A stretch of 40,943 nt of DNA from a virus, in the IMG/VR virus record IMGVR_UViG_3300009603_000026, positions 1-40,943 of that record. The stretch is one strand, 5' to 3'. Shown piece after piece: positions 1 to 40,943 of the stretch. Position numbers and translations under genes: made by a program. How positions within the stretch are numbered: position 1 is the first letter of the stretch; each line of letters begins with the position of its first letter. Under the pieces are notes generated by a model. That model saw only the letters and a program-made list of their open reading frames with translations. It was not told the origin of the DNA and ran no database searches.

Positions 1-233
1 AAAACGCCTTTAGCAACTTTCCCGCTGCCTGAGCCTGCGTCCCAGTTCTCGATGGTCTCAATCGTGTTGACACCTGTGTCTGTTGTAAAGGTGCGTTTAA
101 CTTCGAGTAGCTGCCCTTCAATATACAGTGATGAGCCGGGCTTCAGGCCTGCGATGTCATCGCCGGTCTGGACTGTGATGAGCGCGCTACCGTTTGTCAC
201 GGTGACGCTGCTTGCTCTCCATAGGATACTCAT
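1..233 (-). CDS. Phage tail fibre/adaptor protein, N-terminal part (runs off window)
   Basis: The minus strand reads from ATG at 233 to the window edge without a stop: about 77 residues beginning MSILWRASSVTVTNGSALIT. A short N-terminal beta domain with 'W..ssVtVtNGSa.itv..gD...lkPGs.lyieg' is common at the start of phage tail-fibre proteins, where it docks the fibre to the tail. The start overlaps the stop of the upstream tip-protein gene as ATGA, so translation is probably coupled. The gene lies last in the visible tail operon, where fibre and receptor-binding genes normally sit. The family assignment rests on the N-terminus only, because the receptor-binding part is outside the window. Confidence 0.6.
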   Translation of the reverse strand, partial: MSILWRASSVTVTNGSALITVQTGDDIAGLKPGSSLYIEGQLLEVKRTFTTDTGVNTIETIENWDAGSGSGKVAKGV

Positions 234-3200
234 GCTTCCTCCGAAATGATTGATAAGCGCTGGGTGTTGTCGTATGTAGGTACTGAGTGGATAACCTCTA
301 GCCTGTATGTTCTGTTTGCTGCCGTCTGAAGCGAATCTGTAAACGTGAACGAGCCATTAAGGTTCCATTCCTCTTTGTATTTAATGGTGCCGCCATAGGC
401 CCTGTACGAGCCCTGAACGGTGTGAGACGAGACCAGTACTTCGCCGCCTGATGTTTCTCTGTAAAGTTTGAGCGTTGCTGTCGGGTCGCCTATACCGACC
501 GGCTGGCCGCCATTAGGAATGTCCCTGAAAGCCGATATAGCAATCGAGTTTTTGATTTCAATGATGCCGCCGTTTGAGCCGAACGGCCCTAACACGACAT
601 CAACTGGCGAGCCGATGCTTGAGTTTTGCATTGCATTCTTAAGTGTGCCGGCAGTGATTGAGCCGCCGAAATACTGGTCACCGTCTTCACTGAAATAAGC
701 GAGGGCGTTGGCTTTAGTGAGCCCATCAAAGTTAACTAGCTTATTCGTTTCGTCATACGTGTAGCTGTTTCGAGGGCCTTTCCATTCGAGCAGGTTGTTA
801 GGGCCGAATGCGCTGGCGGTCTGTATGCTCATGTAGTTGCTGCCAACCAGCTCTATTCGGCCTGACTTAATGACTGGCGAATTAAGCTCGGTACCTGCGA
901 TAAATTTGTCGCCGGCTATTGTGCCGGTCGCCACCATGCTTCCGTTGATTAACAGGGCAACCTGGTCCCAGCCGCTGTTAGTAGCATTTCGTTGGCGCGC
1001 AGACGAGTCCGAGCCGTCAGTGAGTGTCTGTACAAAGATGTCGCCCGGAATGGGGTTACGTCCCACTAGCGCCTGAAAGCGCGACCAGCCCTGGTTCCAA
1101 TTGATTGTGTCATAACGTGCGCCAAAGAAGCCTGGTCCTGTTGTCCCGTCATTGCCGGCTGGTCCCTGCGGCCCTTGCGGGCCCTGGGCACCATCTTCGC
1201 CACGAAAACGTGACCAGGTGTAGTCGCTTGGGTTGCTCGACTCACTTGCTGTGGTCTTGTTTGTAGCGATACCGATGTACTTCGTGTTGCTGTTCGGGAC
1301 CTGATACATGCCGGAGCCGTCAGCGTTATCAGAATACGCAATCCATGTGTACGTTGTCTGGCCGTCTTCGCCGGGCGGGCCTTGAACGCCGTCGGTGCCG
1401 TCTTCGCCGCGGAAGCGTGTCCACGTGTAATCAGCGGGGTCGTTCGATTCCGTTGGGCTCGTCTTGTTGTAAGCAAGCCCCATATAGAGTTTGCCAGTCG
1501 GGTCGTTGCTAATGCCCTGGCCGGAAGCTCCGTCGGCATAACGTATCCAGGTGTAGTAGACCTGACCGTCCTCGCCGGGTTCTCCGGGTGCGCCCTGCGG
1601 CCCTTGCGGTCCTTGTGGGCCTTCCGGTCCCTGCGGACCGTCCTGCGGGATGCGGCCAATCAGTGCGCCTAGCGTTGGCTCGTTGCCGTTGACCTCTTCA
1701 AAACGCGGGCGGGCGAACTGAGCTTTGTGATTCGGGTTGGTTACGTAGTAACGATAAACCCGCTGACGCTGGGTGTCGCCGCCGGCGTTTTTAAACTCCG
1801 TGATGCTCGTGACTTTTTCGCCGGTTTCCGGGTCGTAAATGCCGGACAAGTCAGAGCCGTTACCTGTGTAACTTCGCGGGTGAATGATTCCGATAACCAG
1901 GTACCATTTATCCAACTGCGGTAGGTTGCCGCTCCAGTGGTATGGGTTGCCGTTACTGGTGCCATCCAGGTTCTTTGTGTTTGACTGTGAGCACCCCAGG
2001 TACAAGCGCTGGCTGTTGCCGCCGGTTTGTTTCATCCAAACGGTATTGCGGTAGGTCTTATCGGGATCGATATTCACATCGATATTCCAGCCGCCGTCGC
2101 CATTGTCGTTACCGTTGGCCGTTGTCCAGATAGCCTCGACCGCACCCAGTGGGCCCGTCTGATATTCAACTGCGTTTTCATCGTCCGTACCATTTTTGGT
2201 GAACGGGCCTTGTGTGCCGCTGGTACCCGGTGTCCAGTGTGCTGACGGCCTGATGAGGTTGTTATCCGTGATGCGCTGATAATCTTCCGGCGTGCTGACG
2301 CGGGTACCGCCGATAACCATGCTGCCGCCGAACAGCCAGGTCTTGTCGTCAGTACTGTAGTACAACTGAGGATTGCCGTCCGTGTCGGCAAACTCGTAAA
2401 CGTCGCCCTGGACGCTGATAGCATTGGTTACGCCACCGATGGTGATGCCGGTAATGACAGCGCGGCCATCCTGCACCTGCTCAACGCCAACATAGGCGCG
2501 GGCTTCGTACTGCTGAAGCTGCTCGTTATATTGGCTGTTTAGGTACAGCTGTGCCTGAGCAAAGTTCTCAGACGAGCCGACCCGCGATGACAATATCTGA
2601 AGCGCGCGGGCATAGCCGTTGATGTCTGTTTCGGCTTGCGACAGGCGCGTTGACTGTGCCTCGATTTGCTCGCCGGCCTGCTGCGTGAAGCTGTTCAGCT
2701 GCTCGATGCTTTTTGCCAGCGAGCCTTCGTCTGACACGTCAATTTGAAGCTGGTCTAATGCCATGGCAAAACGGGCATCTCTGTCGAGCTCACCCAGGCG
2801 GTAAAGCCCGTAATCCAGCGTGTTTCTCAGCTCTTCTATGCTAGCGTCTTCCGCGGCTTCGCGGTTGGTTGATATGCCAAACGCCTGGCTAGTAATGGTG
2901 CCAGCTTGCGCATCGAGCGTTTCTTCAAAGCTGGTAAACTTCTGGTCGACTAACCCATCGCGGTCGCTTAACTGCTCGTTCAGGCTGCTAACAAAGGACG
3001 TGAACGTTCCCTCTGCGCCATCGAGGAACAGCGCCGCGTCATTGGCTTTCTCAACGATGCCGTTGTTTTGAATGTCCTGGTAAGTAGCGGTGATGCTGGC
3101 GTAGCTATCGAGGCCGTTTAATACGCTTTCAACGTTCGAGCGGGTGACCGCATTTTCTTGGTAGGTGGTAACCGTAACAAACTCAGTTAGCTCGCCTTCA

Positions 3201-6169
3201 ATGGCTGATATTCGAGAGCCCGCTTCGGTCACCTGCGCCTGAATGTTTGTCAAGTCCTGGAGTGCTGCGTCAGGCTTGCCAATGCTTAATGACAGCAGGT
3301 CGAATTCATCAGCAGCAGTTTGGCCGAGCGTGATGCGCAGCCCTTTGATGTTGCCGTGGTAGCTTTCAAGCGCGGTGAAGTCGACGATGCGAATGACGTC
3401 GGTGTCGAGTTGCTCAACCGGCTCAATGATGCCCTGGTAGTTCTGCGTTGAATCGTCGGTGAATGTCACGATGATATTGCCGAGCCAGCCATCACCCGCC
3501 GTGCGGCGCACTTTTAAGCGAACGACCGGGTATTCAGAGCCGTTGTAACCAAGCGACTGATTTTCGATGTCGCCCGTGGTCAGACTGACTTTATTGCTGC
3601 CTGGCGTCAGCGTGCCGGTGACAGCGCTCCAGCCCTGCGCGCTGTCAAAAAAGTTAAAGGCGTGGGCCGGCTCAAGCGCTGCTATTGAGTCAGCCACGAT
3701 GGCTGTGGCTTTTTGTTCAATTACGCCGGGCAGTAATAGCAGCTCTGCGTTGAGCGTTTCGACCTGGTCTTCTGCGTAACTGATACGCTCGACCGCTGCC
3801 TCGACTTCGCCGGCTACACCATCGAGGCGCAACTGCGCCTGAGTAAAACGCTCATCGGTGTAGCTAAACGCCAGGTTAGTGATTTCGCCGGTTTCGTAAT
3901 TGATGTCAACGGCGGCACCAATCAGCTCCATCGAGTAATCAACGCGACGGCGCATTTCATCGCGGGACGCAGCAGATTGTAAAATACCGGACAGAATCGC
4001 GGCGTCTGACTCTTCCCTGGCAAACAGCTCCGAGCCAAAGCGCACCTGCATTTCCTGGGCGTTGGCGTTGACCAGCTGCTGAAGCTCGGCGTAATCTTCA
4101 TCAACAAAGCGCTGAAAATCGGTTTCAACGTTACTTAAACGGTTGGTGTATTGGTCAATAATCGGATCGACCTGCGATGAGTCTTTTGTCGTGGTGACTG
4201 TCTCGCTTACCCATGCTGACGTTCCCAACACATTCACTGTGCGCGCAAACACCTCATGCTCGGTGTCCGGTGTCAGCCCCGGAATAACAATACTGGCACC
4301 TCGGCCAATGATGTTATCCGTTGTCCCGTAAGCAAATTCGAACATCGTGCCCAGGCCAATTCCGGCAAGCGTTGGCGCAAGGGTGATTTCCCAGTTGCCG
4401 GCGGTCGCACCCAGGCTCGTCGGTGGCGACGGCTCGTTCAATGTCAGCGATATGGTTGCTGGTACAGACGTGCGGTCGTAGCGATTACGGGCATACACTT
4501 CGATGCTGTACTGACCGGCATCCAGGCCATTGATGTCCTGCTTGAGCTGTACGCCGCTACGGGCAATCACCGGGTATTCGACAATGTCGTCACCGTCCTT
4601 GCGCACGAGTACACGATATTCAGTCACGGCCCGTGGCGTTGGATGCGACCAGGTAACATAGCCCTGGCGATGCGTTGATACCGAGTCAATCTCAAAGGAT
4701 ACCGATTCCGGCGCGTCCGGGCGTGTGAAGTCAGGCAGATTAGTGTTGGGTGTTACATTACCCTCGGACGGCACCAAACTGTCACTGTAAAGCGCCGGAG
4801 ATTCTTCCTCGAGCACGAGCTTCGTTTTTTTCGACTTAAAGTCAAACTGCCAGTCCTGGACGATGAATTCTTTATCGATGCCCTCGTTGGGCAAATCAAC
4901 ACGCACGGTTGTGCCGGCCAATGCTAATAGCCCCTTCGACTTACACGGGAACTCCAAGCGCATGCCCGCTCTATTGCGCTCAAGGTGATACTTCATCAAG
5001 CGCTGCGCCATCGTGGACGAGTTAGTAAAGTTCAGCTGAAGGTCATCTTCGAGCTCCATGCCGTCACGGTCCACATAAATACTGTTGGTTACTACCGGCG
5101 CATCGGTCGGTTGAAACCCTTTTTTCGGATCTTGAAAAGACGCGCGTACAAGGTTGCAACGGTCTTTTAGTTCACGGTGAGGAGTGATCGTGATTTCACC
5201 GGCAGCATCCGTGTCATTCAGCGTTATTTCGGCCATGCCGTGATAGCTGGCCGTCTGCAGATACATCTTGCCACCACGACGATATGGTTTACCACCGCAT
5301 GAGCTCATAATGCGTTCAAGTACCCGCGAAGGCGATTGGTCAAACGTCCAAGAGCCATTGCAGGTAAAACGCTTCTCTGACTGCTGCTCGCCATCGGTAT
5401 CGTTATAGCTGACCATCTCATCACAGATGTTCGCCTGATCCATGATGTGCGCCATATCGAACTTGTTTAGGCCTAGCTTCTTGTACCCATGAAAGCGCTG
5501 ATAATCTAACGCACACAGAATGGCGTTATCACTCCACTCCCAAGTGGTTTCGTCATTTGGTCTATGCGGACCATCACCACCCACAGTGGTATCTTTACGC
5601 GGGTCGTAAATCCGTTTACCTTTTGCTTTGAATGTAACGTTCTGCAGGCCTGAGGGCATTTCTTCTGGATCGATAGGAATCGTGACAACCGCATAAGAAA
5701 CGCCATAACCGATGTGCTCTTGCGTCCACCCATCACAATACTGCAGAGCTGTCTGACTAGCGGTAGTCTGGTCGCCTTTAAACAACTGATAAGTGGTGCC
5801 AGCAGGTTTAGGTTTCCCATTGACCTCGTATAGCTCAGCAGATTCAATGTTGTGGCCGGCCAACGTGATAACGACAACATGAGCTTCCTTGTCACCCATC
5901 TTGCGCTTGCCGTAACCCACGATAGAGCCTGACACAACGGTTTCACCATAAATGCCGCGGCGAGGTTGAAGCGGCTCTGTGGTTAGCGTCTGGGCTTCAC
6001 GCGATGATTCATCAACGCCCGGCATGTCCGGTTTCAGTGAATTCTGAAGCGCTGCTGTGCCCACAGCTACAGCAATACCGATGCCCCATGCCACACCTGT
6101 AGCAACGACACCAGCAGCGGCAACACCTGCGGCCGCACCAACGGCAACTGCTGCTATAGCTGGAGGCAT
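230..6169 (-). CDS. Lambda J-like tail tip / host-specificity protein with collagen-like inserts
   Basis: This 1979-residue protein is the largest in the window and sits where lambda J sits, after the small tail-tip genes. It opens with a Gly/Ala-rich hydrophobic segment (residues about 1-45). Next comes a tip-attachment region with the 'RRGIYGETVVSGSIVGY' type start and a 'SPSRVLERIMSSCGG' segment near 270. Fibronectin III-like repeats follow at about 490-680, then long helical/coiled stretches. At about residues 1500-1680 there are three Gly-X-Y collagen-like blocks, separated by two related modules ending 'YTW(T/S)RFRGEDG'. J-family proteins form the central fibre and contact the host receptor. 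The start overlaps the preceding stop as TAATG. The collagen blocks probably form trimeric stalks, by analogy with other phage fibres. Confidence 0.88.
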   Translation of the reverse strand: MPPAIAAVAVGAAAGVAAAGVVATGVAWGIGIAVAVGTAALQNSLKPDMPGVDESSREAQTLTTEPLQPRRGIYGETVVSGSIVGYGKRKMGDKEAHVVVITLAGHNIESAELYEVNGKPKPAGTTYQLFKGDQTTASQTALQYCDGWTQEHIGYGVSYAVVTIPIDPEEMPSGLQNVTFKAKGKRIYDPRKDTTVGGDGPHRPNDETTWEWSDNAILCALDYQRFHGYKKLGLNKFDMAHIMDQANICDEMVSYNDTDGEQQSEKRFTCNGSWTFDQSPSRVLERIMSSCGGKPYRRGGKMYLQTASYHGMAEITLNDTDAAGEITITPHRELKDRCNLVRASFQDPKKGFQPTDAPVVTNSIYVDRDGMELEDDLQLNFTNSSTMAQRLMKYHLERNRAGMRLEFPCKSKGLLALAGTTVRVDLPNEGIDKEFIVQDWQFDFKSKKTKLVLEEESPALYSDSLVPSEGNVTPNTNLPDFTRPDAPESVSFEIDSVSTHRQGYVTWSHPTPRAVTEYRVLVRKDGDDIVEYPVIARSGVQLKQDINGLDAGQYSIEVYARNRYDRTSVPATISLTLNEPSPPTSLGATAGNWEITLAPTLAGIGLGTMFEFAYGTTDNIIGRGASIVIPGLTPDTEHEVFARTVNVLGTSAWVSETVTTTKDSSQVDPIIDQYTNRLSNVETDFQRFVDEDYAELQQLVNANAQEMQVRFGSELFAREESDAAILSGILQSAASRDEMRRRVDYSMELIGAAVDINYETGEITNLAFSYTDERFTQAQLRLDGVAGEVEAAVERISYAEDQVETLNAELLLLPGVIEQKATAIVADSIAALEPAHAFNFFDSAQGWSAVTGTLTPGSNKVSLTTGDIENQSLGYNGSEYPVVRLKVRRTAGDGWLGNIIVTFTDDSTQNYQGIIEPVEQLDTDVIRIVDFTALESYHGNIKGLRITLGQTAADEFDLLSLSIGKPDAALQDLTNIQAQVTEAGSRISAIEGELTEFVTVTTYQENAVTRSNVESVLNGLDSYASITATYQDIQNNGIVEKANDAALFLDGAEGTFTSFVSSLNEQLSDRDGLVDQKFTSFEETLDAQAGTITSQAFGISTNREAAEDASIEELRNTLDYGLYRLGELDRDARFAMALDQLQIDVSDEGSLAKSIEQLNSFTQQAGEQIEAQSTRLSQAETDINGYARALQILSSRVGSSENFAQAQLYLNSQYNEQLQQYEARAYVGVEQVQDGRAVITGITIGGVTNAISVQGDVYEFADTDGNPQLYYSTDDKTWLFGGSMVIGGTRVSTPEDYQRITDNNLIRPSAHWTPGTSGTQGPFTKNGTDDENAVEYQTGPLGAVEAIWTTANGNDNGDGGWNIDVNIDPDKTYRNTVWMKQTGGNSQRLYLGCSQSNTKNLDGTSNGNPYHWSGNLPQLDKWYLVIGIIHPRSYTGNGSDLSGIYDPETGEKVTSITEFKNAGGDTQRQRVYRYYVTNPNHKAQFARPRFEEVNGNEPTLGALIGRIPQDGPQGPEGPQGPQGPQGAPGEPGEDGQVYYTWIRYADGASGQGISNDPTGKLYMGLAYNKTSPTESNDPADYTWTRFRGEDGTDGVQGPPGEDGQTTYTWIAYSDNADGSGMYQVPNSNTKYIGIATNKTTASESSNPSDYTWSRFRGEDGAQGPQGPQGPAGNDGTTGPGFFGARYDTINWNQGWSRFQALVGRNPIPGDIFVQTLTDGSDSSARQRNATNSGWDQVALLINGSMVATGTIAGDKFIAGTELNSPVIKSGRIELVGSNYMSIQTASAFGPNNLLEWKGPRNSYTYDETNKLVNFDGLTKANALAYFSEDGDQYFGGSITAGTLKNAMQNSSIGSPVDVVLGPFGSNGGIIEIKNSIAISAFRDIPNGGQPVGIGDPTATLKLYRETSGGEVLVSSHTVQGSYRAYGGTIKYKEEWNLNGSFTFTDSLQTAANRTYRLEVIHSVPTYDNTQRLSIISEEA

Positions 6170-6570
6170 TAGCTAAGGCTCCATGATTGAATGACAGACT
6201 CAAGCGGCATCCCTTGCAGGCCGCTTTCGGTTAGCGCCCAAGGCTTTTGATAGAACACACCGGCAACCTGTTGGCCGTCCGATTCAACTGCTACGATTGC
6301 ACCACGCACAAGCTTACTATCCGGCTCACCCAGACGCTGAGTCAGCAACTCAACTACATTGGCCGCGCCCAAGTTTTTCATGATGCGTCGCGCGCCTATA
6401 GCTGTTTTATAGCGTCCTCTCACATCACTGGCGACATCCTCACCACCCATGGCAATTATGGCGTCAGCCGCGAACAAACAGCAGTCGTTTGCTCCCCATT
6501 GGAAAGGTTCTTTGCGCTTAGCAAGTAAGAATTGAGCCAGTTCGGTTGGCCAGTCAATTGAGCGTTTCAT
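6169..6570 (-). CDS. Small tail-tip protein, NlpC/P60-like (DUF6950 type)
   Basis: This 133-residue protein carries 'PFQWGANDCCLFAADAI' near residue 25. It resembles the catalytic-cysteine motif of NlpC/P60-like phage tail proteins (cf. lambda K) and the DUF6950 family. A clear catalytic histidine cannot be assigned by eye, so peptidase activity is uncertain. Members are tail-tip components that may open peptidoglycan during DNA entry. The start forms ATGA with the stop of the upstream gene, and its stop forms TAATG with the J-like gene. The position directly before J fits a lambda K-type role. Confidence 0.65.
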   Translation of the reverse strand: MKRSIDWPTELAQFLLAKRKEPFQWGANDCCLFAADAIIAMGGEDVASDVRGRYKTAIGARRIMKNLGAANVVELLTQRLGEPDSKLVRGAIVAVESDGQQVAGVFYQKPWALTESGLQGMPLESVIQSWSLS

Positions 6571-7190
6571 CGTTGCTGTAAATTCCTTCTTGTCTTATAT
6601 GAGCCGCCCCCACCACCAGGACCGCCAACACTTTGCCCAGGCACATCGCTATCAATCCCTTTTGCTAGCCTCTCGACTTGATTAAAGAACTTATCTCCAG
6701 GGTGTTTGGCCTGCTGAGCCTCATCAGTCATGCGGAAATTCTGGACGGGATTACTCCAACGCTCGTACCAATCGGTAAGCTTTAGGGTGATAACAAATGG
6801 CCGACCTTTTTTGACGGACACTCCGCCAATGTCGCCATCGAATAACAGCGCACCCTCGGTTACTCGACGGTTCTCGTCAAGGCCAACCAGGTGCAATCTA
6901 GCCACACCGTTGGTTGGGTCTTCTTGTACCGTGTCCGCAAAGAGCGTGACGTCATCGACAACCAGGGACACATCAAAGCCGCGGCTGCTGCGCCCACCGC
7001 TTTCTTTGAATTGGCCTATTTTGGCCATTTCGCCAACGCCTTTATAAACCTGCCCAAGGTAGGTTCGGTCGCCCACGCCAGTGTGTGCTCTTACCCAACC
7101 GGATGGAAACTGAAGCTCACCAAACACGAGTAATCGCTTGGGGTCGTAGCTCGACAGCATTTGCTGAATGGACGCATCGCTAAACCTCAC
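6567..7190 (-). CDS. Minor tail protein (lambda L-position)
   Basis: Start chosen at GTG 7190, giving about 207 residues. A GGAGG lies 6 bases upstream, and this start overlaps the preceding stop by only 11 bases. An upstream ATG at 7229 would add 13 residues inside the previous gene. The segment 'DEAQQAKHPGDKFFNQVERL' near the C-terminus is typical of minor tail proteins that precede NlpC-like and J-like genes in siphoviruses. The C-terminus is Gly-rich and basic. It probably contributes to the tail-tip hub between the distal tail and J. Function is inferred from gene order and this motif; no enzymatic motif is seen. Confidence 0.6.
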   Translation of the reverse strand: MRFSDASIQQMLSSYDPKRLLVFGELQFPSGWVRAHTGVGDRTYLGQVYKGVGEMAKIGQFKESGGRSSRGFDVSLVVDDVTLFADTVQEDPTNGVARLHLVGLDENRRVTEGALLFDGDIGGVSVKKGRPFVITLKLTDWYERWSNPVQNFRMTDEAQQAKHPGDKFFNQVERLAKGIDSDVPGQSVGGPGGGGGSYKTRRNLQQR

Positions 7191-7782
7191 TGAGCGCCTC
7201 CACAAATTCAAGCTGTACGTTGCGGACACCGGCTTTGCTGCCGGACCAGTCGGGTATTTGATTAGGGTTGGCTAATCGGAATAATCCCTTTGGCTCGTTA
7301 CTGATGATGAAGTCACCATCGAGGGGAATCGTTTTTATCTCAGGTTGGAATTGAAGTTGAACACGGCCGGTGCCGTCGGTAACAGCGTCTTCAGTTAGCT
7401 CATGGAGCCGGTTATTTAACTGAAAGCGGTCACCGCGTTTGGCCACCGTTTGAGATGCGGCAAAGCCCCTGGCATTAAGCACAACACCGTACTCGTCCAC
7501 ACCATCAACAACCGGCGTTCCATTCCACGAGCCCTCATTGCTATGTGCTGTATCGTGGATGAACAAAGTGCCAACGTGGCCACGTAATGCGGTTAATACA
7601 CCTCGAAGCTCTCGCGCTTCAGCTTTGGTCAGGAATGAAAACGCTAGGCGCGCCTGCCACATGTCGCCAGGCTCTTCCCAGATTTCTTCAACCTGGTTGT
7701 AAGGCGAGCGGATAAGCTTAGTCGCCGGCTGAATCTTAAAGCCGGAGCGCGTTCTCGGTATATCGGGAAAGTTTGCGGGCAT
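7180..7782 (-). CDS. Minor tail protein (distal tail / lambda M-position)
   Basis: A 200-residue protein beginning MPANFPDIPRTRSGFKIQP. It looks like siphovirus minor tail proteins just downstream of the tape measure: beta-rich, with 'GDMWQARLAFSFLTKAEARELRGVLTALRG'. It likely forms part of the baseplate hub between tail tube and J protein. In a standard order it would directly follow the tape measure, but here two cargo genes (7906-8588) intervene. Its ATG lies in the stem of a possible hairpin (inverted repeat 7781-7817) and its ribosome-binding site is weak. Family name not certain. Confidence 0.6.
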   Translation of the reverse strand: MPANFPDIPRTRSGFKIQPATKLIRSPYNQVEEIWEEPGDMWQARLAFSFLTKAEARELRGVLTALRGHVGTLFIHDTAHSNEGSWNGTPVVDGVDEYGVVLNARGFAASQTVAKRGDRFQLNNRLHELTEDAVTDGTGRVQLQFQPEIKTIPLDGDFIISNEPKGLFRLANPNQIPDWSGSKAGVRNVQLEFVEALSEV

Positions 7783-7817
7783 TCAGCCAATCCGTAGTTA
7801 AACGACAATGGCTGAAT
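7781..7817. repeat. 8-bp inverted repeat enclosing a start codon
   Basis: ATTCAGCC at 7781-7788 and GGCTGAAT at 7810-7817 are perfect inverted copies separated by 21 bases. In the minus-strand transcript the second arm includes the first bases of the ATG at 7782 of the minor tail gene, so the hairpin could mask its start codon. Confidence 0.5.
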
Positions 7818-7841
7818 TGTGGGAAGTTTAGTGCTGGGTGA

Positions 7842-7859
7842 CTACCCGTGTTTTGTTCC
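7842..7859 (-). repeat. Copy 1 of an 18-base repeat, downstream of tail-region cargo
   Basis: CTACCCGTGTTTTGTTCC on the plus strand. The same 18 bases occur at 23899-23916, and with one change at 17364-17381. With flanking bases the match to the 17364 copy is GGTGA followed by the motif. It sits between the stop of the cargo gene (7906) and the next tail gene (7782). Confidence 0.75.
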
Positions 7860-7905
7860 GTTTGCGAAGCTTTGAAGCGCAGTGTGTCGCTGTAGCTCGC
7901 CTTGG

Positions 7906-8388
7906 CTACTTAATAACTTTTAATTTAGGACGCTTGCCTGGTGGGCTAAATGGTAAACCGTTGTCGCCTTCCAGCGCCTGCTCGCTCGGCAACTCAAATG
8001 GAGGGTGCGAATTGAAGTCAACGAACTTTATCAGTTCATCGCTAAAGTATTGAAAGTCTATTACCCACTCCGAGCAAAAGTCACCAGGCTGAGCTTCCTG
8101 TTCATTGTTATATATCTCTATGCCGATGTGATAGTGCCAAAGCTTGTGCTCATTTGCATAGCGGACTTTTTTAAGAAACTCCGGGTCGTCTTTATCAACG
8201 TCATTAGAGTTTTTTAAACGCCCGGGTGTGGCGTCTTTATTTTCAAAGCCATGCGTGAGGTAATTTGATATGAATTCAGCGAATTTTCGTTTGTCCGATT
8301 TCTCATTCGGATATTTGTGAGGTGGTTTATCGTTGAGGTGAAAAAATATTTGTAGAAACGTGTGGCTCGCTTTAACTTCCCTGTCCAT
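7906..8388 (-). CDS. Cargo gene: possible YafO-like toxin
   Basis: A 160-residue soluble, charged protein. The middle holds 'KFAEFISNYL..GF', 'GRLKNSNDV', then 'LWHYHIGIEIY' and 'SEWVIDFQYF'. This arrangement resembles YafO-type ribosome-dependent mRNA interferases (a Gly-Arg turn, then LWH-x-H, then a beta strand). The resemblance is by eye and the protein is longer than YafO, so the call is tentative. It lies 14 bases after an unrelated 61-codon gene, the usual antitoxin-toxin order. The pair interrupts the tail operon and is more AT-rich than its neighbours, as expected of a moron. It could equally be another lysogenic-conversion gene. Confidence 0.35.
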   Translation of the reverse strand: MDREVKASHTFLQIFFHLNDKPPHKYPNEKSDKRKFAEFISNYLTHGFENKDATPGRLKNSNDVDKDDPEFLKKVRYANEHKLWHYHIGIEIYNNEQEAQPGDFCSEWVIDFQYFSDELIKFVDFNSHPPFELPSEQALEGDNGLPFSPPGKRPKLKVIK

Positions 8389-8402
8389 AAGCTGACTCGG
8401 TG

Positions 8403-8588
8403 TTAGCCCTCTTGAGCACCGTAGTATTCGTGATAGGCGTTATCCATTTGTTCCATCACTTCGTCAGCAGTCATAGGCCCTTTCAAGGTAACAGCGACTT
8501 CTGCGTCGCGCCCTTCAACTGACGTTTTCATTTTCTCCAAGTCAAAATCGTACTTTGTCACTTTAGCTCCATCTTTCTTGTCGGTCAT
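8403..8588 (-). CDS. Small cargo protein, possible partner/antitoxin
   Basis: A 61-residue acidic protein beginning MTDKKDGAKVTKYDFDLEKM, with no membrane segment and no recognised domain. GGAG with 7-base spacing precedes the ATG. It heads the two-gene cargo unit between tape measure and minor tail gene, and a possible promoter lies just upstream (8632-8660). Size, charge and position suit an antitoxin for the following gene, but no DNA-binding motif can be seen. Function is unknown. Confidence 0.5.
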   Translation of the reverse strand: MTDKKDGAKVTKYDFDLEKMKTSVEGRDAEVAVTLKGPMTADEVMEQMDNAYHEYYGAQEG

Positions 8589-8631
8589 TATGATACTCCT
8601 AGCACCTCAACGACACCGATATACACAGCAA

Positions 8632-8660
8632 ACCATACGCATTGTTCATTAATAATGCAA
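8632..8660 (-). promoter_or_regulatory. Possible promoter of the tail-region cargo genes
   Basis: The 150 bases between the tape-measure stop and the cargo genes are strongly AT-rich. On the minus strand, TTGCAT (8660-8655), 17 bases, then TATGGT (8637-8632) fits a weak sigma-70 promoter about 45 bases before the ATG at 8588. Other -35/-10 pairs are possible in the same stretch. A separate promoter would let the cargo be expressed from the silent prophage. Confidence 0.35.
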
Positions 8661-8738
8661 ATTTACCAATAAAATTTATTGACATCATTGTAAAATACAA
8701 CGTCCTATTCACATTATCGGTTCACCGTAGGTAGAGCT

Positions 8739-11396
8739 TTACCCCGAAGCCTTCAGCCGCTGATAAAGCGGGCCGCCGTTGGCAAAGTCATCATGGATAC
8801 GTTGCATCAAATGCTCATTGGCTCGATCCACAGCTTCCTCAACACCCTCATTATCATCACCGTTACCACCTGAGCCGTTTGATTCAACATTTATCGTTTG
8901 GTTAATGGTAATACTGGGCTTCTTATCGCCTCCGATGCCGCCGCCCTGGGCACGTTGACTACGCACCGCATCAACAACCTTTTCAAAGTTCTCGCGCTGC
9001 TGTGGATTAAGAACCATCTCGTTACGCTTGAGCAGGTAAGTACCCTCGTTACCCATTGGGACACGACCCAGACCATCGTGAGCCATCCCCATTAAACTCA
9101 ACCCTTGAGCTGTCGACATGGTCGCCGTCATTCCGGCAATTGCTCCGGCAGCATTGCCGCCCATTGTTGCCAAGCTGGCCATTGCCGCGGCTGGAGTGTA
9201 GGCAGCTGTAAGTGCTGTCGCTGCAGAAACACCCGCAGCCGTTGTAGCAGCCGCGGTTGACGCGGCGGTTGACTGCTCTATGCCTGCCAGAATTAATTTC
9301 TTAACGCCAATTTCTACTAACCCTGAAATCACGGTTTTAAGAACGCTTTTAGCCAAGTTCTGCATTAAGTCGCCAAAGCTTTTAGCTTCGAGTATCGATG
9401 TAGCAACCGCATCTCCTATACCAGCTGCGAATCGGTCAAAGGTCTCTGACCACATGGCGTCAATCTGAGCGGACATATCACCGTTAATGCGAGCCATTTC
9501 TTCAATATGACGCTGCTGCTCCAGCTCAAGCATTTGATTTATACGAATTCGTTTTTCAATTTCCGACTCTTGTCGGAAGCCACCCTGTCCGTCATCAACT
9601 TGCATTGTGGGCATCAGGCTTGGATCATTCTTAGCAGATTTCAAGAAACCTATTCTTTCGGCATGCTGGTTTGTTGCTGACACCCCCGGCATCAACTGCT
9701 GAGTCATCGAGCCCAGTTGGTTCTGCATATTTTGACGTTGGCGTTCAGCCTCGATTTCGTCTTTCTTCTTCTGCACCAGGCGATCACGAAGCTCGATAAG
9801 CTTTTCAAGATTTTCCATCTCGAGGCTATCGAGCGATACGCCCATTTGGCGAGCCATTGTTAAGCGCTCGTATGCCGCTTCTCCTTCCTGAAGTTTATAG
9901 ATTTGGTCGGTCAGAGATAAGGTGACCTTGGCGTATTCCTCGGCCTGTTTCTTTATAGATTCATTTAAGTTTTCGAGTGAACTGCCTGAACTATCAGAGC
10001 TTTTTCCAAGATCCTTAAGCTGATCTTTTAGTTCAATTATTCTAGCATTTAGCTCGTCAATCTTTGCTTGCGTATGTGTTGCTGCCTGCCCTAGCTTGTC
10101 GACTCTAAGCTCTCCCTTATTGAGCCCCAACAACTCTTCCACAGCAGTTCTATCAGCGTCATTGCTTGAAAGCGATTCACGCACATCTTTTAGTTGGGAC
10201 AAGGAGGCTATTTCTGACTGAATCTCCGCTATTCTGGCGTTTATCTTTATTTTGGCGCTTTCACGTTGAGCGGCAGTCATTTTTTCTAAACTGCCACTCA
10301 AAGCATCGACTTCTTCTTTCAGAGATTTTGTTGGCGGGACCGCAGCATCCGCCTCAGAAGCAAAATCATAAATGGCCATAGCAGCCAGTGCCGCAACACC
10401 TACTGGGCCACCCAACATAGCCATTCCGCGCGACGCAAAACGCGCTGCGGTTCCGACCGCCCTCAACCGAGTAGCAGTAGTTGCGGCAATACCATTCATG
10501 CGGGCGTAACGTGCGGTAACCTGCTGTTGGTAAGCCATGTGAGCGACAAACGCCAAACTAGCGTTGCCGACTGACCCTGCTATTCGGGCAGCGAATACAG
10601 CTGCGATAGCTTTACCGACATCGATAATCTGATCGCCGTTTTCATCTACGAATTCAGTCAGGCTAGCAAGTGCGTCAGTTGCTACGTTAATTCCATCGGC
10701 AATCGTTTCGCCCAGACCACCTTTTTCAAGCGTCCTGACCGACTCTATCCATTGGTTATTAAACTTAGCGAGCGCATCATTAACACCTCCTAGCTGGTTC
10801 TCTATGTAACCGCCGAATTCATTCTGTCCAAGCGCTGTCATGTACTGCTCTATAGCTTGAGCATTGTCCTCAACAAGCTGGGTGGTACCGCGGAAACGAA
10901 TAGCAATTTTATCGCCTTCTTTCTGCGCCTTGATGCCGAATTCATTCAGACGTTCAAACTGCCCCATGGTGGCATCAGCAACCGCCTCTACGAACTGCTC
11001 AAGGCTTTTACCGGTTGCGCCAGCTGTATTCATGTAACTTAGAATCGCATCCTCTGACGGATTCAGGCCTACGTTACGCAACTGAACAAACGCTCGCGTT
11101 ACTTCCTGGACGTTAGCGCCAATATCTGAGGCAAACCGGTTAAGCTGGTCAAACTTGCGATTACCAGCTTCCATACTGCCCATGGCCACACTTAGCTGAG
11201 AGTTTAGACGCTCAACCTCTTTGGTCGTATCGAATATGGCACGGGCCGTAGTTGCAGCACCATAGGCACCCGCCAAAGTGCCGGCAACATTAACCGCAGT
11301 ACTTTTAAAACGTTCAAGCTCAGAGCGACCTTCGCGGGTGGCTCGTTTTAAATCACGGTTGTTACCGGTAAAGAGGACGGACAGTCGCATTGGCAT
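8739..11396 (-). CDS. Tail tape measure protein
   Basis: 885 residues. The N-terminal third is typical of lambda/siphovirus tape measures ('LFTGNNRDLKRATREGRSELERFK', 'RAFVQLRNVGLNPSEDAILSYMNTAG'). The centre has hydrophobic helical stretches near 265-345, and a coiled-coil region lies at about 365-600. The C-terminus has 'MAHDGLGRVPMGNEGTYLLKRNEMVLNP', a signature of lambda-type tape measures. The protein sets tail length and is extruded into the envelope during DNA entry. The start at 11396 has GGAG 7 bases upstream, just after the stop of the frameshifted chaperone product. The usual next gene (minor tail) is displaced by two cargo genes. Confidence 0.93.
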   Translation of the reverse strand: MPMRLSVLFTGNNRDLKRATREGRSELERFKSTAVNVAGTLAGAYGAATTARAIFDTTKEVERLNSQLSVAMGSMEAGNRKFDQLNRFASDIGANVQEVTRAFVQLRNVGLNPSEDAILSYMNTAGATGKSLEQFVEAVADATMGQFERLNEFGIKAQKEGDKIAIRFRGTTQLVEDNAQAIEQYMTALGQNEFGGYIENQLGGVNDALAKFNNQWIESVRTLEKGGLGETIADGINVATDALASLTEFVDENGDQIIDVGKAIAAVFAARIAGSVGNASLAFVAHMAYQQQVTARYARMNGIAATTATRLRAVGTAARFASRGMAMLGGPVGVAALAAMAIYDFASEADAAVPPTKSLKEEVDALSGSLEKMTAAQRESAKIKINARIAEIQSEIASLSQLKDVRESLSSNDADRTAVEELLGLNKGELRVDKLGQAATHTQAKIDELNARIIELKDQLKDLGKSSDSSGSSLENLNESIKKQAEEYAKVTLSLTDQIYKLQEGEAAYERLTMARQMGVSLDSLEMENLEKLIELRDRLVQKKKDEIEAERQRQNMQNQLGSMTQQLMPGVSATNQHAERIGFLKSAKNDPSLMPTMQVDDGQGGFRQESEIEKRIRINQMLELEQQRHIEEMARINGDMSAQIDAMWSETFDRFAAGIGDAVATSILEAKSFGDLMQNLAKSVLKTVISGLVEIGVKKLILAGIEQSTAASTAAATTAAGVSAATALTAAYTPAAAMASLATMGGNAAGAIAGMTATMSTAQGLSLMGMAHDGLGRVPMGNEGTYLLKRNEMVLNPQQRENFEKVVDAVRSQRAQGGGIGGDKKPSITINQTINVESNGSGGNGDDNEGVEEAVDRANEHLMQRIHDDFANGGPLYQRLKASG

Positions 11397-11397
11397 G

Positions 11398-12086
11398 CTA
11401 TTTCTCCAGTCGGCTATTCAGCTCGCGTGTTGCGCACTTGGTCAAATACCGTAAGTGCTTATATTGCTCTGGGGTATATTCTCTTGCTGACATGTTGGCA
11501 TCAGCCTGGATGGACGCGATATCGATACCGGTGCAAACACCCTGTACGTATTCAAACTGGTCATCAATAGCCAGGAACCACTGCAATACCGGCCAGTTTT
11601 CCTCGATGACAATACAGTCCTCATTTGGCGTATTGGCCTTTAGGTAGTTCTCGATATCTTCATCAGTCGCGCCAAAAGCTCGCATTTCTGCTGTCAGCTC
11701 CCGGCGCTCCTGTTCGTTTACGGTGGGACCATGCGCCCAGTAGCGGGCCACCGCTTCTAGTTTTTTGCTGGTGAATACCCAAACATCAGTTCGTTGTATG
11801 CGCGTAAAAACGCCGTGCGCACGAACGTGTACTCGCACATCTGTGCCAGGGCTTCTTCGGAAAACGGCACGTCATTACCGCTTTCGTCCTCAACGCCATC
11901 CCAACCGATGACAACGCTTTTCAATAACCCCAGGTCATCACTGCGCCCCTCGGTGCGTTCCCGGTATTCATCATGCTTCATCACTTCAAATGTAGCCGTG
12001 AACTCCTGCGGCTTTTTATGCCCTGGCACCGATACGGATACCGTTGCGTCGGACTTGATGGGGTGTTTTGCAATTTTAAACGCCAC
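11398..12086 (-). CDS. Frameshifted tail assembly chaperone (lambda gpGT-like)
   Basis: Product of -1 frameshifting at the slippery heptamer 11766-11760. The first ~108 residues are shared with the short chaperone. Reading then moves into the -1 frame and continues about 121 residues ('KKLEAVARYWAHGP...') to the stop at 11398, about 230 residues in total. The -1 frame is open throughout the extension but has no credible ribosome-binding site of its own. The arrangement between tube protein and tape measure is exactly that of lambda G/GT, where the two products coat the tape measure and recruit tube subunits. Frameshifting is inferred from sequence. Confidence 0.75.
11757..12086 (-). CDS. Tail assembly chaperone (lambda gpG-like)
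   Basis: 109 residues from a GTG start at 12086, preceded by AAGGAG at 8-base spacing. Sequence such as 'EFTATFEVMKHDEYRERTEG' and 'EEALAQMCEYTFVRTAFLRAY' fits phage tail assembly chaperones lying between the tube and tape-measure genes. The frame ends at TAG immediately after an A AAAAAC heptamer, so most ribosomes stop here and some shift to make the long form. The protein keeps the tape measure soluble and promotes tube polymerisation. Confidence 0.75.
   Translation of the reverse strand: MAFKIAKHPIKSDATVSVSVPGHKKPQEFTATFEVMKHDEYRERTEGRSDDLGLLKSVVIGWDGVEDESGNDVPFSEEALAQMCEYTFVRTAFLRAYNELMFGYSPAKN
11760..11766 (-). promoter_or_regulatory. Programmed -1 ribosomal frameshift site (A AAA AAC)
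   Basis: In the minus strand the zero frame reads GCA AAA AAC TAG, giving the canonical X XXY YYZ heptamer A AAA AAC one codon before the stop. Slipping back one base gives AAA AAA CTA GAA GCG and enters the long downstream frame. Confidence 0.8.
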
Positions 12087-12097
12087 TGTAATGCTCC

Positions 12098-13024
12098 TTA
12101 CTTAGTTTCGATGACTGGGTCATCAATAAAACGAAATGGCATGCTGAGGGTTAATTTACCCTCCCGGTCGCCATACGTTGGCTTACCCAGCTGAATAGCT
12201 GATGATGCGATTGACACGATGTTGCCGGCAATTACTCCGTGAGTAATCGACACCGACAGCTGAGCGTTCGACTTAGCGATTGAGAACGGATCGAAATCAT
12301 TCAGTGCCGGCGCTTCAATCACAATCGTTCCGTCTGGCTTCCAGTCGGTAATGTCGATTTCTTCATCGATGGTGTTTTCCGAGTAACTAACTTCGTTGTT
12401 CTCTTCGTACTCAAATTCGAACATCGGGTATTCAGTGCCATCGAGCATGAAGGTGGTGTTTTCGTGGCCGACCTTAAGCGGTGTTTCAAAACCGGAGAAG
12501 TCCGGTGTCGCCGGCATACCCTGCTCAACGATTCCACCGTAAAGACCGGTAATCTCAAACGTAAAGGTAGGCAGTTCACCCACTTTCAGCGATGCGCCGC
12601 TGGTAGCTCGGGCGCCAACAAGCTTATGAAGTGAACCGTCGTTGTAGTAATAGAACGTTGCGTCAGGCTCTGAATTATCGGTAATGCGGGTGTAGGTTAC
12701 CTCTGTGGTACCAACATCAACGCTACGGCCGGCACATTGCAAAATAGCCTGGTATTTTGCGGGCGTAATCGCATCACCGGAGCCAGCCGCCTCAACGCTT
12801 CCGCTCAGCTTCACGTGGATGCCAGACATAATCATCGGCTTGCCGCCCGACTTACCATCATCCAGCTCACGCTCGATTTCCTCACCCTCTAAGGGTGTGA
12901 TTTCAAGGCCAGTTGTCTGTATTGCCTGACCAGCCGTACCACCATCCAGTAAGTCGGTACCGTATGGGTTGGTACCATCATTAGCGAGGCCGACAATTAG
13001 CTTCTTCTTAGTTCTGCGGCTCAT
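12098..13024 (-). CDS. Major tail tube protein
   Basis: A 308-residue beta-rich protein without membrane segments, directly upstream of the tail chaperone genes. That is the invariant place of the major tail (tube) protein in siphoviruses. The N-terminus is 'SRRTKKKLIVGLANDGTNPYG'. The body has repeated beta-rich blocks, including two 'ITGLYGG'/'FETPLKVG'-like segments. It polymerises around the tape measure. No sheath gene is present nearby, which argues for a non-contractile tail. The start overlaps the previous stop as ATGA. Confidence 0.82.
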   Translation of the reverse strand: MSRRTKKKLIVGLANDGTNPYGTDLLDGGTAGQAIQTTGLEITPLEGEEIERELDDGKSGGKPMIMSGIHVKLSGSVEAAGSGDAITPAKYQAILQCAGRSVDVGTTEVTYTRITDNSEPDATFYYYNDGSLHKLVGARATSGASLKVGELPTFTFEITGLYGGIVEQGMPATPDFSGFETPLKVGHENTTFMLDGTEYPMFEFEYEENNEVSYSENTIDEEIDITDWKPDGTIVIEAPALNDFDPFSIAKSNAQLSVSITHGVIAGNIVSIASSAIQLGKPTYGDREGKLTLSMPFRFIDDPVIETK

Positions 13025-13185
13025 TTTTCACCACCTTCTTTTTCTTTGGTGTGCTCAACCGACAAACGGCTATCGGCCTCGATTTGCGCAAGCTTGGCAG
13101 CAGACAGCTGCTTGAATTCGTTCTTGCCTTTTTTGAAGTCAATGCCCGCGCGTCGGCATTTATTCTCGGCGGTCACAATGATCAT
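13021..13185 (-). CDS. Small Mu-like virion protein (HI1506/gp35 N-terminal type)
   Basis: A 54-residue gene linking its neighbours by ATGA overlaps at both ends, with GAGGGG just before its ATG. It begins MIIVTAENKCRRAGIDFKKG and continues with 'LSAAKLAQIEADSRLSVEH'. The pattern 'RRAGi.F..G....ls...La.Ie.DpRL.V' is the one found in small Mu-like prophage proteins near the head-tail junction. The C-terminus is a short Lys/Glu tail. It is probably a minor structural or assembly protein; its exact role is unknown. Confidence 0.7.
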   Translation of the reverse strand: MIIVTAENKCRRAGIDFKKGKNEFKQLSAAKLAQIEADSRLSVEHTKEKEGGEK

Positions 13186-13622
13186 GATTGCCCCTCATAC
13201 ATAGTTTCGGTGATGTACTCTTCCATCCAGAACACGCCACCACGTTTAAATTCCAAAAGGTTGCCTTCAACCAGCGTAATCGGCTCGTAATTCGCATCCG
13301 GCGTCCAGCCCATTAGAGCGCCCCGTATCTGCTGCTTCATGAATTCCAGGCGCTTAGTAACGCCCTTGCCCATGCGGTCGTTAACCGCACGGCAGACAAT
13401 CAGCACCCCAAAGCGTGGGCGCATCAGCTGACTAAAGCGTCCTGTTGTGCGTTCATTGGGCTCGGCACCATCAGATACCGGCACTACAAAAGCGGCGTCT
13501 TTCTTAACGGTATTGGCATCAACAATGGTCTGTGGGTCGATGACCTGGTCAACGCCACTAAACAGTGCTTTGCCCTCGAACTGTATTGCTTCGAGCCGTT
13601 GTTCAACCTGCTCAAGTAGCAT
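13182..13622 (-). CDS. Tail terminator-like protein
   Basis: A 146-residue protein with 'MLLEQVEQRLEAIQFEGKALFSGVDQVID' and a central 'RPRFGVLIVCRAVNDRMGKGVTKRLEFMKQQIRGALMGW'. This layout is seen in phage tail terminator proteins (Gp37/minor tail completion group). It lies between the gpG-like morphogenesis protein and the tail tube, where tail terminators cap the tube and join it to the head. Its start lies 11 bases inside the preceding gene. Recognition is by pattern and synteny. Confidence 0.65.
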   Translation of the reverse strand: MLLEQVEQRLEAIQFEGKALFSGVDQVIDPQTIVDANTVKKDAAFVVPVSDGAEPNERTTGRFSQLMRPRFGVLIVCRAVNDRMGKGVTKRLEFMKQQIRGALMGWTPDANYEPITLVEGNLLEFKRGGVFWMEEYITETMYEGQS

Positions 13623-14136
13623 TGCCTTGTGCTCCTAGTTCACGCATGTATTGGCCGAACACCCGGACTATCTTGCGTTGCTGTGGCCGCTCAATACCCA
13701 GGAATGGGCGCGCCTCGATGTTCATCTTGCGCTTGTGACTTTTAACGGTCTGGTAAACGCCGGTGCTGAGCTTGCGCCCGAATGCCTGGTTAATCAGTCG
13801 TGTATGGGTTGGCACTGTCACTGTTTTGTCTACGCCGTCCTGATGCGCTGGGCCGTAGTCAACGTTGGTACCGACCTCGGTACTGTCACTGGTCGCCCGC
13901 ATGGTTAAACTACCTTGCAGGCGGCGCGTATCACGTAACGGCTGACCACCACGCAACACCGGAGCCCAGGCATTACCTCGAGGTGACTTACCCCGGCGAA
14001 AGCCCATTTCAAAGTCGGTTTTTAATGCCGCACCAACGCGGCGGAAAAACACCTTTCGCTGATCACTTCCAAGCCGGTCAAGCGCCTGCCTAATTCGCCT
14101 TAGTTCTTTCTCGTTAAACTGGGTCTGAACCTTCAT
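13612..14136 (-). CDS. Phage virion morphogenesis protein (Mu gpG / tail-completion family)
   Basis: 174 basic residues. N-terminal helices ('ELRRIRQALDRLG...FFRRVGAALKTDFEMGFRRGKSP') are followed by 'W.P....G.PL.DTRRLQGSL' and 'VGTNVDYGPAHQDG'. The closing segment 'KSHKRKMNIEARPFLGI' completes the hallmarks of the phage virion morphogenesis family (PF05069). Members act in tail completion or head-tail joining. Its neighbours are DUF1320 (upstream) and the terminator (downstream), the Mu-like order. Confidence 0.85.
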   Translation of the reverse strand: MKVQTQFNEKELRRIRQALDRLGSDQRKVFFRRVGAALKTDFEMGFRRGKSPRGNAWAPVLRGGQPLRDTRRLQGSLTMRATSDSTEVGTNVDYGPAHQDGVDKTVTVPTHTRLINQAFGRKLSTGVYQTVKSHKRKMNIEARPFLGIERPQQRKIVRVFGQYMRELGAQGNAT

Positions 14137-14544
14137 TTAAAAATCATCCAGGCTATTGCGGGTGAACGTCCGGTCACTGGTTGAGCGTGACGTTGTTGCA
14201 TGGAACACTTCTTCCGTGTTCTCGATGCCGAGTGATACATCGCCCTTCACCACTTTTTTAAGCCAGGCAACAGCATCCTCATAGCGCTTACGCACCTCTT
14301 CACTGACAGCGTCATCCCACAAACGAAAACGGGTAATATCGCAACAGATGGTTTTTAAATAAGGATTCGGGTCGGAAAGCGGCAGCGTATAAACAGAGCC
14401 CAGGTAGGTGTCCATCTCAGCCGATGCGTCATTCAACGCAGATTCGACTTTGCCCTGGTCAACAGCACCGGTATCAGAAGGAGCCAACTGCTCCAGCTCC
14501 TCCTGACCAAACCGCATTTGCATATCGGTTACTTGTGCGTACAT
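14137..14544 (-). CDS. Head-tail adaptor, DUF1320 (Mu gp36-like)
   Basis: 135 residues beginning MYAQVTDMQMRFGQEEL, with 'ALNDASAEMDTYLGSVYTLPL' and 'LKTICCDITRFRLWDDAVSEEVRKRYEDAVAWLKKVVKGDVSLG'. This is a textbook DUF1320/Mu gp36 pattern. These small helical proteins form the connector ring beneath the portal. The gene follows a small LEM/HeH-type protein and precedes the gpG-like protein, as in Mu-like prophages. Confidence 0.88.
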   Translation of the reverse strand: MYAQVTDMQMRFGQEELEQLAPSDTGAVDQGKVESALNDASAEMDTYLGSVYTLPLSDPNPYLKTICCDITRFRLWDDAVSEEVRKRYEDAVAWLKKVVKGDVSLGIENTEEVFHATTSRSTSDRTFTRNSLDDF

Positions 14545-14546
14545 CG

Positions 14547-14828
14547 CTATTCGCTCGCCTCAAGCTCTTCAATGGCTTTAACCAAGTCAGCTTTCTTCAT
14601 GCCGTCGGCACCTTCGATGCCTTTGGCTGCTGCAATGGTCTTAAGCTCATCAACCTTAAGGTCGCTTAGCGAGCGCTGCTTATGCTCTTGTTGTTTTACA
14701 GCACCCGCCTCGCGTAACTGCTCAGCGATGGTTGAGGTCACCGATACAGGCTCACCGGTAACAGCTACCAGCTTGCCGTTAATTCGTGCCGGCATGGCCA
14801 GCACGATGCTTTCTTTGCTATCACTCAT
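14547..14828 (-). CDS. Small head-associated protein with HeH/SAP-like domain
   Basis: Start taken at ATG 14828 (93 residues), because GGAG lies 6 bases upstream of it but directly abuts the ATG at 14834. The N-terminal half is beta-like and short. The C-terminal 35 residues, 'LSDLKVDELKTIAAAKGIEG' onwards, form a helix-extended-helix (HeH/LEM/Rho-N-like) module. Small proteins ending this way sit between major capsid and DUF1320 in many Mu-like prophages. Possibly a DNA-contacting or connector protein. Confidence 0.65.
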   Translation of the reverse strand: MSDSKESIVLAMPARINGKLVAVTGEPVSVTSTIAEQLREAGAVKQQEHKQRSLSDLKVDELKTIAAAKGIEGADGMKKADLVKAIEELEASE

Positions 14829-14860
14829 AGTCATCTCCGGTTAAGGTGAGTGAGGGGCGC

Positions 14861-15781
14861 TTAAAGCACCCCGTTGAAGTAGTAGCCCGCTTCTTTAGCG
14901 ACCAATACTTCTTTCACTGACTCACCGACACGAACCCGAACACCGCCACGTAAGCCGATGTCACTGTCTTCCTTGGTCATCGCCACACGCTCACCGTGCT
15001 CAGCCGTCAGCGAGAACGTCACATCATCACGCAGTGCGGCGATTGGGTTGATGTATAGGAATGACGCACCACCTGACCATAGGCGTGACAGGCTCATATC
15101 CTGACCTTTGTTCGCCGTGTTGTAGCGGCTCGCACCTACCCAGATATTCTGGATTTCAAATAACTGGCGGATGAAGTCCCACGGCACCATGCCAACGTCA
15201 CCGGTTGAGCCGTTGAAAGCTTTAACCAAACTTGCATTACGACGCATTGCAGTGGCTTCTTTCTGACCTAACACCAAGGTGTTTGGGCGTACCAGAGGCG
15301 TATCCAGCGCATCACTGATTTGCTCAATCAGATTTGAACCTGCATCGTTCCACTTATCGGTACCGCTTAAGGTTTCCGTGTGGTTGTAGTTGCTCGCGTT
15401 CATGACCATGTCAGCGACACGCTTCTCACGACTTAGCGCAATCAGCTCAGACAGCTTCATCGTGGCACGTCCCTGCGGGTCAATTGCCGGGTTGTTGCGT
15501 GCTTCTTCGATGTCAGCGTTCGGGATTGGATCTTCCAAGCCCCAGTCAACAACTGAATCGGTGTGCTCGGTCGCGCTGAACTCAACTTCGTTCGGGCGAG
15601 ACTTACGACCAACCAGCGTGTTAGGGATAGTGAACGTGTCCTTCGCTTCGAACTCGGTCCACTTGAAGTTAGTCGCGCCAACAGGTGTGCGAGGTGACAC
15701 CTGGTCAGCAATGAATTGCGCGTTCTTATAGCCCAGAGCAATTGCTGTAAGGTTGGGCTGTTGTACAAATGGTGTGCTCAT
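14861..15781 (-). CDS. Major capsid protein
   Basis: A 306-residue protein beginning MSTPFVQQPNLTAIALGYKN, with 'FIADQVSPRTPV', 'FKWTEFEAKDTFTIPNT' and 'NALVLGQKEA'-type segments found in Mu-like/HK97-fold capsid proteins. It follows the protease/scaffold and decoration genes and precedes the connector genes, so order and sequence agree. It assembles the icosahedral shell. No prophead-protease cleavage site can be defined by eye, and the separate nested scaffold suggests little or no N-terminal delta domain. Confidence 0.87.
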   Translation of the reverse strand: MSTPFVQQPNLTAIALGYKNAQFIADQVSPRTPVGATNFKWTEFEAKDTFTIPNTLVGRKSRPNEVEFSATEHTDSVVDWGLEDPIPNADIEEARNNPAIDPQGRATMKLSELIALSREKRVADMVMNASNYNHTETLSGTDKWNDAGSNLIEQISDALDTPLVRPNTLVLGQKEATAMRRNASLVKAFNGSTGDVGMVPWDFIRQLFEIQNIWVGASRYNTANKGQDMSLSRLWSGGASFLYINPIAALRDDVTFSLTAEHGERVAMTKEDSDIGLRGGVRVRVGESVKEVLVAKEAGYYFNGVL

Positions 15782-15795
15782 GACTTAGCTACCCC

Positions 15796-16155
15796 TTAAC
15801 CTTTCTGAATTTCGATGCTGATGATGTCACCAGCGGCGTTAGCAGCCGTTAAAGCACGACCGATGGTTGAGTCAGTGCCGGCAGATGAGGCAACCGCACG
15901 ACCTTGCGCATCAACGGTTACTAAAGCGTTCTTAGCGACAACAGCGCCCGCTTCAACTTCAACGATGCCCGAGAACGTCACATCGATACGCTGACCTGCA
16001 GCAATATCCTGAGGCTCTTCGCTAACACCAATTAATGGATCCGCAACATCCGTTGCGAGAGCGACTTCGTTATCGCCGGCGGCCAGTTTTACAACTCGAT
16101 TTTTAGCGATGGCCGTGGCGGCGATAAACTGCTTAATCAAACCTGAGTTTTTCAT
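15796..16155 (-). CDS. Capsid decoration/head protein (DUF2190-like)
   Basis: A 119-residue Ala/Val-rich beta protein with 'IAKNRVVKLAAGDNEVALATDVADPLIGVSEEP', 'GQRIDVTFSGIVEVEAGAVVAKNALVTVD' and 'IGRALTAANAAGDIISIEI'. This is the DUF2190/capsid-cement pattern of about 110-120 residues. Such proteins stud or stabilise the capsid and lie between protease/scaffold and major capsid genes, as here. Confidence 0.8.
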   Translation of the reverse strand: MKNSGLIKQFIAATAIAKNRVVKLAAGDNEVALATDVADPLIGVSEEPQDIAAGQRIDVTFSGIVEVEAGAVVAKNALVTVDAQGRAVASSAGTDSTIGRALTAANAAGDIISIEIQKG

Positions 16156-16161
16156 CTGCGT

Positions 16162-16665
16162 TTACTCCGCTTCTTTGTGTAAATGGTTAACCGCCTCAGC
16201 AATAGAGATATTGCGGCCGGCCTTGCGTTGCTCTTCCTGGTACTCAACTGCCTTAGCAGCTAAGCTCTGAGCTGTTTGTGGTTGTTCACCACCGTTTTCG
16301 TCACCTGAGTGCTCGTTAAAGTCAACCGCAGGCTTACGCTCTTCGAGAGACTTCAAATACTCGTCCTGAGCATTCAGACCTTTCTCATCATCCGCTTCGC
16401 CGAAATCGACGGTCTGGTCGCCCAGGCGCTCAGCAAAGGCAAGCACCTTGCCACGCTCCGCCGGCGTAACCTTGCCCTCTTTAATCAGCGCATCGACTTT
16501 TGCCGTCAGCGCTTCTTTGCGGCGTTTGCTTTCAGCTTCTGTGAACGAGGCAACCTTTGATTGCAGGGTCTTGTTCTCATCAGCCAGCTTTTGCTTGTCG
16601 GTCTCAAGCTGCGTGTTCTGGCTTTCCAGGTCATTGACCTTGGCCAGTGCTTCTTCTAGTTTCAT
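16162..16665 (-). CDS. Nested scaffold protein (Mu gpZ-like), same frame as protease
   Basis: Inside the protease gene the codon for residue 216 is ATG (16665-16663), with GGAG six bases upstream. Translation from it gives 167 residues, MKLEEALAKVNDLESQNTQL onwards. It starts with a Leu/Lys/Glu heptad coiled coil and ends in a helical acidic region, with no protease part. In Mu the scaffold Z is likewise made from an internal start of gene I. Inferred from the ribosome-binding site, domain boundary and family precedent. Confidence 0.65.
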   Translation of the reverse strand: MKLEEALAKVNDLESQNTQLETDKQKLADENKTLQSKVASFTEAESKRRKEALTAKVDALIKEGKVTPAERGKVLAFAERLGDQTVDFGEADDEKGLNAQDEYLKSLEERKPAVDFNEHSGDENGGEQPQTAQSLAAKAVEYQEEQRKAGRNISIAEAVNHLHKEAE

Positions 16666-17310
16666 ATCGTGCTCCGGGTCAGTTTCGCTTTCGCTAAAAT
16701 CAGTCACCGGAGAGTCGTCGGCCTTGCGGCGCTCTTCCGCTGACGTTCGTAAATCATCAATGAGGTAATCCGGGAGGGTCTTGTCCGCTTCGTCTTTACT
16801 GAATTTGTCGATGATGAATTCGCGCATTGACTTAAACACACGCGCGATAGTCGACATATCCATAGCGGTGCGCCAGTCCTCTTCGAACTCGACCACGCCC
16901 TCTTCCTCTTCGGAAAAGTCGACTGGGGCGAGTCCTTTTATTGCTGGCGGCTGGGCACCCAAAAAGCCTACGTGGCGCAGGTAAAGATTGCCTGGGCTTG
17001 GGTTGTTTGGTGCATCAGGCAGATAAAAGCTGGCGCTGACTTTCTTAAATGCGCCTGACTTAACCATTTCAGCAAAGTCTTCGTTCACCTGGTCAGGTAA
17101 AGCATCCAAGTTACCTTCGGCAAATTCCAACGACTTAACCCAGCCGTAAGCCGGACCATTGTCTTTAGGGTGGCCAATAACGATCGGCGCTTCGTGAACC
17201 GATGGGCTATAGGACTCAGCAGAGCCCTGCAGTTTATCTTCTGAGAAGTCCAGGGTGGCACCATTTGAGCTGGTGTGCGTCCCGGTTTTAAAAATGTTGA
17301 TTCGTTTCAT
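16162..17310 (-). CDS. Mu gpI-like prohead protease with C-terminal scaffold domain
   Basis: 382 residues from ATG 17310; a TTG three codons upstream is less likely. The N-terminal ~140 residues match Mu I-like peptidases: 'YSPSVHEAPIVIGHPKDNGPAYGWV', 'KKVSASFYLP' and 'LRHVGFLGAQPPAIKGL'. The Ser in VSAS and the His in LRHVGF are likely catalytic residues. A linker follows, then a long coiled coil (about 216-275) and an acidic C-terminus typical of scaffolds. The protease matures the prohead. An internal start with its own GGAG at 16665 should yield the scaffold alone, as in Mu I/Z. Confidence 0.87.
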   Translation of the reverse strand: MKRINIFKTGTHTSSNGATLDFSEDKLQGSAESYSPSVHEAPIVIGHPKDNGPAYGWVKSLEFAEGNLDALPDQVNEDFAEMVKSGAFKKVSASFYLPDAPNNPSPGNLYLRHVGFLGAQPPAIKGLAPVDFSEEEEGVVEFEEDWRTAMDMSTIARVFKSMREFIIDKFSKDEADKTLPDYLIDDLRTSAEERRKADDSPVTDFSESETDPEHDMKLEEALAKVNDLESQNTQLETDKQKLADENKTLQSKVASFTEAESKRRKEALTAKVDALIKEGKVTPAERGKVLAFAERLGDQTVDFGEADDEKGLNAQDEYLKSLEERKPAVDFNEHSGDENGGEQPQTAQSLAAKAVEYQEEQRKAGRNISIAEAVNHLHKEAE

Positions 17311-17363
17311 ACACGGCAATCCTCTATGACTGCCGTGATTGTCAACCTATGGGGATTAGGTGA

Positions 17364-17381
17364 CTACCCGTGTTTTATTCC
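17364..17381 (-). repeat. Copy 2 of the 18-base repeat, at the 3' end of head-region cargo
   Basis: CTACCCGTGTTTTATTCC, one base different from the copies at 7842-7859 and 23899-23916. GGTGA precedes it, as at 7842. It overlaps the last codons of the cargo gene ending at 17375 and lies about 54 bases before the protease start. Confidence 0.75.
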
Positions 17382-17944
17382 ATAAAAAACAAGTGTAGGT
17401 TATATGATAAGAGAACCGGCACAGGGGCCAGATCAGTTAGCCAAAAAAGCAGGTTCCGATAAGAACTCATTCTCCTTAGTTGCTTGTGCTTGTTTTCGAT
17501 ATCATCAAAAACTCCTCTCAACTGTTGAGTTTCATGAGATGTATCCTCCATAACATCAAAATGTTTAGCCAAGCCACTCCAACGATTTTTTGTTTCATCC
17601 AGCTTTGTACCTAGTTCCACAATAGGATCTGATAATTGTTCTATTTCAAAGCTTATTACGTCACCCTGAATCGATTTCAACCAGTGAAAAAAGTAGTAAA
17701 CACTTAGAATTAGCACCACCGTGGATAAAACTTCAGTCGAAAGCCTCGGCTCAAATTCAAGAAAGAATAGCTGTTTAGCCTTAGCATCGGATAACTCAAT
17801 TAAAAGCAGAATACCGCCCCAGAATAGGGATTTATCCCTCAACGCATCGGTCTTGTCAGAAGTTAAGTTTTTAACTACGCCCCATTCAGTAACCTTTTTT
17901 CGTAACCTCAAAATATTAGCAAAACCTGCCTTTAAACTTCCCAT
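17375..17944 (-). CDS. Cargo gene: three-helix membrane protein of unknown function
   Basis: Start taken at ATG 17944 (189 residues); a TTG at 17959 would add five. Hydrophobic segments lie at about residues 43-52, 75-92 and 163-186, with a soluble helical region ('FEIEQLSDPIVELGTKLDETKNRW') between the second and third. No catalytic motif is seen. It sits between the gpF-like head gene and the protease, where Mu-like phages normally have nothing. It is distinctly AT-rich and ends in the 18-base repeat shared with the tail cargo. Lysogenic-conversion roles such as superinfection exclusion are plausible but unproven. Confidence 0.6.
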   Translation of the reverse strand: MGSLKAGFANILRLRKKVTEWGVVKNLTSDKTDALRDKSLFWGGILLLIELSDAKAKQLFFLEFEPRLSTEVLSTVVLILSVYYFFHWLKSIQGDVISFEIEQLSDPIVELGTKLDETKNRWSGLAKHFDVMEDTSHETQQLRGVFDDIENKHKQLRRMSSYRNLLFWLTDLAPVPVLLSYNLHLFFME

Positions 17945-17951
17945 ATTCCAC

Positions 17952-18668
17952 TCACACAAAAGTCGGATCCACTCCCTGTGGGTGGGCTATCTCGCGCCCA
18001 TCCGCAGCCGTATGTACTTGCCAGTTGACTGATGGCGGCTGTGATACCTGTAAGCCGTAATCCTGCAAGTCTTCCCAGCTTAGCTGAATGACCCCACAGC
18101 GGCAATTGTAACCATTGGGCGGGTAATGAGTCTCCCAGAATGAATGTTTAGCCGGCAGTACTATGCCATCCCACCTGGCATGCTCCGGACGAACACGAGA
18201 ATCGTCGACCGCGTCGTACATTAAGTACGGCATGGTACTCATGTTCTCCTCAATCGATTCCCACTGACCTTTTGCGTAGGCGCTTTGTAGGTTCGTTCGA
18301 AATATCGTCTCAAGGCGGCTGGCACTGCCAAGGCGAGCTTCGATAACCTGACCGGTCAATGGGTCGATAACATCGCGTTTACCCCACCAGCCGTGACGCT
18401 GAAGTGCTGGCGCTATCTTGTCAGAGAAATCATCGAATGTGGCGCCCGAGTCAATAACCTTGGTGAGTTCCTTTTTAACGAAGTCCAGCAGGTCACCGTT
18501 CATCAATTTGGCGACAGTGAACGCCACATCGTGCTCATTGCGTACCATTTCATCCCAACGGAATGAACGAGACAGCCCCTTCTGCAGGAAGAACTCAAAG
18601 GCTTCTTCCGCTGTTAGCTCGAACTGCGCCGCTGCCTCGTAGTAATTGACGATACCGTTTATCTGCAT
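17952..18668 (-). CDS. Mu gpF-like head morphogenesis protein
   Basis: 238 residues with the phage Mu F / SPP1 gp7 domain (PF04233). Markers are 'SRLETIFRTNLQSAYAKGQWESI' and 'PYLMYDAVDDSRVRPEHARWDGIVLP..HSFW..HYPPNGYNCRCGVIQLS'; the NCRC motif is characteristic. The N-terminal helical part begins MQINGIVNYYEAAAQF. The protein is a minor head protein that associates with the portal. It directly follows the DUF935 portal, the Mu order. No C-terminal toxin domain is fused. Confidence 0.92.
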   Translation of the reverse strand: MQINGIVNYYEAAAQFELTAEEAFEFFLQKGLSRSFRWDEMVRNEHDVAFTVAKLMNGDLLDFVKKELTKVIDSGATFDDFSDKIAPALQRHGWWGKRDVIDPLTGQVIEARLGSASRLETIFRTNLQSAYAKGQWESIEENMSTMPYLMYDAVDDSRVRPEHARWDGIVLPAKHSFWETHYPPNGYNCRCGVIQLSWEDLQDYGLQVSQPPSVNWQVHTAADGREIAHPQGVDPTFV

Positions 18669-18671
18669 AGC

Positions 18672-20156
18672 TTACCCGGCGTTCTTCGTGTAACCACGCA
18701 TACGAGCCATGATATTGGCATTTCGCACCCGTTCAACGACCTTGTTATCCGGGTCCTGCTCTGCTAACTCATCCAGACGTTTGACAAACTCTTCCTCACT
18801 GCCGGCTGTTTGTGCGAACTCAATGATTTTGCGCACAAGCGGTCCAACAGCTTGCTCCGGATTGCTGGCAAGGTATTCACCGGCATCGACGATATCCCGC
18901 TGGTCACGACGGTGCTGAACACGTTTCTGGGTGAGTGGCGAGACTTCTGCGAACTCGGCACCCATCGGCTCCACCTGGCTACCAAACGGCATTGGCGGTG
19001 GTGTCGTTCGCTTGCGCCAGCCCGGGCCATAGGTTTCTTTAACGTATTCCTCAGTCGGCTCATAGCCCAGCTGCATGATTTTACTATCTCGCTCTGCAAT
19101 CTGTGCCAGGTCTTCTTCCGGCTCAGTCTTACGCCATACTTTAGGCGGTTGGGCGTTAGCAAAGTTAAGCGCTATAAGGGGCTCAATAACCTGTTTATTG
19201 AAGCTGTCGCATATCATGTCCGCATCGGCTTTTACGATGTCGTCTTTCACACCTTTATGAACTTGCGCCTGAGACAGGCTAGAGCCATCATCCGTGGTCA
19301 TCGTCTGAGACAGGATGATTTTAGATATGGCTCGGTCCATCGCGCCCTGTAATTGCGAATAATCGGCGGTACCGCTGCGGGACGCTTCAACCAACTCAAT
19401 AATCATATCATCCGGCACTACTACCCCGCTATCCGCCTGAATGGCATCCAACACAGCCAATGCCTGGTCACGTTGTTTACGGTCTTTTATTTGCGAACTG
19501 GGGAGCTTAGCCGTGGCAGTCGGCATGCCGAATTTCTCGAGGAATATCAGCCAGAACTTAATGCCGTTACGTTTGAAGAACACCGGCCAATACAGTGAGT
19601 GCGCTAAGCCCTCGCCATAGGGGTTATCATCATGGTCTGCGCCGTGGCTAAACACCCAGAATTTGTTAGCCGGCATGGGAAATGTCTTACTGTCTTTCTT
19701 CAACAACAGGTCATTGGTCGCACTAAAGGCAAAACGGCCGCGGTCACGAACCTTAACCTGGTCTAATATAATGCGGCTCTCTTCCTGGGCGAACATCAGC
19801 TCTGCAACGCTCCAGCCGAAATGAACAGCGTACAGCATCTTATCGGTCAGCTGGTCAAAGCCAATCCGACCTAGCATGTCCTCAACGAATACCGCTGCTT
19901 CCTTATCCGCTGCGCTTTCACTTGCTGGTGTCACTTGGTATTCAGACTGGGTTACTGCGGTACGCCTTTGCTGAAAACAGCTTTTAACCTGATCATCACG
20001 CAACAGGTCCTTATAAATATTCAGCTGACCATTCCCTTTCGACTTCAAAATTGAGTCCGGGTTTTCGATCATGATTTCAATCAGCGCCTTGGCCATCTGC
20101 TTGCCATGGTCGACCTTTGATAATTCAGTAAACTTCGGCTTTTTCGTATCAGCCAT
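18672..20156 (-). CDS. Portal protein, DUF935 (Mu gp29-like)
   Basis: 494 residues. DUF935 signatures include 'DPDSILKSKGNGQLNIYKDLLRDDQVKSCFQQRR', 'LMFAQEESRIILDQVKVRDRGRFAF', 'WVFSHGADHDDNPYGEGLAHSLYWPVFFKRNG..FWLIFLEKFGMP' and 'KIILSQTMTTDDGSSLSQAQVHKGV'. The dodecameric portal is the DNA entry channel and binds terminase. The start overlaps the terminase stop as TAATG and gpF follows after 3 bases. Length is typical. Confidence 0.93.
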   Translation of the reverse strand: MADTKKPKFTELSKVDHGKQMAKALIEIMIENPDSILKSKGNGQLNIYKDLLRDDQVKSCFQQRRTAVTQSEYQVTPASESAADKEAAVFVEDMLGRIGFDQLTDKMLYAVHFGWSVAELMFAQEESRIILDQVKVRDRGRFAFSATNDLLLKKDSKTFPMPANKFWVFSHGADHDDNPYGEGLAHSLYWPVFFKRNGIKFWLIFLEKFGMPTATAKLPSSQIKDRKQRDQALAVLDAIQADSGVVVPDDMIIELVEASRSGTADYSQLQGAMDRAISKIILSQTMTTDDGSSLSQAQVHKGVKDDIVKADADMICDSFNKQVIEPLIALNFANAQPPKVWRKTEPEEDLAQIAERDSKIMQLGYEPTEEYVKETYGPGWRKRTTPPPMPFGSQVEPMGAEFAEVSPLTQKRVQHRRDQRDIVDAGEYLASNPEQAVGPLVRKIIEFAQTAGSEEEFVKRLDELAEQDPDNKVVERVRNANIMARMRGYTKNAG

Positions 20157-21736
20157 TATGTAAATCCTCCAAAACGGCCACGGCCACTACCGGAGCTCAT
20201 ATCACCTAAACCTAAATCATTACTGGTTTCTCTACGCCCAGTGCTAGCGGAAACGACATCAATCGTGCGATTGCTTGCCCATTCCAAATACTGCGTCGTG
20301 CTGTCCACCTGGTCGTCATGTGTTGCCAGCGGGAAGCCAAACAACTCGGACTCATAATCAATAAGCCAGGGCTCGTGCTCAGGCAACCAGACACGGCCGG
20401 CTTCAAACTGCGAGCTAACCCGTATTGCCCGATTCAGCTTGCTACCCTCTGGCTCTATCGCTATCACCGGCATCACTATCTTGTTCGGGTACTGCGATAG
20501 CGTTACGCCCTGCCTCAGCTCTTGTATGAGCGACTGCCCGGACGCTTTATCCTCAATCAGTACCGCATCAGCTCGCCAGTGCATGTAATAGTTGGCCACG
20601 ATGCGTTTTAATTCCGGATATTCGACCCGGTCACGCCACACATGAAGCAGGTGATGCCCCTGCTCAACTTCGCCCCAAATCGTTAATACGCTCGGGTCAT
20701 TGTGCTGCTCTGGCTTGTAAGCCGTATCAAGCGACATAACCAGGCGCATGAATTCAGCTGGTCGAGTGTTGTAACGCTTCGGCCAGATGCGTTTGATGAT
20801 GGATCCTTCGAGCGGTTTCGGGCGCTGCTGGTAGAGTGACTCCCAATTACGACTGCCCTGCGACAGTTTCTCCTGCGCCCAATGCTCAGGCGAGAACCAG
20901 TCAGTCCATAGCCATTCGCCAATCTCACGGCCAAGCGGATCATCCTCACGTTCACATTGCGCTTGCAGACAAACGACATACCATTCCTCACCATCCTTCG
21001 CCGTGACGTAGCCACTTTCTCCGTCCCAGTCATCCGGCAGTATCCGCCCGGCCAAGTCATCTTCATGCCAGCGCGTCTGTATCAGCAATATCCAGCCGTT
21101 AGGCTTTAAGCGGGTACGCAAATCTGATGTGTAAGCTTCCCACGTCTTCTCACGTATCGTCTGGCTGTCTGCCTGCTCTCGCCCCTTAACCGGGTCATCA
21201 ATCACCAGGCCATCCGCGCGGTTACCGGTAATGCCTGAGAGAATACCGCCGCACATGTAACTGGACTGGTTCTTCAGCGACCAAAACTCTAGCGCTCGGT
21301 TATCCGGCACCAGCTCCGTATTAAATACCTCACTGAACTTGGGGCTCTTTACAACCTGCCTCACCTTACGTGAGAACTTCAGCGACAAGCTCGAACCGTA
21401 GCTGGTACTAATAACCGACTTGCCCGGGTTACGACCCATATACCAGGTCGGGAATACGACCGTTCCGTAAGTCGACTTAGCAGACCCCGGCGGCATCATC
21501 ACAATGACCCGCTTCTTACGGCCTGCCTCGAGGTCCATCATCGTATTGTTAATGAGCTCGTGATGCGCTGCCGGCGTCACGCTGTCCGGATAGAACTCTT
21601 CACAATCTTCATCGTCGTTAAGCGGTGCTCCGGGGACATCGATATAACGACAGTAAGCATTGAGGTCGTCGCGCGCTCTCAATGCCAGTTTGCGCTCAAG
21701 TAGCGCCAATAACTCCCGCTTTGCAGCCAGCGACAT
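20156..21736 (-). CDS. terL: Terminase large subunit
   Basis: 526 residues. The ATPase has Walker A 'PPGSAKST' (residues 82-89), Walker B 'LVIDD' (177-181) and coupling motif 'IQTRWH' (219-224). The RNase H-like nuclease has 'MSLDTAY' (D337), 'VLIEDKASG' (E395) and 'ATHDDQVDS' (D474/D475). It packages DNA into the prohead through the portal and cuts concatemers. Both ends are joined to neighbours by TAATG overlaps. All key residues look intact. Confidence 0.95.
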   Translation of the reverse strand: MSLAAKRELLALLERKLALRARDDLNAYCRYIDVPGAPLNDDEDCEEFYPDSVTPAAHHELINNTMMDLEAGRKKRVIVMMPPGSAKSTYGTVVFPTWYMGRNPGKSVISTSYGSSLSLKFSRKVRQVVKSPKFSEVFNTELVPDNRALEFWSLKNQSSYMCGGILSGITGNRADGLVIDDPVKGREQADSQTIREKTWEAYTSDLRTRLKPNGWILLIQTRWHEDDLAGRILPDDWDGESGYVTAKDGEEWYVVCLQAQCEREDDPLGREIGEWLWTDWFSPEHWAQEKLSQGSRNWESLYQQRPKPLEGSIIKRIWPKRYNTRPAEFMRLVMSLDTAYKPEQHNDPSVLTIWGEVEQGHHLLHVWRDRVEYPELKRIVANYYMHWRADAVLIEDKASGQSLIQELRQGVTLSQYPNKIVMPVIAIEPEGSKLNRAIRVSSQFEAGRVWLPEHEPWLIDYESELFGFPLATHDDQVDSTTQYLEWASNRTIDVVSASTGRRETSNDLGLGDMSSGSGRGRFGGFT

Positions 21737-22221
21737 TACCCCAACTTAGCCAGTAACTCATGGATCCGCGCGTCAATTTCATCAGGAGCGATTTGCTTGT
21801 ATGGCTCATCACCATCTGGGTTAGTCGGTGCCAGCTTGGTTGGCGCATCAAGACCCAGCAGTTTGCTGCGACGCTCAATGATATTCAGCATCACCGTCAT
21901 ATAACGCGGGTCACCTGTCTGGGGTGGACCGTCCAGCTCTTTATCCAACGCAGGGTCACCACACGAGCGTTCCCACTCACGCCAAAGGGACGCTTCCATC
22001 AGGTCCAGTCGCGCCAGCTGCTCTTCGCGATGCGCATCAAAATCACGGACTGAGCTCTGGCGCCAACGCTTGCGTATCTCCCGCAAATCATATTTGATTT
22101 GGTTCATCGACAGCTCGAGCTCTTCGGCAATCTCGAACATCTTGAAGCCCTTAAGGTAACGCTCAGCAATCTTTGCCTGGTCTCGCATTACCTGGTCAGG
22201 TGTACGCTTTGTTGCTGCCAT
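21736..22221 (-). CDS. Terminase small subunit (candidate)
   Basis: 161 residues with an N-terminal helix-turn-helix ('VMRDQAKIAERYLKGFKMFEIAEELELSMNQIKYDLREIRKRW', residues about 9-52). A helical oligomerisation region follows ('DAHREEQLARLDLMEASLWREWERS'), then a tail with 'NIIERRSKLLGLDAP', a segment frequent in small terminases. It would recognise the packaging site and load TerL, whose gene starts at its stop codon (TAATG). Identification is by architecture and position. Confidence 0.75.
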   Translation of the reverse strand: MAATKRTPDQVMRDQAKIAERYLKGFKMFEIAEELELSMNQIKYDLREIRKRWRQSSVRDFDAHREEQLARLDLMEASLWREWERSCGDPALDKELDGPPQTGDPRYMTVMLNIIERRSKLLGLDAPTKLAPTNPDGDEPYKQIAPDEIDARIHELLAKLG

Positions 22222-22236
22222 TGCCTGGTTACCTCG

Positions 22237-22722
22237 TTACTTCTGCGCGCGTTGCTTCATAAACTGGGTCATAAACGGCATCACGTTCTTTACGGCGCGC
22301 TCACCAAACAGGAAGCCAAGCACCAGAATGTTGATCACCCAAAGCGCTGATTCCTGCTGTTCGGATAAGCCTGCCCAGTTGCCGTTGAACCACTGAATAT
22401 CCATGTACATGACGAGTCCACCCCATGCCGGGCGCTGACATCCCCGCAGGAAAACAACTATGCGACCAAGCCAGCCGAACTGAGTTAAGTCCTTGGCTGT
22501 GCCCTCGAGGTCACGAATGCGGTTGTTGAACTCTTCATCCTGCTCAGCCGCCAAAGTGAGTAGTTCTACTTCTCGCTTATGTGATTGGTCTTTGATGGCT
22601 ATCTCGAGATTTGCCTTTTGCTCGGGGGTCATGTCCGGCGGAAAGTAGGCCTGAATACCGTTGACAATCTTCTCGCCCAGCCCACCGGTAAAGAAATCTG
22701 TAACCTTTCCTAAAAAACTCAT
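22237..22722 (-). CDS. 3-TM holin (GTA holin type)
   Basis: 161 residues, starting 'MSFLGKVTDFFTGGLGEKIVNGIQAYFPPDMTPEQKANLEIAI'. A charged helix and a hydrophobic C-terminal half follow, with 'QRPAWGGLVMYM' and 'ALWVINILVLGFLFGERAVKNVMPF'. The RP-x-x-G-L signature and layout match the 'holin of 3 TMs' family (PF11351). It should permeabilise the inner membrane to release the endolysin, encoded just upstream with an ATGA overlap. Confidence 0.82.
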   Translation of the reverse strand: MSFLGKVTDFFTGGLGEKIVNGIQAYFPPDMTPEQKANLEIAIKDQSHKREVELLTLAAEQDEEFNNRIRDLEGTAKDLTQFGWLGRIVVFLRGCQRPAWGGLVMYMDIQWFNGNWAGLSEQQESALWVINILVLGFLFGERAVKNVMPFMTQFMKQRAQK

Positions 22723-23135
22723 ACGCTCACCAGTTCAAAGTGTGGTCCATCAAGAAACTCGTGGTCGCTGGAGTCACCATCGCGGTCCCAGTCACCACCC
22801 CAACGCAAATCGACATCCAGCTCTTGTGCCGCCTGTAACATCGCATCAGCGACACGCCGGAACGCGCTAAACTCATCCCAGGGGATTTCTCCATTCAACC
22901 AGGGCCATAAGTCCACGGCGTGGCTCATGCCGTCATCCTGTGGCAGGTGCTTGCTGTCCATGGTCTTAGAGACGCCCTTCCGCACGTTCTCACGTTGCTC
23001 TTCTAAGCTGCGAATACCGGCACCGACGATAAAGTCTACCTGGCTAATTTGGATAGCCCGGGCAACGACCACGCACAACTGCGGGTGGCACTGCTTGAGA
23101 TTGGAAAGACTTCGATTACTCAGTTTAAAAGCCAT
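22719..23135 (-). CDS. Endolysin: M15-type peptidoglycan L,D-peptidase
   Basis: 138 residues. 'VGAGIRSLEEQRENVRKG', 'SKHLPQDDGMSHAVDLWPWL' and 'RWGGDWDRDGDS...LDGPHFEL' give the zinc ligands of the M15C family (H63, D75, H132). The family includes phage T5-like L-alanoyl-D-glutamate endopeptidases, which cut the peptide cross-bridges of peptidoglycan. No signal peptide is seen, so export depends on the neighbouring holin. A strong GGAGG precedes the start at 23135, which overlaps the previous stop as TAATG. Confidence 0.92.
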   Translation of the reverse strand: MAFKLSNRSLSNLKQCHPQLCVVVARAIQISQVDFIVGAGIRSLEEQRENVRKGVSKTMDSKHLPQDDGMSHAVDLWPWLNGEIPWDEFSAFRRVADAMLQAAQELDVDLRWGGDWDRDGDSSDHEFLDGPHFELVSV

Positions 23136-23818
23136 TATTCGACCTCCTGTCCACGGTAGACCTGACCAGTCAGCTGGCCATTGAGGCCAATCAGTGTTCT
23201 CTCGGCATCGTAGAAAGCTGTTTTAAGCGCACCCAGCACGGTTGAAAGCATCGCACTGGTCTTATACCGGTGGTCGGTGGCTATCTGGCTCTCTTCCAGT
23301 GTACCGATGGTGTGTGTGATGAATCCAAGCGCAGGAACATTCCAGGAACGGAAACGCTCAATAACCACTTCGGGTATGCCCTGGTCACGAAACTTGTGCT
23401 CGTAGTCAGTGACGGCCTTGCTCAACGTATCGGTGGCTTTGCGTTGCCAGTCTGCGTTACTCTCAGCATTGGATAGTGACTTAAGATTTGATTGCAGATG
23501 CTCGGTCATGGTGCTAATCAGGATTTTCAGCATATCCCGGTACATCTCACTGCGGACCGGGTACTGTGAGGGAAACGGAATACGGTCGATACCGAGACGA
23601 TTCCAGTAATTGCAGACCAGGAACAGGCGATGCTCATCCAGTGAAGCGCCATCCTGTAAGTATTGAAGCTCGGAAGCATCACAGGCTTCTTTCGGTGGGA
23701 ATCGTGTGTCCAGCCATCGGTTAACGACTTTACCTCCAACGGTAACCACCGCAACTGCCAGTGCGGCCAGCCAACCGTACTGCTCGCCGACCTTCAACAG
23801 CATCTCCGTTTCAAACAT
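23135..23818 (-). CDS. Membrane-anchored protein of the lysis region, function unknown
   Basis: 227 residues. One N-terminal hydrophobic helix, 'YGWLAALAVAVVTVGGKVVNRWL' (about 14-36), is followed by a long soluble, mainly helical domain with no recognised motif. It lies between the Mor-type activator and the endolysin, so a role in lysis timing or late membrane events is possible. It lacks the Pro-rich and lipobox features of a spanin pair. The start lies eight bases inside the Mor gene. Confidence 0.6.
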   Translation of the reverse strand: MFETEMLLKVGEQYGWLAALAVAVVTVGGKVVNRWLDTRFPPKEACDASELQYLQDGASLDEHRLFLVCNYWNRLGIDRIPFPSQYPVRSEMYRDMLKILISTMTEHLQSNLKSLSNAESNADWQRKATDTLSKAVTDYEHKFRDQGIPEVVIERFRSWNVPALGFITHTIGTLEESQIATDHRYKTSAMLSTVLGALKTAFYDAERTLIGLNGQLTGQVYRGQEVE

Positions 23819-24164
23819 TGTAACCGTGCCTCTCGCGTAGGATTTTTTTAATATGCTTTGCGTGTAGCCGGTACTTTGAAGCGAGCTCGGTGATTGTTCT
23901 ACCCGTGTTTTGTTCCCTTTCGATGGCCTCGTTGCGTTTAATACGCCACAGGATGGTTGGCACGTAAACGTCCAGGCCGCCGCATTCAGCGCTTAACCTT
24001 TCAGCCGCTTCACTCCCTATGGCCGCAACAACATCGGGCTTTGGCTCAACGTGAACGTGCAAGTAGGAGCCCCCAAACTTGGCCTCAAGTTTTAGCAACG
24101 CCGTCTCCCCTATGATTTCGATTAAGTCCTGCTCCCATACGCTGTTTGTTTTCGTTGTTGTCAC
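23811..24164 (-). CDS. Mor-type transcription activator
   Basis: 117 residues from GTG 24164, preceded by AAGGAG at 8-base spacing. 'LSAECGGLDVYVPTILWRIKRNEAIEREQ...GRTITELASKYRLHAKHIKKILRERHG' is the Mor/C family pattern (PF08765). An N-terminal dimerisation helix pair precedes 'G..vYVP', and the C-terminal helix-turn-helix is at about 86-112. Mu Mor and C activate middle and late promoters with host RNA polymerase. The location between replication and lysis/head genes suits a late activator. Its coding sequence holds copy 3 of the 18-base repeat, read as 'EQNTGR'. Confidence 0.88.
   Translation of the reverse strand: MTTTKTNSVWEQDLIEIIGETALLKLEAKFGGSYLHVHVEPKPDVVAAIGSEAAERLSAECGGLDVYVPTILWRIKRNEAIEREQNTGRTITELASKYRLHAKHIKKILRERHGYNV
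23899..23916 (-). repeat. Copy 3 of the 18-base repeat, inside the Mor gene
   Basis: CTACCCGTGTTTTGTTCC, identical to 7842-7859. It is in frame here and encodes EQNTGR just before the helix-turn-helix of the activator, whereas the other copies are non-coding or at a gene's end. Confidence 0.75.
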
Positions 24165-24184
24165 GGGATATCTCCTTAACTGGG

Positions 24185-24550
24185 TCAGTATGGCTCGATG
24201 GTTACCAAGGCGTTTCCGGGTTTGATAACCGGACCGAACTCAACGGTCAGGCGTTTAATCAGGCTGTCGTCGGTGATTACGTTGGCGTGAGTCAGCGCAT
24301 CCAGCAGCGCTTTGTTGTAGTTGTCGATATCCCTTCTGTGGTTGCTTGGAGGGTTGAGCGTAATGTTGACTGCCAGGGGTTGACTGAGTCCTTTGCAGGC
24401 TCTTTGCGCCCGGCACTGCCAGATAACCTCTTCACGATAGGCGCGCCCCTTCTTGCTGATGAGCGTCCGGGGCCTGCCGCGCCAGATGATATTGCGCCAA
24501 TAGGTATTGACGCTCGGTGGAAATGCGAGGGTTAGTTTAAGCGGCGTCAT
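24185..24550 (-). CDS. RusA-family Holliday junction resolvase
   Basis: Start taken at ATG 24550 (121 residues, '[20 protein letters not shown]'), because the family begins exactly so; the upstream ATG at 24613 lies deep in csrA. '[36 protein letters not shown]' carries the conserved Asp residues of RusA (PF05866). The enzyme resolves branched DNA formed in phage replication and recombination. Its start is embedded in the last codons of csrA (14-base overlap), implying coupled expression. Confidence 0.9.
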
Positions 24551-24725
24551 CGGAGGTGCTCTGCTCTTCCTGAATGCGCAGGTAGATTTCCTCACGATAG
24601 ACTCCAACGTCATCCGGTGCGTTGATACCCAGCTTCACCTGGTTGTCCTTAACGCCAATGACGGTCACGGTGATGTTGTTGCCGATATTGATGGTTTCAC
24701 CGGGTTTTCTGGTCAGTAATAACAT
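24537..24725 (-). CDS. csrA: Phage-encoded CsrA/RsmA-type RNA-binding regulator
   Basis: 62 residues from ATG 24725, with AAAGGA 8 bases upstream. '[20 protein letters not shown]', then '[20 protein letters not shown]' and '[16 protein letters not shown]' is a full-length CsrA. The beta-1 'LTRKPGE', the 'GI.AP' turn and the 'VYREEI' strand with its RNA-contacting Arg are all intact. Host CsrA binds GGA in hairpin loops and at ribosome-binding sites and alters translation. Here the gene is in the early phage operon between the P-like loader and RusA, so it is phage-borne. Its own ribosome-binding site (AAGGA) fits a CsrA target, suggesting autoregulation. Confidence 0.95.
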
Positions 24726-24901
24726 GTTGCTTGTCCTTTTGAGTTTGAAAGAAGTTGGCGGCATTTCCAGCCCTGGCGCCGCCTCTCCAGGTATCGTTAC
24801 TCACATTGCTGTTACACGTTACTCACGGTTGCTCCGCGTCAGTTGCCCACGTAGTGCGTGTGGGCTGCTACCTGCCATCCACGGCCGTATAGCGCGACGT
24901 G
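24726..24901 (-). promoter_or_regulatory. Leader between P-like gene and csrA, with direct repeat and hairpin
   Basis: This gene-free stretch of about 175 bases is the largest gap in the leftward operon. It contains CGTTACTCAC twice (24795-24804 and 24817-24826, 22 bases apart). It also holds an inverted repeat GCCCAC/GTGGGC (24845-24850, 24860-24865), and a GC-rich hairpin near the csrA ribosome-binding site (GGCGGC about 24764-24769, GCCGCC about 24779-24784). It could hold a promoter or post-transcriptional control for csrA. Confidence 0.5.
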
Positions 24902-25687
24902 TCACGCGCCCCTTCCTGCTGTCACACCCGCCGTTGAGTGTTCTTGCTGGTTATCCTGTTTGAATGGGTTGATGCCAAAACGCTTCAGCACGTCTTTGGC
25001 CTCGTTCATGCTCAGCTGCTTACCCATCTGCTCGATACGACTGCGCTCTTCGGCATGGCGGGGTAAGCGCTCTGTGAAGCTCGGTAGCTTGCCATTGCGT
25101 GCCAGCTCCAGTAGACGTTGGTATTCGGTCTCGCAGAGCCTACGAAACTCCTTAATGCTCGTATGGCGTATCTGGTAGCCCACACGCTCGTTCATGAGTC
25201 GAACCAGGTCATGGGCAAACGGGTATTTATCGAAGCGCCAGCGACCTCGGGCTTCGGTGATTTCGTGAATGCAATGGTCCAGCTCTGGAATGCCAAGCTC
25301 TTCAGCTGACGGCTTGCACATATCCACAAATTCAGCCGGCGTTGGTGTAAAGCGACTGGGCGCCTTGCCGGCTTTCAGACGCTCGATACCCCGGTTAAGT
25401 CCTTTGCGGCCAATTTCGTTTTTAATTAGCTGCTCGGCGTACAGGCGCATGATGTCGTTTGAGTGCTCACCAAAACGTGAAGCGTAATCCGGACAGCAGG
25501 TGCCCAGCACCGGTACCAGTTCAGAATTTAGGATCGTCATCAGATTCATCTGCCTGGTCGTAATATCCGCTTTGGGCGAGTTGCTGTGAATGCTGCTTTG
25601 CTTCTCGCAAGAGTTTTGCTGTTGCATTTTGCGGACGCTGGTTGCCGCCAGCGCCGCTACGGGTGTTGCGTTGTTGTTTGGTTGCAT
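24902..25687 (-). CDS. Lambda P-like replicative helicase loader
   Basis: 261 residues from ATG 25687, chosen for its GGGAG at 7-base spacing. This start makes the gene overlap the initiator gene by 167 bases; ATG 25549 is an alternative. The core from about residue 50 parallels lambda P: 'ILNSELVPVLGTCCPDYA', 'YAEQLIKNEIGRKGLNRGIERLKAGKAPSRFTPTPAEFVDMCKP'. It should recruit host DnaB helicase to the origin bound by the upstream initiator. The first ~47 residues are Gln/Asn-rich and probably disordered. Length is close to that of lambda P. Confidence 0.75.
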   Translation of the reverse strand: MQPNNNATPVAALAATSVRKMQQQNSCEKQSSIHSNSPKADITTRQMNLMTILNSELVPVLGTCCPDYASRFGEHSNDIMRLYAEQLIKNEIGRKGLNRGIERLKAGKAPSRFTPTPAEFVDMCKPSAEELGIPELDHCIHEITEARGRWRFDKYPFAHDLVRLMNERVGYQIRHTSIKEFRRLCETEYQRLLELARNGKLPSFTERLPRHAEERSRIEQMGKQLSMNEAKDVLKRFGINPFKQDNQQEHSTAGVTAGRGA

Positions 25688-26402
25688 AGACTTTCTCCCT
25701 TACCATCCAGGCACGCCATTCAGCTAACCAGTCGGTTTGCTCACGTAGCGTGCTGTGATGTTTCGAGTGGAACCGGAAGTGATCGAATATGGCTTCAATC
25801 TCTTCATCGGTGATGTGAGCCGGACCATTGATTTTGGCCAGGTGTAAAAACTGAGCGTCGAATTCGAGTTGAGACCCCGTCGCCTCGCACGCGCGCGCGT
25901 TGAGAGAGAGATCTTTATCGGAAGTAACGGAGGTGTGGCGGTCATCCCGTGGCGCACCCTTGGCGCTCATCGTGGCGGTGTTAGGTTGTTCAGCCCTTGT
26001 ATTTACTGGGTTTTGCTGTGGCTCAGATAGTGGCGCTCCTCTCATGGCGCTCCCTTGGCGCTCCTCATTTGGATAGAGTGATTCTGATGAGGCAAAAACG
26101 AGTCGGAAAACCATGTTTTCGATGAGGTGGTTATTGTGCTGGCGCTCTATCCAGCCATACTTCTCCAGCTTTCGTAGCAAACGCTTAATCTGGTCGTTCG
26201 TCGGCGAGTATGGCTTCTCACGACTACCACGCTCCGGGTTAAACTCCAGGTGCTCACGTATCGCCTGATACGATATCCTGCGCTTAACTCCGACGATGGC
26301 TGTGTCGTAATCCATGTGCCAACGCAGATATAAATACAAGGACCGTTCGCGGTCACTGATATGGCTATCAGCAAACAACGCTTGGTATTCCTTGCGATTC
26401 AT
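25521..26402 (-). CDS. Lambda O-like replication initiator with DnaT-like C-terminal domain
   Basis: 293 residues from ATG 26402 (ATGA overlap with the preceding stop). The N-terminal winged-helix region (about 1-110) has 'SYQAIREHLEFNP' and 'TNDQIKRLLRKLEKYGWIERQ'. A low-complexity linker (about 115-180) follows, then 'FLHLAKINGPAHITDEEIEAIFDHFRFHSKHHSTLREQTDWLAEWRAWMVREK', which resembles the ssDNA-binding domain of primosomal DnaT. The gene lies directly upstream of the P-like loader, as lambda O does. The linker-coding DNA carries TGGCGCTC repeats, a likely internal origin. Confidence 0.75.
   Translation of the reverse strand: MNRKEYQALFADSHISDRERSLYLYLRWHMDYDTAIVGVKRRISYQAIREHLEFNPERGSREKPYSPTNDQIKRLLRKLEKYGWIERQHNNHLIENMVFRLVFASSESLYPNEERQGSAMRGAPLSEPQQNPVNTRAEQPNTATMSAKGAPRDDRHTSVTSDKDLSLNARACEATGSQLEFDAQFLHLAKINGPAHITDEEIEAIFDHFRFHSKHHSTLREQTDWLAEWRAWMVREKVYATKQQRNTRSGAGGNQRPQNATAKLLREAKQHSQQLAQSGYYDQADESDDDPKF
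25961..26147. repeat. TGGCGCTC iterons: candidate phage replication origin
   Basis: The octamer TGGCGCTC occurs at 25961, 26031, 26045, 26056 and 26140, with a degenerate copy (TGGCGCAC) at 25950. Three copies are packed in 33 bases (26031-26063), all in the same orientation. They lie in the linker-coding part of the initiator gene, as the lambda O-binding iterons lie in gene O. Confidence 0.6.
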
Positions 26403-27001
26403 AACCGTTTGCCGCTCTCGAACGTATCCAGTTGTCGTATTAGGCACATGGCCGTACTGACTACATCCATCAGCTCTGTGCGTGTTTCATGTGCCTGCTC
26501 CAACTCCGACTCACTCAGCTCATTGTCGGCCAGCACTTCACTGAGCTTCTGAATGGCTTCACCTGTTTCTTTTACGAAGCTACCCAGATCGGCCAGTCGG
26601 TTTGTCTCCGTTGGTTTCTCCATCGGGATGAAGCCGTATCGCTCACACAATATTCGGGCGCAGATGGAGCGCTCCGGGTCCGGCAGTGCTTTAACCAATG
26701 CTTCTTCAAGCTCCGACGGGATAAACAGAGGATGTTCACCATGTGGCGCATGAACGATACGCTGAATGCGCTTGTGTGCCGCCTGTAAGCCCTTCACCGA
26801 ATTCACATCAAAGGGTTTAAGCTCCCGGTTCTGCTCCCATACCGTTGCGTTGTAATGCAGTACAACGGTTTCGACGTATTGCTTGAATAAAAGCCCACGG
26901 CGATTAATGGCCATACTGACGTAATAGCGAATAACCTGGGGCCTGCTCAGACCATGTTCGTGGATTTGTACCTGATCGGACGTTCGTCTTGTTCGTGACA
27001 C
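26399..27001 (-). CDS. First gene of leftward early operon, function unknown
   Basis: 200 residues beginning MSRTRRTSDQVQIHEHGLSR. The protein is mainly helical, with a basic N-terminus, 'HKRIQRIVHAPHGEHPLFIPSELEEALVKALPDPERSICARIL' in the centre and a coiled-coil-like C-terminus rich in Glu/Leu. I do not recognise a family. It is the first gene behind the early promoter (27060-27089) and overlaps the initiator gene by ATGA. The place is that of lambda cII, or of an ancillary regulator or replication gene. No convincing helix-turn-helix is visible. Confidence 0.65.
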   Translation of the reverse strand: MSRTRRTSDQVQIHEHGLSRPQVIRYYVSMAINRRGLLFKQYVETVVLHYNATVWEQNRELKPFDVNSVKGLQAAHKRIQRIVHAPHGEHPLFIPSELEEALVKALPDPERSICARILCERYGFIPMEKPTETNRLADLGSFVKETGEAIQKLSEVLADNELSESELEQAHETRTELMDVVSTAMCLIRQLDTFESGKRL

Positions 27002-27059
27002 TTTGTAGACTCCCTGTATACATGTTGCGTGTTAATCGAGTTGCCGCTCGATGTTTTGA

Positions 27060-27089
27060 ACTATAATTCTTACTTAATGTTTAAGTCAA
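27060..27089 (-). promoter_or_regulatory. Leftward early promoter with operator-like palindrome
   Basis: Minus strand TTGACT (27089-27084), 18 bases, TATAGT (27065-27060): a near-consensus sigma-70 promoter 60 bases before the first early gene. The spacer contains CTTAA-TGT-TTAAG (27073-27085), a near-perfect palindrome well placed for repressor binding. Further TTAA-rich symmetric elements (TTAGCTAA 27118-27125, CTTAAG near 27149) lie between it and the repressor gene. Confidence 0.7.
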
Positions 27090-27160
27090 GCTAAGCATAA
27101 AATTTTATAAATTACTGTTAGCTAAACTATTCGCATATGGGAATCTGCTTAAGGGAATTT

Positions 27161-27859
27161 ATGGCCTCGGAAAAATTTAAAGACAGAGTCAAGAAGGCGC
27201 GCAGAGAGAAAGGCTTAACGCAGGTAAAGCTGAGCAAGTTGCTGGGCGTAACTTCGGCCAATGTTTCTTTCTGGGAGCAAGGTCTTAGCTTTCCGAACAC
27301 CACCAATCTCAAAAACTTAGCCGACGCCCTAAACGTAACTATCGACTGGCTGGAGCACGGCGATAAGAGCGCTGGCCCTGAATACATTCCGCCGGCTAAC
27401 GCCTGGGAACTCCCGGACGATGTCGACCTGTCAGATGCCGAGTATCGCGACATCATGGTCCCCCGCCTGGACGAAGTGTCACAGGACAACTACTTGGGCG
27501 AGCCGAATTACAAGAAGCTGTTCCCGGTGCGCAAGGAATTGCTGCAGCTGTATAGCCTGCAACCAAGGAGCCTGGGTGCCTTAATCATGCCAGATACATC
27601 GATGGAGCCATCGATTGCCAAAGGCGATATGTTGTTAGTGGATACCAGTGTCAGAACCATCGAGCGCGACAAGCAACGTATTTATGCCCTGGTTAAAGAC
27701 AAAACGAAACTCGTTATTTGCCGGGCTGATGAGGACGTTTTCGGTAAATTGATGTGGGTCGATTCACGCGGCCGCCAGAGTGCGACCACGGTGAAGGATG
27801 AAGAATGGGCCCAGTTTACGATCGCCGGGCGTGTTGTTATGCGGACTGGGGCTCTTTAG
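27161..27859 (+). CDS. cI: CI-type repressor: HTH plus S24/LexA-like peptidase
   Basis: 232 residues from ATG 27161, chosen for AAGGGA just upstream; the ATG at 27137 lacks one. A helix-turn-helix lies at about 18-45 ('LTQVKLSKLLGVTSANVSFWEQG'). The C-terminal S24 peptidase domain has 'MPDTSMEPSIAKGDMLLVD' with Ser147 and a Lys near 183. An Ala-Gly pair at 71-72 is a possible self-cleavage site but is farther from the Ser than usual. The protein maintains lysogeny and should be inactivated through RecA after DNA damage. It is divergent from the leftward early operon it presumably represses. Confidence 0.92.
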   Translation: MASEKFKDRVKKARREKGLTQVKLSKLLGVTSANVSFWEQGLSFPNTTNLKNLADALNVTIDWLEHGDKSAGPEYIPPANAWELPDDVDLSDAEYRDIMVPRLDEVSQDNYLGEPNYKKLFPVRKELLQLYSLQPRSLGALIMPDTSMEPSIAKGDMLLVDTSVRTIERDKQRIYALVKDKTKLVICRADEDVFGKLMWVDSRGRQSATTVKDEEWAQFTIAGRVVMRTGAL

Positions 27860-28637
27860 TCCGCTTAACTACATAGTTGGTCATTTCTGCCTGGCAAAGG
27901 TCATTTAACTCGACAACTTCTTTCCGGTAGGCCGTCACTCCCTCTGGCTCTTTTATTTCAAATGCGGCTAACTTTTTAGTTATCAAACTTTCTTCATTGC
28001 CAAGGTCAATAATTGTGTTTAGTTGAGCATAAATATCACCGCCAAACTCTATATACTCCCTAATCATGCAGATGACATGCCGCCCTATCGCGAAATAACT
28101 TTTTAGCGATGAGCTCAAGTCATCCAGCTCAGCGTCACTCATTGACTTACCGTGTTTCTCTGAAAAATCGCGCCTCGTTACTTGACCAGTGACAGGATCA
28201 TAGCCTTCGCCCATTGTCTCGTCACATTTTTTAATAAAAACGCTTAGTGTCTTTGTTTGATTTTCTCGAGCTATTGGGATGGTTCTTTCAAGTTGCTCTT
28301 GTTTGCTTGTTTCTATGCGGCTTCGTTCCGCTTGTTGCTGTATGCGTGTCGCGGCTTCCATTTCCTTACGAGTTTTCTGAAACTCATCACGCTGAACAAT
28401 AATGGAACGATAGAATAGTAATGCGGAGCACAATGCAATCACCGGCGTTGCTATTCCCGAAAAATACGCGGCAAATATTGCCCAATCCTTGGGTTTGCCC
28501 CATTCAAGACTGTGAAACACAACGACGAAGACAGCAGGCACCACCAACATAGTTACCAAGCCCAACCCGACTATCCAAAAAACCTTCTCTTCCGGGTGTT
28601 TAATCTCCTTATCCTGCGACTCTTTCCCCCTGCCCAT
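27837..28637 (-). CDS. Cargo gene: two-helix membrane protein with coiled coil, Abi-like
   Basis: 266 residues. Two transmembrane helices near the N-terminus ('VFWIVGLGLVTMLVVPAVFVVVF', about 19-41, and 'WAIFAAYFSGIATPVIALCSALLFY', about 52-76) are followed by a coiled coil ('IVQRDEFQKTRKEMEAATRIQQQAERSR') and a soluble helical domain. This plan resembles putative phage abortive-infection proteins (putAbiC, PF16872), but the match is architectural only. The gene overlaps the 3' end of the repressor by 23 bases on the opposite strand, so the two transcripts interfere. It is expected to be expressed in the lysogen. Confidence 0.55.
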   Translation of the reverse strand: MGRGKESQDKEIKHPEEKVFWIVGLGLVTMLVVPAVFVVVFHSLEWGKPKDWAIFAAYFSGIATPVIALCSALLFYRSIIVQRDEFQKTRKEMEAATRIQQQAERSRIETSKQEQLERTIPIARENQTKTLSVFIKKCDETMGEGYDPVTGQVTRRDFSEKHGKSMSDAELDDLSSSLKSYFAIGRHVICMIREYIEFGGDIYAQLNTIIDLGNEESLITKKLAAFEIKEPEGVTAYRKEVVELNDLCQAEMTNYVVKRTKEPQSA

Positions 28638-28719
28638 AACTTCCTCTTCTCTATCAACTAGTTAATGACATATATCATAGTGCGCTGTGAATTTTATATA
28701 ATTACATGACCTGGCGAGC

Positions 28720-28748
28720 TTGTCACGGGATCCGGAACGCGGTAAATT
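28720..28748 (+). promoter_or_regulatory. Promoter of the two-gene cargo operon
   Basis: TTGTCA (28720-28725), 17 bases, TAAATT (28743-28748), followed by GGGAGG (28772-28777) and ATG 28782. It lies in the divergent gap beside the membrane gene and gives the operon its own promoter, independent of the lytic operons. Confidence 0.5.
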
Positions 28749-28781
28749 TGTGCAATAAAAATAAAAAGCCAGGGAGGCGTT

Positions 28782-29882
28782 ATGGCTCAAAGTACGAACA
28801 GCGCAAAATTCATTGCTGGATACAGCGTAACTTATACTCAGGACAGCACTACGAAGAAGTGGGCCAGCGATAAGGGTAACCTATGGTCATCAGCTAATGC
28901 GAGCACCGACCAGTTCGCTAAAGAAGCGCATTTAAAAATAGGAAATCGTGCGAAAAACCACGCCGAAATCCCTAGTCCTTATAAAACCAAATCTTTTGCT
29001 GAGTTTTTGGATAACTATCTAAAAGGGAATTTAAATTTTAAAAAGATGTCAGAGGGCATCATCACAAACTCTGGTCTGCAATTAAGTAAATCTCGTAGCT
29101 ATAAGCGGCTCATGTTAACTTTTCTCAGCTACTCTTGTGATGTCTATAATAAAGCTAGCGGTACGTTTACTCCAACGGAGAGGCTTCTAGTCGTTCTTTT
29201 AAAGGACAAAACTGTTCTCAGAATTCAAAAAAACAACCCTGATAGCGTAGAAATAATAGACTTTGATGACATACTACATGCAGGAATGGTTGATACAAAT
29301 GACTTCAAAAATAGTTCGGCGACAAATGCGAACTTTGATATAAGCTTTATAAATGGCAGTTCTGATTACTTCATAAATTTTCTTGATGCTAAAGGACTTA
29401 TTCACAATAAAGAGAGCGTGAGTGAAATTCTTGATGCATTAAATGACTTTTTTAAAGCAAACCAAATATTGCCATCCGAAAAGAACAAAATTAAGTCTAA
29501 TCTGTCTGTGATGATGCAGAAACATAAGAAAGATAACGTAGAAACAACGATTGAGGATGTTAGCAACAAAGTTTATGATTCTATGTCGACTAATACAGCC
29601 AAGAAATTTAACCGGGATTCCTTTCAAAAGTATGTTCTTCAGGGCACATATAAAGTTAACGAATCTTTTTACAGTACTAGTACTCTTCTCGAAAAACTAG
29701 ACTTTGTCCCCGTGAGCAGTCCAGTTGGGGAGCTAAAGATACGCCCCTCATTTTTTGGCAAACATAATAAAGGCAAATTAAACTCTGCTGAATTTGACAA
29801 AAAATCAAAGAGTTTAACCATAAAAACAAAAATATCTGACGACGAGACAGTTCAAGCTATTTTGAGAGCGATTGAAAAGTGA
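28782..29882 (+). CDS. NdpA/YejK-like nucleoid-associated protein (cargo)
   Basis: 366 residues, AT-rich gene. Similarity in order and spacing to the 37-kDa nucleoid-associated family (YejK/NdpA, PF04245) is visible. The shared elements are 'RLLVVLLKD', 'IDFDDILHAGMVDTNDF', 'ISFINGSSDYFINFLDAKGLIHNKESVSEILDALNDFF', a helical 'SEKNKIKSNLSVMMQKH', 'FQKYVLQGTYKVNESF' and the closing 'FDKKSKSLTIKTKI...VQAILRAIEK'. Such proteins bind DNA or the nucleoid. A strong GGGAGG precedes the ATG. The stop overlaps the next start by four bases, so it is co-translated with a membrane protein. Together with the site next to cI this suggests a lambda Rex-like sensor. Confidence 0.55.
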   Translation: MAQSTNSAKFIAGYSVTYTQDSTTKKWASDKGNLWSSANASTDQFAKEAHLKIGNRAKNHAEIPSPYKTKSFAEFLDNYLKGNLNFKKMSEGIITNSGLQLSKSRSYKRLMLTFLSYSCDVYNKASGTFTPTERLLVVLLKDKTVLRIQKNNPDSVEIIDFDDILHAGMVDTNDFKNSSATNANFDISFINGSSDYFINFLDAKGLIHNKESVSEILDALNDFFKANQILPSEKNKIKSNLSVMMQKHKKDNVETTIEDVSNKVYDSMSTNTAKKFNRDSFQKYVLQGTYKVNESFYSTSTLLEKLDFVPVSSPVGELKIRPSFFGKHNKGKLNSAEFDKKSKSLTIKTKISDDETVQAILRAIEK

Positions 29883-31012
29883 CCAAGTTAGAGGAAGTAT
29901 TCCATAACTCAGATATATTAAGAGATAGCGAATATGTTTTAGTCGATGTAGAAACGGCTAAAAGGATACAACTATTTGTTGGCCCTGAAGATTATGAACA
30001 GTATGAGCCGGATGAATATAGCGATGAAAAAATTTCTTTTAGAATCGATGACTTACCCTTCATTTTTACTGACTTACAACTATCAATAGAATCAATAGTT
30101 TTTTCCGAAGACTTAGTTTATAAAGAATTATTTGTTATATCCAAGAACAGAGTTATAGACTTTTCTTGGTTTCACAGGTGCATATACGAATGGAAAGAAT
30201 TACTTTCGACTCTGTGTGAGAAAAAGTTTGAGAGTGGTCAGGGTGAAGAGTACCTTGTCATCAATCCTTGGTCATCAGTTGATGGATCCGAAATTTTTAA
30301 CTTAAATGATGTAGTTAACTTTGATGACGAAAAAATAGAAAATATTTTAAAGGCAATATCTTCCCCACATATTTTAATAGATATACTGAACGAAAGAGAT
30401 GCTCACAGCAACGAGCGAAAGGCGACTTTAAAAAAATCATTGGTCGAGTGTTTCAAAGATATTGGCAGCAAAGACCTTGCATGGCTTCTTTGCAATGCAG
30501 AGGAATTAGACAAAGCTTACCGGCAAGATTATGAGGTTTACTTAAGAGCTTTCTCCTTCAAAGAGTTTAATGAGCGAGTTGACGACGAATTAAGAAAGAT
30601 CATCGAAAAATGTACCGAGCAAGTTCACAGCTTTCAGTTGCAGTCATTTGCAGTTCCAGTTGTAGTGGTTCTTTCATCAATTGCTCGTACCGGCGAGAAA
30701 AAGATGACTCTGGCTTTAATATTTGGGTTTATATTGGCGACCCTATTATTGTGGCGATCCTTTAAAAGCAAACGGGATGCAATAAAAACCTCAACATCCT
30801 CTAGTATGAAGAGCTTACAGGTATACCGCCGGAGATTGTCCGAGGAAACCAGCAATACAAGCCATCCTTTGTTGGAAATTATCGACGATTCAATAGAACA
30901 AGTGAGCGAAATAAGACGAACAAGTCTTTTGGAAGTTTCTAGAGTTGGCGCAATTATTTGTTGTGTGACAATTTTGTATATTTTGGCAGCTATTATATTT
31001 GGGACATTTTAG
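29879..31012 (+). CDS. Membrane protein, putative effector partner of the NdpA-like protein
   Basis: 377 residues from a GTG start at 29879, overlapping the previous stop as GTGA. About 245 residues of acidic soluble domain come first ('YVLVDVETAKRIQLFVGPEDYEQYEPDEYSDEK'). A hydrophobic C-terminal part follows: 'LQSFAVPVVVVLSSIARTG' (near 254-272), 'MTLALIFGFILATLLLW' (near 276-292), a cytosolic-looking basic loop and 'VGAIICCVTILYILAAIIFG' at the very end. No family is recognised. A cytosolic sensing domain on a membrane part, co-translated with a nucleoid protein, suits an effector that damages or signals at the inner membrane. Function unproven. Confidence 0.6.
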   Translation: MTKLEEVFHNSDILRDSEYVLVDVETAKRIQLFVGPEDYEQYEPDEYSDEKISFRIDDLPFIFTDLQLSIESIVFSEDLVYKELFVISKNRVIDFSWFHRCIYEWKELLSTLCEKKFESGQGEEYLVINPWSSVDGSEIFNLNDVVNFDDEKIENILKAISSPHILIDILNERDAHSNERKATLKKSLVECFKDIGSKDLAWLLCNAEELDKAYRQDYEVYLRAFSFKEFNERVDDELRKIIEKCTEQVHSFQLQSFAVPVVVVLSSIARTGEKKMTLALIFGFILATLLLWRSFKSKRDAIKTSTSSSMKSLQVYRRRLSEETSNTSHPLLEIIDDSIEQVSEIRRTSLLEVSRVGAIICCVTILYILAAIIFGTF

Positions 31013-31021
31013 AAGGTCGAT

Positions 31022-31339
31022 ATGAAGCTCAAGGAACTGAGCGAGCAGGCATACAACGAACAGATTGACCTTGCCGACATTCGCAAGCACATTAACGCCC
31101 TGCCCGACGACGAACAGGCACTGGTAACTGCGGCTATCCATTCAGCTGAAGAACTCTTCCGGCGCCAGCAACAGTCGCTGGCCAACTTCCTATCCTTATC
31201 ACGCAACGAGCAAGCCAGCTATTTTGCCGCAGTCTGCCAAATGCGAGCGTACTACTTCAACGCCGGTGATTGGCCCCAGGTCATCGGCTTTCACTTTCTG
31301 CTTCACCAGTTACAACGCGCAATGTTCGAGCCGGTGTAA
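31022..31339 (+). CDS. Small helical protein, function unknown
   Basis: 105 residues beginning MKLKELSEQAYNEQIDLADI, nine bases after the membrane protein's stop, with AGAAGG upstream. Helical throughout ('DEQALVTAAIHSAEELFRRQQQSLANFLSLS'), no membrane segment, ending 'VIGFHFLLHQLQRAMFEPV'. Its base composition returns to that of the phage backbone, so it probably belongs to the phage rather than to the preceding cargo operon, although it may be co-transcribed with it. No known family. Confidence 0.55.
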   Translation: MKLKELSEQAYNEQIDLADIRKHINALPDDEQALVTAAIHSAEELFRRQQQSLANFLSLSRNEQASYFAAVCQMRAYYFNAGDWPQVIGFHFLLHQLQRAMFEPV

Positions 31340-31629
31340 TTTTATTGAAAACGCTCTACCCCTTGCCAGTAAAGAGTTTCGCAATCAGTAGCCAGATTTT
31401 AAAAATGTGCTAGCGCCAATAGTAAAACGCTTTAATCCCAATCAGTAGCGCCGATCTGAAAATATGGTTTCATAGTGTTGCCGTCATCGAAAATTAACCG
31501 TGTAAAAAAGTAGATGGCGAAAAAATCCGTAGGACTATAGTTCTGCGCATTCATCGAAACCGAGCAAGCCAGGACTGGCCCCCTGGTTAATTATCCGGAT
31601 AAGCGCTCACCAAATTAGGGATTAAGATA
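31340..31629 (+). other. Non-coding stretch with short direct repeats and a palindrome
   Basis: No convincing gene in 290 bases. CAATCAGTAGC occurs at 31382-31392 and 31439-31449, each preceded by AAAACGCT (31348 and 31424), as if a roughly 60-base segment was duplicated and diverged. A perfect 12-base palindrome, TTATCCGGATAA, lies at 31591-31602, 28 bases before the next ATG, and may be an operator. Confidence 0.45.
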
Positions 31630-31815
31630 ATGAGTGAAGTTAAAGTGTATTACGTCGTGTTCACTGACAAGGAAACAGGCCTGGTTGGTGCTCAGAACTG
31701 CGTTGATTATGAGACTGCGGTTAATGTCGCTGAAATTAAGCAGCAGAATGCTCGCTATAGTGGCATTTTAATAACGGAGGCTATTGCCGCCCCACCCGCT
31801 CACAGTTCATTGTGA
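31630..31815 (+). CDS. Small protein, function unknown
   Basis: 61 residues beginning MSEVKVYYVVFTDKETGLVG, a compact beta-alpha-beta-like protein ending 'EAIAAPPAHSSL'. An AGGGAT-type ribosome-binding site precedes the ATG and a terminator-like hairpin follows nine bases after the stop, so it may be a single-gene transcript. A 12-base palindrome upstream suggests local control. No family recognised. Confidence 0.5.
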   Translation: MSEVKVYYVVFTDKETGLVGAQNCVDYETAVNVAEIKQQNARYSGILITEAIAAPPAHSSL

Positions 31816-31823
31816 TAGCTGCT

Positions 31824-31848
31824 GGCGCCCGTTTGGGCGCCCTATTTG
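31824..31848 (+). terminator. Rho-independent terminator-like hairpin
   Basis: GGCGCCC-GTTT-GGGCGCC (31824-31841) followed by CTATTTGT. The stem is perfect and GC-rich; the T-run is weak. It separates the small gene from the lipoprotein gene. Confidence 0.6.
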
Positions 31849-31918
31849 TATTAGCAGTGACATGGAGGAGTTGATCATTTAAATTAAGCTTTAGGATTAA
31901 TAACATAGGGAATAAATC

Positions 31919-32557
31919 ATGAAGAAATTACTACTTATCAGCGCTTCCTTTTTATTCGTGGTGGGCTGCGCATCGACTCTCCAGCCCCAAAAGCCGTGGG
32001 TAAGCACCATCAAAATGGATGAGTTTACTGATGAGGTTACGTGTTCAGTTATTGCCGGTACATTAATGTCAAATAACTTCTCTCTAACTTACCAAAATAG
32101 GTACTATCCAGTAATAAAAAAAGTTAATGACCAACTGTTAGTTGGGGTTGTTAGTGGTGGAACCGCACCACTACCCGTTGGTAACGTACAGCTGCGCATT
32201 GATGACCATGACACGTGGACAATAGAAGCCTCTGAAACGCCAGTTGACGGTGAGAACTCAATGGTTGACGTTGCTTATTCGGAAAGTATGACTAGTGCCT
32301 ATACTGCCAATATGACCGAAGAACAAAAAGCGCAATACCTCGCTGTACTGGAAGCAACCAAACAGAACAGCGCCGGTATAATGTCACCAGAAACATTAAC
32401 CACCGGCGACAAAGCGAGAGCAATTCTTGAACAAATCCGATCAGGTAAAGAGCTTAAGGTTCGTGTACTCGGTTTCGGAATGCAAAAATCGACAACCGGC
32501 CGACACCCGATCGATGCAAGTTTCGAAAAAGCACTCAACGAATGTGGGATTAAGTAA
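31919..32557 (+). CDS. Lipoprotein, probable lysogenic-conversion gene
   Basis: 212 residues. A short basic-hydrophobic signal, 'MKKLLLISASFLFVVGC', has a lipobox-type FVVGC ending at Cys17. The mature part is soluble with 'DEFTDEVTCSVIAGTLMSNNF' and a C-terminal 'EKALNECGIK' that could form a disulphide. AGGGA precedes the start, and a terminator follows within 30 bases of the stop, so it is a self-contained unit. Prophage lipoproteins often modify the host envelope or block superinfecting phages. The family is not recognised, so the role is inferred. Confidence 0.65.
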   Translation: MKKLLLISASFLFVVGCASTLQPQKPWVSTIKMDEFTDEVTCSVIAGTLMSNNFSLTYQNRYYPVIKKVNDQLLVGVVSGGTAPLPVGNVQLRIDDHDTWTIEASETPVDGENSMVDVAYSESMTSAYTANMTEEQKAQYLAVLEATKQNSAGIMSPETLTTGDKARAILEQIRSGKELKVRVLGFGMQKSTTGRHPIDASFEKALNECGIK

Positions 32558-32586
32558 TACTTAAAAAAGTACTTAAGTAGTTTGAG

Positions 32587-32621
32587 AAGCCTTGCCTTTG
32601 TATGAGGGGCGAGGCTTTTTT
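32587..32621 (+). terminator. Rho-independent terminator after the lipoprotein gene
   Basis: AAGCCTTGCC (32587-32596) pairs with GGCGAGGCTT (32608-32617) with two internal mismatched or G-U pairs, followed directly by a T-run to 32621. Confidence 0.75.
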
Positions 32622-32708
32622 GTGCCCTCACCGCAAAGAATTACAAATCAGAAATCGTGTTCAGCATAGTACGCAATACTAAAACTATAAATTTTTTATA
32701 ATTTACGC

Positions 32709-32738
32709 TTGACCTTTTCTCTAATAGTAATTTATATT
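32709..32738 (+). promoter_or_regulatory. Promoter of the rightward recombination operon
   Basis: TTGACC (32709-32714), 18 bases, TATATT (32733-32738): close to the sigma-70 consensus and in an AT-rich stretch. Transcription would start near 32745, leaving a leader of about 320 nucleotides before the first gene at 33068. Confidence 0.65.
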
Positions 32739-32747
32739 TATACACAC

Positions 32748-32766
32748 AGCGACACAGATAGACACA
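32748..32766 (+). repeat. 19-base direct repeat, copy 1 (second copy beside the integrase)
   Basis: AGCGACACAGATAGACACA; the copy at 40258-40276 differs only at the 14th base. This copy lies at the expected transcription start of the recombination operon; the other lies in the attachment region between integrase and sbcB. The pair brackets the recombination and integration genes. Confidence 0.55.
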
Positions 32767-32806
32767 ACGAGAACATGAAAACGGTGTGGTGACGCTGAAA
32801 TGAAAA

Positions 32807-33045
32807 CGCCCCGCAGGCGGCAACCTAACGGGGCGATACCCAGCAAGCTGGGTTAAGCAACATGTATTTCGGCTGGACCGGTCGGCAAACCGGAAAAGCC
32901 TAGGGAGGCAAATATCACCAACGAGACGTTGGTTTTGCCAACCAAACATAATCGACCGGCTATGGAGTATAGGCCGGCCAACAACGTTATTAACTCGGCT
33001 AACGCCGACTCAACAACCATCAACTGATTGGAATGTCCCAATCAG
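32807..33045 (+). ncRNA. Multi-hairpin structured leader of the recombination operon
   Basis: Seven successive inverted repeats in about 240 bases. CGCCCCG/CGGGGCG (32807-32835). CCCAGC-AA-GCTGGG (32839-32852). CCGGT/ACCGG (32878-32893). GGCAAA with inner CCAAC/GTTGG and TTTGCC (32907-32939). CCGGCTAT-GGAGT-ATAG-G-CCGG (32956-32977). CGGC/GCCG (32996-33007). CTGATTGG/CCAATCAG (33024-33045). The fifth presents GGAG in its loop. ATGGAGTATAG within it is repeated exactly at 33053-33063, over the ribosome-binding site of the first gene. No convincing protein is encoded. It may be a regulatory leader (antitermination or RNA-binding protein target) or a small RNA. Confidence 0.6.
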
Positions 33046-33067
33046 CCAACAAATGGAGTATAGCAAC

Positions 33068-33361
33068 ATGGCTAATACTGCTCAACAAATACCTGACGTC
33101 CGTCAGAGTACATTGAATGACCTGATTGAACAGGCCAGTAACTATCACGCTGCCCTGCTTCGTACTCGCCAGTTTAGCGGCCAAATCCTTATCGATGAAT
33201 ACGCATTCCGCATCAAGATTGAAGAAGATGATGCGGTGCTGTTAGTTCGCAGCGTTGAGTTTGACGACCCGCTTGCCATCGAGCGCATGAAGTCCATCAT
33301 CCGGACCATGCAGCAACTGATGCCGGCAACTGCCGCATTTACTGTTGGAGGTGCGGCATGA
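33068..33361 (+). CDS. First gene of the recombination operon, function unknown
   Basis: 97 residues from ATG 33068 (MANTAQQIPDVRQSTLND); GGAG lies 9 bases upstream, while an ATG at 33053 would use up that site as codons. An alpha/beta protein: 'LNDLIEQASNYHAALLRTRQFSGQILIDEYAFRIKIEEDDAVLLVRSVEFDDPLAIERMKSIIRTMQQLMPA'. No family is recognised. The stop overlaps recT as ATGA, so it is translated with the recombinase genes and is a likely accessory protein. Confidence 0.65.
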   Translation: MANTAQQIPDVRQSTLNDLIEQASNYHAALLRTRQFSGQILIDEYAFRIKIEEDDAVLLVRSVEFDDPLAIERMKSIIRTMQQLMPATAAFTVGGAA

Positions 33362-34260
33362 GCGAGCAACTAGCACAATTCCAGAATCAGGCGCCAGCAG
33401 CGCATCGCAATACCACCGACATGGTTTTGGACTATCAGGCCATGGCGCAAATGAGCAACCTGGCCGACATGATGGCCAACGGTCGTGCAACGGTTCCACA
33501 ACACCTGCAGGGCAACCCGGCTGATTGTATGGCGGTCATCATGCAGGCGGCCCAATGGCGCATGAACCCCTTTGCTGTGGCTCAGAAGACGCACGTTGTG
33601 CAAGGCACTCTGGGTTACGAAGCGCAACTGGTTAATGCCGTTGTCTGCTCGTCCACCAAAGTGAAAGACTCATTCCACTATGAGTGGTTTGGTGACTGGA
33701 CAAAGGTGATTGGCAACTTCGTCACTAAGACCTCTCAAAAAGGCAATCAGTATCAGGCACCCAACTGGACCGCTGCTGATGAAAAAGGCCTAGGCGTTCG
33801 TGTGTGGGCAACGCTAAAAGGCGAGAACGAACCGCGGGTGCTCGAACTGCTGTTGTCCCAAGCACAAGTTCGTAACTCTACCCTATGGGCTTCTGACCCC
33901 AAACAACAACTGGGCTACCTGGCTGTTAAGCGCTGGGCTCGTCTTTATGCGCCAGACGTCATACTGGGTGTTTACAGCTCGGATGAATTGCAGGAGCAAC
34001 CTGCCAGTGAGCGTGAAATCAACCCACGTGAAGAATCAGCCAGCGGTCGTCCGGAGCGTGAGCTGTATCCGGATGCTGACTTCGAACAGAACTTCCCGAA
34101 ATGGAAGAAAGCCATCGAGTCAGGCAAACGCACGGCTCAGCAAATCATCGACATGGTGAGCTCTAAAGCTGACCTGACCGCTGAGCAGCAGGAGCAAATC
34201 AAAGCAGTTGAAAGCCAACCGGCTGCGGACGAACAAGCACCAGCGCAGGGAGACGAATAA
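33358..34260 (+). CDS. recT: RecT-family single-strand annealing protein
   Basis: 300 residues. 'GRATVPQHLQGNPADCMAVIMQAAQWRMNPFAVAQKTHVVQGTLGYEAQLVNAVV' and 'WASDPKQQLGYLAVKRWARLYAPDVILGVYSSDEL' are hallmark RecT segments (PF03837). The C-terminal ~80 residues are charged and probably flexible. It anneals complementary single strands made by the adjacent exonuclease, like lambda Red beta. It starts inside the preceding stop and is followed after 2 bases by the exonuclease gene. Confidence 0.92.
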   Translation: MSEQLAQFQNQAPAAHRNTTDMVLDYQAMAQMSNLADMMANGRATVPQHLQGNPADCMAVIMQAAQWRMNPFAVAQKTHVVQGTLGYEAQLVNAVVCSSTKVKDSFHYEWFGDWTKVIGNFVTKTSQKGNQYQAPNWTAADEKGLGVRVWATLKGENEPRVLELLLSQAQVRNSTLWASDPKQQLGYLAVKRWARLYAPDVILGVYSSDELQEQPASEREINPREESASGRPERELYPDADFEQNFPKWKKAIESGKRTAQQIIDMVSSKADLTAEQQEQIKAVESQPAADEQAPAQGDE

Positions 34261-34262
34261 TC

Positions 34263-35975
34263 ATGAAAATCTTAAATTTAGTTCAGGGCTCACCCGAGTG
34301 GCATGCGGCCCGTGCAACTCGAATGACGGCATCAGAAGCGCCAGCAATGATGTCAGCGACTAAAAAAATGTCACGCACCGAGTTGTTGAAAGCAAAGTCG
34401 CTCGGTACCGAGAAAGAAGTCAGCGAATACGTGCAGAAGTTCCTGTTCGACAAAGGCCACGAAATGGAAGCGGCCGCTCGCCCGTTGGTTGAAGAAATCA
34501 TTGGTGAAGAGCTGTTCCCCACTACCGGCGAAACTGAAGACGGTGTGTATCTGGCGTCGTTCGATGGCATGACCATGCTGGGTGACATCTTGTTCGAGCA
34601 CAAGATGTGGAACGAAGCACTGGCCGAGGCGGTACGCAAAGGGAAGTTGCCGGCTGAATATTACTGGCAACTCGAGCACCAACTGATGGTGGCTGATGAG
34701 GCCGAGAAAGTCATCTTTGTGGTATCTGATGGTACCAAAGAGAATTTTGAATACATGTGGTACACGCCGGTTCGTGGCCGCCGCAACAAGCTCATTAAAG
34801 GCTGGGACCAGTTCAAGGCTGACCTGGCAGAGTTTGAGCCGGCGCCAGCCAAAGAAGAGGTGGTTGCCGAAAAGCCAAATGAATTGCCCACATTAATGAT
34901 CAGCGTTGATGGCGAAGTTAAGAGCAGCAACCTGGCTACATACAAGGACACCGCTCTGGCGTTTGTTAAAAGCATCAGCACGGACCTGCAAACAGACCAA
35001 GACTTTGCCAATGCCGAAGAACTGGTTAAGTTCTGTAAAAAAGCTGAGGGCGAGCTGGATAACGCTAAGAAACAAGCCCTGGCACAGACGCAAAGCATCG
35101 ATACGTTATTCAATACCATCGATGAGCTAAAAGAGCAGCTGCGCGGTAAACGTCTGCAACTGGATAAACTGGTTAAGTCACGCAAAGACGAAATCCGCGG
35201 TGACATCAAAAAGGTAGCCTTGGAAAAACTGCAGAACCACCTTGATGGATTGAATGAAGACCTGGGCGATTTTCAGGTACCAATGCCGGACGTTGATTTT
35301 GCATCGGTGATGAAAGGCAAGAAGACCGTGGACGGATTACAGGGTGCGGTTGATGATCACCTTGCAAAGGTCAAAATCGAACTTAACGACTTGCATGTTC
35401 AGGTGATGATGAACTGGCAGGCCTACCTTAAAGAGGTCGATAGCGACCTTAAATTCCTATTCCCGGACATCAAAGAACTGGCACTTAAGGACAATGACAG
35501 CTTTGCCGCAATCGTTAAGCAACGCCTGACTGAGCATGAGTTAGCCGAGCAGAAGCGCAAGCAGGCAGAGACTAAGCCTGAACCGGAGCCAGAGGCAAAG
35601 CCAGAGCCGGAAGCTGATAACCCTGCTGAAAGCACAGCTGCTCCAGCCCCTGTAAGCAATCCTATCGCAGATGACTACACGCCAACGGATAACGAGATTA
35701 TTCAGGCGGTGGCTTATCAATTCAACGTGTCCCAGGGCAAAGCAACGCTGTGGATTGCCGGCATGAAAATGCACCAGGAGAGCACTGGAGAGATTTCAAA
35801 CCTGGCTAACTTCCTTATCGACAAGATTGCCGATTCAACCACCCAGCGTGACCTTGAAGCGACCGGCAAAGAAGTCAGCAATGCAAAAGCGCGGGGTTAC
35901 TTGAGCGAGGCGGATTACCAGGCGTTACAAACGTCTTACCGCGCGCAAAAGTCCAGCACTCGCAACGTAGCGTGA
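34263..35975 (+). CDS. YqaJ-type exonuclease fused to DUF1351-like and C-terminal domains
   Basis: 570 residues in three parts. Residues 1-200 are a YqaJ/lambda-exo nuclease: 'GSPEWHAARATRMTASEAPAMM', 'LASFDGMTMLGDILFEHKMW' with D101, E112 and K114 of the PD-(D/E)XK site, and 'YYWQLEHQLMVA'. Residues about 220-430 are a helical DUF1351-like region ('EELVKFCKKAEGELDNAKKQALAQTQSIDTLFNTIDELKEQLRGKRL'). A Glu/Pro repeat linker (about 438-470) leads to a C-terminal helical domain. The enzyme degrades 5' strands to feed RecT. Fusion of all three parts in one chain is less common than separate genes. Confidence 0.88.
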   Translation: MKILNLVQGSPEWHAARATRMTASEAPAMMSATKKMSRTELLKAKSLGTEKEVSEYVQKFLFDKGHEMEAAARPLVEEIIGEELFPTTGETEDGVYLASFDGMTMLGDILFEHKMWNEALAEAVRKGKLPAEYYWQLEHQLMVADEAEKVIFVVSDGTKENFEYMWYTPVRGRRNKLIKGWDQFKADLAEFEPAPAKEEVVAEKPNELPTLMISVDGEVKSSNLATYKDTALAFVKSISTDLQTDQDFANAEELVKFCKKAEGELDNAKKQALAQTQSIDTLFNTIDELKEQLRGKRLQLDKLVKSRKDEIRGDIKKVALEKLQNHLDGLNEDLGDFQVPMPDVDFASVMKGKKTVDGLQGAVDDHLAKVKIELNDLHVQVMMNWQAYLKEVDSDLKFLFPDIKELALKDNDSFAAIVKQRLTEHELAEQKRKQAETKPEPEPEAKPEPEADNPAESTAAPAPVSNPIADDYTPTDNEIIQAVAYQFNVSQGKATLWIAGMKMHQESTGEISNLANFLIDKIADSTTQRDLEATGKEVSNAKARGYLSEADYQALQTSYRAQKSSTRNVA

Positions 35976-35985
35976 GGTGATGGCT

Positions 35986-36306
35986 ATGAATGCAAAAGAG
36001 AACGTAATTCAGCGACTGGCTTTTATGGCCAGTCACTATGAGCAAGTCGGTGGCTCTGAGCAGGCAGGCACGTTACGCGCAGCCATCCGGTTTATTTCTG
36101 ACAGTGAAGAGAGCACTGACAGCGCAGAGGTAAAGGAACTTAGGCAGAAGTGTAACGTGCTGAAGGCATCACTTCGCCTGCTTAGTAAAGACCTGGTTGC
36201 TCTCACTGAAGAATCCACTGGCGTTGCCGGCTGGCACCAGAACGGTGACATCGCGGAGTGGGATGAATTCGAGGGCATGATGAAAATTGCGCGGGGTGCG
36301 TTATGA
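35986..36306 (+). CDS. Small phage protein, function unknown
   Basis: 106 residues from ATG 35986, eight bases after GAGG; GTG 35977 and ATG 35980 are less well placed. Helical N-terminus ('NVIQRLAFMASHYEQVGGSEQAGTLRAAIRFI'), then a short coiled coil and 'GWHQNGDIAEWDEFEGMMKIARGAL'. No known domain. It overlaps the next gene as ATGA and begins a string of small coupled genes. Confidence 0.6.
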   Translation: MNAKENVIQRLAFMASHYEQVGGSEQAGTLRAAIRFISDSEESTDSAEVKELRQKCNVLKASLRLLSKDLVALTEESTGVAGWHQNGDIAEWDEFEGMMKIARGAL

Positions 36307-36515
36307 ATACGGCAAAACTTCGAGAGGGATGCGAAGCACTTCAAAAAGCTTTCGACTCATCGCAATCATTTAGTATTGCGCGCATCCAGAGAGTCACGAG
36401 GCTTGGTTATGTGGAAGCCAATGAATTGGCCCGTTTCGGTCTGGACAACGGCTACTTAAGAAACTGCCAGAGCTTACCGCAGAGGTTTTTTATTATTCCC
36501 GGAGGCCCCGCATGA
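36303..36515 (+). CDS. Small winged-helix protein (FtsK-gamma-like)
   Basis: 70 residues. 'FSIARIQRVTRLGYVEANELARFGLDNGYL' resembles the gamma winged-helix domain of FtsK (helix, 'IQR..RIGYnrA..l...Le..G.v'). It is probably a small DNA-binding protein. Both ends overlap neighbours by ATGA, so it is translated as part of the chain. The match is by pattern only. Confidence 0.55.
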   Translation: MNTAKLREGCEALQKAFDSSQSFSIARIQRVTRLGYVEANELARFGLDNGYLRNCQSLPQRFFIIPGGPA

Positions 36516-36868
36516 AAAACAAACTTCCGGGCGAAGGTACTCTAGTCCTCAATTACAAAGAATGGCAAACGGCAGTAATGGATGACTTTGAAGCGCAGCA
36601 CAACAAGCAAGAGTGTCCTGACTGTGGCGGTACCGCCACGGGTATTTGTTACCACTGTAACCAGTACATGGAATGTGAAGAATGCGATGGCAAAGGGAAC
36701 GTTTGGACTGATCGTGCCGGCGACCCTGTGGCTCTCCCGTCAACTGGATTGCTTGCCTATAAAAAGTACGTAATCAAGACGTTCTTAAAGCTTTCCAAAT
36801 TCACAGGCCGCAGCTACTGGAAAAGCTGCAAAGATTTTTTAAACCGAATTGAACGAGGTGCGTTATGA
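36512..36868 (+). CDS. Zinc-binding protein with DnaJ-like Cys repeats
   Basis: 118 residues. At about 36-68 it has 'CPDCGGTATGICYHC' and 'MECEECDGKG', three CxxC pairs with CxxCxG spacing as in the zinc region of DnaJ. The C-terminal half is basic and helical ('YVIKTFLKLSKFTGRSYWKSCKDFLNRIERG'). Possibly a chaperone-like or nucleic-acid-binding accessory protein. Coupled to both neighbours by ATGA. Confidence 0.6.
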   Translation: MKNKLPGEGTLVLNYKEWQTAVMDDFEAQHNKQECPDCGGTATGICYHCNQYMECEECDGKGNVWTDRAGDPVALPSTGLLAYKKYVIKTFLKLSKFTGRSYWKSCKDFLNRIERGAL

Positions 36869-37611
36869 AACTCGATTTTTTAAAAACCTTACAGGAAGTT
36901 CAACCTTGTGGCTTGCGCCCTGTTATGGACATTTTGGATGAGAGCTATCCGGTCATGGCGTTTTCTGATTGGAAAGAGCTGGCTATTCAGCTTATCGATG
37001 CCGGCTTTGTTAAGCGCCACAATAACGGTCAGTACCAGATTACCCCAGCGGGTAAGGAAGCTATCAAAAAAGGTGAGTATTTTATTGATGAAGCTAGCGA
37101 ACAAAATGATGAGGAACAACCTGACCCGCAAGACACAGCGAGTTCACGACCGGCACTCGACCATCCGTGGCGGGCACCACTGTCACCTGAAAAGCATGCT
37201 AAAAAAGCGACCAGTGAGTCTGAGCGCGAAGCCGAGGTTAGCGAAGCAAATGATGACACATGGATGCTGAAAGAAAGTGAAAAGGTTTTAGACCCTTTCG
37301 CCGGGACTGAATCTCGAACAGATAGCCAACAGAAGCAATCCAGCGATTGTGATCCAGCCCCGGAAGTAAAAATGGATATTAGCGGTAATTTGCTTCACGA
37401 CTTCTCCTGGGGATTGCGCGCAATGAAACAACAAGCTGAACCCAGCGATGGCCGTATTATCAGCTTACCCGTCAAAGATTCGGACCAGGAGCTTGCAAAA
37501 ATGTCAGTCGACCAGTTACTGATTGTTTTTAACCTTGGAAAGCAGGCCCGTGATTTGATTGAGAACCGACTGCGTGAACACAGTTTTTTATGTGATGAGG
37601 AGCCGGTATGA
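36865..37611 (+). CDS. Winged-helix protein with disordered middle, function unknown
   Basis: 248 residues. Residues 1-70 look like a winged helix ('SDWKELAIQLIDAGFVKRHNNGQYQITPAGKEAIKKG'). Residues about 75-175 are polar, Glu/Ser/Asp-rich and probably disordered. The C-terminus forms helices ('SVDQLLIVFNLGKQARDLIENRLREH'). A phage regulator or partner-binding protein is likely; no family recognised. Both ends are start/stop-coupled. Confidence 0.55.
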   Translation: MKLDFLKTLQEVQPCGLRPVMDILDESYPVMAFSDWKELAIQLIDAGFVKRHNNGQYQITPAGKEAIKKGEYFIDEASEQNDEEQPDPQDTASSRPALDHPWRAPLSPEKHAKKATSESEREAEVSEANDDTWMLKESEKVLDPFAGTESRTDSQQKQSSDCDPAPEVKMDISGNLLHDFSWGLRAMKQQAEPSDGRIISLPVKDSDQELAKMSVDQLLIVFNLGKQARDLIENRLREHSFLCDEEPV

Positions 37612-37901
37612 AATACCTTTACGCCGGCTCCCAGTCCAACGAGCGATTTGAGTTACTGCTGAGCCTGACACGCATCAATAGCGAGGATGTGGTTGCCGCC
37701 CTTTACGACCACCTGGTCAAGGGCGCAACTGAGAGCAGCGCGGCCATTATGAATGGTATATCGATGTCGAACTTCAACCGGGCATTTAGGAAAGTAAACA
37801 GTGTGGCCGCTTCGGTAGAGCGAATCAAAGAAATCGACCTTCGCAAACTGAATCAGTTAAGCGATAACAAGCAGAACAACACATTGGTGAATCATGAGTG
37901 A
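37608..37901 (+). CDS. PapB/KorA-like helix-turn-helix regulator
   Basis: 97 residues. 'VVAALYDHLVKGATESSAAIMNGISMSNFNRAFRKVNSVAASVERI' has the layout of PapB/FocB (PF03333) and TrfB/KorA-type regulators: helix, 'LV.G.t...A......s...f.raf.r.n.....ve.i'. It probably binds DNA within the phage. The start overlaps the previous stop as ATGA; the stop overlaps the next start by eight bases. Confidence 0.55.
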   Translation: MKYLYAGSQSNERFELLLSLTRINSEDVVAALYDHLVKGATESSAAIMNGISMSNFNRAFRKVNSVAASVERIKEIDLRKLNQLSDNKQNNTLVNHE

Positions 37902-38097
37902 CGTAGTAGATAACGCAAACGCCACGGCTGAGTACCTGGCAGAGCTAGCAGTTGCAGATGCTCGGTCTAGTCGTGACTGGCCAGAAGCATCGGGGCATTG
38001 CCTGAACTGTGGCGAAACGCTTAATAACAAACGCCGCTGGTGCGACAAAAATTGCGCCAGCGATTGGGAGAAACTACGCGTGCGAGGTGTCGCATAA
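37894..38097 (+). CDS. Small zinc-finger protein
   Basis: 67 residues. A helical N-terminus is followed by 'CLNCGETLNNKRRWCDKNCASDWEK', a treble-clef-like CxxC-x(11)-CxxxC arrangement seen in small phage proteins similar to DUF2116 zinc ribbons. Role unknown. TAATG coupling joins it to another tiny zinc-binding gene. Confidence 0.6.
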   Translation: MSDVVDNANATAEYLAELAVADARSSRDWPEASGHCLNCGETLNNKRRWCDKNCASDWEKLRVRGVA

Positions 38098-38258
38098 TGG
38101 GAGAGATAGCAGACGGAGTAATTAACGGTCTATTCTGCACACATTGCTGCGGCATTATCGATGGCGAAGAGCCAGGATACGAGCATAAATGCGAAGATTG
38201 TAAGCCACGCAAAAAACGTAAAAACAAAGGAAAACGTCATGGCCAGTCGCGGAGTTAA
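38097..38258 (+). CDS. Tiny zinc-binding protein
   Basis: 53 residues beginning [21 protein letters not shown] 'CTHCCG...HKCEDC' set of cysteines can bind one zinc ion. The C-terminus is very basic ('[18 protein letters not shown]'), suggesting nucleic-acid contact. TAATG overlaps the previous stop, and its end overlaps the ssb start by 20 bases, so it is part of the coupled chain. Confidence 0.55.
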
Positions 38259-38769
38259 CAAAGTCATTTTAATCGGTAACCTTGGTGCCGACCCGGAAGT
38301 TCGTTATACGCAAAACAGCACCGCCATCGCAAACCTTTCGATTGCGACTAGTGAGAGCTGGAAAGATAAAGCCACTGGTGAGCCGAGAGAGCAAACCGAA
38401 TGGCATCGCTGTGTAGCTTATCGTCGCCTTGGCGAAATTGCCGGCGAGTATTTGAAGAAAGGCTCTAAGGTGTATATCGAAGGCCGGCTCCAAACACGCA
38501 AGTGGCAAGGGCAAGACGGTCAGGACCGTTACACCACGGAAATTGTGGTGAACGAGTTGCAGATGCTGGATAGCCGTGGCACAGAGCAAAGTGGGAACAA
38601 ACCGGGAACAAACTGGGAACAGCGTCCGAGCTCAAGTCCTGCGCCGCAGCCGCAACCCCAACAGAGCGGTCTCGGCACAACAATGCCTGGCGCCGGTTCT
38701 CAGGGTAAAAGCTGGCAGGGTCCTGCGCCAGCAGCACAAGATTTTGACGATGATATTCGAGTGAGGTAA
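38239..38769 (+). CDS. ssb: Single-stranded DNA-binding protein with atypical tail
   Basis: 176 residues from ATG 38239, with AAAGGA upstream. The OB fold is complete: '[35 protein letters not shown]', '[37 protein letters not shown]', '[13 protein letters not shown]'. A Gln/Pro/Gly-rich linker follows. Bacterial SSB usually ends in DDDIPF, the docking tip for repair proteins; here the chain ends DFDDDIRVR, with the Pro-Phe tip replaced. It works with RecT and the exonuclease and in replication. Confidence 0.93.
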
Positions 38770-38771
38770 CT

Positions 38772-38972
38772 ATGATGCAACAGACAGTACAAGACAATCG
38801 ACACATTGAGGTGATGACCGTTAAGGAAATATGCGACCTGCTTCGCATTTCTCGTAGCACATTTTGTCGTGTAACGCAGAACCACGAGAAATTCCCGAAG
38901 CCTATTCCTGGCACAGGAAGTAAATTTCTGTACCCGGCTAAGGAGGTCAGAAAATTTGCTGGTCTTCAGTAA
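38772..38972 (+). CDS. AlpA-family regulator/excisionase-like protein
   Basis: 66 residues. 'VMTVKEICDLLRISRSTFCRVTQNHEKFPKPIPGTGSKFLYPAKEVRKF' is the AlpA/MerR-like helix-turn-helix pattern (PF05930). AlpA-type proteins activate integrase genes or act as recombination directionality factors for P4-type integrases. The gene converges on the integrase gene and overlaps its 3' end by 26 bases, so an Xis role is likely. Confidence 0.85.
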   Translation: MMQQTVQDNRHIEVMTVKEICDLLRISRSTFCRVTQNHEKFPKPIPGTGSKFLYPAKEVRKFAGLQ

Positions 38973-40161
38973 AGCGTCGGGCTGCTGTTTCTGCAGCATC
39001 GATAACTAACTGGTACCAGGCGTCATAACCCTCTTTCTGCTCGTTTATCCAGTCGTGGCGGTTGTAAATTGCCAGCACACCGCCAAGACTGTGCCCCAGC
39101 ATCTTTTCCACGACATGTGGCTGTACGCCCTGCTCTGACAGTCGTGTTGCAATCGTCCGGCGAAAGTCATGGACTCGCCAATCTTCCATATTCAACTTGG
39201 CACGTAACCGCCTAACGGCTCGTTGAATGGCATAGGTTGTGATCGGCTTTTTAAAGTCATTGTCCATTGAGCCAAACACGAAGTTGGGGCTGGGCGCCGA
39301 TTTCATCGTGTTCACTAGCTGAAGCATCTCGTCAGTTAACGGTCGGCGAATGGCCACACCGGTTTTGCTTCGCTCTTTAGGCACTGTCCAGATACGATTA
39401 TCAAAGTCGAATTCTTTCCACTTAGCTTCCCTGGCTTCCGAATTCCTGGCACCGGTGAGCATGATGAGCTTAATACAATTACGAACCGCCAGTGATAGCT
39501 TGGTGTTTTCAATCGACATCCAGATTAAACCGACTTCATGCAATTCAAGCACTCTGTCACGTTGGCTTTTGCTGGTACCAATTGTGCTCACTTCAAGATT
39601 CATGACTGATGGCGGGTTGATGAGTTCCCGACGCATACACCACCCCAACGCCCTTTTGGTTACCTTGAGCACCACCCCGGCATTATAAGACGACGTATTC
39701 TCCGCGATACCATCAAACAGCGTTAGCCATTCATCCATGCGGATGCGCTCGACGGGTATCGAGTAACGTCCTTTTAAATGCTTCTCTGCAATACTGATGT
39801 AATTCACTCGTGTGCTATCTTTCAGCTTCCGTGCTACATGTTTAGCCAGCCACTCATCCAGGCACTTATCAAGTGTCCACTCGCCGCCTGAATAGCGCGA
39901 GCGTGCCGCGACTTTGGGATCGCCCCCTTCTTGCAGCACTACGGACAATCGTGTAGCCTCATCTCGAGCTGATTTAAGCGTCAGCAACGGATATGAGCCA
40001 AGCGTAATGCGTGTATTGCGGCCACCAATGCGGTAGCGAAACTGAAAAGAAATAGTGCCCTTATCCGTTACCCTGGCATAAAGGCGATTACCAATTGATA
40101 TTTCTTGGGTTTTGTCCGGAGGCGTCTTGGTCCAGCTCTTGAGTTGTCTGTCTGTAAGCAT
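38947..40161 (-). CDS. int: P4-type tyrosine integrase
   Basis: 404 residues from ATG 40161, with GGAG just upstream; an ATG six codons earlier lacks one. The N-terminal DUF4102 domain ('ISIGNRLYARVTDKGTISFQFRYRIGGRNTRITLGSYPLLTLKSARDEA') is followed by a core-binding SAM-like domain and the catalytic domain. Catalytic residues are Arg239 ('TGARNSEAR'), His331 and Arg334 ('HDFRRT'), His357 ('GHSLGG') and Tyr366 ('IYNRHDW'), all present. It integrates and excises the prophage next to sbcB. Its promoter must lie in the attachment region. Confidence 0.94.
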   Translation of the reverse strand: MLTDRQLKSWTKTPPDKTQEISIGNRLYARVTDKGTISFQFRYRIGGRNTRITLGSYPLLTLKSARDEATRLSVVLQEGGDPKVAARSRYSGGEWTLDKCLDEWLAKHVARKLKDSTRVNYISIAEKHLKGRYSIPVERIRMDEWLTLFDGIAENTSSYNAGVVLKVTKRALGWCMRRELINPPSVMNLEVSTIGTSKSQRDRVLELHEVGLIWMSIENTKLSLAVRNCIKLIMLTGARNSEAREAKWKEFDFDNRIWTVPKERSKTGVAIRRPLTDEMLQLVNTMKSAPSPNFVFGSMDNDFKKPITTYAIQRAVRRLRAKLNMEDWRVHDFRRTIATRLSEQGVQPHVVEKMLGHSLGGVLAIYNRHDWINEQKEGYDAWYQLVIDAAETAARRFTEDQQIF

Positions 40162-40299
40162 AAATCTCCAAAATAGCACGCAGGCATCAATTTATAGCAC
40201 GCTAGTAGCATATAGAACTTTACTTACAAAGAAAACACTAGACAAAAAGAAACAACTAGCGACACAGATAAACACAGCAAAAGCCGCGCGGAATAAGAC
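40162..40299. other. Probable attachment region (attR) between integrase and sbcB
   Basis: This AT-rich gap of about 140 bases separates phage (integrase) from chromosome (sbcB), so the phage-host junction must lie here. It includes AGCGACACAGATAAACACA at 40258-40276, a near-exact second copy of 32748-32766, and short ACACAG/ACAAAAAGA repeats that could be integrase arm sites. The core cannot be defined without the left end. The integrase and sbcB promoters must also be here. Confidence 0.5.
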
Positions 40300-40943
40300 A
40301 TGCAGCCACATTCAGACACTAAAAGCACAAACGAGAATCAGCCTACCTTTTACTTCCACGACTATGAGACTTGGGGGGCTAATCCGCATGTGGATCGCCC
40401 GGCGCAGTTTGCCGGTATCCGCACCGATGCGGAGTTAAAACCCGTTGGCCGCGCACTTAAACTGTATGCTCAGCCAACGCCGGATTTTTTACCCAACCCG
40501 GAAGCAGTTTTAGTGACGGGTATTACGCCGCAACTGGCGCTAAATCAAGGTGTTAACGAAGCAGACTTTAGTCGCGCCATTCATGAACAATTTTCGCAAC
40601 CGAATACAACGGTGATCGGGTATAACAATGTTCGTTTTGACGATGAAGTCACCCGCACGCTGTTTTACCGCAACTTCTATGACCCTTATGCCTATGCCTG
40701 GCAAAACAATAATTCCCGCTGGGATTTGATCGACGTGACCCGCGCTTGTTACGCGCTACGCCCTGATGGCATCACCTGGCCTGACAACGCTGAAGGACGC
40801 GTGAGTTTGCGGCTTGAGCATTTATCAAAAGCCAACAATATTGATCATGGCCAGGCGCACGATGCAATGTCCGATGTTTATGCAACGATTGGACTGGCTC
40901 AACTGATTCGTGAAAAACAACCTAAATTGTGGCAGTGGGCCTA
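40300..40943 (+). CDS. sbcB: Exonuclease I, N-terminal part (host gene)
   Basis: About 214 codons to the window edge. ExoI motifs: 'FYFHDYETWGANPHVDRPAQFAGIRTD' with the DEDD-superfamily acidic pair in 'HDYET', 'VIGYNNVRFDDEVTRTLFYRNFYDPYAYAWQNNNSRWDLIDV', and 'HDAMSDVYATIGLA' with the last acidic residue. The enzyme digests single-stranded DNA 3' to 5' in repair and recombination. It is a chromosomal gene; the prophage lies just upstream and may have replaced its native promoter region. Confidence 0.95.
   Translation, partial: MQPHSDTKSTNENQPTFYFHDYETWGANPHVDRPAQFAGIRTDAELKPVGRALKLYAQPTPDFLPNPEAVLVTGITPQLALNQGVNEADFSRAIHEQFSQPNTTVIGYNNVRFDDEVTRTLFYRNFYDPYAYAWQNNNSRWDLIDVTRACYALRPDGITWPDNAEGRVSLRLEHLSKANNIDHGQAHDAMSDVYATIGLAQLIREKQPKLWQWA

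Follow-up and report, generated by a model that had tools for sequence, protein, structure and literature searches.

What does a gene-free leader, folded into a row of hairpins, do between an early promoter of a temperate phage and the operon that follows? Detailed knowledge of early-gene control through nascent RNA comes from few enterobacterial phages (lambda, HK022 and mEp021). The window, i.e., the whole stretch of DNA that was analyzed, is a record of 40,943 bases from a marine temperate phage, the closest relatives of which are Idiomarina prophages and metagenome contigs. A family of Idiomarina-phage leaders at the position of nut and put sites, with neither the put structure nor boxA and N, would imply a further route by which a phage commandeers RNA polymerase or translation. 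The initial annotation had suggested an RNA switch on RecT and exonuclease expression, possibly working through phage CsrA and GGA-loop hairpins, and had named a put-like antiterminator or an abundant small RNA as alternatives. For comparison, we used the relatives in two groups: group A includes the window, L001, L002 and L184 (a prophage of Idiomarina sp. ATCH4), and group B includes L167, L166, L084, L085 and L165.

Promoters, operons and the fold of the leader

The leader follows a P_L-like early promoter (32709..32738, + strand; predicted start near 32746) that is sigma70-like, TTGACC-18-TATATT, with 10 of 12 consensus positions, so that the good promoter described initially is confirmed; the relatives have TTGAC promoters at the matching position, with different spacers. 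A P_R-like promoter, TTGACT-18-TATAGT, is located at 27060..27089 on the - strand. The two promoters have operator-like sequences in common (15 of 16 bp identical in the window, and 22 bp identical in one relative), which fits what would be two repressor-controlled early promoters. In lambda and HK022, the leader position after P_L is that of nutL and putL, respectively, and, given the operator-like sequences common to P_L and P_R, this is the position that the leader occupies.

About 320 gene-free bases separate the P_L-like promoter from the ribosome-binding site (RBS) of gene 1 (33068..33361, + strand), which heads the left operon and encodes a protein of 97 aa with relatives in groups A and B. 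Neither a Pfam nor a PHROG match was found for this protein, its fold model is poor (pLDDT 62), comparison of the model with the PDB gave no convincing match, and a search of known phages returned no match to the leader or to gene 1. The remainder of the left early operon (33358..38972, + strand) encodes RecT, a RecE-like exonuclease, small genes, a PapB-like protein, a DksA-like zinc finger, SSB and an HTH protein. The right operon, on the - strand with a start near 27053, includes a CII-like gene, an O-like gene, a P-like helicase loader, csrA, rusA and a Mor-like activator.

The non-coding stretch with seven inverted repeats noted at the outset is reproduced by the minimum free energy (MFE) fold, which contains seven hairpins and, in addition, a 5' stem. 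Folding supports structure in the leader as a whole: its energy is -109.6 kcal/mol, compared to -84 +/- 4.9 kcal/mol for dinucleotide shuffles (z = -5.3, with 0 of 100 shuffles as good), and the z values of the six phages are -5.3 (window), -7.1, -4.0, -3.4, -6.3 and -2.3. The 5'-terminal stem-loop (32747..32797, + strand) is found in the MFE folds of the window, L002 and L184, with different pairs in each; it is not formed in the fold of L001, and the alignment is poor across this segment.

The individual hairpins, all on the + strand, differ considerably in their distribution. Hairpin 1 (32807..32835; 7 bp plus 3 bp, with the hexaloop CGGCAA at 32818-32823) is kept by every relative in both groups. 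Read on the opposite strand, this hairpin has TTTTCATTTC after it and looks like an intrinsic terminator of antisense transcripts; in L165 the T-run is missing. Hairpin 2 (32838..32853; ACCCAG-CAAG-CTGGGT) was identified in the MFE fold, and hairpin 3 (32871..32900) consists of an outer GGCT/AGCC stem and an inner CCGGT-CGGCAA-ACCGG stem-loop, with the loop at 32883-32888. Hairpin 4 (32903..32943) has the top CCAACG-AGA-CGTTGG, and its 5' strand resembles the start of the CII-like gene. Further downstream, hairpin 5 (32956..32977; CCGGCTAT-GGAGT-ATAG-G-CCGG), with its GGAG loop, is present only in the window, being absent from L001, L002 and L184; hairpin 6 (32995..33008; TCGGC-TAAC-GCCGA) is present in all four group A phages; and hairpin 7 (33024..33045; CTGATTGG-AATGTC-CCAATCAG) is present in the window and L184 and absent from L001 and L002. 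Thus, L001 and L002 have one hairpin each downstream of the four that make up the core, and the window and L184 have three each, including a diverged duplicate in L184. Hairpins 5-7, which vary between phages, are probably dispensable spacers. In L184 (8700-8800), hairpin 7 occurs in tandem, in copies that have diverged; judging by these copies, a leader gains or loses whole hairpins at a time.

The description of these hairpins as having GGA loops was not upheld, as only one of the seven (hairpin 5) has such a loop and it is missing from the three nearest relatives. The sequence ATGGAGTATAG, reported to be repeated over the RBS of gene 1, does occur twice, at 32962 and at 33053 (33053..33063, + strand, over the GGAG of the RBS, where GGAGTATAGCAACATG is conserved in group A); however, the repeat is merely GGAG plus its flank.

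Strong structure, absence of coding and a promoter of its own would also be expected if the leader gave rise, by processing or by termination, to an abundant small RNA that targets messages of the host or the phage in trans. However, there is no U-tract terminator on the + strand between the promoter and gene 1, and the leader runs on into the gene-1 RBS, so that we consider this explanation very unlikely.

Conservation and covariation of the core

The conserved part of the leader consists of hairpins 1-4 (32797..32949, + strand). Over this core of about 150 nt, the four group A phages are 90-93% identical to the window, with gene-1 third codon positions at 63-78%, and the unpaired bases are nearly invariant. 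The core alignment contains indels of 1 and 2 nt, which break any reading frame; therefore, the core is non-coding on either strand, and a hidden gene can be ruled out. A 13-aa ORF at 32862, MYFGWTGRQTGKA, was also rejected because it is broken in L002 and its changes track pairing rather than coding.

A covariance model (R3) that was built from the four group A cores only detects the equivalently placed leaders of group B, the more distant Idiomarina prophages, with E values from 6e-9 to 0.004. In hairpin 1, comparison of the two groups reveals four pairs in which both partners have changed, and the covariation score of this hairpin is 0.46, compared to 0.19 in shuffled alignments (0 of 500 as high) and to at most 0.06 for slid partners. 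In hairpin 3, two adjacent pairs are changed on both sides within group A. The other stems hardly vary, and the covariation support accordingly comes from hairpins 1 and 3. Such compensatory changes argue well for the predicted structure; this support is good but not final, since the sequences are few and related.

R3 was also run against approximately 790 additional genomes from the family and order concerned. The remaining matches, in L216-L221, were weak, and those inspected (L216-L218) were discarded because they resemble generic terminator hairpins. An Rfam search with the leader returned nothing at the gathering score and one chance match (E 0.28) on the other strand. The leader core is thus a real, conserved RNA family without a listing in databases, and the best reading of the leader is that of a new family of phage early-leader RNA. 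Of the proposed RNA switch on RecT and the exonuclease, the RNA element itself stands, given the strong fold, conservation at the nucleotide level, compensatory changes and the same placement in relatives; the CsrA/GGA-loop mechanism finds no support in the loops, because the hairpin with the GGA loop is an insertion that the window phage alone has and GGA is not enriched.

A hairpin loop common to both early transcripts

The hexaloop CGGCAA tops hairpin 1 as well as hairpin 3, and it recurs outside the left operon. In the right operon, a hairpin with this loop (27035..27052, - strand; ATCGAG-CGGCAA-CTCGAT, then GCAACATGTATACAGGGAG) is positioned at the predicted 5' end of the P_R transcript and is kept in L161, L162 and L163. 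Within the same operon, another hairpin with a CGGCAA loop is found at the junction of the O-like and P-like genes (25636..25653, - strand), inside overlapping coding sequence; the overlap of the two genes amounts to about 167 bases and holds the 14-mer CTGGCGGCAACCAG (25634-25687, - strand), which is invariant in eight phages. Among 26 hexaloop hairpins on the sense strand of the early regions, CGGCAA is the sole loop used more than once, and it is found in 0 of 130 late-region hexaloop hairpins (Fisher P 0.004). A further CGGCAA, at the end of cro in group B, was set aside as a likely product of the protein motif TGGKL.

The relative L184 provides a natural variant of this loop. Both its P_R hairpin and its hairpin 3 have a CAGCAA loop, and loop and stem of hairpin 3 read CGAGCAGCAACTCG, the same as in the P_R hairpin of this phage. 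Hairpin 1 and the O/P hairpin of L184 retain CGGCAA, so that the loops do not all change together, and the idea that co-evolving loops prove a single partner is weakened. The combination of a conserved hairpin and a natural loop variant makes the early-leader RNA directly testable.

The similarity of the two early leaders is not confined to the loop. Searches with the P_R leader, its own locus left aside, rank the P_L leader first in each of the four group A phages (shuffle P 0.0005-0.007), and in group B this is the case for L165 only; it should be noted that the match is weak in the window, with a score of 26 vs 24 for the next best. The AGGGAGG block (32902..32908, + strand), invariant in four phages, falls within the P_L/P_R alignment; it is no RBS in the P_L leader, but the P_R sequence that it matches is the RBS block of the CII-like gene. 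The sequence GCAACATGT has three matches compared to 0.53 expected, and all three fall in early leaders: in the P_L leader (32857..32865, + strand), in the P_R leader (27028-27020, - strand) and at the csrA start (24730-24722, - strand).

These observations bear on two further explanations, both of which, like the small RNA, rank as less likely than antitermination and translational control. Stems at the 5' end and a row of hairpins might shield the early mRNA from degradation or keep the RBS open, with no specific partner; both early transcripts do have a stem within a few bases of their start, and the number of hairpins is freely variable in the 3' part of the leader. This explanation, which we regard as unlikely, leaves unaccounted for the sequence-specific CRGCAA loop common to P_L and P_R and the nearly invariant unpaired bases of the core. 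The hairpins might instead function in DNA, as binding sites or as an origin, given that inverted repeats are symmetric in DNA and that the O/P junction has a CGGCAA hairpin. However, the CGGCAA loop is asymmetric and is always on the transcribed strand, in two oppositely directed operons, and a role in DNA is accordingly highly improbable.

Antitermination or translational control as possible roles

A folded, conserved leader and a special hairpin that is common to the other early transcript point to an early-control RNA, probably of the antiterminator type. The window phage begins both of its early operons with related structured RNA, beside operator-like sequences common to the two promoters, which is how nut and put sites are arranged; we therefore tentatively interpret the leader, a cis-acting RNA of the left operon, as an antitermination-type element, the most likely of the roles considered. 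Under this interpretation, the CRGCAA hairpin would be recognized as soon as it emerges in the transcript, either by a factor of phage or host origin or by the polymerase itself; recognition would modify the elongation complex, and the modified complex would then transcribe through the long recombination and replication operons. The leader would be an antitermination site that acts like nut or put and is a member of neither. A more specific and doubtful version is a new antitermination system of marine gammaproteobacterial phages, in which CRGCAA hairpins at P_L, at P_R and inside the right operon would be loaded with a phage or host factor, other than N and put, and would carry RNA polymerase through the early operons.

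RNA of the put type acts through the beta' zinc-binding domain to suppress termination and needs no phage protein to do so. Each put site of HK022 comprises two stem-loops and has no need for a dedicated protein (PMC9378689). As with putL and putR of HK022, the window has structured RNA just downstream of P_L and a related element in the P_R transcript. The differences are that the window leader has more hairpins and that CGGCAA forms the loop of a hairpin, whereas the CGGCAAT of put sites makes up part of a single side of an internal loop. A put covariance model (R2) made from twelve put sites was searched across 13 sources; it recovers putL (95 bits) and putR (63 bits) of HK022 and has no match above chance in the window or the relatives. 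The leader is therefore not a put RNA: the suggestion of a put-like antiterminator was right as to position, just downstream of a P_L-like promoter with a related element at P_R, and wrong as to family.

The comparison with lambda-type nut sites is similarly mixed. In both cases, a hairpin with a specific loop (CRGCAA in the two leaders here, in the manner of boxB) is found in both early operons, adjoining repressor-controlled promoters, and there are several sites per phage. In mEp021, a single N-like protein acts on three nut sites (PMC11893012), which is a precedent for several sites in one phage. Unlike the adenine-rich boxB loops of lambda-type nut, however, the loop of the window phage is CRGCAA; no boxA (CGCTCTTA-like) is found in group A, where the best matches are 5-6 of 8 positions (7 of 8 in L165 only), and no conserved N-like arginine-rich protein was detected among the small early ORFs scanned. 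The only strongly basic candidate, a short ORF (38097-38258, + strand) whose product has CxxC motifs and a strongly basic tail, was rejected as an N-like partner because the relatives have no conserved copy. The lack of a strong sense-strand intrinsic terminator to be overcome in either early operon, in a scan that reveals intrinsic and not Rho-dependent terminators, counts against antitermination, as do the small number of independent phages and the placement of the O/P site in doubly coding sequence.

The main rival is translational control, in which an RNA-binding protein, possibly the phage CsrA, would bind the P_L leader, the starts of the CII-like gene and csrA, and the gene-1 RBS, with the P_L leader perhaps serving as a decoy for the start regions. 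The phage csrA (24537-24764, - strand; Pfam CsrA E 1.7e-25; start probably the ATG at 24725) has a conserved counterpart in every relative of both groups, and its product is a candidate trans-acting RNA-binding protein. The presence of this CsrA and of a GGA at the RBS is the reason why control via the RBS stays a rival. Translational control is also consistent with AGGGAG and GGAG at gene starts, with the extension of the P_L/P_R similarity over the RBS and the first codons of the CII-like gene, and with the distribution of GCAACATG, all four window copies of which lie in the P_L leader, at the gene-1 start, in the P_R leader and at the csrA start. The leader indeed resembles CsrA/RsmA-regulated leaders and CsrB-type sponge RNAs in its row of hairpins, the GGA at the RBS and the csrA gene in the same phage. 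It differs from them in that its GGA loop is not conserved and GGA is not enriched: there are 6 GGA compared to 6.6 in shuffles, and 3 ANGGA compared to 2.1, and neither motif is enriched in any of the six leaders, on which ground a CsrA sponge was rejected. Moreover, the base preceding GGA at the gene-1 RBS differs between phages, the GGAG-loop hairpin is private to the window, and the conserved loop CGGCAA is no CsrA motif. Taken together, we consider translational control rather unlikely.

The work on the leader also raises the question of what purpose the phage-encoded CsrA serves. The 5' region of csrA contains a conserved hairpin of its own, which is GGCGGC...GCCGCC in group A; group B has another hairpin there, and the 3' arm contains GAAATG in either group.
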